A stretch of DNA of 64,000 nt from Pseudomonas shahriarae (lineage in GTDB: Bacteria; Pseudomonadota; Gammaproteobacteria; Pseudomonadales; Pseudomonadaceae), in contig NZ_CP077085.1 of NCBI RefSeq assembly GCF_014268455.2, positions 4,319,001 to 4,383,000 on the forward strand, read 5' to 3'. A program made the translations under genes and the position numbers. Positions 1-64,000 of the stretch are shown piece by piece. Position 1 is the stretch's first letter; the number at the start of each line of letters is the position of its first letter. The notes below the pieces were generated by a model. The model was not told where the DNA came from. It saw only the letters and a program-made list of their open reading frames with translations, and made no database searches.

Positions 1-363
1 GATCAAGAGATTTTGGCCCAGCGCCTGGCATCAGAGATTGCAGTCACCAGTGTTCTAGAGAAGGCGCTTCTGCTGCAACGCGCCCTCCTCGCCGGCAACA
101 AAGAACCCAATGTGGCCGCCAACGATTTGGCCACAAATACAGTGATTAATGAGCGCCAGTCACTGCAACAGGAAATCACCAACCTGCGTACTGAGCTGGA
201 ACTGCGCAGGTCCCTGACCAGCAACTCCCCCGCCGCCATCATCGCCCGTCATAAGGAGCGCAAAGACAACTCACGTGCCATTTATGAGGGCGACCCTGAT
301 ACCAATCGCCTTGAAGAAGCAGAACGTGATGTGTCCAGTAACAGCCGGGGACGCAGACCATGA
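1..363 (+). CDS. ICE protein, PFL_4711 family (TIGR03755), C-terminal part
   Basis: Reading frame open from the first base of the window, so only the last 120 or so residues are seen. The helical, charged C-terminus (a long stretch rich in Leu, Arg and Glu with an 'LASEIAVTSVLEKALLLQRALL' type helix, ending in an Arg-rich tail) resembles the end of the TIGR03755 family, a conserved envelope-associated gene of PFGI-1-like conjugative elements. It overlaps the next small frame by ATGA, and a TraG-type gene follows, which is the usual order in these elements. The family call rests on this context as much as on the sequence. Function in transfer is inferred only from the family. Confidence 0.65.
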   Translation, partial: DQEILAQRLASEIAVTSVLEKALLLQRALLAGNKEPNVAANDLATNTVINERQSLQQEITNLRTELELRRSLTSNSPAAIIARHKERKDNSRAIYEGDPDTNRLEEAERDVSSNSRGRRP

Positions 364-704
364 CAAAAAATCCGTTACGCAGATTTTTCAGTCTGGGTCT
401 CTGGGCTCCCATCGCAGTAGTAAGTCTGGTGGTCGTCATTGCTCTGGTGTTCAACCTTCTAGGCATTCAGGTCATGAAGGGACTGCCCGCCTAGCAAGAG
501 TGGAGAGCCAACTCCTATTGGTATTTCTTTAGCTGGCGGGTGGCGCTTTATAGCGCCGTCCTATCCATCTGGCTGCGCTACCGAGATCGTCAGTTACGTC
601 GCGAGCCCTCCTCCAAATCGCACGTACGCAAGGCAGAGACAGCCGTGACTGTATCGTTGCTGTTGCTGGAGCTAACCAGAGCTCAACTGCGACTGGGAGC
701 CTGA
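360..704 (+). pseudogene. Small ICE membrane protein gene interrupted by an amber codon
   Basis: ATG at 360 overlaps the upstream stop (ATGA). The frame reads 44 codons with one membrane helix (about residues 13-35), then meets TAG at 492-494. The same frame continues without another stop for 69 codons to TGA at 702, with a second aromatic/hydrophobic stretch ('WYFFSW', 'LYSAVLSIW'), and ends 1 base before the traG-like ATG at 706. The intact 114-codon size and the place between the PFL_4711-family gene and the TraG gene fit the small hypothetical membrane protein usual there. Most simply it is one gene killed by a nonsense mutation; readthrough or a sequencing error are alternatives. Confidence 0.55.
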
Positions 705-705
705 T

Positions 706-2208
706 ATGACGCTCTATACCAACGACTATCTGGAGTATTACCTGACCCTCGTGGGCTGGCTCATCAGCAACGGCATTTGGGACGTCCTGATGGACTCAGG
801 CATGTTCGCCCTGCCCATCTTCACCATTCTGCTCCAAGAATGGCTGAAGGCCCGAGGAGAGGGTGCGGACGAGGGTAACAAAGGATTGTTGGCCAGCACC
901 CGAATTGAGAGCCGGCTTTGGATGGCGACGGCCGTGATCATGTTCGCTGGTATGCCCTTCATCCATCTCGATCTGAGCACAATGCAGTTCGACGATAGTC
1001 GCTCACAGCAATGTCAGTACCAAGTACCCGCGCCAGAAGACACCGGCTGGGGCAGATCCTTCACGTCTCTAAACAATCAAAGCGCACAAGTCCCCGTCTG
1101 GTGGTTCTTCGTACACTCCATGTCCAAAGCGATAACCGGTGCCGCAGTTGCGGCCATTCCCTGCGGGAGTGATCTGAGGCAGATGCGTATGCAAGTAAAC
1201 AATACGCGCCTGCATGATCCAGTACTCGCCCAAGAGGTCGCCGACTTCACAAACGACTGCTACGGCTACTCGCGAGCAAAGCTGTTCATGAACCGTCCAA
1301 ATCTCAATGACGAGCTGACCAACGATATCAACTGGATTGGCTCTAGATACTTCACCGGTCAGCCTGGCTACTACGACACCTACCACTCCCGAACCCCACG
1401 TGCCGAATGGCCCTACGACTCTACGAGGGATATGGGGCTGGCCCAGGTGAGGAATGGTGGTGGCTATCCAACTTGCAACCAGTGGTGGGCAGACAGCAAT
1501 AAGGGGCTTCGCAGTCGATTACTCGCCCAGGTCGATAGCAGCCTGTTGGACCGCTTTATTCGGTGGGCCAGCTTCATGCCACAGGAAGAGGTGAACGATG
1601 CAATCATTCGTCAGGTGGTGTCGCCCAGTAGCCAGAACATGACTCAGGGCAAGGTATACACCGACTATGGCGGACAGGTCGGCGGCTCGCTGTTCAATGA
1701 CATGAGCCGGGCGACAGGCACCGTCGGTTTGACGGTGGGAACCCTAGCGTACTTCCCCGCAATGGACGTGGTACGCCAAGCGCTTCCGATGGTGCTGGCA
1801 GCTCTCAAGATGGCCCTGCTGATCTGCATTCCGCTGGTGCTGATGTTCAGCACTTACGACTTGAAGGCAACCATCACGGTATCCGTTGTCCAGTTCGCAA
1901 TCATCTTCGTAGACTTCTGGCTACAGCTCGCACGCTGGATCGACACCACCATCCTCGATGCGCTTTACGGGGCGAACTCTCCGCACTCCAGTCTGAATCC
2001 GCTGATGGGCATGAATAACACCCAGGCGGATATGCTGCTGAATTACGTAATGGCGGCACTGTTTATCGTCTTGCCAGCCTTTTGGATGACATCTCTAGCC
2101 TTTGCAGGAGTAAAAGCCGGATCAACCCTACAGGGAATGAGCGACGGTACAAACGGTGCTCAACAGCAGGGAGGCAAAGGCAAAGACACGATCCAGAAGG
2201 TGATTTAG
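706..2208 (+). CDS. TraG N-terminal-domain conjugation protein of an ICE
   Basis: A 500-residue inner-membrane protein with hydrophobic segments near residues 15-45, 80-95 and 345-395 and a cluster near 420-470, separated by a long Cys-containing periplasmic stretch (Cys-rich region about 100-270). The layout and length match the TraG_N family that PFGI-1/ICEHin1056-type elements carry near the end of their transfer operon; in F-like systems this domain acts in mating-pair stabilisation. The tail is Gly/Gln-rich. It starts 1 base after the broken small gene and is followed by a convergent DUF3742 gene, the standard neighbour. The frame itself looks intact although its partners are damaged, so whether it still works cannot be judged. 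Confidence 0.85.
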   Translation: MTLYTNDYLEYYLTLVGWLISNGIWDVLMDSGMFALPIFTILLQEWLKARGEGADEGNKGLLASTRIESRLWMATAVIMFAGMPFIHLDLSTMQFDDSRSQQCQYQVPAPEDTGWGRSFTSLNNQSAQVPVWWFFVHSMSKAITGAAVAAIPCGSDLRQMRMQVNNTRLHDPVLAQEVADFTNDCYGYSRAKLFMNRPNLNDELTNDINWIGSRYFTGQPGYYDTYHSRTPRAEWPYDSTRDMGLAQVRNGGGYPTCNQWWADSNKGLRSRLLAQVDSSLLDRFIRWASFMPQEEVNDAIIRQVVSPSSQNMTQGKVYTDYGGQVGGSLFNDMSRATGTVGLTVGTLAYFPAMDVVRQALPMVLAALKMALLICIPLVLMFSTYDLKATITVSVVQFAIIFVDFWLQLARWIDTTILDALYGANSPHSSLNPLMGMNNTQADMLLNYVMAALFIVLPAFWMTSLAFAGVKAGSTLQGMSDGTNGAQQQGGKGKDTIQKVI

Positions 2209-2241
2209 TTCTAAGAGATCCTAGCAAAACAAGGGGCACGT

Positions 2242-2580
2242 CTAATCATACTTCGGGTCATTTGAGTTCTGGGGTGTGTTGTGGTCGGGAAACAGTTTAT
2301 CGCCATCAAAACCAACGACGGAGTCTGTAGCGTTCGGACTAGGTCTTAAAAACGCCCCAAAGACAAAGAGTCCAATCAAAAGCAGACCTAGCCAAAACAC
2401 AAAATACAGAAGCACCCCGAGTAATAGGAGCTTAACGATCCAGATCATCGTGGCCGTTACTACACTGGGGACTCCCTTCATTGCCAGCGACTTCACAATC
2501 AGAGTTTCCCGACGCGTGGAGGCTCTTAGAAGCTTTCCAAGACGGTAGCCCGCACGATGAGCAAATCCCTTTTTTCCCAT
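2242..2580 (-). CDS. DUF3742 family ICE membrane protein
   Basis: A 112-residue protein: a basic N-terminus ('GKKGFAHRAGYRLGKLLRAS'), then one long hydrophobic segment about residues 45-78 ('VKLLLLGVLLYFVFWLGLLL'), and an acidic, polar tail. This is the signature of DUF3742, a small inner-membrane protein found next to the TraG gene in PFGI-1-like elements, usually convergent to it as here (33 bases between the stops). Its function is unknown. It supports the reading of this edge as the distal end of a conjugation region. Confidence 0.8.
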   Translation of the reverse strand: MGKKGFAHRAGYRLGKLLRASTRRETLIVKSLAMKGVPSVVTATMIWIVKLLLLGVLLYFVFWLGLLLIGLFVFGAFLRPSPNATDSVVGFDGDKLFPDHNTPQNSNDPKYD

Positions 2581-2797
2581 TTCGCATTCATCCTATTTTG
2601 CTTTTTACGGGGTGACCCTCAAACGCATCTGGATGCGAGTGCAAATAGGTTTGCAGAAGTTGAACAGGAAGGCTTGTAGGGGAATTCCGCAAACCAGAAG
2701 GGTTTCCTCTGGAAAATGACTCAGTACAGATTCGGAAATCCAGACGCATGCGAACGAGCACCGCAGCCTACGAAGAGTGGATGACTTGTAAAATTTA

Positions 2798-4084
2798 CTA
2801 CCGACAAGAAACCATCCAGAGCTGATCCAACCTAGTCGTATAGCTCTGACTCATCATCTCCCGCCGCATACCCCAGTCTGGGTTCAGCGGGACACTTGCT
2901 GCACGTAACGTACCCCTACCCCACCTCCCATTGATCTCGTCCAACACAGCCATCACCTTCGACGCCTCCGCTGGCTGAGACGCCGCGAACAAATCGTCGG
3001 TGTACTCACCCTTTTGGCAGAGATTGAGTAGCAATACCTCTGCCTTGCTGTAGTTAAAGCCGGGTCGAAAAATCCGATCCAGCGCATCAACCGCCGCCTT
3101 CGTGAGAAGACGAACATCATCCGTGGGATAGGGAAGATCGACGATCACCCCATTGGCGTACTTTGCCTCTTCCGGATTGAACATCCCCGTACGAATGCTC
3201 ACGCGAATCTTCTTACACAGCGAGTGCTGAGCCCTGAGTTTTTCAGAGGCCCGCATCATGTAAGTGGCAACTGCTTCCTTGATCAAGGGTAGGTCCTTCA
3301 ACCGCTTACCGAACATCCGGCTGCAGCAAATTTCCTGCTTTGGCGGGTCGGGCTCATCGAGCTCCAGACAAGGCGTACCGGCGAGTTCACGAGCAGTCTT
3401 CTCGATCACCACGCTGAAGTTCTTACGGAGCATCCAGGGGTCGGCCTGCGAAAGCTGCCAAGCTGTTCGAATGTTCATCTCGGCCAGGTGCGCCGTCATT
3501 TTTCTGCCAATGCCCCAGACATCCGAGACATCACACACCTTGAGCAACTTGTCTCTTCGCGCTGGGGCTCGAATATCCAGCACCCCTCCCAACTGGGACT
3601 GCCACCTCTTGGCACCATGGTTGGCCAGCTTGCTGAGCGTCTTGGTTCCCGCGATACCAACCCCCACCGGAATGCCCGTACTCCTAAGCACCTGGGCGCG
3701 GATACGCCGACCTAAGTGTTCAAGGTCACCTGTCATACCGGTCAGGTCTGCGAACGCTTCATCAATGCTGTAGATCTCAACAGCCGGTACCAAGGATTCA
3801 ATAACAGTCATGACCCGCTGACTCATGTCTCCGTACAACGCGTAGTTTGAGGAGAAAGGAAGGATGCCGTGCTTTCGCAATTTGTCGCGGATTTGAAAGT
3901 ACGGTTCTCCCATTTTGATGTGCGGTTTCGCATCTGCAGATCGAGCAATCACACAACCATCGTTGTTGCTGAGAACCACGATAGGCGTACGTGCCAGGTC
4001 GGGACGAAAAACCCGCTCGCAACTTGCGTAGAAGCTATTGCAGTCGATCAACGCAAATACTGGCTCAGGTTTAAGTGTGGCCAT
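2798..4084 (-). CDS. rulB: RulB/UmuC-type error-prone DNA polymerase V subunit
   Basis: Y-family polymerase of 428 residues. The catalytic acids are visible: D14 in 'ALIDCNSFYASCERVF' and D108-E109 in 'YSIDEAF'; the 'SNNDGCVIARS' motif and the C-terminal 'WGMRREMMSQSYTTR' typical of UmuC/RulB are present. I chose the ATG at 4084 ('MATLKPEP') because it matches family starts and overlaps the rulA end by 14 bases; an upstream GTG-type extension is possible but unlikely. With processed RulA it would make translesion polymerase and raise UV tolerance and mutation. Transcribed from the LexA-controlled promoter ahead of rulA. Pseudomonas ICEs and plasmids often carry rulAB, which is also a known insertion hot spot. 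A scrap of a second copy lies at 14480-14632. Confidence 0.94.
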   Translation of the reverse strand: MATLKPEPVFALIDCNSFYASCERVFRPDLARTPIVVLSNNDGCVIARSADAKPHIKMGEPYFQIRDKLRKHGILPFSSNYALYGDMSQRVMTVIESLVPAVEIYSIDEAFADLTGMTGDLEHLGRRIRAQVLRSTGIPVGVGIAGTKTLSKLANHGAKRWQSQLGGVLDIRAPARRDKLLKVCDVSDVWGIGRKMTAHLAEMNIRTAWQLSQADPWMLRKNFSVVIEKTARELAGTPCLELDEPDPPKQEICCSRMFGKRLKDLPLIKEAVATYMMRASEKLRAQHSLCKKIRVSIRTGMFNPEEAKYANGVIVDLPYPTDDVRLLTKAAVDALDRIFRPGFNYSKAEVLLLNLCQKGEYTDDLFAASQPAEASKVMAVLDEINGRWGRGTLRAASVPLNPDWGMRREMMSQSYTTRLDQLWMVSCR

Positions 4085-4502
4085 GGCTGCGCACGCTGTA
4101 AGTGACGACACCCCAGATCGATAGCTCGTCCCCTTCCATCACATACCGCGCCGGGTATTTCGGATTCTCTGACCTCAAGATTACTTCAGGCCCAAGCTTG
4201 CATAGGCGCTTGCACACAGGGTCGTTGTTAAGCAGCGCGATGACGACGTGCCCGTTCAACGGCTCAATGGAGCGATCCACAATCGCCAAATCACCGTCAA
4301 AAATTCCGACTCCTTGCATGCTATCCCCCGCAATCGACACCAGATAAACATGGGGCGCTCGGATGTTCAGCAGCTCATCCAATGAGATCTGTTGTTCGAT
4401 ATGGTCAGCCGCCGGCGACGGGAAACCCGCCGGGACTTTGAAAGAGCAGAGAGGCAACTGGACACCGCCTTCTGCCAGGGGGCCTAAAATGACAAAGCTC
4501 AT
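4071..4502 (-). CDS. rulA: RulA/UmuD-type S24 autoprotease subunit of polymerase V
   Basis: A 143-residue S24-family protein. The self-cleavage site is the Ala25-Gly26 pair in 'VPAGFPSPAADH', the catalytic Ser61 sits in 'IAGDSMQGVGI', and the catalytic Lys98 in 'VCKRL', so all parts of the UmuD mechanism are present. RecA-stimulated cleavage would give the active form that pairs with RulB. The stop overlaps the rulB start, which suggests translational coupling. The promoter region 21-36 bases upstream of the ATG carries a perfect LexA box, so expression should follow DNA damage. Confidence 0.94.
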   Translation of the reverse strand: MSFVILGPLAEGGVQLPLCSFKVPAGFPSPAADHIEQQISLDELLNIRAPHVYLVSIAGDSMQGVGIFDGDLAIVDRSIEPLNGHVVIALLNNDPVCKRLCKLGPEVILRSENPKYPARYVMEGDELSIWGVVTYSVRSHGHT

Positions 4503-4522
4503 GACGCAAGACTTCTCAAATA

Positions 4523-4538
4523 CTGTATAGGTATACAG
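4523..4538. promoter_or_regulatory. LexA (SOS) box between rulA and the SRAP gene
   Basis: CTGTATAGGTATACAG fits the gammaproteobacterial LexA consensus CTG-N10-CAG with the alternating TA core; nearly the whole 16-mer is palindromic. It lies 21 bases upstream of rulA on one side and about 65 bases upstream of the SRAP start on the other, so it can control both directions. Confidence 0.9.
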
Positions 4539-4602
4539 TTAACTTTGAAGATGGTTTGCGGTCAATTAAGTTGTAGGAAATTACGACAAGCGGGTGATTA
4601 CC

Positions 4603-5292
4603 ATGTGCGGACGGTTTGCTCAGTACCAAGGTATGGCGGACTACCTAAGAGAGCTCGATTCAGAACAGGACGTGATCAGTGGCTACGACAACCAGCCAAT
4701 CGCCCGCTACAACATTGCACCTACTACTAGAGTACTCATCCTTCACAGCGTCGACGACGGGTTACGAATTGACCCGGTCCACTGGGGATGGGCGCCCTTC
4801 TGGGCCAAAGGTAAACGTCCTGACCCGATCAACGCCAGGGTTGAAACGGTGACCACCGGCAAGTTCTTCAAGCAGCTCTGGCCAAATGGCCGGGCACTTG
4901 TCGTGGCTGATGGCTGGTATGAGTGGGTGAAGGATCCTGATGACCCCAAGAAGAAGCAGCCTTACTTCATTCGTCTCAAAAGCCAGGCACCTATGTTCCT
5001 CGCTGCACTCGCTCACGTTCACACGGGCCTTGAGCCTCACGAGGGAGATGGGTTCGTCATAATCACTGCCGCCAGCGACCAAGGCATGGTGGACGTGCAT
5101 GATCGGCGACCGTTGGTTCTGTCTGCGGAACACGCCAGGGAATGGTTGAACCAAGATCTATTGCCCACTCGAGCGGAAGACATAGCAAAACACCTTTGCC
5201 TGCCCGTCGACGAATTTGAGTGGTACCCGGTGGGAACTACGGTGGGGAACGTCAAAAACCAAGGGGCGGAATTGATCCTTCCACTTGGCTAG
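4603..5292 (+). CDS. SRAP-domain protein (abasic-site DNA-protein crosslink, YedK/HMCES family)
   Basis: 229 residues. SRAP proteins form a covalent thiazolidine link between their Cys2 and abasic sites in single-stranded DNA and shield them. I chose ATG 4603 because it makes 'MCGRF', putting the catalytic Cys at position 2; an in-frame GTG at 4594 would add three residues and ruin this. Other family hallmarks are 'INARVET' (active-site Asn), 'DGWYEW' (Glu) and 'VDVHDRRPLVL' (His). Divergent from rulA/rulB with a shared LexA box, so error-prone synthesis and abasic-site protection would be induced together by DNA damage. Confidence 0.94.
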   Translation: MCGRFAQYQGMADYLRELDSEQDVISGYDNQPIARYNIAPTTRVLILHSVDDGLRIDPVHWGWAPFWAKGKRPDPINARVETVTTGKFFKQLWPNGRALVVADGWYEWVKDPDDPKKKQPYFIRLKSQAPMFLAALAHVHTGLEPHEGDGFVIITAASDQGMVDVHDRRPLVLSAEHAREWLNQDLLPTRAEDIAKHLCLPVDEFEWYPVGTTVGNVKNQGAELILPLG

Positions 5293-5433
5293 GAACTGAG
5301 TCGCCCCAGATGTACTAGACAACCCGTTGGCTGCTTTGGACTGCCCCCTGCACCGGAGAAATCTCCAGCCTATGCTTCTGGCCAACGGCCGTCTTGGTCC
5401 TTTTCAGCCGGTCACGAAAGGCAGAAAACGCAG

Positions 5434-5599
5434 ATGGCCATCATTACCACCCACTACAAGTACCAGTGCCGTGTTTGCCAGAAAGAGCACCTGCAGCCGG
5501 TGCTCGCAGAAGCCCCCTGAGGAAACACCGACTCCACGTTGCTATGGCCGTGACAGAGACATAGCATTCAAGGGCCACCACGCCGAAGCCCAGGCATAA
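5434..5599 (+). pseudogene. Small Cys-containing protein, apparently frameshifted
   Basis: ATG 5434 opens a 28-codon frame with a zinc-ribbon-like start ('YKYQCRVCQKEH') that stops at TGA 5518, right behind a run of five C (5513-5517). Dropping one C joins it to the frame ending at TAA 5597-5599 and gives a smooth 54-residue protein with a third Cys and a His pair ('TPRCYGRD', 'GHHAEAQA'). The next gene's ribosome site follows at once. I do not recognise the family. Either a homopolymer frameshift mutation, a sequencing slip, or (less likely) programmed slippage. Confidence 0.4.
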
Positions 5600-5613
5600 A
5601 GGAAAAGAAAACT

Positions 5614-6165
5614 ATGTATTTCAATTTCATCGCTCTGTTCACGCTCACATTGCTCACTGGTTGCGCTGCAATCCCCTACGACAAGCCGCAAGACCAGTTG
5701 AGCATCCAGAAAGACTTGTCTTTAAAACCTGAGGAAATTGTCACAATGACCCAGGTGAATTGGTGCTCCTATGCCTATGGAGAAGTGACCCCTTGCCACC
5801 CTCAGGAAGCGCTGGGGGTTCAGACTCGGACAAAGTTGATATTGGCCAGTTACGACAAGCCCCACTACAAAAAAATTGTTGAAGTACAAGCCAGCGATGT
5901 CATGTGCGCGCACCTACAAACGCCGGTAGACACCGCTCCAAATCTGTTTTTGTTCGCCCAAGACTACGCCATGCAGATTTGGCCAGTAGAGCCGAGCTTT
6001 AAACCGGATATAGCAAAGAAAAAACTCATCGTGGATACCATGCTCCAACCAGGAAAGCTAACCTTAGTGGGCACTGAAAAGGATTATGTGAGGGCCACGG
6101 GGAAAGGGAGAGCAAGCATGACGATGACCTCTATCGAACACCTAATTAATCCCTGTTCGCTTTGA
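5614..6165 (+). CDS. Predicted lipoprotein of unknown function
   Basis: 183 residues with a lipoprotein signal peptide: hydrophobic core, then lipobox 'LLTGC' with the lipidated Cys17. A good ribosome site (AAAGGAAAAG) precedes the ATG. The mature part holds several more Cys ('NWCSYAYGEVTPCHP', 'DVMCAHL', 'NPCSL'), which suggests disulfides in the periplasm. I do not recognise a family. It lies in ICE cargo between the SRAP gene and a segment of uncertain coding. Confidence 0.7.
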   Translation: MYFNFIALFTLTLLTGCAAIPYDKPQDQLSIQKDLSLKPEEIVTMTQVNWCSYAYGEVTPCHPQEALGVQTRTKLILASYDKPHYKKIVEVQASDVMCAHLQTPVDTAPNLFLFAQDYAMQIWPVEPSFKPDIAKKKLIVDTMLQPGKLTLVGTEKDYVRATGKGRASMTMTSIEHLINPCSL

Positions 6166-6167
6166 AT

Positions 6168-6593
6168 CTAAAAGGGTTTGTTAGCACATTCTTCAAGTCC
6201 ACCCCTGACGGTGAGATAGATAGGAAAACGCCTGTGTTCTGGTTCTTTCGCAAGAAAACCCCTACGCAAAAGGCATTTGGAGTTCTCCAGCGCCAATGTC
6301 GCCGGGCGCCGCTTGCAGAACAAGTCGGGGCAGGGACGGTTGTTGATGTGCTCCATGGTGGGTTCAGCAAGGAGTTCGGTAGCCTGAGCGAGTTTTGCAA
6401 CCAGTCTCGCACGGTTCAAAGCGAATACATGAGGCGATTGGGGCAAATGCAGGACCACAAACAAACCAAGCTTGGCACCGATCTGTTTGGCTTGTGGGTC
6501 ATCTCGGCCCAGGTCGAAGATACCGTGACGCATGATGCAATCGAGAAAATTATGAGGCAGTTCTCTCGACAAGCCAGCAGCGTTAACTCCTAG
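6168..6593. other. Segment with two opposing open frames, coding strand unresolved
   Basis: Both strands stay open: plus 6162-6593 (143 codons) and minus 6168-6686 (172 codons, overlapping the repeat cluster). The minus frame has a plausible globular stretch ('FLDCIMRHGIFDLGRDD', 'KLGLFVVLHLPQSPHVFAL'), while the plus frame has a tail with helix-like composition. Neither has a clear ribosome site or a family I recognise, and neither fits the neighbours. Possibly a worn gene. Confidence 0.3.
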
Positions 6594-6641
6594 GAAAAAA
6601 AATGAGTCACAAGATTTTCTTGAGCCACAATCACGCGTGGT

Positions 6642-6703
6642 TTTTGACAATACATTTTGACAATAGACAAAATATTCTGACAACAAACAATGTATTTTGA
6701 CAA
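6642..6703. repeat. Cluster of TTTTGACAA-type direct repeats
   Basis: TTTTGACAA occurs at 6642, 6655 and 6695 and TTCTGACAA at 6675, with a further AATAGACAA at 6662; two of the spacings are 20 bases (two helical turns). The stretch is A/T-rich and ends just before a terminator hairpin. Such arrays occur as protein-binding ends of Tn7/Tn5053-type transposons and as iterons; no transposase gene lies here to decide. Confidence 0.6.
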
Positions 6704-6712
6704 AAACCCCAG

Positions 6713-6741
6713 GCCCCTGATTTCAGGGGCTTTTCTTTTTT
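6713..6741 (+). terminator. Rho-independent terminator
   Basis: Stem GCCCCTGA/TCAGGGGC with a short TT loop, followed by a T-rich run (TTTTCTTTTTT). It would end transcription coming from the left, before the sulP leader region. Confidence 0.75.
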
Positions 6742-6986
6742 GAAGTTCTCCACCATATGTCTGATTGTGGAATGTGAGCTGTAACCGTCTGGCCAACTCA
6801 CCTCTCAGCACACAGACCAGCTCGAACTAGAACAAATGAAAAGCAAAGCCTTTGCCCGCAGCTATATCCATTGGCTAAGCCTCTCTCTGACGTAGCTCAT
6901 GCAGTGCTTGACACTGGGTCGCCATCGACGTCGGCTTCGTTGTATACTGCTCGCTCTGCATACCTTTGAGCTACAGGAACACCAGC

Positions 6987-7031
6987 ATGACTGTACTCCA
7001 AACGATCTACTGGCAGCCTACGCCGCCTTAG
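6987..7031 (+). CDS. Possible 14-codon leader peptide ahead of sulP
   Basis: ATG 6987 has a ribosome site (AGGA, 10 bases upstream) and a short frame 'MTVLQTIYWQPTPP' ending at TAG 7029. A TATACT-like -10 element lies at about 6936-6941. The peptide has Ile-Tyr-Trp in a row and a Pro-rich end, as seen in attenuator or stalling peptides. It lies in the roughly 200-base leader of sulP. I see no clear terminator/antiterminator pair, so the role is speculative. Confidence 0.3.
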   Translation: MTVLQTIYWQPTPP

Positions 7032-7205
7032 CGCTACGCCCCCTCGCAACAACCTGCTTCCGCTAGCCTCGCTCGCGGGTGCGCACTGCTGTACGCCTGG
7101 TTTTACACCTTAAGCACACAGCAAAAAAATCCTCAAAATTTGAATTTGTATCGATTCGCTCGCCACTCCCTTGGCGTGCGCGATGCTTTGCCTTGGATAT
7201 TTTCT

Positions 7206-8693
7206 ATGCTGCAAAAACTTAGACAAACGTGGTTTTCCAACGTCCGTGGCGACGTGCTCGCGGGGCTGGTGGTCGCACTCGCGCTGATCCCGGAAGCCAT
7301 CGCCTTTTCCATCATCGCCGGGGTAGATCCCAAAGTCGGTCTCTACGCCTCCTTCTGTATCTGTACTGTCATCGCCTTTGTCGGCGGACGCCCCGGAATG
7401 ATCTCGGCGGCGACAGGTGCCATGGCACTGCTGATGGTTACGCTGGTAAAAGAGCATGGACTCCAGTACCTGCTGGCCGCGACTCTACTATGTGGCGTAC
7501 TTCAAATCCTTGCCGGCTACCTGAAGCTTGGCTCGTTGATGCGCTTTGTTTCACGCTCGGTAGTCACCGGCTTCGTAAACGCATTGGCGATTCTGATTTT
7601 TATGGCCCAATTGCCTGAGTTGACCAATGTCACTTGGCATGTTTATGCCATGACCGCAGCGGGCCTGGGAATCATCTACCTGTTTCCGTATGTACCGAAA
7701 ATCGGCAAGCTGATTCCTTCTCCATTGGTGTGCATTCTGACGCTGACTGCCATCGCTATTTACCTCGGTTTGGATATCCGCACCGTCGGTGACATGGGCC
7801 AACTGCCTGATACGCTCCCGATCTTCCTCTGGCCTGAAGTTCCGCTGAATTTTGAAACCCTGCGCATCATTTTCCCGTACTCGGCTGCGTTGGCAGTAGT
7901 CGGTCTACTCGAATCAATGATGACCGCGACCATCGTCGACGACCTTACCGATACCACCAGCAACAAAAACCGCGAGTGCAAAGGCCAGGGTGTGGCCAAC
8001 ATCGCTGCCGGCATGCTTGGCGGCATGGCAGGTTGCGCCATGATCGGCCAGTCGATCATCAACGTGAAATCTGGTGGCCGCAGCCGTCTCTCGACATTGT
8101 GTGCCGGCGTTTTCCTGCTGCTGATGGTGGTATTTCTTGGCGAATGGCTCTCCAAAATCCCTATGGCCGCACTCGTGGCTGTGATGATCATGGTGTCCAT
8201 CGGCACCTTTAGCTGGGATTCTTTGCGTAATCTGAAAGAGCATCCGCTGTCGACCAACCTTGTCATGGTGGCGACCGTCGTGGTCGTCGTGGCCACTCAC
8301 AACCTGGCTTACGGCGTACTGGTAGGTGTGCTGCTGGCTTCGCTGTTTTTTGCCAATAAGGTCGGGCACTACCTGGATATCAAGAGCACTCTGGAAGAGA
8401 CGAAATCACATAGGACTTACTACGTCGTGGGCCAGGTGTTCTTTAGCTCTGCGGACAAGTTCACTGAGGTTTTTGACTTTAAGGAAGCGCTCAACAAGGT
8501 CACCATCGATCTCACACAGGCGCATTTCTGGGATATCACCGCCGTCGCAGCCCTGGATAAGGTCGTGATCAAGTTCCGACGCGAAGGCGCTGAGGTTGAA
8601 GTGCTCGGTCTCAATGAAGCCAGCGCAACAATCGTTGACCGCTTCGGCGTGCATGACAAACCCGGTGCCATCGACAAGCTCATGAGCCACTAA
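7206..8693 (+). CDS. SulP-family anion transporter with STAS domain
   Basis: 495 residues from ATG 7206. The N-terminal 390 or so residues form the SulP membrane core with many helices and the family stretch '[30 protein letters not shown]'; the rest is a cytoplasmic STAS domain. The substrate may be sulfate or bicarbonate; the family does not tell. Neither ATG 7206 nor the upstream TTG 7140 has a good ribosome site; ATG 7206 ('MLQKLRQTW') matches where homologues begin. usp follows after 11 bases, so both probably form one operon. sulP plus usp is a cargo pair also seen in other bacterial resistance islands. Confidence 0.92.
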
Positions 8694-8704
8694 GGAGAAC
8701 GACA

Positions 8705-9556
8705 ATGACCCACATAATGGCCTGCATTGATAACTCACAATCCTCATTGGCGGTCTGCGATTACGCAGCATGGGCCTCGCAACGACTCAGCGCTCCCCTG
8801 ACCTTGCTTCATGTGCTGGATAAGGAGAAATATCCTGCATCCGCTGACCTCAGCGGCAATATCGGTCTCGGCAGCAGAGAACATCTACTGGAGGAGTTGG
8901 CCACGCTGGATGCGCAGCGGGCAAAACTGGCCTTGGAGCATGGGCAGCACATGCTTGAAAAAGCTCGCGAGCGAACAGTCCACTCTGGCGCCATGTCACC
9001 TGATATGAAGCAGCGCCATGGCCATCTCGTCGAAAGCCTGAGCGATCTCCAAGACGATATTCGGTTACTGGTGATTGGAAGAGTCGGTGAGGACAGCACG
9101 CGCAGTGCCCAAAGTCTTGGCAGCCAGATTGAAGCGGTAGTCCGAACTATCCACCGCCCCATCCTGATTACAACCAGCCATTTCAGGAAACCTGAAACGG
9201 TCATGGTGGCATTTGACGGCAGCGCTACAGGCCACAAGACCGTACAGATGCTTGCTTCAAGCCCGCTGTGCGAAGGCCTGCCAATTCATATCGTCATGGT
9301 TGGTACGGACTCTGAAGAAAACCAGAACGAGCTGGAGAAAGCACGATCCACACTTGCCTCTTATGGCCTGCTAGTGCATGCCGAGATCCGCCCAGGCGAA
9401 GTAGAGTCGGTACTTCATGCGTATCAGGCAGAGCACGGCATTGACCTCTTAGTCATGGGGGCGTACGGGCACTCACGCATCAGGCAGTTTCTGGTAGGCA
9501 GCACGACCACGACGATGCTGCGAACATCCACTTTACCCGTATTGCTGCTTCGCTGA
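8705..9556 (+). CDS. Universal stress protein with two Usp domains
   Basis: 283 residues. Two tandem UspA-like folds, the first from about residue 1 to 150 and the second from about 160 to 283. The second carries the ATP-binding motif G-x2-G-x9-G-S/T ('GAYGHSRIRQFLVGSTT'); the first has a worn equivalent ('GRVGEDSTRSAQSLGSQ'). A strong ribosome site (AAGGAGAACGAC) precedes ATG 8705. It follows sulP closely, so it may tune or protect during the same stress in which the transporter is made; that link is inference. Confidence 0.92.
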   Translation: MTHIMACIDNSQSSLAVCDYAAWASQRLSAPLTLLHVLDKEKYPASADLSGNIGLGSREHLLEELATLDAQRAKLALEHGQHMLEKARERTVHSGAMSPDMKQRHGHLVESLSDLQDDIRLLVIGRVGEDSTRSAQSLGSQIEAVVRTIHRPILITTSHFRKPETVMVAFDGSATGHKTVQMLASSPLCEGLPIHIVMVGTDSEENQNELEKARSTLASYGLLVHAEIRPGEVESVLHAYQAEHGIDLLVMGAYGHSRIRQFLVGSTTTTMLRTSTLPVLLLR

Positions 9557-9567
9557 GCCAGTTCCAC

Positions 9568-9607
9568 TGGCCACAGTATTTCCAGAACTGCGGAAATGCC
9601 GTGGCCA
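9568..9607. other. Long imperfect hairpin between usp and the Nudix gene
   Basis: TGGCCAC and GTGGCCA arms flank inner arms AGTATTTCC and GGAAATGCC around an 8-base loop. No T run follows, so it is not a classic terminator. It may stabilise the sulP-usp message or be an operator. Confidence 0.4.
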
Positions 9608-9648
9608 CCCTGGACAATGACTAACTGATTTTGCCGTAACGAGACCAC

Positions 9649-10182
9649 ATGCAACTCATAACTGAAATTGTTCACCCCGAGCTGAAATCCAAGCAGGGCA
9701 GAGTATTCCGTCGACATGCAGCACGGGGCATCGTGATGCGGGGTGAACAGATCCTGTTGCTGTTCACCGAGCGTTATAACGACTTCAGCTTTCCTGGAGG
9801 CGGCCTTGATGGTGACGAGGACATTGTCACAGGCCTGAAGCGTGAGCTTGAGGAAGAGACTGGTGCTCGTGAAATACAGGTGCTCCAGCACTACGGTTAC
9901 ATCGAGGAGTACCGGCCCTACTGGAAGCCACAGTACGATCTGATGCACATGACCTCGCATTTTTATCAATGCGAAGTAGCGCCCCAGCTAGAGCCCGTGA
10001 GAATGGAAAGCCACGAAATCGCTAATGGTATGCGGCCTGTCTGGATCAACCTGCATGAAGCCATCGCGCACAATGAAGCCGTCATGCAGCGCCACGAGTC
10101 TTCGATGGGGCAATCAATTCTGCGCGAAACCTACATGCTCAGAAAAGTCGCTTCCGAATTGTTGATGCCAATCAGCCTTTGA
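9649..10182 (+). CDS. Nudix hydrolase
   Basis: 177 residues with a complete Nudix box at residues 51-73 (G51-x5-E57-x7-R65-E66-L67-x-E69-E70-x-G72-A73), the Mg-binding motif for hydrolysing nucleoside diphosphates linked to another group. The fold begins with 'RHAARGIVMRGEQILLLFTERY', a usual first strand pair. The substrate cannot be told from sequence. Its place in ICE cargo with stress genes suggests a housecleaning role; that is inference. Confidence 0.9.
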   Translation: MQLITEIVHPELKSKQGRVFRRHAARGIVMRGEQILLLFTERYNDFSFPGGGLDGDEDIVTGLKRELEEETGAREIQVLQHYGYIEEYRPYWKPQYDLMHMTSHFYQCEVAPQLEPVRMESHEIANGMRPVWINLHEAIAHNEAVMQRHESSMGQSILRETYMLRKVASELLMPISL

Positions 10183-10298
10183 GCTGACTATTTGGCGAAG
10201 TCCACTTAGCCTGTCTCAGGCAAGCATCCAATGCTGCGGGAGTAATTGAATCGCCCCGGATTCTTTAGACACCTTGCAAGCTCATCGCGTAACGCTTT

Positions 10299-10694
10299 TC
10301 AAGCTCCACCTTCAGGAGTTGCTTGATCGTTCGATCCCAATATCAGACTCTGAAGACGATGTGGCAAAATTCCCACCCGACTCGCCTGCACCTTCATGGC
10401 CCTACACTCCACGCCATTGTCATCCTCCCACTTGTCCATGACCATTCGACCTATTACCAGCACCCGCATGCTTTTGCTGTAAAGCTCCGAGTAGCGCTCC
10501 GCGTCTTTGTGCCAAAGCTCCACGTTGGCCCAGAAGCCGCCGCGATCCTCATACTCTCCGTCACCCTTCGGCACAGGGTTATCAAAGTAGACGTTCAGCC
10601 TGAGTAACCGCCTGGGATCTTTGTTTCCGTTGGCAAACTCCCTGAACTCAGGCTTCGTGCCGATGTTCCCCTCCCCCCAAAATTTGGTGGACAT
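10299..10694 (-). CDS. ssb: ICE-type single-stranded DNA-binding protein
   Basis: 131 residues with an OB-fold-like core ('FWGEGNIGTKPEFREF', 'LLRLNVYFDNP', 'FWANVELWHKDAERYSELYSKSMRVLVIGRMVMDKWED'). It lacks the long acidic tail of chromosomal SSB. A GGAGG lies 7 bases before the ATG at 10694, which decides this start over ATG 10700 (only 1 base from it) and over longer frames. It is the last gene of a three-gene unit with the DUF3158 and TIGR03761 genes, the order known from PFGI-1-like elements, where topB usually follows; topB is absent here. It would coat transferred single strands. Confidence 0.88.
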   Translation of the reverse strand: MSTKFWGEGNIGTKPEFREFANGNKDPRRLLRLNVYFDNPVPKGDGEYEDRGGFWANVELWHKDAERYSELYSKSMRVLVIGRMVMDKWEDDNGVECRAMKVQASRVGILPHRLQSLILGSNDQATPEGGA

Positions 10695-10696
10695 GG

Positions 10697-11269
10697 TCAT
10701 ACCTCCGATGTATTGCTTGTGACCCGCTGAGAAATTCGCTGCTGATAGATCTGCTCGGCAACTCGGATTTTGGACGCACACAGAAACGCCTGTCGGCTGA
10801 TGCTGTGGATTAAGCTGATCTGCATGTTGATCGTTATGCGCTGAAGCTCCATGGCGTAAAGATCCGGAACCAGCCTGATCGGCGTCCTGTCATTGCCTAA
10901 CAGGTCTACCCATAGATCGACTCCCATCTTGCTTCGATCCATTCGGCTCCAGCGCAGAAATACTGTCCCCGCTCCAGTCGACTGTCGCGTCATACGGATT
11001 GGAAGCAATGTGAACGGATAACGCTCAGCCTGAGCGAGAACCTCATCAGTAGCTAACTGAATTAGGCTGTTCATGAGCTGACCGCACACGTCACCAAATT
11101 GGATGAGTTCCCCCTTACCCTTAAAAGGTTTTAAAAGCCCTTTAAAGAAAGAAGCGTGTTCTATCGCTGAGAAGGCACTCTGTTGCAACGGCTGGAAGGC
11201 AGTGTGTTTCTCGCATACCGCCGATTTGGTAGCAATGAGAGCGCCGACGGTCTCTCCAGAACGAACCAT
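10697..11269 (-). CDS. DUF3158 family ICE protein
   Basis: 190 residues from ATG 11269, chosen because a GGAGG lies 8 bases upstream and the start then falls 4 bases after the TIGR03761 stop; a longer frame to 11347 would overlap that gene. The protein is mixed alpha/beta with a basic C-terminus. DUF3158 genes sit between the TIGR03761 gene and ssb in PFGI-1-type elements; the function is unknown but the company suggests DNA processing or maintenance. The stop lies 2 bases before the ssb ATG, so the genes are translationally coupled. Confidence 0.85.
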   Translation of the reverse strand: MVRSGETVGALIATKSAVCEKHTAFQPLQQSAFSAIEHASFFKGLLKPFKGKGELIQFGDVCGQLMNSLIQLATDEVLAQAERYPFTLLPIRMTRQSTGAGTVFLRWSRMDRSKMGVDLWVDLLGNDRTPIRLVPDLYAMELQRITINMQISLIHSISRQAFLCASKIRVAEQIYQQRISQRVTSNTSEV

Positions 11270-11273
11270 GGGC

Positions 11274-12047
11274 CTATCCTCCACCAGCTTCTGTTCGTAT
11301 CCTGGTTTCAGCTGGAGCCATGCAGAGTGGGCTATCAGGATCATCATCGGGATCGTCGCCCAGCCCTTCTTCCTGTGATCGACGTTGAATTATAGGAGGC
11401 GCAAACTCACAACGACGCGTCCCTTCCAAGATGTCCTGTGGCAGCTCTCCATACCTTTCTCGAGCCTCTCGGGCGACCGCGTTGTTCGTCACAAAGTCAT
11501 CACGCGTGGAGCCCGAAACTTTGTACTGTTGAGCCAACCCAAAGAGACTACGAAGCACATACCCCCCGGCATTGATCCAGACTTCCATGTCTCGCCGGCC
11601 CATCAACGCAGTATGGTGGGCCAGCAGCAGCCGACGAACAATATCGTCATAGGCGATTAGCAGGTACACAGCCAAAAAGCCAAACGGAGAGTTGATGTAG
11701 ACCGGTAGCGTAACTGGAAGAACGTTGAGGTTCTCACCCACACTTAATGCTTCAGGCAGGCTGTTCATGGACTGGTCCAACCGAGCTTTAATCTCTGCCA
11801 ACTCAGATTTTGAAGACTCAAGTTTTTCGTGGATTCGGATCAGCCAGAAATCTGCATAGGGGTCGTCCCGCTCCGCTGCACGCTTCATTCTGTTCATCAA
11901 GCTGACGAAGCCACTCAAACCAACAATGCCGTTTTTGCCCTCTCCTGCTGGTCTGCCATTCCAGACACGGGCCGCATGATGGGTATGGAGAGTGAGTTTC
12001 ATGGCACTGCGCAACGGGCCAAGATTTAGTTGAACAAGGTCAGACAT
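11274..12047 (-). CDS. ICE protein TIGR03761 (PFL_4669 family)
   Basis: 257 residues from ATG 12047, which has AGGAG 6 bases upstream (a TTG at 12062 would only add five residues). Family features: the N-terminal 'LGPLRSAMKLTLHTHHAARVWNG' segment, the central 'DDPYADFWLIRIHEKLE', and the 'YDDIVRRLLLAHHTALM' helix. The function is unknown; it is a core marker of PFGI-1/ICEclc-like elements. First gene of the unit with the DUF3158 gene and ssb; a promoter region with two 17-bp palindromes lies 142-194 bases upstream. Confidence 0.87.
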   Translation of the reverse strand: MSDLVQLNLGPLRSAMKLTLHTHHAARVWNGRPAGEGKNGIVGLSGFVSLMNRMKRAAERDDPYADFWLIRIHEKLESSKSELAEIKARLDQSMNSLPEALSVGENLNVLPVTLPVYINSPFGFLAVYLLIAYDDIVRRLLLAHHTALMGRRDMEVWINAGGYVLRSLFGLAQQYKVSGSTRDDFVTNNAVAREARERYGELPQDILEGTRRCEFAPPIIQRRSQEEGLGDDPDDDPDSPLCMAPAETRIRTEAGGG

Positions 12048-12188
12048 GGATTGCTCCTGCAAGTAGATGTCACTGCATCAGTTTTGCGAGGAACTAGAAC
12101 GCTGTCTGTCCGGAAACAGATTCGGAGGGGAGCTGTTTAGGGAAAACCTCCAAAGATGGGAGGGAATGGCCCAACAAGCTGAGTGAAC

Positions 12189-12241
12189 TGATTCCACTGG
12201 AATCACAGTAGCGGTCTGCCAGTATGATTCCAGTGGAATCA
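12189..12241 (-). promoter_or_regulatory. Two 17-bp palindromic operator-like sites
   Basis: TGATTCCACTGGAATCA (12189-12205) and TGATTCCAGTGGAATCA (12225-12241) differ only at the central base, and each is self-complementary apart from that base. Their centres are 36 bases apart. They lie in the 396-base leader of the TIGR03761-DUF3158-ssb unit, so a dimeric repressor binding them would control it. The rest of this leader (12048-12443) shows no gene. Confidence 0.6.
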
Positions 12242-12443
12242 CTTTAGGTACGCAAAGCAAGACCCGATCTCTTTCTCAGTACTGCATGAGGATCATGAAG
12301 GTTGGAGTGCCCTGAAACCTACGATATCTATCTGATTTTCCTACACAAGTTTTCACTCAGGTTCTTTGACAACTTACCGACTCATATCTACCTTCATCAA
12401 ACGACAACGTTAGGTTTGTTTCAGCGTGCCGATTTATGTGTAC

Positions 12444-12523
12444 TCCATGAGCCAGTTCGCACGATTAATAGCAAATGACTGTTAATCATTGGGTCCCTGG
12501 TTCGAGTCCAGGTCGTGGAGCCA
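12444..12523 (+). pseudogene. Degenerate tRNA-Asn copy, probable ICE attachment scar
   Basis: From about 12471 the sequence is a perfect tRNA-Asn 3' part: anticodon stem-loop with GTT, a good T arm (CCTGG-TTCGAGT-CCAGG), acceptor strand and CCA at 12521-12523. A matching 5' acceptor strand (TCCATGA) exists at 12444, but the D-arm sequence is replaced and no D stem can form, giving 80 rather than 76 nt. This fits an att site made by integration into a tRNA-Asn 3' end, later drifted. ICE genes lie on both sides. Confidence 0.6.
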
Positions 12524-12610
12524 TATCTCAATCGGATCACCCAAGCTGGTGATCCAGGCATAGCATAATCTACGCGTCGTCTCTGATTCTTCACTTTAGA
12601 GACCATTGCC

Positions 12611-13165
12611 ATGAAAATCGCTGCAGTACTCTCAACAAAAGGCGGACCGGGGAAAACCACGGTCACAGCCAGTCTAGGCGCGTTCTGCGCCGACTCCGGT
12701 CTTCGCACCCTGCTCATTGATCTAGATAATCAGCCCTCGCTATCGTCGTTTTATGCATTAACGCATGAAGCACCTGGCGGCGCCTACGAGCTGATTGCCA
12801 ACAATGAGACCCGACGCGATCAGATCATCTCCCAAACCTGCATACCCAACCTTTCCCTGATTCATTCAAATGATCCCTTCAACCAGCTAGGCACTCTGTT
12901 ACTCCACGCCGCCGACGGACGCCTTCGACTCAAAAACCTCATCTCGACGTTTGAACCAGATTTCGACCTCGTACTGGTCGACACACAAGGCGCACGATCC
13001 ATCATCCTGGAAATGGCCCTTTTAGGTGCCGACATGGCGATCTCCCCCATCACTCCAGATATGCTGACCGCTAGAGAGTTTCATCGCGGCATGCTTCAGC
13101 TTTACCGCGACCTTCAACCTCTAGCCGCTCTGGGGGCGGTGACACAACCACTCAGACTACAGTAG
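12611..13165 (+). pseudogene. ParA-like ATPase of an ICE, C-terminally truncated
   Basis: 184 residues. The deviant Walker A motif is intact ('KGGPGKTT', residues 11-18), as are 'LLIDLDNQPS' and the Walker B-like 'FDLVLVDTQGA'. The family is usually about 280-300 residues; here the frame diverges after 'LYRDLQPLAALG' and stops. In PFGI-1-like elements parA (soj) is the first gene inside the tRNA end, and here it starts 88 bases from the tRNA-Asn scar. Without the C-terminal part it is unlikely to partition DNA. A shorter homologous scrap is at 22609-22712. The 212 bases after it hold nothing I recognise. Confidence 0.78.
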
Positions 13166-13377
13166 CCAACTTGCACTGGACGGCCCCCCCTAACACCTGT
13201 TGAGGGTTTTCCCTGAGCCACTGCCCGTCTTTGCCAGACAAACTCACTGGGTAGCCTCGCAACTCGGAACGGCCCTGCAGGAAAGCAGCCGGGGGCTATT
13301 GCCGGTCTGGGTTCTCCAGCAAAGGCAGGCCATCAGTAAACAGCCGAACGGATGCCCATACGAACAGATGCGTTCAT

Positions 13378-14004
13378 TCAGATAAGGGCATTTCGTTTGG
13401 CGAAGTCAGCCAAGCCTACTTGCGAGGTTAGTTTGAGCTTGCTTAACAAACGTTTTTTGTAGGCGCTGATATTCTTGTTGCTCAACAGCATGAGCTCGCC
13501 GATTTGCAGATTGCTCATGCCTCTGGCCAGTTGCTGCAGGACCACCAACTCACGGTTTGACAATGCACTGATCAGGTGCTGGTCGGAGGCGTCCTGGTCA
13601 CCGCGACGAACCGAATCCGTTTCCAGGCTGGGGAATACCGTATAGCCGGACATGACGGTCGTCAGTGCTTCACGGAACTTTTGCGGCTCATCCACTTTAC
13701 AGATGTAACCGTCGGCCCCCATGCTTCGGCAGCGCGACGCATAAAACGTCGGCAGTTGGGAAGTGAGTACCAGGATTTTGCTGGGCAATTTCAACGCTTT
13801 GATGCGGCGGATAACTTCCAGGCCGTCGAGTTTTGGAAGGCCAATGTCCAGCACGATTAAATCCGGTTGATGCTGGCGAGCCAGTTGCACGGCATCTGCA
13901 CCATTATTCGTTTCGGCTACCGTCTCAAACCGTTCTTGCGACAACAGCATCACCACGGCCGTGCGTATAAACGGGTGATCATCTACCACCAAGGCTGTAT
14001 ACAT
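13378..14004 (-). CDS. NarL/FixJ-type response regulator, probable fimbrial regulator
   Basis: 208 residues. Receiver domain with acidic pocket D8-D9 and phospho-acceptor D53 ('IVLDIGLP'), switch Thr/Ser in 'LVLTSQ' and the conserved Lys in 'ICKVDEP'. A LuxR-type helix-turn-helix follows (about 145-205: 'ALSNRELVVLQQLARGMSNLQIGELMLLSNKNISAYKKRLLSKLKL', typical of BvgA/FimZ/EvgA). No sensor kinase lies nearby. It is co-oriented with, and downstream of, the chaperone-usher operon, so it may control it as FimZ does; this is inferred from position. Confidence 0.88.
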   Translation of the reverse strand: MYTALVVDDHPFIRTAVVMLLSQERFETVAETNNGADAVQLARQHQPDLIVLDIGLPKLDGLEVIRRIKALKLPSKILVLTSQLPTFYASRCRSMGADGYICKVDEPQKFREALTTVMSGYTVFPSLETDSVRRGDQDASDQHLISALSNRELVVLQQLARGMSNLQIGELMLLSNKNISAYKKRLLSKLKLTSQVGLADFAKRNALI

Positions 14005-14479
14005 CCGTACTCCTAAGACATTTTATTCGATATAGGTATGAAAGATTTAAACGGATAAGAACCCATCATTCGTGGATATACCATTGGCGTGGCTCATCCG
14101 TACCGACTCGACATTCGGAGTTTGGCAGGTGCGCGATACCACACGGATGCTGCCGCTAAAAGTTGATCGAAGATAGGGATAGCGGGCTCCAGCCTGAACA
14201 ACAAATTACTCGTAGGCCGGGAAAGAATTATCCGAAGTCACATCGCTGCCAACAATATCACTAATCTTGACCAGTTCAAGAACGCCCAGGCTAAGCCGGC
14301 CCATGGTCATGTTGGTAATCTGCAACGAGATGACGTTGTCATTGGTGGCATCGAACAGTTGCAATTGTGAAGTTTTTAATACTCCGAATAAGAGGGCTCC
14401 TGTCTTTTTCAGCAATAATTATCTGGTCGTTGCCGCGATTTTCATATAGGAACACTCTGAAAAAATGAATCGCACTGCG
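14005..14479. other. Mostly unassigned stretch with one short ORF
   Basis: The regulator's upstream region. A 69-codon minus frame (14206-14415; 'QLQLFDATNDNVISLQITNMTMGRLSLGVLELVKISDI') has protein-like composition but no ribosome site, and a stop lies just upstream in frame. I recognise no family; it could be the tail of a lost gene. Confidence 0.3.
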
Positions 14480-14632
14480 ATGCTCCGACTCATTCTCTCA
14501 CGGCGCATACCCTGCTTAGGTTCCACCGACCCACCGACTGAATACAGCGTGCCACGGCCCTATCTTTTCGTTGATTTGCTCCAGCACCGTGATCACCCGA
14601 GATGCCTCAGCTGTTTGCGCCATAGCAAATGC
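14480..14632 (-). pseudogene. Fragment of a second rulB/umuC gene (3' end)
   Basis: The minus strand reads 'AQTAEASRVITVLEQIN' and later 'GYAP', lining up with 'SQPAEASKVMAVLDEIN' and 'WGMRREMMSQSY' at the end of the intact rulB. The fragment has stops inside and cannot make protein. It is diverged from the copy at 2798-4084, so it is not a recent duplicate. It suggests a second, older ICE remnant in this island. Confidence 0.65.
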
Positions 14633-14844
14633 AAAAGTAAAACTCACACATCTTTAATGTCTAGCACCACAAATTAAATGCATATGAATTATAAAGCCAT
14701 ACAAGGAACTTACAACTTACTTAAAGCAAAAGCGCACAATTACGCCCACCTGCAGTAATTAAATGAACTCAAAAACAACATTTTTTATGTTTGGAACACT
14801 ATTGCCTCACGAACTCGCAGCATCTCGCACAAAACATCTTCCTC

Positions 14845-14995
14845 TTTGGAAATCCAGACATAGCGAGCGAAAGAAGCGTTCAACCATGCTCATCCACGAA
14901 CTGGAGATCCGTGTGAAAGCGTTTCTGCTTCTCAAGCCTGGCCTTCACTTATGGATATTTGTGCGTGGCGTATTTGTCGACGATCAGGATGCGCA
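14845..14995 (-). pseudogene. IS630-family transposase fragment
   Basis: The minus strand reads 'RILIVDKYATHKYP', then a stop, 'VKARLEKQKRFH', and after a frame change 'SSSWMSMVERFFRS'. These match the catalytic second Asp ('LIVDNYATHK') and the final Glu motif ('SWLNMVERFF') of IS630-family DDE transposases. Clearly broken by stops and a frameshift. The next 247 bases to the fimbrial cluster show nothing recognisable. Confidence 0.62.
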
Positions 14996-15242
14996 ACGAC
15001 CGTGTCGACCTATCTGGCGCGCACGTCATATAGCCAGGGTGTAGACAGTAATGGCCCTACTATGCGGTTCGTGGCCTAGTTACTCGGGAAGAATGTTGAG
15101 TGAAAGATTGAAGCAATACCCCTGGTCCTACAGGAGCCGCACGTTCATGAAACGGCTGAAACAGCAGGTCTTCCAGCACTCCATACTCCGTCAGGCGTGA
15201 AAAGAAGTGCGACGCAGGCAACCCCCCAGTACGCGCCCGCGA

Positions 15243-15776
15243 CTACTCATAAGTCAACCTAAAGGTTGCGTCGGCATCTCCCTTCCCCGGCGTCACCGGG
15301 CCGGTTGCGCGATACTGACTGAAGAATACCAGCGCGGCAGTGCGGCTCCCGTTTACAGGCGCAGCCGCCGCTAAGATGGTTTGCCCGAGTGGCAGGAGGG
15401 TGCGGTTCTGATCCAAAAGGGCAATCGCGACATTTTTCGCCGAGCCGTTCCCGCTGAGAGCCAGCAGCCTCGGGTCAGTCGGGTTTGCGGCGCCACTAAA
15501 GGTGACTGAGATGCCCTTCTTCAGACCGTTGCAATTTTCCAGGTTAATCACAAAGCGTGCCGCAGGCATTGTTGGCAATGTACTGGTGGATTGCCGCACA
15601 GCCCAAGTGCCCATATACACATACTGATTGTCTGAACCGACACTCACCTCACAGCTCGCGGCCACTAACTTTGCGGTTATAAGTAAGTTAATCCTGGCCA
15701 ACTCTGCTTGTGTCACGTTCGAAAAGCCGGACAACAATAGAAGCCCCAAGCCCAGCTGCCGATTTAATGTTCGCAT
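15243..15776 (-). CDS. Fimbrial minor subunit of a chaperone-usher system
   Basis: 177 residues: signal peptide (about 1-24), then a pilin domain with the Cys pair (Cys in 'AASCEVSV' and 'LENCNGL') and the C-terminal donor-strand motif ending 'GDADATFRLTYE' (penultimate Tyr, alternating hydrophobics), the hallmark of subunits captured by the FimC-like chaperone. It closes the operon behind the adhesin gene, 12 bases after it. Probably a minor or terminating pilin. Confidence 0.82.
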   Translation of the reverse strand: MRTLNRQLGLGLLLLSGFSNVTQAELARINLLITAKLVAASCEVSVGSDNQYVYMGTWAVRQSTSTLPTMPAARFVINLENCNGLKKGISVTFSGAANPTDPRLLALSGNGSAKNVAIALLDQNRTLLPLGQTILAAAAPVNGSRTAALVFFSQYRATGPVTPGKGDADATFRLTYE

Positions 15777-15788
15777 AGCAGCCTCCTG

Positions 15789-16766
15789 TTATTGATAGTC
15801 AACCCGAAGATACGCCCGCGAGGTAACAGGCCCCTCCGCAGGTGGTTTCCCGGTAACACTGACCGGAAAGACTTTGATGGTGACGTTAGCGCTACCGTTG
15901 TTGTCCAGCTTAAATGGAATCAAGCTGTTGAACGAGTTCGGTCTCAGGTGCTTTTCGCTCTTGTCGGTGACCACGAAGCCGACGTCCGGATTAGTCGAGA
16001 CAATGGCATCGCCACTGACGTCATCAGCTTGAACACGCATCGTCAGGCTGGCCTGCTGCTTGATATTGCTGCACTGCAGGGCAATGGATCGAACCTCGGG
16101 ACTAACCCCCTCTGCCTTGGCACCGGCCGTTTTGAACGCTCCAGTGGAGATGCTGTTGGGAAAATCCACCGTCACGAGGTCATTCGTATCGAGCACGCAA
16201 TTTTCAGGGACGGTAATGCTATAGTTCAAATACACTTTTGCAAAAATAACATTTTGAACACTGCATACCCCCTCACATGCTCCCCAAGTACCTAATAACA
16301 AATTCTTCCGGTAAACCCCTCCTACCATCTTTTGCGTAATTTTTATTGAGCTTTCCCAAGTCGTATCTACGAATTTATCGCCTGTCTTACCAGGCCGACA
16401 GGTACTCGTGTCAAGAACTGGCCGATTGAAGGGAGCGTAAGAATATCCGCAAACCCCGCGAAATCGAACAGCAACGGCAAGATAATCATCCACCGGCTGA
16501 TAAACCCAGTTATCAGGGGCGGTGTTGTAAGGCGGCATAGAATTATTAAATCTTGTGAAAGAGATGCTCTTTAGCCCCTCCCCCATGCCCATTTGAAAAG
16601 AGTTCACAGTAAAGTTTGACGAGATCTTCGTTTGCCCTGGCTCATTGGCATGGCTGTCCAATGTTTCAGTCAGCGTCAAATTGATTGCTTGATTGCAGCC
16701 AGTACAATCGGCCATTGCCGGGACGCTACTGAGTATTAGCAACAGTCCAATCGCTCTGCTTAACAT
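15789..16766 (-). CDS. Fimbrial tip adhesin-like protein
   Basis: 325 residues from ATG 16766, chosen because it starts a good signal peptide ('MLSRAIGLLLILSSVPAMA') 23 bases after the usher stop; the longer frame overlaps the usher gene. It is twice the size of a pilin: an N-terminal domain of about 170 residues with several Cys ('ADCTGCNQ', 'GVCGYSY', 'ACEGVCSVQN') and a C-terminal pilin-like domain with 'RAYLRVDYQ' at the end. This two-domain form is typical of FimH-like adhesins. The ligand cannot be predicted. Confidence 0.78.
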   Translation of the reverse strand: MLSRAIGLLLILSSVPAMADCTGCNQAINLTLTETLDSHANEPGQTKISSNFTVNSFQMGMGEGLKSISFTRFNNSMPPYNTAPDNWVYQPVDDYLAVAVRFRGVCGYSYAPFNRPVLDTSTCRPGKTGDKFVDTTWESSIKITQKMVGGVYRKNLLLGTWGACEGVCSVQNVIFAKVYLNYSITVPENCVLDTNDLVTVDFPNSISTGAFKTAGAKAEGVSPEVRSIALQCSNIKQQASLTMRVQADDVSGDAIVSTNPDVGFVVTDKSEKHLRPNSFNSLIPFKLDNNGSANVTIKVFPVSVTGKPPAEGPVTSRAYLRVDYQ

Positions 16767-16789
16767 GATTACCACCCTACTCCCCACCA

Positions 16790-19420
16790 TCACTGGCACT
16801 CTACTTTGGCGTAACTGACGACGTTGCCTTCGCTGCTTTTGGGTAACTGATAGCGGGCGTGACACGCCTGACGTGTTCCCGGCCCCCAGCTCACAGACAA
16901 GTCTCCCGTGAGCGGCAAGCCCGCCAGATAAACCTGACCGTTTTCACCGACGATGCTGCCGCCTTTGCCGTCCTGCCGTTCAACGGTAGAACCGAACGGC
17001 ACAGGTTGGCCGTTGGTTTGCACCAGAGTCACTAGTGCTCTTACACCGACGCGCGTGATGAACTCGGCCCTTACCAGTGCACCGCGGGTAGGCACTACGT
17101 TCATGACGGGTTCGTCCAGATCGGCATTGTCTTTGAGCGAGGTGGTGTCCAGTGCGATTCGATTGGTGTGATAGGTGGTTGCATAAGGCATCACCGCGTA
17201 GCCGCGCCAGTCGGTCCTGACGCCGGTCGCGTTTTCAATCTTGACTCCAGTGGCGCCTGGCGCCTTGATCAACACGTTGGTATCCCCCAATGGCTGGCTG
17301 AAGGTCACGCCGTTGGCGTGGCCCACTAAACCGCCGCTCAGCCCAACGGTGACTTGCTGGTAGTTTCGGTTGTAGCTGTAACCGGCAGAGCCGTTGCCAT
17401 AGCCGCCCTGATAGCGCAGATTCGCACTTCCGCTTGCGCCCCCCTGGTCACCGTAACCTTGTTGTACGCTGTAATTCAGGTTGTTATCCGCCGTTGCAGT
17501 ACCACTTACACCTGCACGCTGGGTCATCTGACCGTGTGTATCGGTATTAGCCGAATAAGTGCCGTACATCGTGTTTCGGGAGCTGGTAATGTCGGTGCTC
17601 TTGCCGCCCTTGGACAGCCAGTCACCCAACGGAAAAGACAAGTTCAACGATAACTGGTTATCCGAACCGCCCATGCTCGCGCTTTTATTGTAGCTATACG
17701 TCACGTTGTAATTGATATCGCGCCAAAAGCCGCTATATCCCAACTGCCATAGATCATCGGTTTTGTCGCTGTTCCAGTAGGACTGACGGCTGCCGCTCAG
17801 GAATACCGAGCCTTTATTCCCCAATTGCTGGGTGACGCTCACTTGCGTATGGCCTTTGCGGGTGTAATTGAGGTTGAAGTAATCCTGGTAGGTCGGTTTT
17901 ATCTCCACCGGCCCATCTTGAGCATTCACCTTGTACCCGCTCATTTGGCGGTAACTGGTATCATCCAGCGTATAAAAACCTTGGGTTGAAAAGCGATAGC
18001 CCAGCAATTGAAAGTTTGTGCCCAACTGGTTTAGCGACTTGGCATACAAAAAGCGCAACGATTGCCCCTGATGCCGGCTGTCATCGGCGAGTACGCTATT
18101 CGCCTGGGTCAAATCTGCCGACACTGCACCCCATGTCCCCAGGTTAACCCCCGACCCAACGGCGAAGGCAGTGTAATTGTTGGCGAGTTGCGAGCCACCA
18201 TAAAGCGTGATGCCATGCGGGCCGCCCCAGATAACAGTACCTTGGCCAAAACCTGGTTTACCCTGTTCTATCGTGTTACTGCGATACTGCCCCACCGTCA
18301 GCGCATACTTTACCCGCCCTTCACGTTGCAGCACTGGCACTCCCGAGTAAGCCACAGTGAAAGTATTTTCCGAGCTATCAGCTTCGGTCACCGTAACTTT
18401 CAAGTCCCCGCTGCTGGAGGTAGGGTAAAGATCACTAATTTCAAAAGGTCCTGGCGCGACGTAGGTTTGATAAATGACATAGCCATTTTGTTTGATGGTG
18501 ATTTTGGCATTACTGTTGGCAATCCCTCTCACGGTAGGTGCAAACCCGCGCAAACTGTCCGCCAGCATGTTGTCATCTGAAGCCAATTGCGCGCCGCGAA
18601 ACCCCAAGCTGTTGAAAACGTCACTCGGGGTAGAGCTATCACCTAACGTCAGTTCTGACTTCAGGGGTGCAATCGTGCGTTGCGCATAGGTACTGATGCT
18701 CTGCCATTCGTTAGTGCCGCGTCCATAGCCGTTGCTGTAGATCAAGCTGGACGTGTTACGGAAACGCCAGGCACCCAAGTTAACACCGCTATCCAGCCCC
18801 AGAAAACCGTAGTTGGCGCTGCCCCCACCCATACTGTTACGGGTGTTGCTGCCGGTAAAGTTGTAGTTCAGCAACAATGCGTTAATGCCATGATCCCACT
18901 CATCGGGTGAAACGTAGCCCCGTGCATTACTTTTCAGAGCAGCCTGTGGGATGCTGATGTACAGACGCTGACCTTCAAAGTCGAACCGCGCCCCAGCCTG
19001 GGGTATGGCTGCCGCCAGATCGATGCACTTATCCGGCAGAGCGCCTTGCAGCAAGGTCAATGATTCAACTTTCACACCCACACGCTCCAAATGCTCACGG
19101 GTAATGCAGGCACTCAACCCGGAGTCATCCAACTGCGCTTCGCCTTCTGATGCACGATGGCGCGCTCCAAACGAAAGGTTCTGGGTGGACATATATTCAT
19201 CATTCAAATAGATTTCAACGCGGTAGTTGCCCGGAGCCTGCCCTTCACCTTTTTCGAAACGCGAAAGGTCGGCGACCGCATTTGGGTCACCAGACAGAAA
19301 GGCCGGGTTAAAGAACTCCTCTGCCTTCGTGGCGGTACTGACAATGCAAGCCATGCAAAAGCTGACCGTAAAAAAAACACTGCCAGCAGACTTAGATTTA
19401 TTAAGATTAATCGTTAGCAT
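16790..19420 (-). CDS. Outer membrane usher of a chaperone-usher fimbria
   Basis: 876 residues, the usual size of FimD/PapC ushers. Signal peptide ends near 'TATKA'; then the N-terminal periplasmic chaperone-binding domain ('FFNPAFLSGDPNAVADLSRFEKGEGQ'), a 24-strand pore with plug and 'GLDSGVNLGAWRFRN' and 'SYSNKASMGG'-like strands, and C-terminal domains with 'GENGQVYLAGLP' and two Cys ('QACHARYQ', 'AKVECQ'). It exports and assembles subunits delivered by the chaperone encoded upstream, 123 bases away. The frame is intact. Confidence 0.95.
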   Translation of the reverse strand: MLTINLNKSKSAGSVFFTVSFCMACIVSTATKAEEFFNPAFLSGDPNAVADLSRFEKGEGQAPGNYRVEIYLNDEYMSTQNLSFGARHRASEGEAQLDDSGLSACITREHLERVGVKVESLTLLQGALPDKCIDLAAAIPQAGARFDFEGQRLYISIPQAALKSNARGYVSPDEWDHGINALLLNYNFTGSNTRNSMGGGSANYGFLGLDSGVNLGAWRFRNTSSLIYSNGYGRGTNEWQSISTYAQRTIAPLKSELTLGDSSTPSDVFNSLGFRGAQLASDDNMLADSLRGFAPTVRGIANSNAKITIKQNGYVIYQTYVAPGPFEISDLYPTSSSGDLKVTVTEADSSENTFTVAYSGVPVLQREGRVKYALTVGQYRSNTIEQGKPGFGQGTVIWGGPHGITLYGGSQLANNYTAFAVGSGVNLGTWGAVSADLTQANSVLADDSRHQGQSLRFLYAKSLNQLGTNFQLLGYRFSTQGFYTLDDTSYRQMSGYKVNAQDGPVEIKPTYQDYFNLNYTRKGHTQVSVTQQLGNKGSVFLSGSRQSYWNSDKTDDLWQLGYSGFWRDINYNVTYSYNKSASMGGSDNQLSLNLSFPLGDWLSKGGKSTDITSSRNTMYGTYSANTDTHGQMTQRAGVSGTATADNNLNYSVQQGYGDQGGASGSANLRYQGGYGNGSAGYSYNRNYQQVTVGLSGGLVGHANGVTFSQPLGDTNVLIKAPGATGVKIENATGVRTDWRGYAVMPYATTYHTNRIALDTTSLKDNADLDEPVMNVVPTRGALVRAEFITRVGVRALVTLVQTNGQPVPFGSTVERQDGKGGSIVGENGQVYLAGLPLTGDLSVSWGPGTRQACHARYQLPKSSEGNVVSYAKVECQ

Positions 19421-19543
19421 AAGCCCCTACCAGCACCTGAAAGCACGGCGCAACATGACGCTTTTCAAACGTTTCCATGCAGCGATGGAAAATCATTTAC
19501 TTGAGCATGTGAGAATATTGAGCGGCAATGTAATTCAAACTTA

Positions 19544-20254
19544 TTACTTCAATGGCACCGTTGTGACAGGCGTGATGGCGCCGTAATCATTTACTGTTTG
19601 GTAACTGACAGCTCCTGAAGCACTGTCTGGAATCGACACACTACTGTTGCTCATCGGCGGAACCATAGTATTTGGCAAGTTACGCGTACCGATCGCCAGA
19701 CTGACGAGCGAAACATAATAGGGCGATGGGTTCTCAATTTTCAGCACTTCGCCCTGACGCGAGAACTTCAATTGCCCAGGTGCGTCAGCAGCAGTTGAAG
19801 GCAAATTGGCAGGCCGCACAAACAACTTGACCCGCGACAAGATAGCAATCTGCAGTACGTTCTTATCCTGTAAATCGTCACGCTCAACAGCAGGAATGGC
19901 CTTGCTGTTTAGCCAAAATACACTTTCGCGGTCTTTCGGCAAATCAGCGCCGACATACATGATGCGCAAGGTATTCTCACTTTTGGGTTTACTGACAAAC
20001 AATGGTGGCGTCACCACAAAGTCAGATGACTTCTTCTCAGCAACGTCATCAACCCACGATTGAATCAGGAAACGATTTTTTTTGTCGCTGTTGTTCACCG
20101 CCAGCGATACTTGTTTGGCGCCGGCCGGATAAACAACTCGCGTTGCGCCCAGCGCAACACCACCAGCCTGTGCCGTTAAGGTGTAAAAGGAGCTGAATAT
20201 AACAATTAAGCCAGCTGTTACATTGCGAAAGCGTAAAGCGTACTTTATCAACAC
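19544..20254 (-). CDS. Periplasmic fimbrial chaperone
   Basis: 236 residues, FimC/PapD type. Signal peptide ends near 'LTAQA'. The first Ig domain has the 'GVALGATRVVYPAGAKQVSLAVNNSD' strand pair with the conserved Arg, and the G1 donor strand is seen in 'NTLRIMYV'; 'ESVFWLNSKAIP' is the family signature. The start is GTG 20254 (or TTG 20251) with AAGGGG upstream. It caps pilins in the periplasm until they reach the usher. Between it and the major pilin gene lies a broken pilin gene. Confidence 0.93.
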   Translation of the reverse strand: MLIKYALRFRNVTAGLIVIFSSFYTLTAQAGGVALGATRVVYPAGAKQVSLAVNNSDKKNRFLIQSWVDDVAEKKSSDFVVTPPLFVSKPKSENTLRIMYVGADLPKDRESVFWLNSKAIPAVERDDLQDKNVLQIAILSRVKLFVRPANLPSTAADAPGQLKFSRQGEVLKIENPSPYYVSLVSLAIGTRNLPNTMVPPMSNSSVSIPDSASGAVSYQTVNDYGAITPVTTVPLK

Positions 20255-20299
20255 AAAAACCCCTTTAAATTAACAAGTACAACGCCTGCCCGGTAGCGA

Positions 20300-20644
20300 T
20301 CATTGGTACGAAACAGCAAACCAGGTACAGGTATTCGCGTTACCGCCGTTCATCTCACGAGCAGAAAAACGAAACAACATCGCACCCTCACGCAGAAGAA
20401 CCAGTGACTCGGATGCAGCGTTAGGCACAACGCCGTTTCCGGCATTACAAAAATTAGCCAGCCCGACGCTGGCAGCAGAGTTTTTACCACTCTCTATACT
20501 GAAATTTGCACAACGCGCTCAGCCGAAACACCGCAGGCTTGCGCCGTAATTGCACCACAGATATGAACAACCCCACCATTGATCAGTACGTTGTATTTGT
20601 TGCTAGCAACAGCAGTCAAAGAACGACAGAACAGAGCCGCGCAT
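20300..20644 (-). pseudogene. Broken fimbrial subunit gene
   Basis: Minus-strand pieces in different frames join to a pilin-like protein: a Leu/Ala-rich start, 'NKYNVLINGGVVHICGAITAQACGVSAE' (compare 'LSNGGTVHFKGEIVNAACSVSAD' of the major pilin), then after a shift 'NFSIESGKNSAASVGLANFCNAGNG' and an end 'CTWFAVSYQ'. At least two frameshifts (one near the start, one about 20510) stop it. It fills the space between the major pilin and chaperone genes, so the operon once had another subunit. Confidence 0.55.
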
Positions 20645-20743
20645 AGCGGTGTTTAGCACTCAAAAACAACCCCCAGATGCGATTAGCCCTGCCACCTTCC
20701 CTGGCAGCACTGTCGTCCTTAGTATCCGTGTGCTACAGAAGCA

Positions 20744-21304
20744 TTACTCGTATTGCATGGTAAAGGTTGCGTCTGCGTCTGCCGCACCCGGCGTCACTGC
20801 CGCAAGCGTTGACTTATAACGCGCATTGAGTGCCAACACGTTGTCGCCATCTTTCAGCTGGTGAGACGCAGAGAACATCCCGCTATTGGGCACTAACACT
20901 GCCCCCTGACTATCGGATATTTCAATACCCACACCGCCGGCTGCACCGGACGAACCGCCACCGATATTGCTGACAGCAAGCACGCTAGGGTCAGCAGCAT
21001 CAACGGTACCAGTGAAGGCCACAGAAGCCTTGGAAGAAACTGTACTGTCACAATCCTGCAACTTGATAGTGAAAGGAACCAATCCAGTTTTGTCGCCTAC
21101 CGCTTTGAACTTCGCAGATCGGTACTGCCCCAATGTTACTGTCTGGTCCGCTGAGTCGGCACTGACCGAGCAGGCAGCATTAACAATTTCACCTTTAAAA
21201 TGTACGGTCCCACCGTTCGACAGAACCGGGGCGGCCATAACACCAATGCTGGACATCAGCAAAGACGCCGCCACAAGAGTCTGTACAGAAGAATTAATAC
21301 GCAT
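20744..21304 (-). CDS. Major fimbrial subunit (FimA-like pilin)
   Basis: 186 residues. Signal peptide ends at 'GVMA'; the mature pilin has 'LSNGGTVHFKGEIVNAACSVSADS', paired Cys ('AACSV', 'LQDCDS') and a C-terminal donor-strand motif 'ADADATFTMQYE'. First gene of the operon with AGGAGC 8 bases before the ATG, as expected for the most abundant subunit. The A/T-rich 280 bases upstream should hold the promoter; I see no clear consensus. The small size and Gly/Ser-rich loop near residue 120 are normal for the family. Confidence 0.9.
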   Translation of the reverse strand: MRINSSVQTLVAASLLMSSIGVMAAPVLSNGGTVHFKGEIVNAACSVSADSADQTVTLGQYRSAKFKAVGDKTGLVPFTIKLQDCDSTVSSKASVAFTGTVDAADPSVLAVSNIGGGSSGAAGGVGIEISDSQGAVLVPNSGMFSASHQLKDGDNVLALNARYKSTLAAVTPGAADADATFTMQYE

Positions 21305-21583
21305 GCTTTTTAGCTCCTGGATAGTTATTAGTGCTTAAACACTTGGAAAATCAAAATGAATCTGCACTTGCGAGATAAACCGAGCAAGTTCAAAAATATT
21401 ACCTAACAACTAAGAAAAAGAAATGTAGAAAATTCACCTTTTTTACAGCGAAATTTCATTCTAGTGCAAACACTCACCCACCCCTTCCTCCCTCAACTAA
21501 TAGTGTGACACCCCCCCTGTAAAATCCCCGATCAAGTTCGAGGACATGCCGAAATACGCACAACTAACTGATCCGAGTCAGCC

Positions 21584-22010
21584 ATGAACCAGATAAGCTT
21601 TTCTGATTGTGAGTACGCCGATAAACTCAAGTAAACACGGCGCAAATGTTTCCTCGCCGAGATGGATATAGTTACGCCCTAGGCAGACCTATTGGGGCTG
21701 ATCGAGACTTTCTAGCCCAAGGCCGGCGGCGGCATAAAATTGAGACCATGCATTTATTCATCCGTCACAGAACTGGTTATTCCTGAGTGATCCAGCCATG
21801 GAAGAAGCTCTTTACGAAACCGACGATCATAAGCGTTCAGCGCTTACTGAAGAAGTATAGGCTCGCCCCTGCAACCCTTGTAGCCATCACCGGCTACTTG
21901 CAAGAAAAGACCTGTCGCTGCGCCAGGACACCCTCGTCGATTCTACTATCATTCATGTTTCAAGCTTGGCCAATAACGTGGAAGGAGCGCGCAATCTCTA
22001 ACCCCTCCAC
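21584..22010 (+). pseudogene. IS5-family transposase remnant
   Basis: ATG 21584 begins 'MNQISFSDCEYADKLK', a typical IS5-family N-terminus, but it stops at once; the same frame goes on as 'FLAEMDIVTP', stop, 'ADLLGLIETF', stop, 'PKAGGG', then shifted 'LSDPAMEEALYET' and, after a deletion, 'LSLRQDTLVDSTIIHVSSLANN' with the catalytic Asp. Three or more stops and shifts; the C-terminal half is gone. An old, dead insertion between the fimbrial promoter and the parA scrap. Confidence 0.68.
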
Positions 22011-22608
22011 TGGCTTTCCAAACCAACAAAATCCAATCTCCAAAGACCCACCACAAGAAGGTGGTGACCTAAAGCTTTAATTCGTAGTTAAAGAATCCAA
22101 TCCAACTCAAGAAAGCAGTACCTGATTGGATGCGTGGTACCGATAGTGGTCGTAACTCTGAAGATATTTCCTCTTTGACAAAGACACCAAACAAAACACG
22201 AGAGCCGTGATGGCCTCTAATTAAAATGCTCACAAAAATCTTTAACATGATCAAGCCGCCGCTAAACCATCGAAAACATACAGAGACTTTCCCAGCCGAC
22301 GCCCCCCACAATAAAGTATTTACACTACTGTCCTGGCACCGCGCATTCAATCACGAATGACTGGCCACCCTCCTGCCGTCCATGCCAGCTAGGTACGGGA
22401 CTCCAAAGCACTGCCCCCCTAGAAGCAAGCCGATGTGCGCACGCAGCATCGGACGCCAACGTAATTAAACGTAACGCACTGAGCTCGTTGAACGCGGCGG
22501 CATTCATGATCATGCTGAAAACTTGCGAAGGCCATCTCAGGAAAAATCTTATCAGGGTAAAAAAAGAAACAAATAGGAGTGGGACTAAAATTAAGAGCCG
22601 CACGATTC
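22011..22608. other. Stretch without recognisable genes
   Basis: Only short, unconvincing frames on both strands, no ribosome sites and no family matches I can name. It lies between transposase and parA scraps, so it is probably decayed mobile DNA. Confidence 0.45.
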
Positions 22609-22712
22609 AGTCGTCGTTTTATACCTTAACGCATGAGGTATCTGGCGGCGCTTACGAACTGATCGCCAACGCAGCCCGATCATCTGCCTCACCTGCATTC
22701 CCAAGCCACCAC
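22609..22712 (+). pseudogene. Scrap of a second ICE parA gene
   Basis: The plus strand reads 'SSFYTLTHEVSGGAYELIAN', aligning with 'SSFYALTHEAPGGAYELIAN' of the truncated parA at 12611-13165, then diverges through a small deletion and shows a worn match to the following 'IISQTCIPN' region. The DNA is similar but not identical, so this is an independent copy. It marks the right edge of the patchwork island, 100 bases before the fecI-like gene. Confidence 0.68.
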
Positions 22713-22760
22713 TCTCAGTAGCCGGCCACTCAAATGGCAGCCCCAAAAAAACATTGTTAA

Positions 22761-22779
22761 TACGAAACATTATCATTAA
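22761..22779. promoter_or_regulatory. Fur-box-like site ahead of the sigma factor gene
   Basis: The stretch around ACATTATCATTAA reads on the minus strand as AATGATAATGT, close to half of the Fur consensus GATAATGATAATCATTATC. It lies about 40 bases before the fecI-like ATG, where Fur repression is expected. Confidence 0.5.
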
Positions 22780-22812
22780 AGTGCATGACTTTCCGCTGCG
22801 TGACCCCTGCCA

Positions 22813-23319
22813 ATGTCGAGCATGACCACCGACGAGCTTGAGCTGGCCTTCCGGGCCCATGCCAGCGAGTTGCGTTCGTTTCTTCATCGCCAGTTGCGAA
22901 ATCCTGAGGCTGCGGCCGATCTGACTCAGGAAACCTACCTCCGCCTGCTCCGTCAGCCGCCGCGCAAGCCGGTGCTCAATCTTCGCGGTTTTATCTTTAA
23001 AATTGCTCGAAACTTGGCCATTGATCATGCACGCAGCAGGCAAACCCGAGAGCACCTCGACGAAGGCATGGGCTATCTTTACGAAGTGACAGGTGAAAGC
23101 CCGGCGCTGTTCGATGTCGTGGTTGCACAACAAGATCTCGCGGCAATGGCCCACGCCCTGCACCGTTTACCTGCCCAGTGCCAGCAAATATTTACGTTGT
23201 GTCGGCTGCAAAACCTGCCCCACAAAGAAGTGGCTTTGCAACTGCAAGTCTCGACCAGTACGGTTGAAAAACAATTAGCCATTGCGCTCGGCTTTCTCAG
23301 CCAATGCCTACAACGATAG
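22813..23319 (+). CDS. FecI-family ECF sigma factor (iron)
   Basis: 168 residues. Region 2 ('ELRSFLHRQLRNPEAAADLTQETYLRLLR') and region 4 ('LHRLPAQCQQIFTLCRLQNLPHKEVALQLQVSTSTVEKQL') are both clear and typical of iron-starvation sigma factors. The start may be ATG 22813 or 22822; neither has a strong ribosome site. With the FecR-like anti-sigma and the TonB-dependent receptor downstream it makes a cell-surface signalling trio: siderophore binding outside switches on receptor transcription. A Fur-box-like site lies upstream. Confidence 0.93.
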   Translation: MSSMTTDELELAFRAHASELRSFLHRQLRNPEAAADLTQETYLRLLRQPPRKPVLNLRGFIFKIARNLAIDHARSRQTREHLDEGMGYLYEVTGESPALFDVVVAQQDLAAMAHALHRLPAQCQQIFTLCRLQNLPHKEVALQLQVSTSTVEKQLAIALGFLSQCLQR

Positions 23320-23324
23320 CCGGT

Positions 23325-24260
23325 ATGCACGATCAACCCGACACCACCCCGTCCGTTACCGAGGTTCAGCGCACTGCCCATGCATGGGTGATTCGCCTCA
23401 CCTCGGGTTCGGCGCTGCCCTCTGATCGGGCAGAGGCACGGGCGTGGTGCGAGCAGGCACCGGAGCATCAGCGGGCTTTTGTCGAGGCGCGGCGGGTGTG
23501 GTGTTTAAGTGCGTATCTGGCCGAGCCTCCTGCTGCAGTACGACCATCTTTGCGGCGAATGTGGGCGATGGGCATCGCGGCGTCGTTGGTGCTCGGTCTT
23601 GGTGTGGCGTGGATGCAACGCATGGCATTGGATGCGGACTATTACACTGGCACCGGTGAGCGTCGACAGGTCGTCCTTGCTGATGGCTCGCACATCACCC
23701 TGAATGCCAACAGCGCTGTCGATGTGAATCTCACGGGCAATGGGCGGCGCATTACCCTGCGCAAGGGCGAGGCCCTGTTCAATGTAACGCCGGACCCGCA
23801 GCGCCCCTTCAGTGTGCAGGCTGGTGCCTTCAACGCAACGGCCCTGGGTACGATCTACGCAGTGCGCCGTGAGGGCGAACACGTTGATGTCACGGTGCGC
23901 CGCGGCCGTGTGGCCGTCACCGACGGACCTGACACGGTGACGCTGGGCGTTGGCGAGACCGTTGCCGGACGTGCCGACGGCCTGGGCGCCAAGCAGCGCG
24001 TGGATGTCGACAAGAGTCTGGCGTGGGAGCAGGGTCGCTTGGTATTTGAGTTGACACCACTGGCGCAGGTGTTGGAGCAGGTCGAACGCTATCGGCCGGG
24101 GATTTTCATAATACGAGACCCGCGCCTGGGCGCGCTCAAGGTCAGCGGCACCTTTCAACTCGATCATTTGGACGAGGGCTTGGCCACGTTGGAGAAGGTC
24201 TTCCCACTCAGAATCGAGCGCTACACGAACTACCTGCTGGTGGTTTCACCCAAAACTTAA
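23325..24260 (+). CDS. FecR-family anti-sigma factor
   Basis: 311 residues from ATG 23325, 5 bases after the sigma gene stop; an ATG at 23304 would overlap it by 16 bases. The cytoplasmic N-terminal domain has the invariant Trp residues ('AHAWVIRLTSG', 'ARAWCEQAPEHQRAF'), one membrane helix lies near residues 79-97 ('MWAMGIAASLVLGLGVAW'), and the periplasmic FecR and STN-like parts follow ('RQVVLADGSHITLNANS'). It holds the sigma factor until the receptor's N-terminal domain signals. Confidence 0.92.
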   Translation: MHDQPDTTPSVTEVQRTAHAWVIRLTSGSALPSDRAEARAWCEQAPEHQRAFVEARRVWCLSAYLAEPPAAVRPSLRRMWAMGIAASLVLGLGVAWMQRMALDADYYTGTGERRQVVLADGSHITLNANSAVDVNLTGNGRRITLRKGEALFNVTPDPQRPFSVQAGAFNATALGTIYAVRREGEHVDVTVRRGRVAVTDGPDTVTLGVGETVAGRADGLGAKQRVDVDKSLAWEQGRLVFELTPLAQVLEQVERYRPGIFIIRDPRLGALKVSGTFQLDHLDEGLATLEKVFPLRIERYTNYLLVVSPKT

Positions 24261-24307
24261 CTATTTTTACGGTTATGGGCGTGTCACCCGTCTTCCCTCC
24301 CTATAGC

Positions 24308-24326
24308 GATAATGATTCGTATTAGG
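24308..24326. promoter_or_regulatory. Fur-box-like site ahead of the receptor gene
   Basis: GATAATGATTCGTATTAG matches the first half of the Fur consensus exactly and the second half partly. It sits 11-29 bases before the receptor ATG, overlapping the probable promoter and leader. Confidence 0.6.
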
Positions 24327-24336
24327 GAGAGCTCCG

Positions 24337-26742
24337 ATGCACCATCCGTTACCTAAAGGTTTGCGAGTCAAATCTTTGTCCGTAACCCCACTGACAATGC
24401 TGTGCATGCTGATATCCGGCCTGGCGGTTGCCGACCCCCACTCATTCGATATCGCACCGCAACCCCTGGCAGGCGCACTGAACCGCCTGGCCGCTCAAAG
24501 CGGTTTACAGGTGATATTCGATGGCACGTTGGTATTGGGCAAGCACAGCCCTGGGGTCGTCGGTTCCAAAGAACCGGAGGCCGCATTGGCTGAACTGCTG
24601 CAAGGCAGCGGCTTGACCTGGCGGGCTACCGGTGGGAATAGCGTGATGCTGGAGAAAGCCCCTGAATCGAGCGGCCCCCTGCAATTGGGGGCAACGGCAA
24701 TCGTCGGTCAGGAACTGGGCGAAATGACCGAGAACACCGGTTCCTACACCACCGGGGCCATGCAGACTGCCACCAAGCTGCCCTTGACCTTGCGCGAAAC
24801 ACCGCAGTCGGTCAGCGTGGTCACGCGCAAGCGCATGGACGACAAGGCCATGACCAGCATCAGCGATGTCGCCAAAAGTGCGCCGGGGATTTTTCTCAAT
24901 AACTCCGGCGGGGCTGGCCGGCCGACGTTCAGTGCGCGCGGCTTCGACATCGACAACATCATGTACGACGGTTTTCCCACCAGCTTCCTGACCTACCTGC
25001 CCAGCGGAGAAGCCAACCTGGCCATGTATGACCGGGTCGAGATCGTTCGTGGCGCCAGCGGACTGGCCCAGGGCGCGGGCAACCCTGCTGGCGCCATCAA
25101 CCTGGTGCGCAAGCGCCCGACCCATAAATTCCAGGCCACGCTCACCGGCAGTGCCGGCAGTTGGGATGATTACTCCGGCACCCTGGATGTCGGCGGCCCA
25201 CTCAATGAAAACGGCACACTGCGCGCCCGCACCGTGGTCTCGCGGCAAGACGCCAAAAGCTTCCGAGACTCGGTGGAGAGTGATGCCGATCTGTTCTACG
25301 GCGTGGTCGACGCCGACCTGAGCGATGACTCCACCCTGACACTCGGGGCTTACCGGCAGAAGAACCACACCAACTACATTTGGGGCGGATTGCCCATGGC
25401 ACGTGGCGGCGGTCATCTGGGGCTGCCACGCGACACCTTCCTGGGGCATGACTGGGAATACTCGGACAATCGCACCACTGGCTATTTCGCGACCCTGGAG
25501 CAAGGCTTGGCCAACGACTGGAAGCTGCGCCTGGCAGCCATGCAGTCCAAGACCGACACCGACGTGCTGGCCTCTTCGGTGTGGGATTACGATCGCCACT
25601 ATCTATGGACAGAAGCCATGGAGCAGAAGGAGACCGGCTACGACCTGGCACTCAGCGGCCCCTTCCAGGTGCTCGGGCAAGAGCATGACCTGACGGTCGG
25701 CCTCAGTCGGCGCGAGCTGGATTATCGTTCCGGTAAGGCCTGGAGCGCGTTCATCGACACGGGCAGCAATCCCTTCGAGTGGGACCCTCGGGGTCACGCC
25801 AAACCCGATTACGTCAGGGGCGACAACGGCCTGCCAGAGACCACCACTCAAGACAGTTTCTATGCCAGCACCCGCCTGCGTTTGACCGAGCCACTGTCGC
25901 TGATTCTCGGCAGCCGCCTGGACTGGTACGCGTTCGAAGACAGCGCCAACAGTGAAGGCAATTACAAGGTTACGCGTAATCTGACCCGCTACGCCGGCCT
26001 GGTCTACGATCTGGACGCCAATCACTCGGTCTATGTCAGCTACACCGATATCTTCAAGCCCCAGAGCAACAAAGGCCTCGACCGAAAAGTGATCGCACCG
26101 ATAGTGGGCGAGAACTACGAAGTGGGCATCAAGGGCGAATATTTTGATGGCGCGCTGAACGCCAGCATGGCGGTTTTCCAGGTCGATCAGAAGAATCGCG
26201 CCCAGGACCTGCCCGATTTCAAAGGCTGCGGTTCGGGCCCCGCCAGTGAATGCTCTGAGGCTGCCGGCCTGGTGCGCAGCAAGGGCATTGACCTGGAAAT
26301 CCAGGGCGCCCTGACCGACGACTTGCAATTGTCCGCCGGTTACACCTACACCCAGACGAAATACGTCAACGACGCCAACGCCGCCCGCGAGGGCGAGGAC
26401 TTCGACCGCGCTAAACCGCGCCAACTGTTCAAGCTGTCGACAATCTACAGCCTGCCCGGTGAGCTGCAGCGCTGGCGCGTTGGCGGTGATGTCTACCAGC
26501 AGAGCCGCATCCGCACCTCGGGCGGCACCGGCGCCACTGCCTGGAAAAACCAGCAGGGCTCGTACACGGTGGTCGGCCTGGTGGCAGGGTACAAGGCCAG
26601 TGAGCAACTGGACCTGCAACTCAACCTCAACAACCTGTTTGACCGCACCTACTACAGCAGCGTAGCCAATGGCGGCTATACCCCGTACGACATCTACGGC
26701 GCCCCCCGTAATGTGAAACTGACCGCCCGCTACAGCTTCTAA
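24337..26742 (+). CDS. TonB-dependent siderophore receptor with signalling domain
   Basis: 801 residues. After the signal peptide (to 'GLAVA') comes an STN signalling domain (about 32-110: 'FDIAPQPLAGALNRLAAQSGLQVIFD'), then the plug ('LRETPQSVSVVTRKRMDDKAM', 'FSARGFDIDNIMYDGFP', 'VEIVRGASGLAQGAGNPAGAINLVRKRP') and the 22-strand barrel ending 'NVKLTARYSF' with terminal Phe. The STN domain fits the FecI/FecR pair upstream. It belongs to the FpvA/FoxA-like group for ferric siderophores; the ligand cannot be told. The frame is intact. Confidence 0.95.
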   Translation: MHHPLPKGLRVKSLSVTPLTMLCMLISGLAVADPHSFDIAPQPLAGALNRLAAQSGLQVIFDGTLVLGKHSPGVVGSKEPEAALAELLQGSGLTWRATGGNSVMLEKAPESSGPLQLGATAIVGQELGEMTENTGSYTTGAMQTATKLPLTLRETPQSVSVVTRKRMDDKAMTSISDVAKSAPGIFLNNSGGAGRPTFSARGFDIDNIMYDGFPTSFLTYLPSGEANLAMYDRVEIVRGASGLAQGAGNPAGAINLVRKRPTHKFQATLTGSAGSWDDYSGTLDVGGPLNENGTLRARTVVSRQDAKSFRDSVESDADLFYGVVDADLSDDSTLTLGAYRQKNHTNYIWGGLPMARGGGHLGLPRDTFLGHDWEYSDNRTTGYFATLEQGLANDWKLRLAAMQSKTDTDVLASSVWDYDRHYLWTEAMEQKETGYDLALSGPFQVLGQEHDLTVGLSRRELDYRSGKAWSAFIDTGSNPFEWDPRGHAKPDYVRGDNGLPETTTQDSFYASTRLRLTEPLSLILGSRLDWYAFEDSANSEGNYKVTRNLTRYAGLVYDLDANHSVYVSYTDIFKPQSNKGLDRKVIAPIVGENYEVGIKGEYFDGALNASMAVFQVDQKNRAQDLPDFKGCGSGPASECSEAAGLVRSKGIDLEIQGALTDDLQLSAGYTYTQTKYVNDANAAREGEDFDRAKPRQLFKLSTIYSLPGELQRWRVGGDVYQQSRIRTSGGTGATAWKNQQGSYTVVGLVAGYKASEQLDLQLNLNNLFDRTYYSSVANGGYTPYDIYGAPRNVKLTARYSF

Positions 26743-26951
26743 ACAGCCGTTTGTCGCCAGATCCAGGGAAGGATCCGGCCGTGGCCCGGCCGGTATAAAA
26801 ACGCTTGTGACCTCATCCTCCGGTGGGGCATCAATGCCCTGTCTGTATATTCGAGTTCAGGTCGTGAGCCCCACGCCAGCAGCAGCCTGCAGACATGCAG
26901 GTTTTCTTGCCCGAGATTTATCTTGCAACCCTCCCGACAGGACGTCGCCCC

Positions 26952-27575
26952 GTGAAAAAGAAGCATGACCATCCCCTTTTCAAACCCCGTCGCCCCACCG
27001 CTACCCTGACACCGAAAAAGCCCCGGTTCTCCTCCGGCACAGTCCTCTCGCTGGCGGCCGTGGTGATTTCCATTGCCGCCGCGTCGATTTCCTTCTGGCA
27101 GTTGGACCTGATGCGTGAGCACAACCGGCTGTCTGTCAGGCCGTATCTGATGGTCACCCCCCACCTGACCGCAGAAAAAGCAGGCCTGTATCTTTCCAAC
27201 GAAGGTATCGGGCCCGGCATCATCACCTCATTCAAAATCCGGGTGGGTGGTGAACAATTCGACGGTCTGGGTGACAGTCGTTGGCCAGCCGTGTTGAAAA
27301 AAGCCCGGCTAAAACCCGAGTGCTTCTCCAAAGGCTGGCCCACCGAGGGTGCGGCTGTCAGGCCCGGCAATGAGATAGCCATCCTATCGCCGACCAAGAG
27401 CACACAATTTGGGGGCTATTGCCTGTTTCAACTCAGTCTTTTCCTGCAAGAGAATGAAGTGTTTGCCGATATGGAATATGAATCGCTCTACAAGGAGCGC
27501 TTTACCTTTTCGGCCCCTGTGACGATCAATGAAGCGATGGATATAGGCGCCCTGAGCAAACTGCTGTCCGACTAA
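26952..27575 (+). CDS. Single-pass membrane protein of unknown function
   Basis: 207 residues from GTG 26952, favoured because AGGA lies 9 bases upstream and the protein then opens with a very basic cytoplasmic segment ('KKKHDHPLFKPRR'); ATG 26895 would add 19 residues. One helix follows ('SGTVLSLAAVVISIAAASISFWQLDLM'), then an extracytoplasmic domain with beta-rich composition and two Cys ('KPECFSKG', 'GGYCLFQL'). The pattern 'RLSVRPYLMVTPHL' after the helix occurs in many uncharacterised proteins. No link to the neighbours is evident. Confidence 0.65.
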   Translation: MKKKHDHPLFKPRRPTATLTPKKPRFSSGTVLSLAAVVISIAAASISFWQLDLMREHNRLSVRPYLMVTPHLTAEKAGLYLSNEGIGPGIITSFKIRVGGEQFDGLGDSRWPAVLKKARLKPECFSKGWPTEGAAVRPGNEIAILSPTKSTQFGGYCLFQLSLFLQENEVFADMEYESLYKERFTFSAPVTINEAMDIGALSKLLSD

Positions 27576-27716
27576 CAGCACTGTTAGCTGGCCTGTCGAT
27601 GAACACCCGCCAGGGCCTTGCCGACTCGCCACGAAAACCTAGCCGTTTTGCCAGTTACTTAAACGTTTTGTTCAAACTATCGTGTACCCGACCAATTTTT
27701 GATGGCAGGGCCGGAA

Positions 27717-28469
27717 ATGGAATTCATCGAACAGACCCGCCAAGGCTATGCAGCCTTTCGCGGTTACCAGACGTGGTATCGCGTGACCGGCAACCTCAAC
27801 AGCGGCAAGGCCCCACTGATCATCCTCCACGGCGGCCCCGGCGGTACCCATGACTATCTGGACGCCTTCAAGGACGTGGCAGCCAGTGGGCATGCGGTGA
27901 TTCACTATGACCAACTGGGCAATGGCCACTCCACCCACCTGCCCCACCAGCCCGCAGATTTCTGGACGCTTGAGCTGTTTCTCGAAGAGCTGGACAACCT
28001 GCTCGACCATCTGCACATCCACAACCATTACGCGATTCTCGGGCACGCCTGGGGCGGCAGACTCGGCAGTGAACACGCGATTCGCCAACCCCGGGGCCTG
28101 TGCGCCTTTATCGCTGCCAACCTGGCGGCCGGCTTCGATGACCAGCCCCTGTGCCGGATCAACCCGTGGCCCGAAGAAGTGGCACGCACCTTCGCGCAGA
28201 TGGCGGCCGACCCTACGGTGTACAACGCCTTGCATGGCCCCCTCGACATTGGCCGGTTGTCGCAGATCAAGGTGCCGACCCTGGTGATTTCCGGGCGCCA
28301 CGACCAGGCCGCTTCCCTGGAATTCAAAGCGTTCCTCGATGAAATCGGCGATGTGCGCGGAGCGCTGTTTGAAGACTCCAGCCATATGCCCCATGTGGAG
28401 GAGCGTCAGCCGTGCATGGGCACAGTGGTGAAGTTTTTGGATGAGGTGTGCTCGCCAACGGTCTTCTAA
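27717..28469 (+). CDS. Proline-iminopeptidase-like hydrolase, probably inactive
   Basis: 250 residues from ATG 27717 (AGGG 5 bases upstream). An alpha/beta-hydrolase of the proline iminopeptidase family: oxyanion motif 'LHGGPGG', '[10 protein letters not shown]', acid in 'VISGRHDQA', His in '[11 protein letters not shown]'. Two faults stand out. The nucleophile elbow is 'GHAWGG', where the family has G-x-S-W-G-G, so the catalytic Ser is Ala. And the family is about 290-310 residues; the cap segment between '[10 protein letters not shown]' and 'DPWPEEVAR'-like 'NPWPEEVAR', and part of the 'HGP..' region, are shortened. It may be a degenerating gene or a non-catalytic binding protein. Confidence 0.75.
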
Positions 28470-28484
28470 ACACCACAAATCCAA

Positions 28485-28573
28485 TGTGGGAGCGGGCTTG
28501 CCCGCGATGGCGGAGTGTCAGTCAAATAGTGATCAACTGACCCACCGCTATCGCGGGCAAGCCCGCTCCCACA
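28485..28573. repeat. Inverted REP doublet
   Basis: TGTGGGAGCGGGCTTGCCCG and its inverse copy face each other across about 35 bases. A typical Pseudomonas REP pair, spread by RayT-type transposases; it may also end or protect transcripts of the convergent genes on both sides. Confidence 0.9.
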
Positions 28574-28603
28574 CAAGCTCGCCACATTCAGTTTTTTGTG
28601 GCG

Positions 28604-30115
28604 TTACACCTCGCTGGTTTCAGCCCGCCCCGCCACCGTCGCTTTCTGCGGTGATGCATCCACCACCGGGATCTCCTTGCCCTCGGCATCAAATAATTTG
28701 CCCTTGCTGAAATAATCCCCGTCCCGCAGTGCCGCCACATCCTGGAAGCACAGGCTGCGCTCGGTGCCGGCGACGAACACCGATTGCTGGTCCGAGTTGC
28801 CGGCTGTGAAGTGGTTGAACGCCAGGTTCAACAGGATCGCCATGATCGCCGAGGAGCTGATCCCCGAGTGGAAGATGGTCGCAAACCAGCTGGGGAACTG
28901 ATCGTAGAAGCTCGGCGCAGCGATGGGGATCATGCCGAAACCGATGGAGGTGGCAACAATGATCAGGTTCATGTTGTTACGGTAATCGACCTTGGACAGC
29001 GTGCGGATCCCACTGGCCGCCACGGTGCCGAACAATACGATCCCGGCGCCGCCCAGCACCGAAGTGGGCACTGCCGCAATCACTCGGCCCATAAAGGGCA
29101 GCAGGCCAAGGATCACCAGGAACAGACCACCCGTGGCCACCACATAGCGGCTCTTGACCCCGGTCACCGCCACCAGGCCGACGTTCTGCGCGAAGGCGCT
29201 TTGGGTGAACGAACCGAAGATCGGCGCAAACATGCTCGACAGCATGTCGGCACGCAGGCCGTTGCCCAGGCGTTTGGAGTCAACCTTGGTGTCGATGATC
29301 TCGCCCACCGCCAGAATATCCGCCGAGGTTTCCACCAGGGTCACCATGACCACGATGCACATGGACAGGATCGCGGCTACATGGAAGGTCGGCATGCCGA
29401 AGTGGAACGGCGTGGGGAAGCCGATCATCGGGCCCTGGGTCACGGTGGAGAAGTCCGCCATGCCGAGGAATACCGCGATCAATGTGCCAAACACCATCGC
29501 CAGCAGGATCGACAGGCGCGAGATGGTGGCGCTGCCCACCTTGCTCAACACCAGCACCAGCACCAGGGTGATGGCCGCCAGCCCGATGTTCGGCATGCTG
29601 CCAAAGTCAGCGGCGCGGCTGTTACCGCCCATGGCCCAACGGGCGGCGACCGGCATCAGCGTCAGGCCGATGGTGGTAATCACGATTCCGGTCACCAACG
29701 GCGGGAAGAACTTGATAATTCGCGAGAATATCGGGGTGATCAGCAACCCGATCAGCGACGCGGCCATCACCGCGCCCAGGATCGCCGGCACACCGCCCGC
29801 GCCGTCGCTGCCGACAATCGCCACCATGGTCGCCACACCGGCAAACGACACCCCTTGCACCAAGGGCAACTGACAGCCAAAAAACGGCAGGCCCAGGGTT
29901 TGCAACAGCGTAGCCAGGCCACCGGCAAACAGCGACGCGGCGATCAACAGGCCAATGTCGGCGGGGGATAACCCGGCTGCCTGGCCGACGATCAACGGCA
30001 CGGCCACGATGCCGCCATACATGGTCAGTACATGCTGCAGGCCGTAAGCCATGTTGGCAGCGACGCCAAGATTCTCATCTTCTGGCCGTTGCGGTGACGC
30101 CTTCGGGATAGTCAT
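28604..30115 (-). CDS. Nucleobase:cation symporter-2 (xanthine/uracil permease family)
   Basis: 503 residues with about 14 membrane segments. NCS2 signatures: 'YGLQHVLTMYGGIVAVPLIVG' at the N-terminus, 'GCQLPLVQGVSFA', the substrate-site 'VETSADILAVGE' and 'TQSAFAQNVGLVAVTGVKSRYV' (family motif QNxGxxxxTxxxSR). The latter motifs are closer to the purine (xanthine/urate) branch than to UraA. A cytoplasmic tail closes the protein. Divergent from a LysR gene (172 bases between starts, with two TGTATRCAAT sites), so probably regulated by it; the purine nucleoside genes next door support the substrate class. Confidence 0.9.
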   Translation of the reverse strand: MTIPKASPQRPEDENLGVAANMAYGLQHVLTMYGGIVAVPLIVGQAAGLSPADIGLLIAASLFAGGLATLLQTLGLPFFGCQLPLVQGVSFAGVATMVAIVGSDGAGGVPAILGAVMAASLIGLLITPIFSRIIKFFPPLVTGIVITTIGLTLMPVAARWAMGGNSRAADFGSMPNIGLAAITLVLVLVLSKVGSATISRLSILLAMVFGTLIAVFLGMADFSTVTQGPMIGFPTPFHFGMPTFHVAAILSMCIVVMVTLVETSADILAVGEIIDTKVDSKRLGNGLRADMLSSMFAPIFGSFTQSAFAQNVGLVAVTGVKSRYVVATGGLFLVILGLLPFMGRVIAAVPTSVLGGAGIVLFGTVAASGIRTLSKVDYRNNMNLIIVATSIGFGMIPIAAPSFYDQFPSWFATIFHSGISSSAIMAILLNLAFNHFTAGNSDQQSVFVAGTERSLCFQDVAALRDGDYFSKGKLFDAEGKEIPVVDASPQKATVAGRAETSEV

Positions 30116-30149
30116 GGTGAGGGGATCTCTGTTTTTGTTGTGCGCTCAC

Positions 30150-30193
30150 TGTATGCAATAGAAAGATTGGATGTCCATAGAGTTGTATACAAT
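30150..30193. promoter_or_regulatory. Two operator-like repeats in the permease/LysR divergent region
   Basis: TGTATGCAAT (30150-30159) and TGTATACAAT (30184-30193) are direct copies 34 bases apart, each near-palindromic around TGTATACA. They lie upstream of the permease start and of the LysR start, in the place for regulator binding. Confidence 0.4.
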
Positions 30194-30287
30194 CATTTCC
30201 ACAAGATACCTGCTATCGACGTTACAAAAATCCATTCAGCCGCCCTGCCCAAAGGCCTCAAGCCGTGCCCACAAGGACCTGAAAAAA

Positions 30288-31238
30288 ATGCTCAACCGCA
30301 CGCTGCGTATCCACTCTGCGGCCATTTGCTACTTCGATATGGTCCGCCGCTGCCATTCGATCCGCGAAGCCGCGCGCCGGCTGAACGTGGCCTCGTCGGC
30401 AGTGAACCGGCAGATTCTCAAACTCGAAGACGAAGTCGGCGCGGCCCTGTTCGAGCGCCTGCCCGGTGGGCTGCGCCTGACTGCGGCCGGGGAAATCCTG
30501 ACCCGCCATGTGACCCTGGTGTTGCAGGATGTGGAACGGGTGCGCGGCGAACTGGAAGGCCTGAACCAGGTACAGACCGGGCATGTAGAGATCGCCACGG
30601 TGGAAGGCGCGACAGTGGAGTTGCTGCCCGCCGTGCTCAAACGCATGCGCCAGCGCTACCCGGCGGTGACCATCGGTGTGACCGTGCAGGGCTCACAATC
30701 CATTCCGGCGGCGGTGATCAATGGCCAGGCAGACCTGGGGCTGGCCTTCGCCCTGCCGCGCAGCGCGGAAACCACGCAACTGTGTGTCGGCCATTTCCGC
30801 CTCGGGGCATTGGTAGCGCCGGGGCATCCACTGGCTTCCCATGCCAGCGTCAGCTACAGCCTGTGCGCCGAGCACGGGGTGATCCAGGCCAACAGCGAGC
30901 TGTCGATCCATCACCTGATCGCCCCGCTGCACAAGCGCTCGTCGGCCGCGCACAAGCCCTTGCTGCAAAGCAATTCCATGGAACTGGCGCGGCAGTTGGC
31001 GCGCCAGCAGTTGGGGGTGGCGTTCCAGACGCGCATCGGGATCGAGGCCGATTTGGCCAGGGGTGAGTTGCTGCACATTCCCTTGAGCGACCAGGGCGGG
31101 ATGTTCAGCGACCTGGGGCTGTATGCGCGCAAAGGTCGGGATTTGCCCACGGCGGTCGAGTCGATGGCCCACCTGATCAGCGAGGAAATTGCTTTGCGTG
31201 AACGCGAAGAATTGCCCTGTACACCGCGTATTTCCTGA
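30288..31238 (+). CDS. LysR-family regulator, probably of the nucleobase permease
   Basis: 316 residues from ATG 30288 (AAGGA 10 bases upstream; longer frames lack a ribosome site). N-terminal winged helix-turn-helix ('SIREAARRLNVASSAVNRQILKLEDEVGAALFERLPGGLRLTAAGE') and a periplasmic-binding-type effector domain. It faces the permease gene, so the default reading is control of that gene in response to a purine; this is inference from layout. Confidence 0.9.
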   Translation: MLNRTLRIHSAAICYFDMVRRCHSIREAARRLNVASSAVNRQILKLEDEVGAALFERLPGGLRLTAAGEILTRHVTLVLQDVERVRGELEGLNQVQTGHVEIATVEGATVELLPAVLKRMRQRYPAVTIGVTVQGSQSIPAAVINGQADLGLAFALPRSAETTQLCVGHFRLGALVAPGHPLASHASVSYSLCAEHGVIQANSELSIHHLIAPLHKRSSAAHKPLLQSNSMELARQLARQQLGVAFQTRIGIEADLARGELLHIPLSDQGGMFSDLGLYARKGRDLPTAVESMAHLISEEIALREREELPCTPRIS

Positions 31239-31381
31239 CCTGCAGGCCAGCTTCAGTGCTGCCGATTCGGCAGCAGCCCAGTCGATATTCTGTTCTTTGA
31301 GCATCACGGCGGTTGTGTCGATACTGCGCCCGGCGGCCCCTGCACGGCTGCCACGAGCCAAACGCCAAAGGAACTAAAACA

Positions 31382-32215
31382 ATGAAAAAGGCACTGCACG
31401 GCGCAACCGTATTACTCACACTCCTCGGCGGCGGGGAGGCTGTCGCGGTGGAATGGATGAACAACAGCGTAGGATTTCGCTACGGACAACAGTTCACCAA
31501 TCCGAACAACCCCGACGAATTCAGCAAGCGCATCTACAGCTTCACCCATGCCAGTGGTTACCAGTACGGCAGCAACTTCCTCAACCTCGACGTCTTCCTG
31601 TCCGACAGCCGTGACCCGCGCAAGGGCACCGATCACGGCGGCAGCGAGGTGTATGCGGTCTACCGCCATCAGCTGTATGCGTCACGGGCCTTCGACAGGC
31701 CGCTGGGCACCGGGCTGATCAAGGATTACGCGCTGACCCTGGGGTTCGATGCCAACCGCAACAACAACCTGGCATCCGCGAAAAAACGCGCCCTGGTGCT
31801 CGGGCCGACCGTGAAGTTCAATACGGTCGGGGTGCTGGACCTGAGCCTGATGTACTACAAGGAAAACAACCATTCCGGCATCCCCGGTGCGAAGGATCCG
31901 AACCACACCTTCGACGACACCTACATGCTCAACCTGACCTGGATGCGCCCATTCGAACTCGGCAACCATGGCGCGAAGTTCCAGGGCTTTATCAACCATG
32001 TCGGTGACAAAGGCCATGACTACAACAGTCGCGACACCGCCGCAGAAACCCTGATGCGCACCGCGCTGATGGTCGCGGTACGGCCGGGCAAAAGCGTCAA
32101 GCCCAACCTGTACCTGGGGGTAGGCTACGAATACTGGCATAACAAGTTCGGGGTCGATGGCGGCCGTGGCAGCCGCACCTCGACACCGACATTGAATATG
32201 GAAGTGACCTTCTAG
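31382..32215 (+). CDS. Outer membrane channel of the Tsx/OmpK nucleoside family
   Basis: 277 residues from ATG 31382 (AAAGGAA upstream). Signal peptide to about 'GEAVA'; the mature protein is a 12-strand-like barrel with 'VEWMNNSVGFRYGQQFTNPNN', 'GSNFLNLDVFLSDSRDP', aromatic strand ends and terminal Phe ('LNMEVTF') for BAM insertion. This is the pattern of Tsx/OmpK-type nucleoside channels. Placed between the nucleobase permease/LysR pair and punC/punR, so it likely brings purine nucleosides across the outer membrane. Confidence 0.87.
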   Translation: MKKALHGATVLLTLLGGGEAVAVEWMNNSVGFRYGQQFTNPNNPDEFSKRIYSFTHASGYQYGSNFLNLDVFLSDSRDPRKGTDHGGSEVYAVYRHQLYASRAFDRPLGTGLIKDYALTLGFDANRNNNLASAKKRALVLGPTVKFNTVGVLDLSLMYYKENNHSGIPGAKDPNHTFDDTYMLNLTWMRPFELGNHGAKFQGFINHVGDKGHDYNSRDTAAETLMRTALMVAVRPGKSVKPNLYLGVGYEYWHNKFGVDGGRGSRTSTPTLNMEVTF

Positions 32216-32216
32216 G

Positions 32217-33401
32217 CTAGGCCGGCGCCATCTGCGACTCATCCGCCTTGGTCCGCGCCAGCCAGTAACCCAGCACCGCCAGCGGCGCGGTCGCCAGCAT
32301 CACGATCACCGTGACCAGCAACGGCTGCTCCAGCAAGGATGACACCAGCAGGCTGGCGACAAAGCACAAGCCCAGTTGCAGGGTGTTTTGCAGGGCGGCG
32401 GCCTTGCCGGAGTTTTCCGAAAACGGCATCAGCGCATTCGCCACCACAATCGGATAGCTGGCGCCGTTGACCAGGGCCATCAGGCAGAACGGAATCAGCA
32501 AGGTGGTCAACGTCGGCACCGTCAAGGTCGCGACCAGATACAACGCCACCATGCTCACGCAATAGGCCACCAGCAACCACGGCAACAGGAGTTTGCCCTG
32601 GAACCGTTGCAGGGCACTGCGGCAGCTGTAGCCGCCGACCAGAAACGCCAGGGTCGGCAGCACATAACTCAGGCCGATGTCATTGGGGCTGTAGCCCATG
32701 CCACCGAGAATAAACGGCGAGGCGGTGAGCCAGGCGAAGAAGCTGGCGGAGCACGCGGCGAAGATCATCACATTGCCGGTAAACACCCGCGACTTGAACA
32801 ATTGCCCGTAACCCAGCCGCGACTGTTCGCCATCAGTGGCCAGGCGCTTGGGCATCGGTTTGAGGAACAGAGTCGGCAACAGCAGTAACAGCGAGACGAC
32901 CAGCAACACGGCAAAGATCGCCTGCCAGCCCCAGTGATTCAACACCACCGCCCCCAACAACGGTGCCAGAGCCGGTGACAGGGACATTAGCGGCATGATA
33001 CTGGCAAACACTCGGTGCGCCTTGTCGGCCGGGTACCGGTCAATCACCAGCGCCTGCCAACTGACTGCGGCGCTGCACACCCCAATCGACTGTACAAAAC
33101 GCAACGCCAGCAGTTGCGGCGCGGTCTCGACCCAAAACATCCCCAGGCAGCCGAGCACAAACAGGCTCAGGCCGGCCAGCAGGATCGGCTTGCGCCCCAG
33201 GCGGTCCGACAGCGGCCCCCAGAGCAGTTGCCCCACGGCAAAACCGGCGAGGAAGATACTCAAGCTGGCCCCCACCGCACCGGGGGAAATTTGCAGGTGT
33301 TCGCCCATGGCGCCGAACGCGGGCAAGTACATATCCATGGCCAGATAGCCGAGCATGCTCAGCCCCGCCAGGTACCAGGTAAAACCAAAAGAGTTTTTCA
33401 T
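32217..33401 (-). CDS. punC: PunC-like purine nucleoside MFS transporter (Bcr/CflA group)
   Basis: 394 residues from ATG 33401 (AAGG upstream). Twelve-helix MFS protein; the stretches '[21 protein letters not shown]', '[15 protein letters not shown]', '[19 protein letters not shown]' and '[16 protein letters not shown]' follow E. coli PunC (YdhC) closely, from memory of that sequence. PunC imports purine nucleosides such as adenosine. It is divergent from the punR gene, the same layout as in E. coli, and convergent with the Tsx-like channel gene (1 base between the ends). Confidence 0.9.
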
Positions 33402-33523
33402 TGAAGCCTTGTAAGTACTGCCATCAAACAATTTGCTGACTGGCACCTATTATGAAGCTGGCAGTTGCCCTGTGAAGCGATAATAATTGGACGCTCTTAT
33501 CAATATTTTTGAAGGCAACCCCC

Positions 33524-34441
33524 ATGTGGTCCGAATACTCCCTGGATGTGGTGGATGCCGTGGCCCGTCACGGTAGCTTCAGCGCTGCCGCCCAGGAACT
33601 GCACCGCGTACCCTCGGCCATCAGCTACACCGTGCGGCAAATCGAGGAATGGCTGGCAGTGCCGCTGTTTATCCGCCGCCACCGCGATGTAGAACTGACT
33701 CCCGCCGGTCGCCTGTTTATCGACGAAGCCCGTGGCGTGATGAAAACCATGCTCGGTACCCGCCGGCTGTGCCAGCAGGTGGCCAATGGCTGGAGCGGCC
33801 AGCTGAAGGTGGCGGTGGACTCCATCGTCAAACAGCAGCGTTGCCGGCAACTGGTGCTGGACTTCTATCGCCAGTTCCCGGAAGTGGAGCTGCTGCTGGA
33901 GTACGAGGTGTACAACGGGGTGTGGGACGCCCTGGCGGACGAGCGCACCGATATCGTGATCGGCGCCACCAGCGCGGTGCCGGTGGCCAGCCACTTCACG
34001 TTTCGCGATATGGGGCTATTGAACTGGCTGTGCGTGGTCAGCGCCCGGCATCCGCTGGCCCAGCTCGACGGTTTGCTCAGTGACGATCAACTGCGACCCT
34101 TTGCGTCGCTGTGCATGACCGACACTTCGCGCAACCTGCCCAAGCGCGACACCTGGACCCTGGATAACCAGCGGCGCCTGGTGGTCCCCAACTGGGCATC
34201 GGCCATGGATTGCCTGCAGGACGGGTTGTGCGTCGGCATGGTGCCGGCGCACCTGGTGCAGCCATTGATCGACAGCGGTGAACTGGCGGCCCTGCAACTG
34301 TCCCGGCCCTTCCCGGCCAGCCCATCCTGCGTGGCCTGGGCGCAGAACAAACTGTCACCCGCCATGGCCTGGCTCCTGGACTACCTGGGGGATAGCCAGA
34401 CGCTGAACCAGGAGTGGCTGAACGGACCCGCTTCACAGTAA
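33524..34441 (+). CDS. punR: PunR-like LysR activator
   Basis: 305 residues from ATG 33524 (GAAGG 8 bases upstream). It opens '[20 protein letters not shown]', with '[21 protein letters not shown]' in the DNA-recognition helix region, close to E. coli PunR (YdhB). PunR senses adenosine and activates punC. Faces punC across 122 bases. The stop overlaps the end of the convergent aminotransferase gene by 9 bases. Confidence 0.92.
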
Positions 34442-35599
34442 CCGAGCGATGGCCCGCACAATCATCTCCACTTCCTTGCTGTCCAGGGTCAGGGGCGGCA
34501 GCAGGCGAATGACCTTGCCCCGCGTAACGTTGAGCAACACCCCCTGCTCGCGGGCGGCCCGTGCGGCCAGGTCGCGCTGCGGCGTGGCCAGTTCAATGCC
34601 GATCATCAGGCCACGACCACGGATCGCCAGCACCTGCGGATGCTCACTCAATTCCACTCGCAGCCGCGCCAGCAGCCGCTCGCCCTGGCGTGCGGCGTTC
34701 TCCAGCAAACCTTGTTCCTCGATGATATCCAGCACCGTGCAGCCCACCCGGCACGCCAGCGGGTTACCGCCAAAGGTGCTGCCATGGCTGCCTGGGGTGA
34801 AGAGCTTGGCCACCGAGGTTCGGGCCAGGCAGGCGCCAATCGGAATGCCGTTGCCCAAGCCTTTGGCGAGGGTCATGACGTCCGGGACAATCCCCTCCTG
34901 CTGGAAGGCAAACCAGGTGCCGGTACGGCCAATGCCGGTCTGGATCTCATCGAGCATCAATAACCAACCGCGCTGGCTGCAGTGGGCGCGCAAGGCTTTC
35001 AGATAGCCCGGCGGGGCCGGTTGCACGCCACTTTCACCCTGGATCGGCTCCAGCAATACCGCGACTATCCGGGCGCCAAACTCACGGGTCACCGTGTCCA
35101 ATGCCGTCAGGTCGCCAAAGCCGACCTTGATGAAATCCCCCGGCAAACGCTGGAACCCCAGGCGCACCGATGGCCCGTCACTGGCGGCCATGGTGCCCAG
35201 GGTGCGGCCGTGGAAGGCGTTCTCCATGACCACCACCAGCGGCTGCTCGATGCCTTTTTTCCAACCGTGCAGGCGCGCCAGTTTCAACGCGGTTTCATTG
35301 GCCTCGGCGCCAGAATTGTTGAAAAACGCCTGATCCAGGCCGGATAGCCGGGCCAAACGTTGGGCCAGCCTTTGCTGCCAGTCGATGCCGTACAAGTTGG
35401 AGGTATGCAACAGCAACCCGGCTTGCTCGCTGATTGCCGTCACCAGCCGCGGGTGGGAGTGACCGACATTGGTCACGGCAACCCCGGCCACCGCGTCAAG
35501 GTATTCACGGCCTTGCTGGTCCCACAGGCGGGTGCCCAAGCCACGGGCAAAGCTCAGGGCCAGGGGTTGATAGGTGGTCATCAGGCAAGCGGCGGTCAT
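34433..35599 (-). CDS. argD: Class III aminotransferase, acetylornithine transaminase-like
   Basis: 388 residues from ATG 35599 ('[13 protein letters not shown]'), chosen for the family's start and a GGAG 9 bases upstream; earlier starts exist up to 35644. PLP-fold motifs: '[15 protein letters not shown]', 'FHGRTLG', 'LLEPIQGE', '[14 protein letters not shown]' with the Asp that holds PLP, and the Schiff-base Lys in 'TLAKGLGNG'. Close to ArgD, but Pseudomonas has several such enzymes (aruC, gabT-like), so the true substrate is uncertain. Divergent from a LysR gene that may control it. Confidence 0.82.
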
Positions 35600-35697
35600 G
35601 GCATCGGGCTCCATCAAGGTCATGGCCTTAGTATCGTTAGCCACTCAAGCTGGATAAACTGCGCATACCTGCAATGACTTTAAATCAGGACTTGATA

Positions 35698-36603
35698 ATG
35701 GACTTGTTCCAGGCAATGAGCGTCTACGTCAAAGTGGTAGAAACCGGCAGCATGACCGCAGCGGCCCAGGTCTGCGGCCTGTCTACGACCATGGTCGGCA
35801 ACCACTTGCGCGCCCTGGAACAACGCCTCGGCGTCAGCCTGCTCAAGCGCACGACCCGCAAGCAAAGCCTGACCGAGTTCGGTGGCCTGTATTACCAGCG
35901 CTGCCTGGAAGTCCTGGGGCTGGTGGCCAACTCCGAGCAATTGGCGGAACAGGTCCACCGCGAGGCGCCCCAAGGGTTGCTGCGCATCACCGCACCGCCC
36001 GCGTTCGGGGCCGAGCGCCTGGCACCGGCGCTCAGTGAGTTTTCCCGCCGCTACCCGCTGATCCAGCTGTACGTGGTGTTGAGCAATCAAACGATGGACC
36101 TGATCGACAGTGGCTTCGACGTCGCGATCCGCCTGGGTGAGCTGCAACCTTCAAGCCTGATCGCCCGGCCCTTGCAGGACTACACCATGACCCTGTGCGC
36201 ATCGCCGGATTATCTGGCGCGCCGGGGTACACCCCAGCAACCCATGGACTTGCAGAACCACGACTGCCTGGCGTTCGCCTACCCATCGACCGATGACTGG
36301 CGCAACGCCGACAAGCTCTGGCGCCTACGGGGGGCCGAGGGTGAAGTCGAAGTCGCCGTGTCCGGGCCCATGACCATCAACAGCTCCCAGGCCCTGCAGC
36401 GCGCGGCCGTCGAAGGCATGGGCATCGTGATGCTACCCGACGCCCTGGTGGCCGCCGACCTGCTGGCGGGCCGACTGGTGGCGCTACTGCCAAGCTATCA
36501 GTCACCTTCGCGCTCCATGCACCTTCTTTATGCACAGGACCGCTACCGCCTGCCCAAGCTGCGGGCCTTCGTCGACTTCGTGATCGAACAATGGGCGCGT
36601 TAG
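35698..36603 (+). CDS. LysR-family regulator
   Basis: 301 residues from ATG 35698 (AGGA 7 bases upstream). Helix-turn-helix 'GSMTAAAQVCGLSTTMVGNHLRALEQRLGVSLLKRTTRKQSLTEFG' is that of the DsdC/CrgA-like subgroup in which many members control neighbouring metabolic genes. The 98-base divergent space to the argD-like gene suggests that target. Its stop overlaps the convergent HAD gene by 4 bases. Confidence 0.93.
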   Translation: MDLFQAMSVYVKVVETGSMTAAAQVCGLSTTMVGNHLRALEQRLGVSLLKRTTRKQSLTEFGGLYYQRCLEVLGLVANSEQLAEQVHREAPQGLLRITAPPAFGAERLAPALSEFSRRYPLIQLYVVLSNQTMDLIDSGFDVAIRLGELQPSSLIARPLQDYTMTLCASPDYLARRGTPQQPMDLQNHDCLAFAYPSTDDWRNADKLWRLRGAEGEVEVAVSGPMTINSSQALQRAAVEGMGIVMLPDALVAADLLAGRLVALLPSYQSPSRSMHLLYAQDRYRLPKLRAFVDFVIEQWAR

Positions 36604-37223
36604 AAATTCACCCCCAGGGCCTTCAGCTCACCGCGAGTCTGCTCGGGTGATACATGATGAATACCCCGCCAGCCCACAGCACTGGCAGCGTGGGCGTTTT
36701 CAGCCACATCGTCGATAAACACCAGTTCTTCGGGGCGGATTTCCGGCAAATGGGCGCGCACCTGCTCAAGGCTGGCGCGGTAGATCGCAGGGTCGGGCTT
36801 GATCAGCTTTACCTCGCCGGACACCACGATATTGCGAAAGTACTTCAGGAAGGGGTAGTTGGCGCGAGCATAGGGGAAGGTTTCAGCGGACCAGTTGGTC
36901 AAGCCGAACAGCGGCACTTTGGCCTCATGCAGGTCTTCAAGAATCGCTACGCCGTCGGCGAGCGGGCCGCGCAGCATTTCATGCCAGCGGTCGTAGTAGG
37001 CCCGGATCAGGGCCTCATGTTGCGGGTGTTCGGCGATCAGGCTGTGGGTGGCTTCAGCCAAGGTGCGCCCAGCGTCCTGTTCGGTGTTCCAGGCCTGGGT
37101 ACAGATGTTCTCGAGGAACCATTGGCGCTCCTCGTCACCGGTAATCAGTTTGCGGTACAGATGCTGCGGGCTCCAATCAAACAGGACACCGCCGAAATCA
37201 AAAACTACTGCACGAATCGTCAT
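36600..37223 (-). CDS. HAD-superfamily phosphatase (YihX-like)
   Basis: 207 residues. Motif I 'VVFDFGGVL' (nucleophile D9; the second acidic position is Gly as in YihX and epoxide-hydrolase N-domains), motif II Thr in 'LFGLTNWS', motif III Lys in 'VKLIKPDP', motif IV 'FIDDVAENAHAA'. All catalytic groups are present. YihX acts on glucose-1-phosphate; the substrate here is not known. Both ends are crowded: it overlaps the LysR stop and is followed upstream by a REP doublet. Confidence 0.88.
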   Translation of the reverse strand: MTIRAVVFDFGGVLFDWSPQHLYRKLITGDEERQWFLENICTQAWNTEQDAGRTLAEATHSLIAEHPQHEALIRAYYDRWHEMLRGPLADGVAILEDLHEAKVPLFGLTNWSAETFPYARANYPFLKYFRNIVVSGEVKLIKPDPAIYRASLEQVRAHLPEIRPEELVFIDDVAENAHAASAVGWRGIHHVSPEQTRGELKALGVNF

Positions 37224-37276
37224 GAAGATCCTCCGTTAGCCGAGTGTGGTCACTGGAACACCCAGCATGAAGCAAA

Positions 37277-37384
37277 TGTGGGAGCTGTCGAGTCCCGGCG
37301 AGGCTGCGATAGCGGCGGCACTGCAACATTATGTTGCCTGAACCACCGCTATCGCAGCCTCGCCGGGGCTCGACAGCTCCCACA
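37277..37384. repeat. Inverted REP-like doublet
   Basis: TGTGGGAGCTGTCGAGTCCC and an inverse copy face each other across a spacer, with an inner GCGAGGCTGCGATAGCGG core. A second REP family from that at 28485 (different core). It lies between the HAD and fabV genes. Confidence 0.88.
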
Positions 37385-37409
37385 AGGGTTTCGCTTAGTT
37401 TGTTAGAGC

Positions 37410-38603
37410 TTAAGCCTGAACCAGACCTTCAATCTTCACGGTCGGATTGACGTCCGCGTCGTAATCCACGCCATCAATCTCGAAACCGAACAGGCGCAGG
37501 AACTCTGCCTTGTAGCCGGCAAAATCGCTGATTTCGTTGACGTTGTCATCGGTCACCTGGTTCCACAGCGCCGCCACGGCGTCCTGGACTTTCGGCTCCA
37601 GCTCCGCCAGGTCGGCACGCAGGCGGCCATCGGCGTCAAGCTTCGGCTCGCTGCCGTACAGGCTGTCCTTGAACAGACCATAGACCTGCTCGATGCAGCC
37701 TTCGTGGGTGCCCTGCTCTTTCATCACCTTGAACAGCAGCGACAGATACAACGGCATGATCGGGATCGCCGAGCTGGCCTGGGTAACCACGGCCTTGAGC
37801 ACCGAGACGCGGGCATCGCCCTTGAGTGCGGCGAGGTTGTCGCGCAGGGTCAGGACTTTCTTGTCGAGGTCTTTCTTGGCCTCGCCGATGGAGCCGTTCC
37901 AGTAGATATCCTGGGTCAGTTTTTCGCCCAGGTAGGTGAACGCGGTGGTCTTGGCGCCTTCGGCCAGCACGTCGGCGTCACGCAGGGCGTCGATCCACAG
38001 CTGCCAGTCTTCGCCGCCCATCACTTTGACGGTGCCGTCGATTTCTTCCTGGGTCGCCGGCTCCAGCGTGGTGTCGACCACAACGCCCTTGTCGGTGTTG
38101 ATCCCGCGCAGGGTCACAGCCTTGCCGATCGGCTTGAGGGTGGAGTTGTGCACCACGCCCTGCGGATCAGTACGGCGCGGCGCGGCCAGGCTGTAGACCA
38201 CCAGGTCGATCTTGCCAAGGTCTTTCTTGATGGTTTCGATGGTCAGGCGCTTGATCTCGTCAGAGAACGCATCGCCATTGATGCTCTTGGCGTACAGGCC
38301 TTTTTCGGCGGCAAACTTGTGGAAAGCGGCGCTGTTGTACCAGCCGGCAGAGCTGAGCTTGCCTTCTTCGCCTTCTTTTTCAAAAAACACCCCAAGGGTG
38401 TCGGCGCCACAACCAAACGCGGCACTGATACGCGCAGCCAGGCCGTAACCGGTGGACGCACCGAGCACCAGGACTTTCTTCGGGCCGCCTTCGATGGCAC
38501 CGTGTTCGGTCACATAGTCGATCTGCTCTTTGACGTTCGCTTCGCAGCCAACAGGGTGGGCGGTCACACAGATAAAGCCACGAACCCGCGGTTTGATGAT
38601 CAT
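37410..38603 (-). CDS. fabV: Trans-2-enoyl-ACP/CoA reductase FabV
   Basis: 397 residues from ATG 38603 ('[17 protein letters not shown]', the family start). NADH-binding motif '[11 protein letters not shown]'; active-site Tyr region '[12 protein letters not shown]' and the extended catalytic segment with Lys typical of FabV. It reduces enoyl-ACP in the last step of fatty-acid elongation and, unlike FabI, resists triclosan. Free-standing gene bounded by a REP doublet. Confidence 0.95.
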
Positions 38604-38931
38604 AAAATTTCTGCCTCTTCCAAGGTGCCGATGGCCAATGGTGACCATTACGGCGTCAATCGTACTGGTCTATGACGTCCGAAAAACCGAAGCGTCACGA
38701 TAGTCGCAATTCTTCTGTTCGCAAAATCCAATCCACACCGGCCAAAGGCACTATATTTTTCCGACAAGGGCGCGAATTCAGCAAGTTCTGCGGCATGATG
38801 AGGCAGGACAGAGTTTGCGTCCTGCCTTCAGGGCAGGGAAAATGCCCGTCCTGTGCGACCGTATTCGGCGCTCGTCATCCTCAAGCCACTGGCTGTCCAT
38901 CGCCCGGTGGCTGCGCTTTCAGGGAATAAGA
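38604..38931. promoter_or_regulatory. Divergent promoter region of fabV and ppnN, with a hairpin
   Basis: 328 bases without a gene. It must hold both promoters. A perfect hairpin AGGCAGGAC / GTCCTGCCT (38801-38827), followed by a second GGCAGGG-type arm, lies in the ppnN leader; no T run follows, so it may affect message stability or be a binding site rather than a terminator. Confidence 0.4.
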
Positions 38932-40305
38932 ATGCCTCAACGCCAAGTCATCAATGCCTCCGTCAGCCCCAAGGGCAGTCTCGAAACGCTGTCACAACGT
39001 GAAGTCCAGCAACTGAGCGAAGCCGGCTCCGGCAGCATCTATACGCTTTTCCGCCAGTGCGCCCTGGCCATCCTCAATACCGGCGCCCATATCGACAACG
39101 CCAAGACCATCCTCGACGCCTACAAGGACTTCGAAGTCCGCATCCATCAACAGGATCGCGGCGTGCGCCTGGAGCTGTTGAACGCGCCAGCCGACGCGTT
39201 CGTAGATGGCGAAATGATCGCCAGCACCCGGGAAATGCTGTTCAGCGCCCTGCGCGACATTGTCTACACCGAAAACGAACTCGATAGCCAACGCATCGAC
39301 CTGAGCACCTCCCAGGGCATCACCGACTACGTGTTCCACCTGTTGCGCAACGCGCGTACCTTGCGCCCGGGTGTCGAGCCGAAGATCGTGGTGTGCTGGG
39401 GCGGGCACTCGATCAATACCGAAGAATACAAATACACCAAGAAAGTCGGGCACGAACTGGGCCTGCGCAGCCTCGACGTGTGCACCGGTTGCGGCCCGGG
39501 CGTGATGAAAGGCCCGATGAAGGGCGCGACCATTTCCCACGCCAAGCAACGCATCACCGGCGGGCGCTACCTGGGCCTCACCGAGCCGGGCATCATCGCC
39601 GCCGAAGCGCCAAACCCGATCGTCAACGAACTGGTGATCCTGCCGGATATCGAAAAACGCCTGGAAGCCTTCGTGCGTGTCGGGCACGGCATCATCATCT
39701 TCCCCGGCGGCGCCGGTACGGCTGAAGAGTTCCTGTACCTGCTGGGCATCCTGATGCACCCGGACAACCGGGACGTGCCCTTCCCGGTCATCCTCACCGG
39801 GCCCAAACAGGCAGCGCCGTACCTGCAACAGCTGCATGCGTTTGTCGGCGCGACCCTGGGGGAAGCGGCCCAGGCCCACTACCAGATCATTATTGATGAC
39901 CCCGCCGAAGTCGCCCGGCAGATGACCGCGGGCCTGAAGGACGTCAAACAGTTCCGCCGCGAGCGCAACGACGCCTTCCACTTCAACTGGCTGCTGAAGA
40001 TCGACGAAGGCTTCCAGCGTCCGTTCGACCCGACCCATGCCAACATGGCCAGCCTGCAGTTGAACCATGCCCTGCCGCCCCATGAACTGGCGGCCAACCT
40101 GCGCCGGGCGTTCTCGGGGATCGTGGCGGGTAACGTCAAGGACAAGGGCATCCGCATGATCGAACAGAACGGCCCGTACGAGATCCACGGCGACCCGACC
40201 ATCATGAAGCCGCTGGATGAGCTGTTGAAGGCGTTTGTGGAGCAACACCGGATGAAACTGCCTGGCGGCGCGGCGTATGTGCCGTGCTATCGCGTGGTGC
40301 AATAA
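38932..40305 (+). CDS. ppnN: Nucleotide 5'-monophosphate nucleosidase PpnN
   Basis: 457 residues from ATG 38932. Central LOG-like Rossmann domain with the nucleosidase motif 'FPGGAGTAEEFLYLL' and 'GCGPGVMKGPMKGA'; N- and C-terminal PpnN (YgdH) extensions are present at full length. The enzyme cleaves purine (and pyrimidine) monophosphates to base and ribose-5-phosphate, and the E. coli enzyme is stimulated by (p)ppGpp. Monocistronic by spacing; the purine theme with the genes at 28-34 kb may be chance. Confidence 0.93.
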   Translation: MPQRQVINASVSPKGSLETLSQREVQQLSEAGSGSIYTLFRQCALAILNTGAHIDNAKTILDAYKDFEVRIHQQDRGVRLELLNAPADAFVDGEMIASTREMLFSALRDIVYTENELDSQRIDLSTSQGITDYVFHLLRNARTLRPGVEPKIVVCWGGHSINTEEYKYTKKVGHELGLRSLDVCTGCGPGVMKGPMKGATISHAKQRITGGRYLGLTEPGIIAAEAPNPIVNELVILPDIEKRLEAFVRVGHGIIIFPGGAGTAEEFLYLLGILMHPDNRDVPFPVILTGPKQAAPYLQQLHAFVGATLGEAAQAHYQIIIDDPAEVARQMTAGLKDVKQFRRERNDAFHFNWLLKIDEGFQRPFDPTHANMASLQLNHALPPHELAANLRRAFSGIVAGNVKDKGIRMIEQNGPYEIHGDPTIMKPLDELLKAFVEQHRMKLPGGAAYVPCYRVVQ

Positions 40306-40451
40306 GGCAGATTGCCAGGTCATAGGTTGTATTGCTTTAGAGCCATCTGAGGGGTGTCGAGGGAGCGAAAGCGGACTAGGGTTTTATCTATTCCGACCAC
40401 CGACACCTACCAGCAGAGCGACCTATGGACCAACGGATCTTGTCCTCCATT

Positions 40452-40475
40452 ATTCCTTACCCTAAGGTAAGGAAT
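40452..40475. promoter_or_regulatory. Palindromic operator ahead of vapB
   Basis: Perfect 10-base arms ATTCCTTACC / GGTAAGGAAT around CTAA, ending 21 bases before the antitoxin ATG. AbrB-type antitoxins with their PIN toxins bind such palindromes to repress their own operon. Confidence 0.65.
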
Positions 40476-40496
40476 ATCCCGATGGAGATCTTCATT

Positions 40497-40739
40497 ATGG
40501 CCACCGCCACACTCACCTCAAAAGGGCAAATCACCATCCCCGTTCAAGTCCGCAGCGCGTTGGGCCTGGACACCGGAGACCGGGTGGAGTTTGTCGAAAT
40601 GGAAGATGGCAAGTTTGCCATTATCGCTGCCAACCACAGCATCCAGGACCTCAAGGGCCTGATCCGCAAGCCCGCCAAGGCCGCCAGCATTGAACAAATG
40701 AACCAGGCCATCGCCGCGCAGGGAGCGAAAGCGGGATGA
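40497..40739 (+). CDS. vapB: AbrB-family antitoxin (VapB-type)
   Basis: 80 residues from ATG 40497 (GGAG 9 bases upstream; the longer frame from 40425 would run through the operator). N-terminal swapped-hairpin AbrB domain ('ATLTSKGQITIPVQVRSALGLDTGDRVEFVE'), then a C-terminal arm ('SIQDLKGLIRKP') that would wrap around the toxin. The stop overlaps the toxin ATG (ATGA), so both are made together. Confidence 0.88.
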   Translation: MATATLTSKGQITIPVQVRSALGLDTGDRVEFVEMEDGKFAIIAANHSIQDLKGLIRKPAKAASIEQMNQAIAAQGAKAG

Positions 40740-41131
40740 TTGGCCTGGATACCAATGTGCTGGTGCGCTATGTCACTCAGGACGATCCGGTTCAATCGGC
40801 CAAGGCCTCGAACCTGATCGAATCCCTGACCGTTGTTTCACCGGGCTTCGTCAGCCTGGTCTCGGTCGTGGAGCTGGTATGGGTATTACAGAGCTGCTAC
40901 CAATGCACCAAGACGCAACTGGTGGCGGTTCTGGAAACCCTGCTGCGCACCCGTGAACTGATCATCGAAGATGCCGAACTCATCTGGCAGGCCGTGCGCC
41001 GATTTACCACGACCAAGGCTGACTTCGCCGACTGTTTGATCGAACGCTGTGCCCACGCTGCCGGGTGCGAATACACCGCCACCTTTGATATCGATGCCGC
41101 GAAAGCCGTCGGCATGCGTCGCCTGGGCTGA
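40736..41131 (+). CDS. vapC: PIN-domain toxin (VapC-type RNase)
   Basis: 131 residues. PIN acids are in place: D5 in 'GLDTNVLVRY', E46 in 'VSVVELVWVL', D98 in 'KADFADCLI' and the late Asp in 'TFDIDAAKA'. VapC toxins cut tRNA or rRNA when the antitoxin is lost. Overlaps vapB by ATGA. No mobile remnant is seen next to the pair, though such modules often move. Confidence 0.9.
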   Translation: MIGLDTNVLVRYVTQDDPVQSAKASNLIESLTVVSPGFVSLVSVVELVWVLQSCYQCTKTQLVAVLETLLRTRELIIEDAELIWQAVRRFTTTKADFADCLIERCAHAAGCEYTATFDIDAAKAVGMRRLG

Positions 41132-41202
41132 ATCCTGGCGTTGCTGCAACGGACCTGCTTTGGTAAAACCTGTATTCCACTGCCCTTGAGAGACCGCCCA
41201 AC

Positions 41203-41577
41203 GTGCGCACGCTTCTGCTCGCAGCCCTGCTCCTGACACCCACCCTCGCCCTGGCAGAAACCATCGCCTGGCCGGACCTTCCAGAGACCTGTTTCGTCAG
41301 CGGCCGTTCTGCCACCAACGACGATGTCGACAATGGCTGTGCGGCGTTTCTGATCAATGTGAAAGGCAAGGCGGCAGGCACGCCCATCAAGCTGGAAATC
41401 CCCCAATACGCCATGCACGTCGAAGCGGGCACAGGCAAGGAAACGCCGGTGATCATCATCCAGGCGGAAGAGAACGGTGAGATCAAGGCGGTTGGGTACA
41501 AGGAACTGGGAACGGAGCAATTGGGCGCGGCGTTGCTCAAGGAAGTGCGGCTACTGGGAACCAAAAAGCCGACCTGA
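41203..41577 (+). CDS. Small secreted protein of unknown function
   Basis: 124 residues from GTG 41203. Signal peptide 'MRTLLLAALLLTPTLALA' with a good signal-peptidase site, then a small, soluble domain with two Cys ('PETCFVSG', 'DNGCAAF') that may pair. No family known to me. It stands alone between vapC and the convergent EamA gene. Confidence 0.75.
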   Translation: MRTLLLAALLLTPTLALAETIAWPDLPETCFVSGRSATNDDVDNGCAAFLINVKGKAAGTPIKLEIPQYAMHVEAGTGKETPVIIIQAEENGEIKAVGYKELGTEQLGAALLKEVRLLGTKKPT

Positions 41578-41609
41578 AGAACCCTATCCAAGCGACCGGG
41601 GCATGATGT

Positions 41610-42533
41610 TTACGACGCACGCACCATCGCCTGCCTCTTCAAACGGACCAGAATCAGCCCAACCACCACCACCGCAATTCCCACATACGTCGACGTATAA
41701 ATCACATCGCCAAACATGACTGCCGCCCAGACCAACGTCACGGGGGGTTCCAGATACACCAGCGCTGCGACGTGGGTAGCGGTCATGACCCGTAACAACA
41801 TCCAGAGGCTCAGATACGCGACAAACGTAGAAAACACCGTCAGCCAAACGATCGAGACCAGTACGGCGCTGTCCCGGGGAATGCTGAACGTATCGGTGTA
41901 GAGCACGGCCGCAGTGAAGCCCATCAAGGTAATCAGCGACTGGATAAACAGTGACAGGCTCAAGGGGCTGCGATGAGTTTGTCTAAGCGTTGAGCGCCGT
42001 TCATATAACGTCGCCATCGTCAGCCCCAGTGCAGAGACAAGCGGCAGTAAATACATACCCAGTCCGAGCTCGGCAGCACTATTGCGGTACTGCCCCGCGA
42101 TCACAATCGACACCCCGCAAAAACCAACCAGCAAACCCAGCCATTGCCACGCTCCGCTGCGCTCTGTCGTACTGCCCGATGAAAGTGCAGCGGTCATCAG
42201 CGGCTGAAGCGCAGCGATGATCGCCGCAATACCTGGCGGCAAACCATTTTGGATCGCCACATAGACACAACTCAAATAGAGAAACTGCGACAAAAAACCG
42301 ATCACCGCATGGTGGCGAATTTGCTCCCAGGAAACCTTCAGCAGCGCGATATTCAAAAACAGCGCCAGACAGACTGAGACCAGCAAAAAACGCCAGAACA
42401 GCAAGTTGAACGCTCCCGCATCCTCGGCCCCCATCTTCGCTCCAATAAAACCGGAGCTCCAGGACAAGACAAACACTATCTGCAATAACAGTAACTTCAG
42501 CGTTCCCAAAGTCGTGCTCTTAGGCGACATCAT
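41610..42533 (-). CDS. EamA/DMT-family transporter, last gene of the methyltransferase operon
   Basis: 307 residues from ATG 42533, which overlaps the oxygenase gene by 14 bases (an ATG at 42530 is also possible). Ten membrane helices in two EamA repeats ('VFVLSWSSGFIGAKMGAEDAGAFNLLFWRF' is a typical first repeat; 'LVYLEPPVTLVWAAVMFGD' closes the second). Members export amino acids and related metabolites. Coupling to the oxygenase and methyltransferase genes suggests it exports their product; a role as importer of the substrate cannot be ruled out. Confidence 0.88.
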   Translation of the reverse strand: MMSPKSTTLGTLKLLLLQIVFVLSWSSGFIGAKMGAEDAGAFNLLFWRFLLVSVCLALFLNIALLKVSWEQIRHHAVIGFLSQFLYLSCVYVAIQNGLPPGIAAIIAALQPLMTAALSSGSTTERSGAWQWLGLLVGFCGVSIVIAGQYRNSAAELGLGMYLLPLVSALGLTMATLYERRSTLRQTHRSPLSLSLFIQSLITLMGFTAAVLYTDTFSIPRDSAVLVSIVWLTVFSTFVAYLSLWMLLRVMTATHVAALVYLEPPVTLVWAAVMFGDVIYTSTYVGIAVVVVGLILVRLKRQAMVRAS

Positions 42534-43509
42534 TATTACCCCTGGATATCGCCAGTTCGGTAAAGGTAATAGGCTCAATGCCCAGTCGACGGTATTGCTC
42601 GTCAGCGGGCAATGCCAAGTCGCGCCTAAGCTGGAACCATGGCCGGATAGTCCTCAGTACACCGTCGTCGGATGCCAGGTGCCAGAACTTGTTCACATCG
42701 ACTGAGCTGTAAGGACAATGAAATGAAAGGACCAACGACATACGCCTGCCGGCCGTGACCGGGCGAACACCATGAAACACACGGCTACCGTAAAGGTAGA
42801 CCGCATCGCCACTGGCCCTGACTACGCTGGTACATACGTGTCCATCCAGGTTACTCACATCAAAAAGCTCGTTCCGCTGGTCAAAAAAAACGAACTCTCC
42901 ACCTTCATACTCACCAGGGTCCGATAGCAGGATATTCAACACGAAACTGGTGCCGTCGGTATGCCACATGCCAATCTGGGCTTTATCCTCAGGGGCCTGG
43001 CGCGGGTAGAAATAGTTGACCTGTGAACGCGCCCGTAAAAATGGGTGGGGCACCAAAGGGACACCTGCAATCTGCGACACCGCCAACAAAAAAGCGCGAC
43101 TACCCATCATCTCCCGAATAAGGGTCGAGGACTCAGTGGCGGCGCGGGTGCGATTGGAAATAATCCAGTCGCTGGTGGTAGAGCCCGCCTCCAACTGATA
43201 ACAAGCTCGACGTAGTTGCGTGACGCCCTCTTCGGTGAATAGTCCCGCAACCTGTGCCACGGCTGTTAGTTGCTCAGCCGAAGCGACGCCCAACGGCGAG
43301 TTCACATAACCAAGCTCGGCAAGACTTTGGCGATGCCCGAATGCTGGAACACTGTTGCGTAAGTAGCTGTCACTCCAATGCTTAAAGGTATCGAGCAATG
43401 CCCCTGGATGCTTGCATCGTAACGATGCTGGAGAAAGCGACGCCTGCAACGCCAGTTTCAGCCGTCCTGCTCCCTGTACAAATACCGGAAGGTCACCGTC
43501 TCGTCTCAT
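42520..43509 (-). CDS. 2-oxoglutarate/Fe(II)-dependent oxygenase
   Basis: 329 residues; GAGGTGG 7 bases before ATG 43509. Double-stranded beta-helix core with the iron ligands H183-x-D185 ('WHTDGTSF') and H246 ('RVFHGVRP'), and the 2-oxoglutarate-binding Arg near 255-256 ('AGRRMSLVLSF'). 'NYFYPRQAPEDKAQIGMWHTDG' is the prolyl-hydroxylase-like entry. The first 120 residues form an extra helical domain I do not recognise. It would hydroxylate or otherwise oxidise a small molecule or peptide. Placed 12 bases after the methyltransferase gene and overlapping the exporter gene, so it probably acts on the methylated product or its precursor. Confidence 0.87.
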   Translation of the reverse strand: MRRDGDLPVFVQGAGRLKLALQASLSPASLRCKHPGALLDTFKHWSDSYLRNSVPAFGHRQSLAELGYVNSPLGVASAEQLTAVAQVAGLFTEEGVTQLRRACYQLEAGSTTSDWIISNRTRAATESSTLIREMMGSRAFLLAVSQIAGVPLVPHPFLRARSQVNYFYPRQAPEDKAQIGMWHTDGTSFVLNILLSDPGEYEGGEFVFFDQRNELFDVSNLDGHVCTSVVRASGDAVYLYGSRVFHGVRPVTAGRRMSLVLSFHCPYSSVDVNKFWHLASDDGVLRTIRPWFQLRRDLALPADEQYRRLGIEPITFTELAISRGNNDVA

Positions 43510-43521
43510 GGCTATCCACCT

Positions 43522-44517
43522 CTATCTGTCAGTGCAATCGTGGTCCAGGCAATACTCGGACAGTTGATACATAACACTGCCATCTCCGCTGCAATACTCA
43601 CCAATTACTCGGCAACTGCCGTACTCCTGGCGCACACGGATGAATTGCTCGCGGGTGTATTTCAGGCAGACATTCGTCAAGAGATAGCCATCATCGTGAC
43701 CGTCATGGACGGGCAACAACGTTGCAGCTACACGGTAGCGCTCATCGTGGTGCTCGATTTCGGAGATGATGACCCGATGGCTATCCGTTTTCTCCAAACC
43801 CAGTTTCAACCCGATCAGATCAGAAAACCGAATCATGCAATCGTGGTTATAAAAACGATGGATATGAGCGTCATCCTCAACCGTGGACAACTGCATTTCT
43901 GACAAGACGTACGTTCGCATGCCGCCCACCCGGCGGATGATCTCGCCTACGGTATCGGGCAACTCATTGCCCTCTTGAAAGCCCAGCATTGTAATTAGCG
44001 TCACATCCTGACCGCGTTCAAGCTGGTGCCTGGACAAGTCCCGGAAATCAGTGGCCAGATAGGAAAACCCCTGAGGAGTGGCCAGCATCGGCTCAATCGC
44101 ACGACGCATGATGCCCTGCGAAGCACAGTTGATATCGACCGCGGTGTAATACTCAAGCTCAATGCCACACTCAAGCAAATACCCCATCAGGGCGGATGTT
44201 TTCACTGGTTCTGGACCCAGTTCGACGTAATGAACGCTGCCCTGCCCCAGGAGATCGACCAGATCTCCAGCGACTGATTGCAGCAGGTCACCCAGGGAGC
44301 CCGTTCCGCAAGGCGCGGCGCATACGCCTTCGTCGCTTATCCCCTGGCTATTCAAGGCGGTCATCAGCGCTAGTATTTCTGCGCTGACTTGCTGCGAAAG
44401 CTCCGTCCGATGCTCAGACAAGGTCGAATATTTCTCAGCGTTTTCAATAGTCCAGATTCTTCCTTCCAGGTCATGATTGTTCTGCAAGGACGCTACAACC
44501 AGCGTGTTGATATCCAT
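43522..44517 (-). CDS. EgtD-like SAM-dependent amino-acid N-methyltransferase
   Basis: 331 residues; GGAG before ATG 44517. It belongs to the histidine-specific methyltransferase family (Methyltransf_33): SAM motif 'YVELGPEPVKTSALM' (residues 97-111), 'YTAVDINCASQ' with D128, 'TLITMLGFQEGNEL', and the C-terminal 'YLLTNVCLKYTREQF' (279-292). In EgtD the matching segment reads T-E-V-S-C-K, where Glu282 and Ser284 hold the histidine; here it is T-N-V-C-L-K, so the substrate is probably not histidine. No EgtB-type sulfoxide synthase lies near, so it is not an ergothioneine gene. First of three genes with the oxygenase and exporter. Confidence 0.85.
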   Translation of the reverse strand: MDINTLVVASLQNNHDLEGRIWTIENAEKYSTLSEHRTELSQQVSAEILALMTALNSQGISDEGVCAAPCGTGSLGDLLQSVAGDLVDLLGQGSVHYVELGPEPVKTSALMGYLLECGIELEYYTAVDINCASQGIMRRAIEPMLATPQGFSYLATDFRDLSRHQLERGQDVTLITMLGFQEGNELPDTVGEIIRRVGGMRTYVLSEMQLSTVEDDAHIHRFYNHDCMIRFSDLIGLKLGLEKTDSHRVIISEIEHHDERYRVAATLLPVHDGHDDGYLLTNVCLKYTREQFIRVRQEYGSCRVIGEYCSGDGSVMYQLSEYCLDHDCTDR

Positions 44518-44639
44518 ATACGCTCCAACTCTTTCTTATTAGGTATGCAGGTGCGCTCTTGTTTGACCAAAAGACTAAAGTGGGGTCATGATTTTGTATA
44601 TTTGAATAATCCGCACCACTAATCCTCAAAAGAGGAATC

Positions 44640-45497
44640 ATGAACAAACAACTGAACATCGACCTTCTACGCACCTTTCATGCGGTTGCCCGCTTTCGGC
44701 GTTTCAATGAAGCAGCCAACCATGTCCATCGCAGTGCATCGACTGTCACCACTCAAATCCACAAGCTGGAGCAACTGGTGGGTCAACGGTTGTTCAGCCG
44801 CAACAACCAGGGCGTCGAACTCACGATGTATGGCAAGAAGTTGCTGAGTGAAACCACTGACTTTCTGAAAAGCCATGACCGCCTGCTCGCATCACTCACG
44901 CCACAACGCATGCAGGGCAAAATCCGCCTGGGCTTGCCTGACTCATACGCTCCGGCATTTATGCGTGACTTCCTACCGTTGCTGATTGCAGACAATCCGC
45001 TGCTTGAACTGGAGGTGGAAGCCAGGTCCAGTGGTGAGCTGTTCACAATGTTCAGTCGCGAACAAATTGACTTGGCACTGATTGTCAGCTCACAACCGCT
45101 GGAACAGGGTGAACGTCTCGGCACGATCCAACCCGTCTGGGTAGTTGCCGAGAATTTCCAGAGATCCGAGCAGGCACCGCTGCCCATTGCAGTGCAGCTG
45201 ACCGGGTGCCCATACCGGGCATCGGCCTTACAGGCCCTGAAAGAGCATGGGGTTTATTACCGAGTCCTGCTGGAGAGTGCCAGCTCGACGGCTGTGGAGG
45301 CGGCCATCATGTGTGGGCTGGCGGTCGGGATGATTGAGGAGGAGCGCATGACCACCGGGCTGACCAAACTCATCCCCGGAATACAGTTACCTGGGCTGCC
45401 GCCGCATCAGCTTTATTTACTTTCTGATAGCGCTAATCATCTGGCATTGCACCTACATGAGCAGATCAAAAAAGGGTTCAGTATTCGGCCCTTTTGA
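44640..45497 (+). CDS. LysR-family regulator of the methyltransferase operon
   Basis: 285 residues; AGAGG before ATG 44640. Helix-turn-helix 'RFNEAANHVHRSASTVTTQIHKLEQLVGQRLFSRN' and a standard effector-binding domain. It faces the methyltransferase gene across 122 A/T-rich bases, the classical layout for a LysR regulator and its target. The effector is likely the pathway's substrate or product (inference). A terminator follows. Confidence 0.92.
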   Translation: MNKQLNIDLLRTFHAVARFRRFNEAANHVHRSASTVTTQIHKLEQLVGQRLFSRNNQGVELTMYGKKLLSETTDFLKSHDRLLASLTPQRMQGKIRLGLPDSYAPAFMRDFLPLLIADNPLLELEVEARSSGELFTMFSREQIDLALIVSSQPLEQGERLGTIQPVWVVAENFQRSEQAPLPIAVQLTGCPYRASALQALKEHGVYYRVLLESASSTAVEAAIMCGLAVGMIEEERMTTGLTKLIPGIQLPGLPPHQLYLLSDSANHLALHLHEQIKKGFSIRPF

Positions 45498-45524
45498 GCA
45501 GACCGAATAGCCACAATCAAAAAA

Positions 45525-45556
45525 CCCGCTGACCGTTACCGGTTCAGCGGGTTTTT
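45525..45556. terminator. Bidirectional terminator between lysR and mqo
   Basis: CCCGCTGA-CCG / CGG-TTCAGCGGG stem with an A run before and a T run after (AAAAA...TTTTT), so it can end both convergent transcripts. Confidence 0.82.
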
Positions 45557-45596
45557 AACTGTCGATTCAATCCTGTCTCAGGACTGCGTCAACCGC

Positions 45597-47243
45597 TTAC
45601 AGCGCAATGTCAGCCGCCGGCTTGCTCGGCTCGGCCGCAGGCTTGGCAGCCTCGGTCGCCTGTGGAGCAGCCATTTGCGGCATGGCTGGCGGAGGCGTCA
45701 GTTGCAACACGTTGGCGGTGTAGGCCCATTCTTGCGCAACGCGCTCAGGGCTGCCGTTCAGCTTGGTGCCATAGCTCGGCACGATCTGCTTCAGCTTCTC
45801 CTGCCAGGCCGGGGTAGCAACCTTGTCCTTGAACACTTTTTCCAGCACCGTCAGCATGATCGGCGCTGCGGTGGACGCACCTGGCGACGCACCCAACAGG
45901 CCGGCGATGGTGTTGTCGGCGGAGCTGACCACTTCGGTACCGAGTTTCAGGACGCCGCCCAACTCTTCATCACGCTTGATGATCTGCACACGCTGACCGG
46001 CTTGCCACAGGCGCCAGTCTTCTTTCTTGGCGTTCGGGAAGTACTCTTGCAGCGCCTTGAAGCGGTCGTCATCCGACTGCATCAGCTGGCCGGCGAGGTA
46101 CTCGACCAGTGGGTATTCACGAATACCGACTTTGGTCATTGGCCAGATGTTGTGGGTGGTGGTGCTGGTCAGCAGGTCCAGGTACGAGCCTTCTTTGAGG
46201 AACTTGGTGGAGAAGGTCGCGAATGGGCCAAACAGGATCACGCGCTTGCCATCCAGCACGCGAGTGTCCAGGTGCGGAACCGACATCGGTGGCGCGCCGA
46301 CCGATGCCTTGCCGTAGGCCTTGGCCAGGTGCTGCTCGGCAATCGTTGGGTTCTCGGTCACCAGGAACGAACCACCCACCGGGAAGCCGGCGTATTCCTT
46401 GGCTTCAGGAATGCCCGACTTTTGCAGCAGGTGCAGGGCACCGCCGCCCGCGCCGATAAACACGAACTTGGCGTCGGTCTCGGTCTTGGTACCGTCTTTC
46501 AGGTTTTTGTAGCTGACGCGCCACGAACCGTCGGCGTTCTTGGTGATGTCCTGCACTTCGCTCGACAGTTTCAGGTCGAACTTGGGCGTGGTCTGCAAGT
46601 GAGCGACGAACTGGCGGGTAATTTCGCCGAAGTTCACGTCAGTGCCGATCGGAGACCAGGTCGCAGCGATTTTCTGGTTCGGGTCACGCCCTTCCATCAT
46701 CAGCGGAACCCACTTCTTGATCTGTACCGGATCTTCGGAGTATTCCATGCCAGCAAACAGCGGGCTCGCCTGCAGCGCTTCGTAACGCTTTTTCAGGAAC
46801 TTGATGTTGTCATCGCCCCACACAAAGCTCATGTGCGGAGTGGAGTTGATGAACGAGCGCGGGTTCTTCAGAACGCCTTGCTGAACCTGCCACGACCAGA
46901 ACTGGCGGGAGATCTGGAACGCTTCGTTGATCTCGACCGCTTTCGGGATCTCAACGGTGCCGTCCTTGTTTTCCGGGGTGTAGTTCAGCTCAGCCAGGGC
47001 CGAGTGACCGGTACCGGCATTGTTCCAACCGTTGGAGCTTTCTTCGGCGACACCGTCCAGGCGCTCAACCATCTCCATCGACCAATCCGGCTGCAGCTCA
47101 TTGAGCCACACACCCAGGGTCGCGCTCATGATGCCGCCGCCGATCAATAGCACATCAACTTTCTTTGCCTCTTCCGCCTGGACGGAAGTAATCCCTATCG
47201 ACAAAGCCAGCCCCAGCAGGGCAGTGTTCACTTTTTTAAACAT
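45597..47243 (-). CDS. mqo: Malate:quinone oxidoreductase
   Basis: 548 residues, Mqo family: FAD motif '[17 protein letters not shown]', '[22 protein letters not shown]', '[17 protein letters not shown]' and '[15 protein letters not shown]' are signatures. It oxidises malate to oxaloacetate and reduces quinone in the citric acid cycle. Two features differ from the common 490-500-residue form: a signal-peptide-like N-terminus ('[15 protein letters not shown]') and a C-terminal Ala/Pro-rich tail. Both are known from one of the Pseudomonas Mqo paralogues. It suggests an enzyme facing the periplasm or anchored differently. Confidence 0.95.
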
Positions 47244-47749
47244 CGTAGCACCTATGATAAAACGCCTTCCGCCCTACCGTCCTTGACCTTCCGGCAACCG
47301 TAGTACGCCAAACATCAGGCAATGTCTGGCCGGGTCCCGTACTCGCAAGAACTGCAGGGTGGGCACACAAGGCCGACGTATCGACCTCACTTTTATGTCC
47401 CTTCTGCGCTGACTTTTTATCATTATTGGCTTCAGCTACCTCGGCGACAGCTCTCTGCCGGTACGCATTCGGGAGTGCGTACCAGAGAAAGGATAGACCA
47501 AGATGGCGCGCAGAATATCATGCTCCGGCGGGATCGGGCGTCTGTTCTGGACTTGGTGGTCGTCTTCGCGACAGGTTCAGCGCCACCTGAGGAATAGGGC
47601 ATCCTGTGACCCGGCGCTTGTAGTCCCGGCAGGATGGAGAGAAATGCTGAAAATCAGAAAAGCCGATGGGAATCATCGAGTTTTTACGGTTTTCCGCCCT
47701 GCCCAATTGTCGATAATCGCGCCTACCCAAAACACAGGCGCGCATCCAG
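47244..47749. other. Intergenic region upstream of mqo and cytochrome b561
   Basis: 506 bases between divergent genes; promoters of both must be here. A short plus frame near 47503 has a ribosome-like AAAGGA but its Trp/Arg-rich translation shows no family. I see no repeat, tRNA or clear operator. Confidence 0.45.
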
Positions 47750-48298
47750 ATGACACAGACAAAAAGCTATACGGCCACGGCAAAATGGCTGCACTGGGGC
47801 ATGGCACTCATCTGGATTGCCGCCTGGCTGGTGGGAATTGTCGCCGTTCACTGGCGCGATGAATTCAACCCGCAGCATCAACTCACGTTTTTACACAAGG
47901 CGATGGCTAGCACCCTGCTATTGCTTATCGTCCTGCGCATCGCCTGGCGCCTGACCCATGCAGCACCGGCGATGCCCGATACGATGACACCACGGCTCAA
48001 GCGTGCAGCGTTTATTGGCCACCTGTTGCTGTACATCGTGGCACTGCTCGGATTGCCGATATCCGGGTGGTACTGGAGCTCGGTGGCTGACAAACCCATT
48101 CTGGTTGCGGGCCTATTCCTGCTGCCACCGCTGGTGGAGCCGGATAAAAGCATCTATGACCTGGCAAAAGCGATTCACACCTACAGCGCGTGGTTATGCG
48201 GCGCTCTGGTAGGTGGGCATGTGATGGTGGCGCTGAAGCATCATTTTATTGATAAGGACAAGGTACTGGCGGGGATGATGCCGGGGCGCGTCGAGTGA
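47750..48298 (+). CDS. Cytochrome b561 family protein
   Basis: 182 residues with four membrane helices. Haem-ligand His residues are in the expected places: 'TAKWLHWGMAL' (helix 1), 'QHQLTFLHKAMA' (helix 2) and 'AIHTYSAWLCGALVGGHVMVALKHHF' (helix 4). The family moves electrons from quinol to acceptors and some members oxidise superoxide. Gene stands alone; its end is abutted by an insertion-sequence scar. Confidence 0.92.
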   Translation: MTQTKSYTATAKWLHWGMALIWIAAWLVGIVAVHWRDEFNPQHQLTFLHKAMASTLLLLIVLRIAWRLTHAAPAMPDTMTPRLKRAAFIGHLLLYIVALLGLPISGWYWSSVADKPILVAGLFLLPPLVEPDKSIYDLAKAIHTYSAWLCGALVGGHVMVALKHHFIDKDKVLAGMMPGRVE

Positions 48299-48319
48299 TG
48301 TGGGAAGACACCGGAACCG

Positions 48320-48575
48320 TACTCTCCTCAGAAAAAAGCTCCACCAGATTACGTGCCTTGTAGGTAGGTCGATCCAGCTTTCGGGGCGTCAGACGATTCC
48401 CTCTTGAGGGGATGACGGCTTCAGCCCCATTGCGCTGTATCAACTCCACGAAGGCATCTGAGTCATAACCTTGTAAGCCTTCGATCAGCGCGTCGGCTTG
48501 GCCATATTCAGAGCCTTGTACGGGCGTCAGCAGGAAAATTTCCGGGCGCCCATTGGTTGGCAGGGGCCGTTGCGC
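48320..48575 (-). pseudogene. IS5-family transposase remnant
   Basis: The minus strand reads 'FLLTPVQGSEYGQADALIEGLQ' then directly 'GYDSDAFVELIQRNGAEAVIPSRGNRLTPRKLDR' and 'YKARNLVELF'. These match the core of IS5 (IS427/IS1031-like) transposases around the catalytic Asp; the segment that normally reads A-D-x-V-I-A-D-K between them is deleted, and both ends of the gene are gone. The scar lies at the end of the cytochrome b561 gene. Confidence 0.7.
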
Positions 48576-48798
48576 CAGGCGTTGGGTGAAGCGCTTCCAG
48601 GTTTTTTCGGTGGACCACCGGCGCAGCTTCGGGCCCGGGGCCCGGGGCTCGGGTCCTGCATGTCTATGCGCGTGGCCCGGCCGCTGGCCAAACGCCGGGC
48701 AATCGGCGCCTGACCGGCAAGTCGGCTCCCACAACACAGAAGCCGCCTTGCCGGCGATGGCTTCGGCGCGCTTTAGCAATGAAGCAACCAGGTGATTC

Positions 48799-50007
48799 TC
48801 AACTGTATGCGTTGATAAACCAGGTGATCATCGGGATAGCCACAATGTCGATCAGCACGGCACCGCACAGCGGCACGATGATGAAGGCTTTGTACGAGAA
48901 CACTTTGTAATGGTCACAAATGGCGCCCATGTTGGCCACTGCATTGGGCGTCGCGCCCAGCCCATGCCCCATGAAGCCCGCGCACAAGACTGCCGCGTCG
49001 TAGTTGCGGCCAAACAGGCGGAACAGGACGAACACGCACAGCAAAATCATGATCACCACCTGCACCACCAGAATCACCAGCAGCGGCAAGCCGAGCTTCT
49101 CCAGCTCCCAAAACTTCAGACTCATCATTGCCATGGTCAGGAACATGCCCAGGCACACATCGCCGATGGTGCTGACGGCCTGGTCGGGCATCTCGATAAC
49201 CTGAGCACGGTCATTGAGGTTGCGCAGGATGATCGCGACGAACATGGCGCCCACATAGCTCGGCAGCACGATACCCAGATGCTGTTGCAAGCTGGAGCCC
49301 AGCCAGAATCCCAGCACCATGATCACCACAATGCAGGTCAACAAGCGCAACAAGGTGGCAGCATCCAGCGCGGGCGGCGGGGTATGGACCACTTCTTCGA
49401 ACGCCTTGAGGCTACCAACGGCTTCGGCCTTGACCACGAGTTTGTTGCGCTCGATCAACCAGCGCGCCAGCGGGCTACCCAGCAAGCCGCCTGCCACCAT
49501 GCCAAAAGTTGCAGCTGCCAGCGCTGCAGTGGTCGCACCGACCGCACCGAGGTTTTCAGCAATCGGCCCGAAAGCTGCCGCCGCACCAAAACCGCCTTCC
49601 AGTGACACCGCGCCGGCCATGATGCCCAGCAACGGATCGATGCCCAGCAGCTTGGCAACACTGGCACCCACCACGTTTTGCACCAGCGCCAGGCCCCAGC
49701 ACGCACCCAGGTAGATAAACAGCAATTTGCCCCCCTTGCGCAGCAAACCCAGGCTACCCCCCAAACCGACAGTGGTGAAAAACGCCACCATCAGCGGGGT
49801 TTGCAGGCTGGTGTCGAGGGTCAGGTTGAGCAGTTGTTGATCACGTAACAGCCAGATCACCAAGGCAAAACCAAAACCACCAATCACCGGTGCAGGTACA
49901 CACAGGTGACGCAGCCAGTAGCTACGTTTTTTCAGTTGGGCACCCAGGCCCAGCAGGAGCAGCGCGAGAGCAAGGGTGCTCAGCGCATCCAGTTCGAATG
50001 TCAGCAT
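48799..50007 (-). CDS. gltS: Sodium/glutamate symporter GltS
   Basis: 402 residues, the usual size. Two inverted repeats of helices with pore-loop motifs 'SLEGGFGAAAAFGP' and 'CAGFMGHGLGATPNAVANMG' (the GGxG and GxGxTxxA re-entrant loops of the ESS family). It imports glutamate with sodium. Located just downstream of hutG and the IclR gene on the same strand, so glutamate made or taken up links the three. Confidence 0.95.
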   Translation of the reverse strand: MLTFELDALSTLALALLLLGLGAQLKKRSYWLRHLCVPAPVIGGFGFALVIWLLRDQQLLNLTLDTSLQTPLMVAFFTTVGLGGSLGLLRKGGKLLFIYLGACWGLALVQNVVGASVAKLLGIDPLLGIMAGAVSLEGGFGAAAAFGPIAENLGAVGATTAALAAATFGMVAGGLLGSPLARWLIERNKLVVKAEAVGSLKAFEEVVHTPPPALDAATLLRLLTCIVVIMVLGFWLGSSLQQHLGIVLPSYVGAMFVAIILRNLNDRAQVIEMPDQAVSTIGDVCLGMFLTMAMMSLKFWELEKLGLPLLVILVVQVVIMILLCVFVLFRLFGRNYDAAVLCAGFMGHGLGATPNAVANMGAICDHYKVFSYKAFIIVPLCGAVLIDIVAIPMITWFINAYS

Positions 50008-50065
50008 GGCGAATTTCTCTTTTTCTTATGATTCAACAAGCGGTTTCAGGGATTTACGCAAAAAC

Positions 50066-51004
50066 TTAATCGATCAGGCTGGCAAGCAGACGCGCACCAA
50101 TGCGGGCGGTTCGATTGTCGATATCCAGGCCGGGGTTGAGTTCGGCGATATCGGCCATGCGCAATTTGCCGCTGGCCTTGGCATGGCGTATCAGATGCTC
50201 GACGATCTGCATGTCCACGCCATGGGCAGACGGCGCACTGACACCGGGCGCCTGGCTGGCGGGCAGGACATCAAGGCAGATGGTCAGGTAGAGGTGATCG
50301 ACGTCTTGCAAGAACTCATCGATCATCGCTTCGCAGGCGGGTATGTCCCAGCTGTTCATTTGCCGGTCGAGGCGGTAACGCACATTCAGTCGCTGCGCCT
50401 GCTCAAACAGCGCCTGGGTGTTGTTCAACTGGCTGACACCCAGGCAGCAATAGGTGAACGGCATCCGTGCACGCTGGCAGTACTCGGCTATCTGGCGGAA
50501 AGGGGTACCCGAACTGCTTTGTTCCCCATGGCGCAGATCGAAGTGGGCATCAAAGTTGAGAACGCCGATCCGCGCATGCGGGGTGGCCTGGCGCAGGTGA
50601 TCGGCCAGGCCGCTAAAGCTGGCAAAGGCGATTTCATGGCCGCCACCCAACCCCAACGGCAAATGCCCCTGGTTGAGCAGATAGCTGACGTGGTGAGCGT
50701 AAATCTGCTGCGCGCCTTCGAGGTTGCTGTCGGTGCAACTCACATCGCCCGCGTCATACAGCGGCGCCCGGCCGTGCCACGCCTGGTTGGCCAGCGCCTT
50801 GCGCAGTGCTGACGGGCCAAGACGGGCGCCGGTGCGTCCTTGATTCCGTCTGACTCCTTCATCACAGGCCAGCCCAATCAGTGCGGCACCCGCAGACTGA
50901 CCCTCGCAGAAGGGCTTGACCCATTGATGCCAGCGCAGCGCAGCCTGCCCTTCGCCAGCGTCGATACGACCTGTCCACAGGGGTATGTCAGAAACAGCAG
51001 TCAT
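50066..51004 (-). CDS. hutG: Formimidoylglutamase-like ureohydrolase
   Basis: 312 residues from ATG 51004 (GGAG 8 bases upstream). Arginase-fold enzyme with metal-site motifs '[14 protein letters not shown]', '[11 protein letters not shown]' and '[10 protein letters not shown]'. The pattern fits formimidoylglutamase (formiminoglutamate to glutamate and formamide), as in the short histidine-degradation route. No other hut gene is in sight; Pseudomonas mostly uses the two-step HutF/HutG route, so this may be a side paralogue. Followed by gltS; regulated probably by the upstream IclR protein. Confidence 0.85.
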
Positions 51005-51024
51005 GCTTGAAACTCCAGTCAAAT

Positions 51025-51750
51025 TCAGTCGAGCCGAGCACTCAGGCGCAGGGCCGCGTCCTGGGTCCAGCGGATCAGGCGTTCACTGCGGGTGTGCGCC
51101 CGGGAGGCAGGAGCCATGAGGCTGATGGCGCCTTGCAGGCGATTGCGGCTGTCAAGCAACGGCGCGCTGATACCCCAAATGCCGTCGTCGATTTCACTCA
51201 CACTCACGGCATAACCGGCAGCGCGGATATCGGCAAAACTGCGCTGGTACGTGGCGACTTCCTCGCTTTCGACGCCTTGCGCCAACAGAGCCGACAGGCT
51301 TTGCGCCTCATCCATATAGGCCAACAGCACTCTCGCCGATGCACCGACCAACAGCGGCTGGGCCAGCCCTTTTTGGTAGCAGCAACGCAGCGGTTGTGGG
51401 CTATCGACCAGCTCGATGCAAATCGCCTGGCCATTGCTGGGCACCATTAACGCCACGCTTTCCTGGCTTTGCTCGGCCAGGCGCTTGAGTTCCGGCTTGG
51501 CGAGGGTCACCAGCACGGCTTCGCGGTCGAATTTCTTGGCCAGTTGCAAACAGGTTGGCCCTGGCAAATAGCGACCCTGACCGTTCTCTTCGGCAAGCCC
51601 CCAGCGCAGTAAGGTCTTGAGATGGCGATAAGTGCTGCTGAGCGGCTGTGCCAGTTGCTCGGACAGTTCTTTGGCGGAGATCGCCTCGCTGGATTGCCCC
51701 AGAGTGACGAGGATTTGCAGCAAGCGATCAGTGGGCGTGTTGTAGTTCAT
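51025..51750 (-). CDS. IclR-family regulator
   Basis: 241 residues; GAGG before ATG 51750. N-terminal helix-turn-helix ('[31 protein letters not shown]') and C-terminal IclR effector domain ('[26 protein letters not shown]'). First gene of the line IclR-hutG-gltS on one strand (20 bases to hutG), so it probably controls its own operon in answer to a histidine- or glutamate-related compound. Confidence 0.92.
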
Positions 51751-51843
51751 ATCGGCCTCATGCTCTTGCGGGCATGGTGCACCGAGTTTTCCATTAACTG
51801 AAACCAGATTCCCACTGAGTGGGAAAAAACCCGCAGATAACGA

Positions 51844-52041
51844 TCAGCGGTCAGCCTGAGTCTCACGGATGATCTGCCGAATCGCGTGAACAGGCGCCTC
51901 CATCGGCTGCCCACTACTGACTGCATACTGATCGTTGAACACGATGGTCGGCACCGAACTCACGCCACGAGATATCCACAGTTGCTCCTGCTCACGAACT
52001 TCAGCGGCATATTCATCAGAGGCGAGAATCTCGGCGGCGCG
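51844..52041 (-). pseudogene. 3' remnant of a DsbA/FrnE-family oxidoreductase gene
   Basis: The minus strand encodes the last 65 residues of a DsbA-like family protein ('ASDEYAAEVREQEQLWISRGVSSVPTIVFNDQYAVSSGQP') with the cis-Pro loop (V-P-T) and then stop. The N-terminal part with the Cys motif is missing: the homology ends sharply at about 52042, where unrelated mobile-type DNA begins. The gene was cut by an insertion or deletion. Confidence 0.62.
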
Positions 52042-52354
52042 CTAGATGTATAGGCGTTTCAAACATTTCTATCTGATAATCAGGCGAGAAAATCCTGTGT
52101 TAGTGTCGCGATTACCGATTAATAAATTAATCTGCCTATAGTGCTTTTCAATGCAGCTATATGGATTCTCAGTGATTTCTCCTGCCTGCCTGAGCTTCGG
52201 GCGCACCGTCCCTCCTTCAGGGCCGCGCGTACCTCAACAGACCAATCTCTCGGGCCTTTGCGAGTAGCCCTGCACGGTCCTTGCCCGTATAGAGCCCTAG
52301 GCTCTGCACGAAAAGTAATGGCGAAAGCTGCGCTTTGCGAAGGGCTGTTATGGG
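52042..52354. other. Unassigned mobile-type DNA
   Basis: No gene. The stretch CTCTGCACGAAAAGT near 52304 resembles ends of IS5-type elements, but this is from memory and uncertain. Together with the IS1182 end beside it, the segment looks like layers of old insertions that truncated the DsbA-family gene. Confidence 0.35.
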
Positions 52355-52476
52355 TCGATTGTGTTGAAAAAGTCGGAGTTTCCCTTCGCCTGAACTCACG
52401 CACGATCGCCACCGGAGAACCTACTCACCACAGCGAGTGGTTTTTCGGCCGTTCGTTGACCTTTGCTGCTCTGTTA
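52355..52476. repeat. Solo end of an IS1182-family element
   Basis: TTGTTGAAAAAGTCGG-like terminal repeat (as GTGTTGAAAAAGTCGG) followed by about 100 bases (GCCTGAACTCA, CACCGGAGAACCTACTCACC, TTTGCTGCTCTGTTA) that match, inverted, the right end of the intact element at 55850-55985. The transposase is gone. Small differences show it is older than the intact copy. Confidence 0.72.
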
Positions 52477-52574
52477 AATTTACAGAAGACACTTTCGAAG
52501 TGTGGTCGCAGAAGTATGAGCGCCGCAGGGGCGCTCACTCCTCTGTTGAGCAAGTTCGCCCGAATGAGCTGGCG

Positions 52575-53369
52575 TTAAATATAGATCGTGCCCCGCAGGT
52601 AGAGCGCCCCGTGGCCGCTGATAATGACTCGGTCGCTGTCCAGGACTTCGCAGTGCAACTGGCCCTTGCGTGCCCCACCTTGCTCGGCTCTCAGACTGCG
52701 CTTACCTAAGCGCTTGGCCCAGTATGGCGCTAGTGAGGTGTGGGCCGAGCCGGTGACCGGGTCTTCGTTCACCCCAACCCGAGGCCCGAACCAGCGAGAG
52801 ACAAAGTCGAAGTTACGACTCGGCGCGGTTACAGCGACACCCCGCACGTCGAACGCAGACAGAGCTACGAAATCGGGATTGAGGCCTGCAACGATGGCTT
52901 CATCCTCGACCACCACTAGGTAATCGTCTGTTCGATAAAGCGCATCGACCTGTTTCAGGCCCAAGGCTTGCAGCAGGCCTGGCGGGACAGCTACGGCTTC
53001 CGGCTGTTTGGCCGGGAAGTCCATGGCCAGGCGCCCGCCTTCGCGGCGCACTCGCAATTCACCGCTGCGGGTGGAAAAGCGCAGCATATCCCTGCTTTCC
53101 CCAAGCTGTTCAAATAGTACCCAGGCCGCCGCCAGGGTGGCGTGGCCGCAAAGGTCGACTTCCACCGTGGGGGTGAACCAGCGCAGCTCGAACACCTCAC
53201 CGTTGCGCACCAAATACGCGGTTTCGGACAAGTTGTTCTCTGCCGCGATCTGTTGCAGCGTCGCATCAGGCAGCCAGACCTCCAGCGGACAGACCGCCGC
53301 CGGGTTGCCGCCGAAAGTCTCAGAGGAAAAAGCGTCCACCTGGAAAATATCGAATTGCATTCTGGTCAT
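52575..53369 (-). CDS. PhzF-family isomerase/epimerase-like protein
   Basis: 264 residues; ATG 53369 overlaps the regulator stop (ATGA). Two diaminopimelate-epimerase-like halves; catalytic Glu49 in 'NNLSETAYLV', 'GGNPAAVCPLE' at the start and 'DPVTGSAHTSLAPYWAKRLGK' in the second half are PhzF signatures. No other phenazine gene is present, so it is one of the many PhzF homologues of unknown substrate. Co-transcribed with a YheO/DauR-type regulator, which suggests amino-acid-type (perhaps D-amino-acid) metabolism. Confidence 0.93.
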   Translation of the reverse strand: MTRMQFDIFQVDAFSSETFGGNPAAVCPLEVWLPDATLQQIAAENNLSETAYLVRNGEVFELRWFTPTVEVDLCGHATLAAAWVLFEQLGESRDMLRFSTRSGELRVRREGGRLAMDFPAKQPEAVAVPPGLLQALGLKQVDALYRTDDYLVVVEDEAIVAGLNPDFVALSAFDVRGVAVTAPSRNFDFVSRWFGPRVGVNEDPVTGSAHTSLAPYWAKRLGKRSLRAEQGGARKGQLHCEVLDSDRVIISGHGALYLRGTIYI

Positions 53370-54067
53370 TCCTGCCTGCCAACATTTTCTGTAGCCCGGA
53401 TCTGCTCCAGGTAGTTGTAGATGGTGTATCGGGTAACGCCGAGCGCGGCAGCGGCTTTCTCAATCCCGCCTTTGACAATGAATATCCCGCGATCTTGCAT
53501 CTGCCGCACCGCTTCAAGTTTTTGAAGTTTTTTCATCCGTACGGCACCGCCGGGACAAGCAACCTGTATGATTTCCGCCATCATCTGCTCCATATCTCTC
53601 GGCTCATCGCCACGTGACTCTGGAGCGCCTTCCAGGCCCAGAAGCCCTCCGAGCAAGGCGTGGGCAGCAGCAATACCGCTCAAGTCGGCATTGATGCAAA
53701 GACTGGCAAAAGGTTGCCCGCTGCTGTCGCGATACACCACAGTGGAACTGCGCAGCGGGCGACCGTCAGGCGCAACTGTAGGGTAATTCTCTACCAATAC
53801 AGGATCGGTGCCTGAGTGATCCTCCATCGCACGCCTGACGGCGATAAACCCCGCGTCCTGGCGCGGGCCTCCCAACAATGAACCGCCCTCCCTTCTTCCA
53901 GTAACATGACCATTGGCGATAGCAAGAATGGATCGCTCGGGGTTGGTCAGGTCATGCAACACAATTTCCGTATGAAGTCCTAGCGCATTACTGAGCATTT
54001 TGAGGGTGCTATGAAGCACGTCAAGAATCAGCTGTCGCTCGGCTGGTGAGGCTTCAGAGACCTTCAT
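53366..54067 (-). CDS. YheO/DauR-type regulator (PAS-like plus helix-turn-helix)
   Basis: 233 residues from ATG 54067 (GAAGG 5 bases upstream; the TTG at 54127 has no ribosome site). N-terminal YheO PAS-like domain ('LGLHTEIVLHDLTNPERSILAIANGHVTGR', 'PLRSSTVVYRDSSGQPFASLCINADL') and C-terminal helix-turn-helix ('GIEKAAAALGVTRYTIYNYLEQIR'). DauR represses D-arginine catabolism; by position this one controls itself and the phzF-like gene. A CAAC-TTTTT-GTTG motif lies just upstream and could be its operator. Confidence 0.87.
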   Translation of the reverse strand: MKVSEASPAERQLILDVLHSTLKMLSNALGLHTEIVLHDLTNPERSILAIANGHVTGRREGGSLLGGPRQDAGFIAVRRAMEDHSGTDPVLVENYPTVAPDGRPLRSSTVVYRDSSGQPFASLCINADLSGIAAAHALLGGLLGLEGAPESRGDEPRDMEQMMAEIIQVACPGGAVRMKKLQKLEAVRQMQDRGIFIVKGGIEKAAAALGVTRYTIYNYLEQIRATENVGRQE

Positions 54068-54368
54068 GGGTGCCTTCAAGTGATTATCGAAGGCGACGAA
54101 AATATCAACCACTCGTTGATCTATCAACTTTTTGTTGAATTATTGGCATTTCGGAATCGGTTCAGTGGCTTTCCTGATAGGCAGCTTTGGGCCCAGAGTG
54201 CTGCCGGTCACGAGCGCAAAACATCAGCCTTTTCGGTGATGGATTGGAACTGCTAATTCTGTAGGCTACGTATTCCTTGCCCTACAGTGCCGATCTGAAA
54301 GCTGCGTACCACTTGGGTACCAGCACTACTTCCAATCATTGACGCCCAGCCCCTCATGACTGGCGGCA

Positions 54369-55991
54369 ATCGGCCGATTCTGTTGAAAAAGTAGCTCCCC
54401 TGGCTGGCCTCCGGCAAAATCTCCGCATTGGCCAGCAGGGAAGCACGCAACATGATGGGACAGTTATCGAGTGGGCAGGAGCGACTGTTTTACTCGTTCA
54501 ACCTTGAAGATCACATCCCAGCCACTCACCTTCTACGCAACATTGATCGGTGTCTTGATCTGAGCGACCTGCGCCATTACCTCGCCGATTTCTATAGCCC
54601 GATTGGGCGTCCGTCGATTGATCCTGAACTGATGATCCGCATGCTGATCGTCGGCTACTGCTATGGCATCCGCTCCGAACGGCGGTTGTGCGAAGAGGCC
54701 CATTTGAACCTGGCGTATCGCTGGTTCTGCCGATTGAGCCTTGAAGATGAAGTCCCCAACCACTCGACCTTTTCCAAAAATCGACACGGCCGTTTTCGGG
54801 ACAGTGATCTGTTTCGCTGGTTGTTCAATGAAGTGCTGCGTCGCTGCATGGACGCTGGTCTGGTCAAGGGCGAAGGTTTTGCCGTGGACGCCAGCATTAT
54901 CAAAGCGGATGCGAGTCGGCAGCGCGGCGCACCGGGTGGTGAACCGGTCAACTGGAGCGATCCGGTTCTGAGGACCCGCGCCGTGCGTGAGTACCTTGAG
55001 GCACTTGATGAAGAGGCTTTGGCCGAAACGCTGCCGAAGCGCCTGTCGCTGACGGATCCTCAAGCCCGCTGGACCGCTGCTCCAGGAGGCCCAGCTTTCT
55101 ACGCTTACTCCACGAATTATCTGATCGATACAGAGCACGGCGTGATCATGGATGTGGAACCCACACCGGCTCATCGAACCGCAGAAGTCGAGAGCACCAA
55201 GACGATGATCGAACGGGTCGAAGCGCAGTTCGACATCAAGCCGGAGCGCCTCATTGGCGATACTGCTTACGGTACAGCGCCGATGCTGGCCTGGATGGTG
55301 GAGGAAAAAGACATCGAGCCGCATGTGCCGGTGTGGGACAAAACCGAGCGCAAGAACGACAGTTTTTCGAGCAACGATTTCCACTGGAATGAAGAGGCTG
55401 AGGAATACCGCTGCCCGGCCGGCAACCCATTGCGCAGCGAATGGCGAGCCTTCAAGAATGAGCGTTCACACGTCACCAAAGCCAACACCATTATCTTCCG
55501 ATCCCGGCAGACCGACTGCGCTACGTGTCCGATGAAAGCCAAGTGCTGCCCGAACACCGCGTTCCGCAAGATCGCTCGCAGCGTCCATGAAGCCGCTCGC
55601 GATGTGGCTCGGCGCATTGCAGCAACGCCGGCATATCAGCGCTCTCGCCACGAACGTAAAAAAGTCGAAATGTTGTTTGCCCACCTCAAGCGCATCCTGA
55701 AATTGGATCGCCTGAGACTACGTGGCATGAGTGGTGCGACGGATGAATTCACGCTGGCCGCTGCGGTGCAGAACCTGCGACGGCTGGCCAAATTTTCATC
55801 TCAAGGGCCACCAGTCACGGGATAGGTGCGCCTGCACCAAGCAAAAAACCTCAAATTAACCCAATAACAGAGCAGCAAAGGTCACCGAAGGGCCGAAAAA
55901 CCACTCAATGTGGTGAGTAGGTTCTCCGGTGGTGGTCGTGCCTGAGTTCAGGCGATCTGAAAATCCGACTTTTTCAACAGAATCGGCCGAT
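54369..55991 (+). mobile_element. Complete IS1182-family insertion sequence
   Basis: The transposase gene is flanked by inverted ends with GATTCTGTTGAAAAAGT on the left (from 54375) and ACTTTTTCAACAGAATC on the right (to about 55985). Both ends continue into ATCGGCCGAT, itself a perfect palindrome (54369-54378 and 55982-55991), so this may be a duplicated palindromic target or part of the ends. IS1182-type elements are known to favour palindromic targets. The transposase frame is intact, so it may still move. Confidence 0.9.
54452..55825 (+). CDS. IS1182-family transposase
   Basis: 457 residues from ATG 54452 ('MMGQLSSGQERLFYSFNLEDHIP', the usual family start; a TTG upstream is less likely). 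N-terminal DUF772-type domain ('GRPSIDPELMIRMLIVGYCYGIRSERRLCEE'), catalytic DDE residues probably in 'GFAVDASIIKADASR', 'LIGDTAYGTA' and 'RKKVEMLFAHLKRIL', and a Cys-rich insert ('TDCATCPMKAKCCP') that may bind zinc. No stops or shifts. Confidence 0.95.
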   Translation: MMGQLSSGQERLFYSFNLEDHIPATHLLRNIDRCLDLSDLRHYLADFYSPIGRPSIDPELMIRMLIVGYCYGIRSERRLCEEAHLNLAYRWFCRLSLEDEVPNHSTFSKNRHGRFRDSDLFRWLFNEVLRRCMDAGLVKGEGFAVDASIIKADASRQRGAPGGEPVNWSDPVLRTRAVREYLEALDEEALAETLPKRLSLTDPQARWTAAPGGPAFYAYSTNYLIDTEHGVIMDVEPTPAHRTAEVESTKTMIERVEAQFDIKPERLIGDTAYGTAPMLAWMVEEKDIEPHVPVWDKTERKNDSFSSNDFHWNEEAEEYRCPAGNPLRSEWRAFKNERSHVTKANTIIFRSRQTDCATCPMKAKCCPNTAFRKIARSVHEAARDVARRIAATPAYQRSRHERKKVEMLFAHLKRILKLDRLRLRGMSGATDEFTLAAAVQNLRRLAKFSSQGPPVTG

Positions 55992-56055
55992 AGCACACTC
56001 TCAAGTATCGACTATGCTTGGAGCGATTCAGCCCTGTACCTGAAGGATCTAAAAA

Positions 56056-56787
56056 ATGGGGTCCCTTGTCGTTGCTCACGCGATGAATGTGAAGCCGGAG
56101 TTAGAACCACTTTCTACTTTGCCGATGAGCATTGGTTGGTCATTACACCAGGATGAAAACGCCACGTCGTTCTACTTAGACACGTTCAAGGCTGGCGAAG
56201 AACGGAAATGGCCCTTTACGTCTATGCCACCCATCAAGGATGTACCGCTTGAGCTCCCTCAAGAATTGGCAGCGCTATCGCGGATATACAAAGTGCTTAA
56301 GGATGCTCAGCTAGCCGACTACTTCAAGAGAGCTTTCCTGAATGTGAATTTAGCGCTAAGCAAAAACCTTCAATTACACGTTTGCAGCTTTTGCACGGAT
56401 GACGACGGGCTGGATTTTGTATGCGTATCGTCGAATGGTGAACTGCAAAGGCTGCGTTGCGTTTGCGGTGATCTGGATATCACCTATGAGCTTGGGACGG
56501 TCATGATCCAGCCGCTTCTGATAGATGGCGTAGAAGGCACCGACGCAAGTAGTCTGCATGATCCAGAGAGCGGCATTCACGTCTTGAGTCGGAATATATC
56601 GCCTTCGTCGTTACTGCATGCGGTGGCTTCAGCAGAAACCACTCGTTTTCTACAAGCAGAAAGCCCCCCTCTGGGTCTAGGTAGATTCGATGGTATGGAC
56701 GTCGCACCGATAAAGATTGCAGGCTCTAAGATCGCCTCGCTGGAGCCTGAGGTGGTTGCTCAGAAGGCGTGGTGGAGGCGGTGGTAG
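56056..56787 (+). CDS. Orphan soluble protein of unknown function
   Basis: 243 residues with a good ribosome site (AAGGATC 7 bases before ATG). No signal peptide or membrane helix. It holds three Cys in 'LHVCSFCTDDDGLDFVCVSS' and a C-terminal 'EPEVVAQKAWWRRW'. I recognise no family; size, acidity and the orphan place beside an insertion sequence recall immunity proteins of polymorphic toxins, but nothing proves it. 56810-56840 includes the motif GGGGACAGATTTATTT, often seen near REP/IS200-like transposase loci in Pseudomonas. Confidence 0.65.
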   Translation: MGSLVVAHAMNVKPELEPLSTLPMSIGWSLHQDENATSFYLDTFKAGEERKWPFTSMPPIKDVPLELPQELAALSRIYKVLKDAQLADYFKRAFLNVNLALSKNLQLHVCSFCTDDDGLDFVCVSSNGELQRLRCVCGDLDITYELGTVMIQPLLIDGVEGTDASSLHDPESGIHVLSRNISPSSLLHAVASAETTRFLQAESPPLGLGRFDGMDVAPIKIAGSKIASLEPEVVAQKAWWRRW

Positions 56788-56918
56788 TTGTATCGACGAC
56801 TTCTGGAAAGGGGACAGATTTATTTAACACAACAATCCCTCCCAAAGAAGCTCCCCCATCCCCACCAACCCATTCCTGTTAAACTGCCTCCCCTTCGCAA
56901 AGCTCACCTCAGATCCTC

Positions 56919-57914
56919 ATGCCCCAGCACACAGCTCCACCACAAGCTTTCTCCCGTCGCTTCTCCGTCGCCCCGATGATGGACTGGACTGACCGTCATT
57001 GCAGATACTTCCTACGCCTGCTCTCCAAGCACGCCCTGCTCTACACCGAAATGGTCACCACCGGCGCCATTCTCCACGGCGACCATGAACGCTTCCTGCG
57101 TCACAATGAAGCCGAGCATCCTCTCGCCCTCCAACTGGGCGGCAGTGTTCCAGCCGACCTGGCCGCGTGCGCACGCATGGCTGAGGCCGCCGGTTACGAC
57201 GAGGTGAACCTGAACGTCGGCTGCCCCAGCGACCGGGTGCAGAATAATATGATCGGCGCGTGCCTGATGGGGCACCCTGCCCTGGTGGCGGATTGTGTCA
57301 AGGCGATGCGGGATGCGGTGTCGATTCCGGTGACGGTGAAGCATCGCATCGGGATCAATGGCCGGGACAGTTATGCCCAGTTGTGTGATTTCGTCGGGCA
57401 GGTGAAGGATGCCGGTTGCACCAGTTTTACCGTGCATGCGCGGATTGCGATTCTGGAGGGGTTGTCGCCCAAGGAGAATCGGGACATTCCGCCGCTGCGT
57501 TATGACGTGGCGGCGCAATTGAAGCGCGATTTTGCCGAGCTGGAGATTATTCTCAATGGCGGGATCAAGACGCTGGAGCAATGCGCAGAGCATCTGCAGG
57601 TGTTTGATGGGGTGATGCTCGGGCGTGAGGCTTATCACAATCCGTATTTGCTGGCAGAGGTGGATCAGCAGTTGTTTGGCAGTACGGCGCCGGTGATCAG
57701 TCGGGCCGAGGCGTTGGCGCAGTTGCGGCCGTATATCGCCGAGCACCTGGCCACCGGTGGCGCGATGCATCACATTACGCGGCACGTGTTGGGGTTGGGC
57801 ACCGGGTTTCCGGGGGCGCGCAGGTTTCGGCAGTTGTTGTCGGTGGATATTCACAAGGCCGCGGATCCGTTGGCGTTGTTGGATCAGGCCGGAGCGTTGC
57901 TGGAAGGCCGTTGA
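56919..57914 (+). CDS. dusA: tRNA-dihydrouridine(20/20a) synthase DusA
   Basis: 331 residues. FMN-dependent TIM barrel: 'FSVAPMMDWTDRHCRYF', 'LQLGGSVPADLA', catalytic Cys102 in 'NLNVGCPSDRVQNN', 'VKHRIGING' and 'ILNGGIKTLEQ', 'GVMLGREAYHNPYLLAEVD'. The 'MMDWTDRHCR' start and 'HARIAILEGLSPKENRDIPPL' are DusA-specific. It reduces U20/U20a in the tRNA D-loop. First gene of the conserved block to queF. Confidence 0.95.
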   Translation: MPQHTAPPQAFSRRFSVAPMMDWTDRHCRYFLRLLSKHALLYTEMVTTGAILHGDHERFLRHNEAEHPLALQLGGSVPADLAACARMAEAAGYDEVNLNVGCPSDRVQNNMIGACLMGHPALVADCVKAMRDAVSIPVTVKHRIGINGRDSYAQLCDFVGQVKDAGCTSFTVHARIAILEGLSPKENRDIPPLRYDVAAQLKRDFAELEIILNGGIKTLEQCAEHLQVFDGVMLGREAYHNPYLLAEVDQQLFGSTAPVISRAEALAQLRPYIAEHLATGGAMHHITRHVLGLGTGFPGARRFRQLLSVDIHKAADPLALLDQAGALLEGR

Positions 57915-57930
57915 CGGAGCGGCGACGGGT

Positions 57931-57962
57931 CCATCGCTATCGTGGGCAAGCTCGCTCCCACA
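57931..57962. repeat. Single REP element
   Basis: ATCGTGGGCAAGCTCGCTCC followed by CACA: one REP copy in the dusA-tal gap, without its inverse partner. Confidence 0.75.
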
Positions 57963-58143
57963 TTCTGATCGCGTTGCTGGTTGAACCTGATAGCGATTTT
58001 GCCCTCCTATCTAGCAGCACGGTCGGTCATTCAAACGACTGTTTTCAGGTTATTGCCCTCGCAAACGATCGAACGCGTTTGCGCCCTTGAGCGGCTATCG
58101 GCCCTCGGGTAATGTCATCAGACCCATAGGACAGAGCACGCCC

Positions 58144-59070
58144 ATGACTTCCAAACTGGAACAACTCAAGCAATTCACCACTGTAGTTGCCGACACTGGC
58201 GATTTTGAAGCTATCGCTCGCGTCAAGCCGCAGGATGCCACCACCAACCCTTCCCTTTTGCTCAAAGCCGCATCCATTCCGGCTTACGCCAAGCTGCTGG
58301 ACGCCTGCGTGCAGGATTGCAACGGCGATGTCGGCCTGGCCAGTGACCGCTTTGCGGTGGCTGTGGGCCAGGAGATCCTCAAGGTGGTGCCAGGGCGCAT
58401 CTCCACCGAGGTGGATGCGCGGCTGTCGTTCGACACGGACGCGGTACTCAAGCGTGCGCATCGCCTGATCGACCTGTACGAAAAGGCAGGTATCGGCCGC
58501 GACCGCGTGCTGATCAAGATCGCATCCACCTGGGAAGGTATTCGTGCCGCCGAGCAACTGGAGAAAGAAGGCATCCAGACCAACCTGACCCTGTTGTTCT
58601 CCTTCGCCCAGGCCGTAGCCTGCGCTGAAGCCGGGGTGTTCCTGATTTCGCCGTTTGTCGGTCGTATCTACGACTGGTACAAAAAGGCCAATGGCAACGA
58701 CTACACCGGTGCCGATGATCCTGGTGTGCAGTCGGTAACCCGCATCTACAACTACTACAAGGCCAATGACTACAAAACGGTGGTGATGGGCGCGAGCTTC
58801 CGCAACCTGAGCCAGATCGAAGAGTTGGCCGGTTGCGACCGCCTGACCATCAGCCCGGACTTGCTGGAGAAGCTGGCGGCCGACAATGGCAAGCTGGAGC
58901 GCAAATTGGCGCCAGGCCATGCCGGTGAACCCCGTGTGCATATGACAGAGGCGCAGTTCCGCTGGGAGTCCAACGAGGACGCGATGGCCACTGAGAAGCT
59001 GGCAGAGGGCATTCGTCAGTTTGCTCGGGACCAGGAGAAGCTGGAAGCGTTGTTGAGCGCCAAGCTGTAA
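58144..59070 (+). CDS. tal: Transaldolase
   Basis: 308 residues from ATG 58144 ('[21 protein letters not shown]', as in E. coli TalB). Schiff-base Lys125 in '[13 protein letters not shown]'; '[14 protein letters not shown]' and '[18 protein letters not shown]' are signatures. It moves a dihydroxyacetone unit between sugar phosphates in the pentose phosphate pathway. A strong terminator follows. Confidence 0.96.
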
Positions 59071-59089
59071 AAAGCGAGGGCGGCAAAAA

Positions 59090-59121
59090 GGGCGGCATCC
59101 GTTGGGATGCCGCCCTTTTTT
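59090..59121 (+). terminator. Rho-independent terminator of tal
   Basis: Perfect stem GGGCGGCATCC / GGATGCCGCCC with loop GTTG, then TTTTTT. Confidence 0.92.
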
Positions 59122-59146
59122 GTAGCTGAATATGTGTTGGTTGGGC

Positions 59147-59177
59147 TGGCGCTATCGCAGGCTAGCCAGCTCCCACA
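59147..59177. repeat. Single REP-like element
   Basis: GGCGCTATCGCAGGCTAGCC then AGCTCCCACA: half of the REP family seen at 37277-37384, between the tal terminator and rssC. Confidence 0.65.
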
Positions 59178-59200
59178 TGTTGACCGTGCTCACAGCGAGG

Positions 59201-59683
59201 TCAGTGACGCTCCAGGGCGTTGACCAAGTCGTGAAACGCTTCGCGGTTGGACTCGTTCAGGCCCATCAGGATCTTGTGCGCCTCCAGCACCTTGAGCCGC
59301 ACCACTTCTTCGGACTGGTCCTGGGAAGGCAAGTCGGTCAGGCATTCCGGGCAGGGGATCGGGCGGTCAACGATGTTGAACACCTGGTCGAAACCCATCG
59401 ACTGCAAGAGCCGGGTGATGTCTTCGTGGGTGGTGACCACGGTCGGCAGCAGTCCGACCTTCTGCCGCGACAGAATGGACAACTTGGCCAACAGCCCAAG
59501 GGTGGTGCTATCGATGCTGCGGGTTTCGGTCAGATCGATCACGATCGCCGAGAAATTCAAGGCTGTGAAAATCCGCTCAATCGTTGCATCCAGCGCCGAA
59601 CACAGGGTCAGGCGCACTTCACCGACAAACTTCAGGACGAAGGTCCCATCTTGCTCGGCGAATTGGATTCTTCCGGTACTCAT
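59201..59683 (-). CDS. rssC: STAS-domain anti-sigma-factor antagonist RssC
   Basis: 160 residues from ATG 59683; its first base overlaps the rssB stop (TGATG). STAS fold with the phospho-acceptor motif 'SIDSTTLGLLAKL' (Ser59), then a C-terminal extension with 'CPEC' (possible metal site) and 'EAHKILMGLNESNREAFHDLVNALERH'. In Pseudomonas it lies with rssB next to tal, as here, and takes part in the RpoS-level switch through reversible phosphorylation by an RsbW-type kinase; the exact partner is not in this window. Confidence 0.92.
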   Translation of the reverse strand: MSTGRIQFAEQDGTFVLKFVGEVRLTLCSALDATIERIFTALNFSAIVIDLTETRSIDSTTLGLLAKLSILSRQKVGLLPTVVTTHEDITRLLQSMGFDQVFNIVDRPIPCPECLTDLPSQDQSEEVVRLKVLEAHKILMGLNESNREAFHDLVNALERH

Positions 59684-60864
59684 CAAAGATTCCTGCTCAA
59701 CACCAATAGGGCGATATCATCCGGCATCTCCCCTAGCGTGGCCAATCCAAAAACCTGCCGCAGGCCATCCAGGCTGCCGCCCGCCGACCTGACCCGTTGG
59801 GGCAAGGCGGCTTCTTTCTCTTTGAGTGTAGGCTCTGGAAGAAGGTCCAGGATGCCATCGGACATCAGCGTCAGGCTGAAGGCCGGTGGCAGCTCCAGGA
59901 CGTGGTCTTCATAGGTGGCTTCATTGAACAAGCCAACCGGCAGACCGCGCCCTTCCAGATAACGCACACTGTCTGGAGTGTATAAAACCGGCAATGGCAG
60001 GTGACCGCCAATGCTGTAGGTCAACAGACCGGTTTCTTCATCAATCACGCCGCCCACCATCGTCACGTGCTTGCCCAGCTTGCAGCTGATCAGGCCCCGG
60101 TTGATGTGGCCCAGCACTTGCGAGGGAGTGAACTCCGGCAAAGTGCCGTTGCGCTTGGATTCGAACAACAGCCGTGTGGTCATGAACTTCAACAACACGG
60201 TCACGAATGCAGAGGATGCGCCGTGCCCGGAGACATCGGCCAGGTAGAACGCGACCCGGCGCTCATCCACGCGGAAGTAGTCGACAAAATCCCCCGACAG
60301 GTACAGCGACGGGATGATCTGGTGGGCGAACTGGAACTCGTCGATGCTCCAGGGGCTCACCGGCAGCATGTTCATCTGCACCTGGCGACCGGCGTTCTGG
60401 TCTTCCTGGAGCAGGTTGAGGCTGGCTTCGAGTTCACGGTTGGCGGTTTCGAGCTTCTCGCGGTAGCGCTGGTTTTCCAGCAGCAGGCGGGCACGATCCA
60501 GCGCCCGGCGCACCGAGTGCTCCAGTACGGCCAGATCTTCCAGGGGCTTGATCAGGTAATCGGCAGCGCCCAGGCGCAAGGCTTCCACGGCGTCGTTCAT
60601 CACCCCGGCACCGGACACGACAATCACCGGCGTCTGCGGAGCAAGCTCGGTTACCTGGCGGATCAGCTCAAGGCCGCCCATCTGGGGCATACGCAGGTCG
60701 CAGATCACCAGGTCGGGCTGGTCGCGCTCGAACACCTGGAGACCCTGAAGACCATTGCCGGCCTGCAGGACGCTGAAGCCACTGTCTTCCAAATAGGCCG
60801 CGAGGCTCGCGCGCACTACTTCGTCGTCATCGATTATCAGCAGCGTGGCACTGGTTTTTTGCAT
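59683..60864 (-). CDS. rssB: Response regulator RssB with PP2C phosphatase domain
   Basis: 393 residues. Receiver domain with D12-D13 and phospho-acceptor D56 ('LVICDLRMP'), a coiled-coil linker about 130-165 ('RALDRARLLLENQRYREKLETANRELEASLNLLQ') and a C-terminal PP2C (SpoIIE-like) domain with 'LSGDFVDYF', 'FYLADVSGHG' and 'DGILDLL'. In the genus RssB controls RpoS stability or activity and the PP2C domain should act on RssC, encoded by the overlapping next gene. Confidence 0.94.
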   Translation of the reverse strand: MQKTSATLLIIDDDEVVRASLAAYLEDSGFSVLQAGNGLQGLQVFERDQPDLVICDLRMPQMGGLELIRQVTELAPQTPVIVVSGAGVMNDAVEALRLGAADYLIKPLEDLAVLEHSVRRALDRARLLLENQRYREKLETANRELEASLNLLQEDQNAGRQVQMNMLPVSPWSIDEFQFAHQIIPSLYLSGDFVDYFRVDERRVAFYLADVSGHGASSAFVTVLLKFMTTRLLFESKRNGTLPEFTPSQVLGHINRGLISCKLGKHVTMVGGVIDEETGLLTYSIGGHLPLPVLYTPDSVRYLEGRGLPVGLFNEATYEDHVLELPPAFSLTLMSDGILDLLPEPTLKEKEAALPQRVRSAGGSLDGLRQVFGLATLGEMPDDIALLVLSRNL

Positions 60865-61141
60865 GTGGGCAAACGGCGCCAGAATTAGGTTGGCGTAGGC
60901 AGTCAGGCAATGGCCCGGCTCGCACTACTGGATTCGCTTTCTAGCCTCTCTGTCCTACAAAACATGAGCTTTTGGCTCACGCACAAAGGTAAAGCAGAGG
61001 TGCCCTTCTAAGGCGCAGACGGTACTCCCATCCGCCAGGGGTTTCAAGCTCATGCCGATGGTCGCTGGACGTCTTTACATCGCAAATCACCGGGAGTTAT
61101 AAGAACAGGCAAAACCACAACGCAATGGAAGGATGAAAGCT

Positions 61142-61438
61142 ATGAGCGCAAATGAACGTGACTATGCAGAAAAGCGCGATTTCATCCGCATGCGTGTGGA
61201 TGCCGGCGTGTCGTTGATCCATGCCGGGCAAGAGATTGCCGGCGTCTGCCTGGACCTCTCCAGCTCTGGCATGCAGGTCCAGGCCCAGCACCCGTTCAAC
61301 GTGGGCGACCAACTGAAGGTGCGTATTGACTCAGAGCACGCTGCGCTTAAAGGCCTGGAGGCGGACACCGAGGTGGTCTGGGCCAGGAAAGAAGGTGACG
61401 ACCAACACCTGGGCCTGAAAATCCTCAAGATGTACTGA
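61142..61438 (+). CDS. PilZ-domain c-di-GMP-binding protein
   Basis: 98 residues from ATG 61142, chosen because GGAAGGA lies at normal distance from it but too near the ATG at 61133. Single PilZ domain with the two binding motifs R-x3-R ('KRDFIRMRV') and D-x-S-x2-G ('CLDLSSSGMQV'). It will bind c-di-GMP; the target is unknown. Its place upstream and divergent of rssB is conserved in Pseudomonas. A strong terminator follows. Confidence 0.93.
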   Translation: MSANERDYAEKRDFIRMRVDAGVSLIHAGQEIAGVCLDLSSSGMQVQAQHPFNVGDQLKVRIDSEHAALKGLEADTEVVWARKEGDDQHLGLKILKMY

Positions 61439-61451
61439 AATTAATGCACAC

Positions 61452-61481
61452 AAAAAAGGCGGCCTCGAAGGCCGCCTTTTT
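61452..61481. terminator. Bidirectional terminator between pilZ gene and mlaA
   Basis: GGCGGCCT / AGGCCGCC stem with a CGA loop, A run on the left and T run on the right; serves both convergent genes. Confidence 0.92.
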
Positions 61482-61497
61482 CATTCAAGGGTTAACC

Positions 61498-62184
61498 TTA
61501 AAAGTCATCCACTACATTGCCATCTTTGACCTTGAACTCACGGTTCTGCAGGTAGGCATTGCGGATAAAGGTGTATTTGTCGCCATTGATCAGCTTTTCA
61601 GCCGACAGCAGACTCGCACGGGTATCGACGATATCCAGGCCCAGGGCGCTGTTGCGTGTAGGAATGTCGCTCATGTAGCGGTACGGTTCGGTGTAGCTGT
61701 CGACGTACTTGGACGGCGCATCACGCAAGGTGCTTGGGCCCAACAGCGGCAGCATCACGTACGGACCGCTGCCCACGCCCCAGTAGCCGAGGGTCTGGCC
61801 GAAGTCTTCGTCGCTGCGTTGCAGCCCCATTTTGGTGCCTACGTCGATGACGCCGAGCACGCCAAACGTGGTGTTGACCAGCAAACGTGCAGTATCGACA
61901 CCCGCCTGGTATGGCTTGAGTTGCAGGACGTTGTTGGCCAGGTTGCCCACGTCACCAATGTTGCGGAAGAAGTTGTGGATACCGTCTTCGACAAATTGCG
62001 GGGTGATGAACTGATAGCCTTGGGCCAATGGCTTGAGTGCGTAGGTATCAACGGTGTCGTTGAAGGTGAAAATCGGGCGGTTGATGCTTTCCCATGGATC
62101 GTCTTCCGCAGCCTGGGCGGCGAAAGGCACCAGCAACACACTGGCACATACCGATAGTTGAGCAAGACACTGGCTCCAGCGCAT
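61498..62184 (-). CDS. mlaA: MlaA-type outer-membrane phospholipid transport protein
   Basis: 228 residues. VacJ/MlaA family: 'DDPWESINRPIFTFNDTVDTYALKPLAQGY', 'FFRNIGDVGNLANNVLQLKP', 'ARLLVNTTFGVLGVIDVGTKMGL' and 'DFGQTLGYWGVGSGPYVMLPLLGPSTLRD'. It takes misplaced phospholipids from the outer leaflet and passes them to MlaC. The E. coli protein is a lipoprotein; this one has a normal signal peptide ending 'FAAQA' with no Cys at the cleavage site, so it is not lipid-anchored. This seems usual in the genus. Confidence 0.94.
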   Translation of the reverse strand: MRWSQCLAQLSVCASVLLVPFAAQAAEDDPWESINRPIFTFNDTVDTYALKPLAQGYQFITPQFVEDGIHNFFRNIGDVGNLANNVLQLKPYQAGVDTARLLVNTTFGVLGVIDVGTKMGLQRSDEDFGQTLGYWGVGSGPYVMLPLLGPSTLRDAPSKYVDSYTEPYRYMSDIPTRNSALGLDIVDTRASLLSAEKLINGDKYTFIRNAYLQNREFKVKDGNVVDDF

Positions 62185-62380
62185 AGCTTGAACTCCTTGA
62201 ATGATCTGTCATGGGCGCTATGCCCTGAATAAGACGGCAGTATATGACGGAAGTGTAAGATTAGGCAGCTTGACGGAATTGTCATTCAGCAAATATACAA
62301 AACTCCTACATCCAAGATCAGGTGTCATCTGCTTGTCATGGGCTTCCGATAGCGTCACAGCTATTTTCAGGGACGTCCCA

Positions 62381-62992
62381 ATGCCCCACCCCCAGATCGC
62401 TGCAGACAACGCCCCGTCCTTGACCGCCGTACTCTTTGGCCTCAGTGGTTGCCTGGTGGACTTCGGTTCCATGGCCCACGCCGACACCATCCCCACCGAC
62501 GAAGCCCTGGCCACCCCTGGCGCCCTGAACATACTGCAATGGCTCAACAGTCAAGGCACCCCCTGCGCCTGGCTGGATGAGCTGCCCCCCACCGTCACCA
62601 CGCCGTTGGCCGCCGTCCTGCCGGACTGGATCCAAGGCACCCGCCCTGCGACCGCACCCTGGCCGGCGCCCCATGCCTGCTGGCAAGCCTTGATGGACCT
62701 GAACATCCAGCGCCTGGATGGCTGCGTACTGGTCAGCGGCGAGCCCCGGCTGCTGCAAGCAGGGCTCAACGCCGGGCTCTGGACCATTGGCCTGGCGTCC
62801 TGCGGCTCACTGTGCGGGCTGCCCCCCAGCCAATGGCAAGCCCTGAGCGAACAGGCGCGCGAACACAAACGCGCCAAAGCTACCGTCGCGCTGTACGGCC
62901 TCGGCGTGCACTCGGTGATTGATCATCTGGGTGAGCTGGGCACCTGCCTGGCGGACATCAGCCTGCGCCGGCTCAAAGGCGAGAAGCCCTGA
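62381..62992 (+). CDS. HAD-like protein lacking the nucleophile Asp
   Basis: 203 residues from ATG 62381 (AGGGA 7 bases upstream). It looks like the phosphonatase-like HAD proteins that lie between mlaA and queF in Pseudomonas. The motif I position reads 'TAVLFGLSGCLVDFG', where HAD enzymes have D-x-D: both Asp are replaced (Gly, Ser). A motif II-like Ser and a late 'GEPRLLQAGLNAGLWTIGL' remain. It is probably a non-hydrolytic, perhaps ligand-binding relative. Ala-, Leu- and Pro-rich. Confidence 0.75.
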   Translation: MPHPQIAADNAPSLTAVLFGLSGCLVDFGSMAHADTIPTDEALATPGALNILQWLNSQGTPCAWLDELPPTVTTPLAAVLPDWIQGTRPATAPWPAPHACWQALMDLNIQRLDGCVLVSGEPRLLQAGLNAGLWTIGLASCGSLCGLPPSQWQALSEQAREHKRAKATVALYGLGVHSVIDHLGELGTCLADISLRRLKGEKP

Positions 62993-63102
62993 TCAAGATC
63001 ATGCACAGTCGCCGCCAGTGGATTAATCTACAGGTCATACCGTAGACCTTTCTCGGCGTGCCGTGGTCTATGCCAGTGCCTATTGATAAAAGGAAGAACG
63101 CC

Positions 63103-63369
63103 ATGCCTGCCCGCGAAAAACTGCAAGAACAGGTCAACATCCTGCGCGAGCAATTGAACCAGGAGCCGCCTCTGCCGCTGGAAAAACGCGAAGCGCTGGA
63201 AGCATTGATTGCCAAATTTGAAGTGCAACTGGAACTGGAACCTGCGACCCAGCCGCCGAGCATCTCCGATGATGTGAACCTGGCAGTCGAACGTTTCGAA
63301 TTGGACCACCCGGGCATTGCCGGGACATTGCGCAATATTGTGGTGGCCTTGGGCAATATGGGGATTTAA
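63103..63369 (+). CDS. DUF4404 family small protein
   Basis: 88 residues from ATG 63103 (AGGA upstream; the earlier start at 63058 has none). Two amphipathic helices ('EKLQEQVNILREQLNQEP', 'EKREALEALIAKFEVQLELE') and a C-terminal 'VERFELDHPGIAGTLRNIVVALGNMGI'. This is the DUF4404 pattern, of unknown function, common at this place in the genus. Confidence 0.88.
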   Translation: MPAREKLQEQVNILREQLNQEPPLPLEKREALEALIAKFEVQLELEPATQPPSISDDVNLAVERFELDHPGIAGTLRNIVVALGNMGI

Positions 63370-63398
63370 TCCCAACCCGAGCCAGGTACAAAACCCAA

Positions 63399-63488
63399 TG
63401 TGGGAGCGGGCTTGCTCGCGATAACGGAGTATCAGTCACCGAAGATATTGACTGAAACACCGCGATCGCGAGCAAGCCCGCTCCCACA
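63399..63488. repeat. Inverted REP doublet
   Basis: TGTGGGAGCGGGCTTGCTCG and its inverse copy around a 40-base spacer, same family as 28485-28573, between convergent genes. Confidence 0.9.
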
Positions 63489-63505
63489 TTTGCTGGGTGT
63501 GAAGC

Positions 63506-64000
63506 TTACTGTCGGGCTAGGCGCAGGTTCTGGAACTGTACATCCTCAGTGCTGCGATACGGGTTGATATCCAACCCACCCCGTCGCACATACCGCGCAT
63601 AAACCGTCAACTTCTCAGGCTTGAGCAACCGTTGCAGGTCGAGAAAGATCCGCTCCACGCACTGCTCATGAAAGTCCGAGTGCTGGCGGAAGCTCACCAG
63701 GTAGGCCAACAGGCTCGCATGGTCCAGCGCCGCGCCGCGATATTCCACCGCAACGCTGCCCCAGTCCGGCTGACTGGTCACCGGGCAGTTGGATTTGAGC
63801 AGATGGCTGTGCACGCTCTCCTCCACCACACGGGAATCATCACAGCGCAGCAGTTCCGGGCGCGGATGCTCGTAGTTGCTGACACTGATATCCAAGTCAT
63901 CAATGCACACGCCCGGCAGGCGCACCACGCCTTCATCTTCCACTTCGGCCAGGCTACGGATGCGCACGCCCACCGGCTTACCGGCCGCCGCGCTCAGATC
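63506..64000 (-). CDS. queF: 7-cyano-7-deazaguanine reductase QueF, partial
   Basis: The C-terminal 164 residues; the start lies beyond the window. Long (YqfF-type) QueF: '[28 protein letters not shown]' holds the catalytic Cys (in 'SNCPVT') and Asp that bind preQ0, and '[18 protein letters not shown]' and '[18 protein letters not shown]' are signatures. It reduces preQ0 to preQ1 with NADPH on the way to queuosine. Convergent with the DUF4404 gene. Confidence 0.95.

What the first reader, a model, noticed from the sequence alone, without database searches (positions are those of the whole stretch)
41610..45497. Compact EgtD-like methyltransferase / 2OG-Fe(II) oxygenase / EamA exporter operon with its own LysR regulator
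Three tightly coupled genes (12-base gap, then 14-base overlap) encode a SAM methyltransferase of the histidine-betaine family, an iron oxygenase with intact H183-D185-H246 site, and a small-molecule exporter; a LysR gene faces them. There is no EgtB, OvoA, NRPS or ATP-grasp gene, so it is not ergothioneine, ovothiol or a known peptide pathway. The EgtD substrate segment is changed (T-N-V-C-L-K in place of T-E-V-S-C-K), which predicts a non-histidine amino acid. The likely product is an N-methylated, oxidised amino acid that is exported: I know no described pathway of this make-up.
Basis: partly seen in the sequence, partly recalled or inferred. Interest (0 to 1): 0.8.

Follow-up and report, generated by a model that had tools for sequence, protein, structure and literature searches.

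The report
Minimal methylate-hydroxylate-export amino acid operon
A small regulated gene set in some soil Pseudomonas and Burkholderia seems to methylate an amino acid, oxidise it and pump it out; I found no description of its product or of its methyltransferase group.

The parts
43522..44517 (-). MT: EgtD-fold SAM-dependent methyltransferase of the N-x-C-x-K clade, 331 aa
   Evidence: ORF; homologues; AlphaFold model pLDDT 94.6, nine best solved folds all EgtD; separate clade from 15 EgtDs
42520..43509 (-). OX: Fe(II)/2-oxoglutarate oxygenase with H-x-D...H and Arg, 329 aa, BesD/HalD-like fold
   Evidence: Pfam PF03171 6.6e-6, PF23169 HalD 1.1e-5; H183/D185/H246/R256 60 of 60; model pLDDT 88.3, ten best solved folds are the Hal/BesD/Hydrox set
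41610..42533 (-). EamA (DMT superfamily) transporter, likely exporter; ATG start overlapping OX by 14 bases (mechanical ORF begins at TTG 42578)
   Evidence: PF00892 1.4e-22; present in 29 of 30 related loci
44640..45497 (+). LysR-type regulator facing the operon
   Evidence: PF00126 and PF03466; divergent LysR in 30 of 30 related loci
44595..44609 (-). conserved element TTATTCAANTNTACA in the MT/LysR gap, likely LysR binding site
   Evidence: only match in the window with up to 1 mismatch, 0.05 expected; core TCAANTNTACA once in each of 18 of 19 named Pseudomonas loci, 68-107 bases before MT

Best explanation
A LysR-controlled minimal pathway. MT transfers one or more methyl groups from SAM to the alpha-amine of a free amino acid that is not histidine; OX hydroxylates that amino acid (before or after methylation); EamA exports the product, giving an extracellular N-methylated hydroxy-amino acid or betaine. 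The sister form, mostly in alphaproteobacteria, makes and exports the methylated amino acid alone (MT plus an MFS transporter). Shown: gene content, conservation, co-occurrence, predicted folds, motif changes, the shared promoter element. Inferred: amino acid as substrate, N-methylation, hydroxylation, direction of transport, LysR binding to the element. Unknown: which amino acid, how many methyls, order of steps, biological role.
Against: No activity data. The window's MT has no Pfam or NCBIfam hit, and no PDB sequence match better than E 0.27 alone or as a profile. EamA and MFS proteins are not all exporters. In one genome (G238) MT is gone while OX, EamA and LysR remain, and in Pseudomonas cerasi EamA is reduced to a trace, so the parts are not always kept together. 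The profile comparison of OX with HalD proteins was not significant (probability 0.7%, E 0.078); SnoK/SnoN lie only 1 to 2 Z units below the Hal/BesD set, and one entry of the lysine hydroxylase ranks below them. The element was not found exactly in the 10 Burkholderia loci, the Stenotrophomonas locus or P. cerasi. High distance correlations partly reflect species relatedness.
Confidence: 0.6

Rival explanations
1. Defence against a toxic amino acid: LysR senses an amino-acid-like toxin from a plant, fungus or neighbour; MT (and OX) disable it and the transporter removes it.
For: Divergent LysR plus a transporter in nearly all loci; patchy occurrence (17 of 398 Pseudomonas; only the own genome among 398 Pseudomonadota); the shortest form is only MT plus MFS.
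Against: Two coupled modifying enzymes in the Pseudomonas/Burkholderia form are more than disabling needs; nothing in the sequence names a toxin.
Confidence: 0.2
2. MT is not a methyltransferase but a SAM cyclase like AzeJ, making azetidine-2-carboxylate, which OX hydroxylates and EamA exports.
Against: AZE-synthase signature motifs PFNxxGN and RxxYYxxC (passages of PMC11794875) are in 0 of 92 family members; EgtD scores 7 Z units higher over about 40 more residues.
Confidence: 0.06
3. MT is a far-diverged histidine methyltransferase and the product is a hydroxylated hercynine.
For: EgtD fold and the aligned alpha-amine and carboxylate residues.
Against: Separate clade with 100% SH-aLRT support; Glu282 and Ser284 both replaced; no EgtB in the genome.
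Confidence: 0.07
4. A compatible-solute or nutrient pathway in which the transporter takes up or recycles a methylated amino acid.
For: Methylated and hydroxylated amino acids are known osmolytes (recalled); transport direction cannot be read from sequence.
Against: The near NCBIfam hits of EamA are mostly named exporters, all far below their cut-offs; no catabolic gene in the operon.
Confidence: 0.07

Closest known systems
EgtD, histidine N-alpha-methyltransferase of ergothioneine synthesis (PF10017, TIGR03438)
   Different: 16% identity; own clade; Glu282/Ser284 replaced by Asn/Cys; no EgtB in the genome; linked instead to a transporter and LysR
BesD/HalD family of free amino acid halogenases and their lysine hydroxylase homologue (PF23169; 6nie, 7u6i, 7jsd)
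   Different: metal Asp185 present where the halogenases have Gly; residues aligned with BesD H137 and D143, which contact lysine (passages of PMC13244439), are Gly180 and Gly186 (alignment not significant overall); about 75 residues longer than the HalD protein of L104
Ergothioneine (EgtB-EgtD) and ovothiol (OvoA) operons
   Same: an EgtD-fold methyltransferase and an iron enzyme side by side
   Different: OX is a 2OG oxygenase, not a sulfoxide synthase; EgtB not found in the genome, OvoA only a 23.5-bit fragment
AzeJ/VioH azetidine carboxylate synthases
   Different: two of their signature motifs are absent in 92 of 92

Membership tests
EgtD | EgtD fold | tested here: met
EgtD | falls in the EgtD clade / passes TIGR03438 | tested here: not met
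   no NCBIfam hit; 46 MT and 15 EgtD rows split with 100% SH-aLRT on a very long branch
EgtD | Glu282 and Ser284 of the histidine site | tested here: not met
   T-E-x-S-x-K in 0 of 92, N-x-C-x-K in 91 of 92; the aligned Glu and Ser are invariant in 15 EgtDs
EgtD | makes hercynine from histidine and SAM | not testable with these tools
   needs an enzyme assay
Ergothioneine or ovothiol pathway | EgtB or OvoA sulfoxide synthase in the genome | tested here: not met
   TIGR03440 no match at E 0.001; TIGR04344 one 23.5-bit fragment, cut-off 400
BesD/HalD family | fold of the family | tested here: met
BesD/HalD family | Pfam PF23169 over its cut-off | tested here: inconclusive
   25.3 bits against 26; 26.0 and counted as over in the genome search
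BesD/HalD halogenases | Gly in place of the metal Asp (H-x-G) | tested here: not met
   Asp185 in 60 of 60; H-x-G in 11 of 11 high-scoring Pseudomonas HalD proteins
BesD-type lysine specificity | His137 and Asp143 beside the metal motif | tested here: inconclusive
   Gly180 and Gly186 in the profile alignment, which was not significant overall
AZE synthase (AzeJ) | motifs PFNxxGN and RxxYYxxC | tested here: not met
   0 of 92

The most novel reading that the evidence does not exclude
A previously unrecorded class of very small natural-product pathway: a regulator, an EgtD-fold methyltransferase of a new substrate class (N-x-C-x-K) and a transporter form a portable 'methylate and export' unit, to which Pseudomonas and Burkholderia added a BesD-like hydroxylase, so that a new exported amino acid betaine is made from one amino acid, SAM, O2 and 2-oxoglutarate without NRPS or ligase.
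Probability: 0.4. Interest if true: 0.75.

Novelty: new variant of a known kind. Interest (0 to 1): 0.6.

Why it matters
If true it adds a substrate class to the EgtD fold, known to me for histidine and, in fungi, dimethylallyltryptophan (recalled), and a natural-product pathway so short that I would expect cluster finders built on large assembly enzymes to pass over it (inference, not tested). It occurs in several Pseudomonas groups and in Burkholderia of the cepacia complex, so the exported compound could matter between bacteria or between bacteria and plants. Three genes are easy to express, so the product question is directly testable.

Tried and rejected
Sequence searches of the PDB with MT, OX and their profiles found only chance-level matches for MT (E 0.27 or worse) and for OX (E 0.038 or worse); the link to EgtD came from fold and profile comparison. 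PHROGs gave nothing for MT and phage records no match. In the plasmid collection five records matched, three chromosome-sized Burkholderia replicons well and two Rhizobium records at chance level; the one opened has no annotation there. The MT profile over 398 Pseudomonadota found only the own genome, against 106 of 398 for PF10017, so a phylum-wide neighbourhood survey was not possible. The named loci come from a scan with two exact peptide patterns, so relatives without them were missed. A second weak MT hit in L103 (27% over 112 residues) lies in a region that, by offset, corresponds in L036 to the strand opposite PutA; I took it for chance. Rejected: ergothioneine or ovothiol synthesis, halogenation, AZE synthesis (see the membership tests). 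The Foldseek 'pdb' search was never accepted, so VIA rows are only a second look at Foldseek's own list.

Paper searches (10 of 10 used; those aimed at the operon or the family were 15, 23, 31, 52, 84, 95, 105) listed no paper that I recognise as describing this operon. Several lists were cut (for example 15 of 227, 12 of 48). Search listings with the start of each abstract were seen; passages were read of PMC13245600, PMC8593015, PMC11794875 and PMC13244439; look-ups in PMC10187165 and an earlier one in PMC13244439 showed no passage. Most subscription journals are not held.

Rows dropped: MT alignment A3 uses the window plus 91 of the 120 listed homologues (151 found); the tree uses every second row of A3, 46 of 92, plus 15 of 30 fetched EgtDs. 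OX alignment A4 uses the window plus 59 of 64 hits. HalD alignment A6 uses 9 of 11 high-scoring loci. Of six ORFs beside EgtDs tested for EgtB, five were EgtB and one, on the wrong strand, matched nothing.

Full report
What is there. The window is part of a 6.05-Mb single-contig genome, by its relatives a Pseudomonas; the nearest named locus is from P. gessardii (MT 93%, LysR 97%, Mqo 99% identity). The neighbours scanned are ordinary: AbrB-type antitoxin and PIN protein, Mqo, an enoyl reductase, PpnN, a HAD hydrolase, another LysR, cytochrome b561, a glutamate symporter, an arginase-family protein and an IclR regulator.

How widely it is kept. A search of 398 Pseudomonas genomes found MT in 17 (the own genome included) at E <= 1e-10 and OX in 18 at E <= 1e-5; all 17 MT genomes are among the 18. 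The other one, G238, keeps OX, EamA, LysR and Mqo, while an unrelated ORF stands where MT should be. The scan of named genome contigs, which relied on two peptide patterns, returned 53 loci. Thirty are from Pseudomonas (19), Burkholderia (10) and Stenotrophomonas (1); all 30 have LysR facing MT followed by OX, and 29 have EamA next. Pairwise protein distances of MT against OX, LysR and EamA over 30 gene sets (the window and 29 loci) correlate at 0.965, 0.945 and 0.916, as expected of genes that travelled together, though species relatedness contributes.

The sister form. The other 23 loci (by record title Roseibium/Labrenzia, Roseovarius, Ferruginivarius and other alphaproteobacteria, and Kushneria, a gammaproteobacterium as I recall) have an MT relative of 29-34% identity. 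An MFS transporter stands beside MT in 23 of 23, upstream in Kushneria and downstream in the rest; LysR faces MT in 21 of 23; OX and EamA are found in 0 of 23. Of the two without LysR, L049 begins 154 bases before MT, and the Kushneria contig is 3.3 kb long. Five of the transporters were checked and match MFS_1 and MFS_4. This comparison, which goes beyond the finding, suggests that regulator, methyltransferase and transporter are the core, and that the oxygenase belongs to the Pseudomonas/Burkholderia form, where the transporter is of another family. It implies that the methylated compound itself is what the transporter carries. Which form is older is not shown.

Regulation. The MT/LysR gap holds TTATTCAANTNTACA at 44595-44609, the only match in the window with up to one mismatch (0.05 expected). 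Its core TCAANTNTACA occurs exactly once in each of 18 of the 19 named Pseudomonas loci of this form, 68-107 bases before MT, although these loci span MT identities of 41 to 93%. It is also kept in G238, where MT is lost. It is not found exactly in P. cerasi, the 10 Burkholderia loci or Stenotrophomonas. I take it as the LysR site; binding is untested.

How it most likely works. LysR responds to the substrate or product and turns on the operon. MT methylates the alpha-amine of a non-histidine amino acid; OX hydroxylates it; EamA puts it outside. Two enzymes whose nearest solved relatives act on free amino acids, coupled to a transporter of a family rich in exporters, make this more likely (0.6) than detoxification of an amino acid analogue (0.2), a SAM cyclase route (0.06), a histidine product (0.07) or an osmolyte or uptake role (0.07).

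Novelty. Seven of the ten paper searches were aimed at the operon or its methyltransferase family and listed no description that I recognise; the library is open-access and several lists were cut, so this is not proof. The enzymes are variants of known kinds; the combination and the N-x-C-x-K clade appear new. Interest 0.6: real, conserved, testable, but the product is unknown.

Noticed in passing
L101 4426-4851 (genome G238): In one Pseudomonas genome MT is absent and an unrelated short ORF occupies its place while LysR, OX, EamA, Mqo and the promoter element remain: a natural MT loss for comparison.
   Followed up: partly
L044 and L102 (P. cerasi): LysR, MT and OX are present but EamA is reduced to a 26-residue trace, and the promoter element is not found exactly.
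   Followed up: partly
L048-L070: Sister loci, mostly alphaproteobacterial: LysR facing an N-x-C-x-K-type methyltransferase next to an MFS transporter, without oxygenase.
   Followed up: yes
window 40425-41131: AbrB/MazE-type antitoxin and PIN-domain protein directly beside the operon; by eye the PIN gene and a PpnN-like gene are also in L101.
   Followed up: no
window 50066-51750: Arginase-family protein next to an IclR regulator, about 5 kb from the operon; substrate not examined.
   Followed up: no
L104-L123: PF23169 (HalD) proteins in 45 of 199 Pseudomonas genomes; 11 have the H-x-G of halogenases, L121 and L122 have H-x-D, the rest examined show no clear motif.
   Followed up: partly
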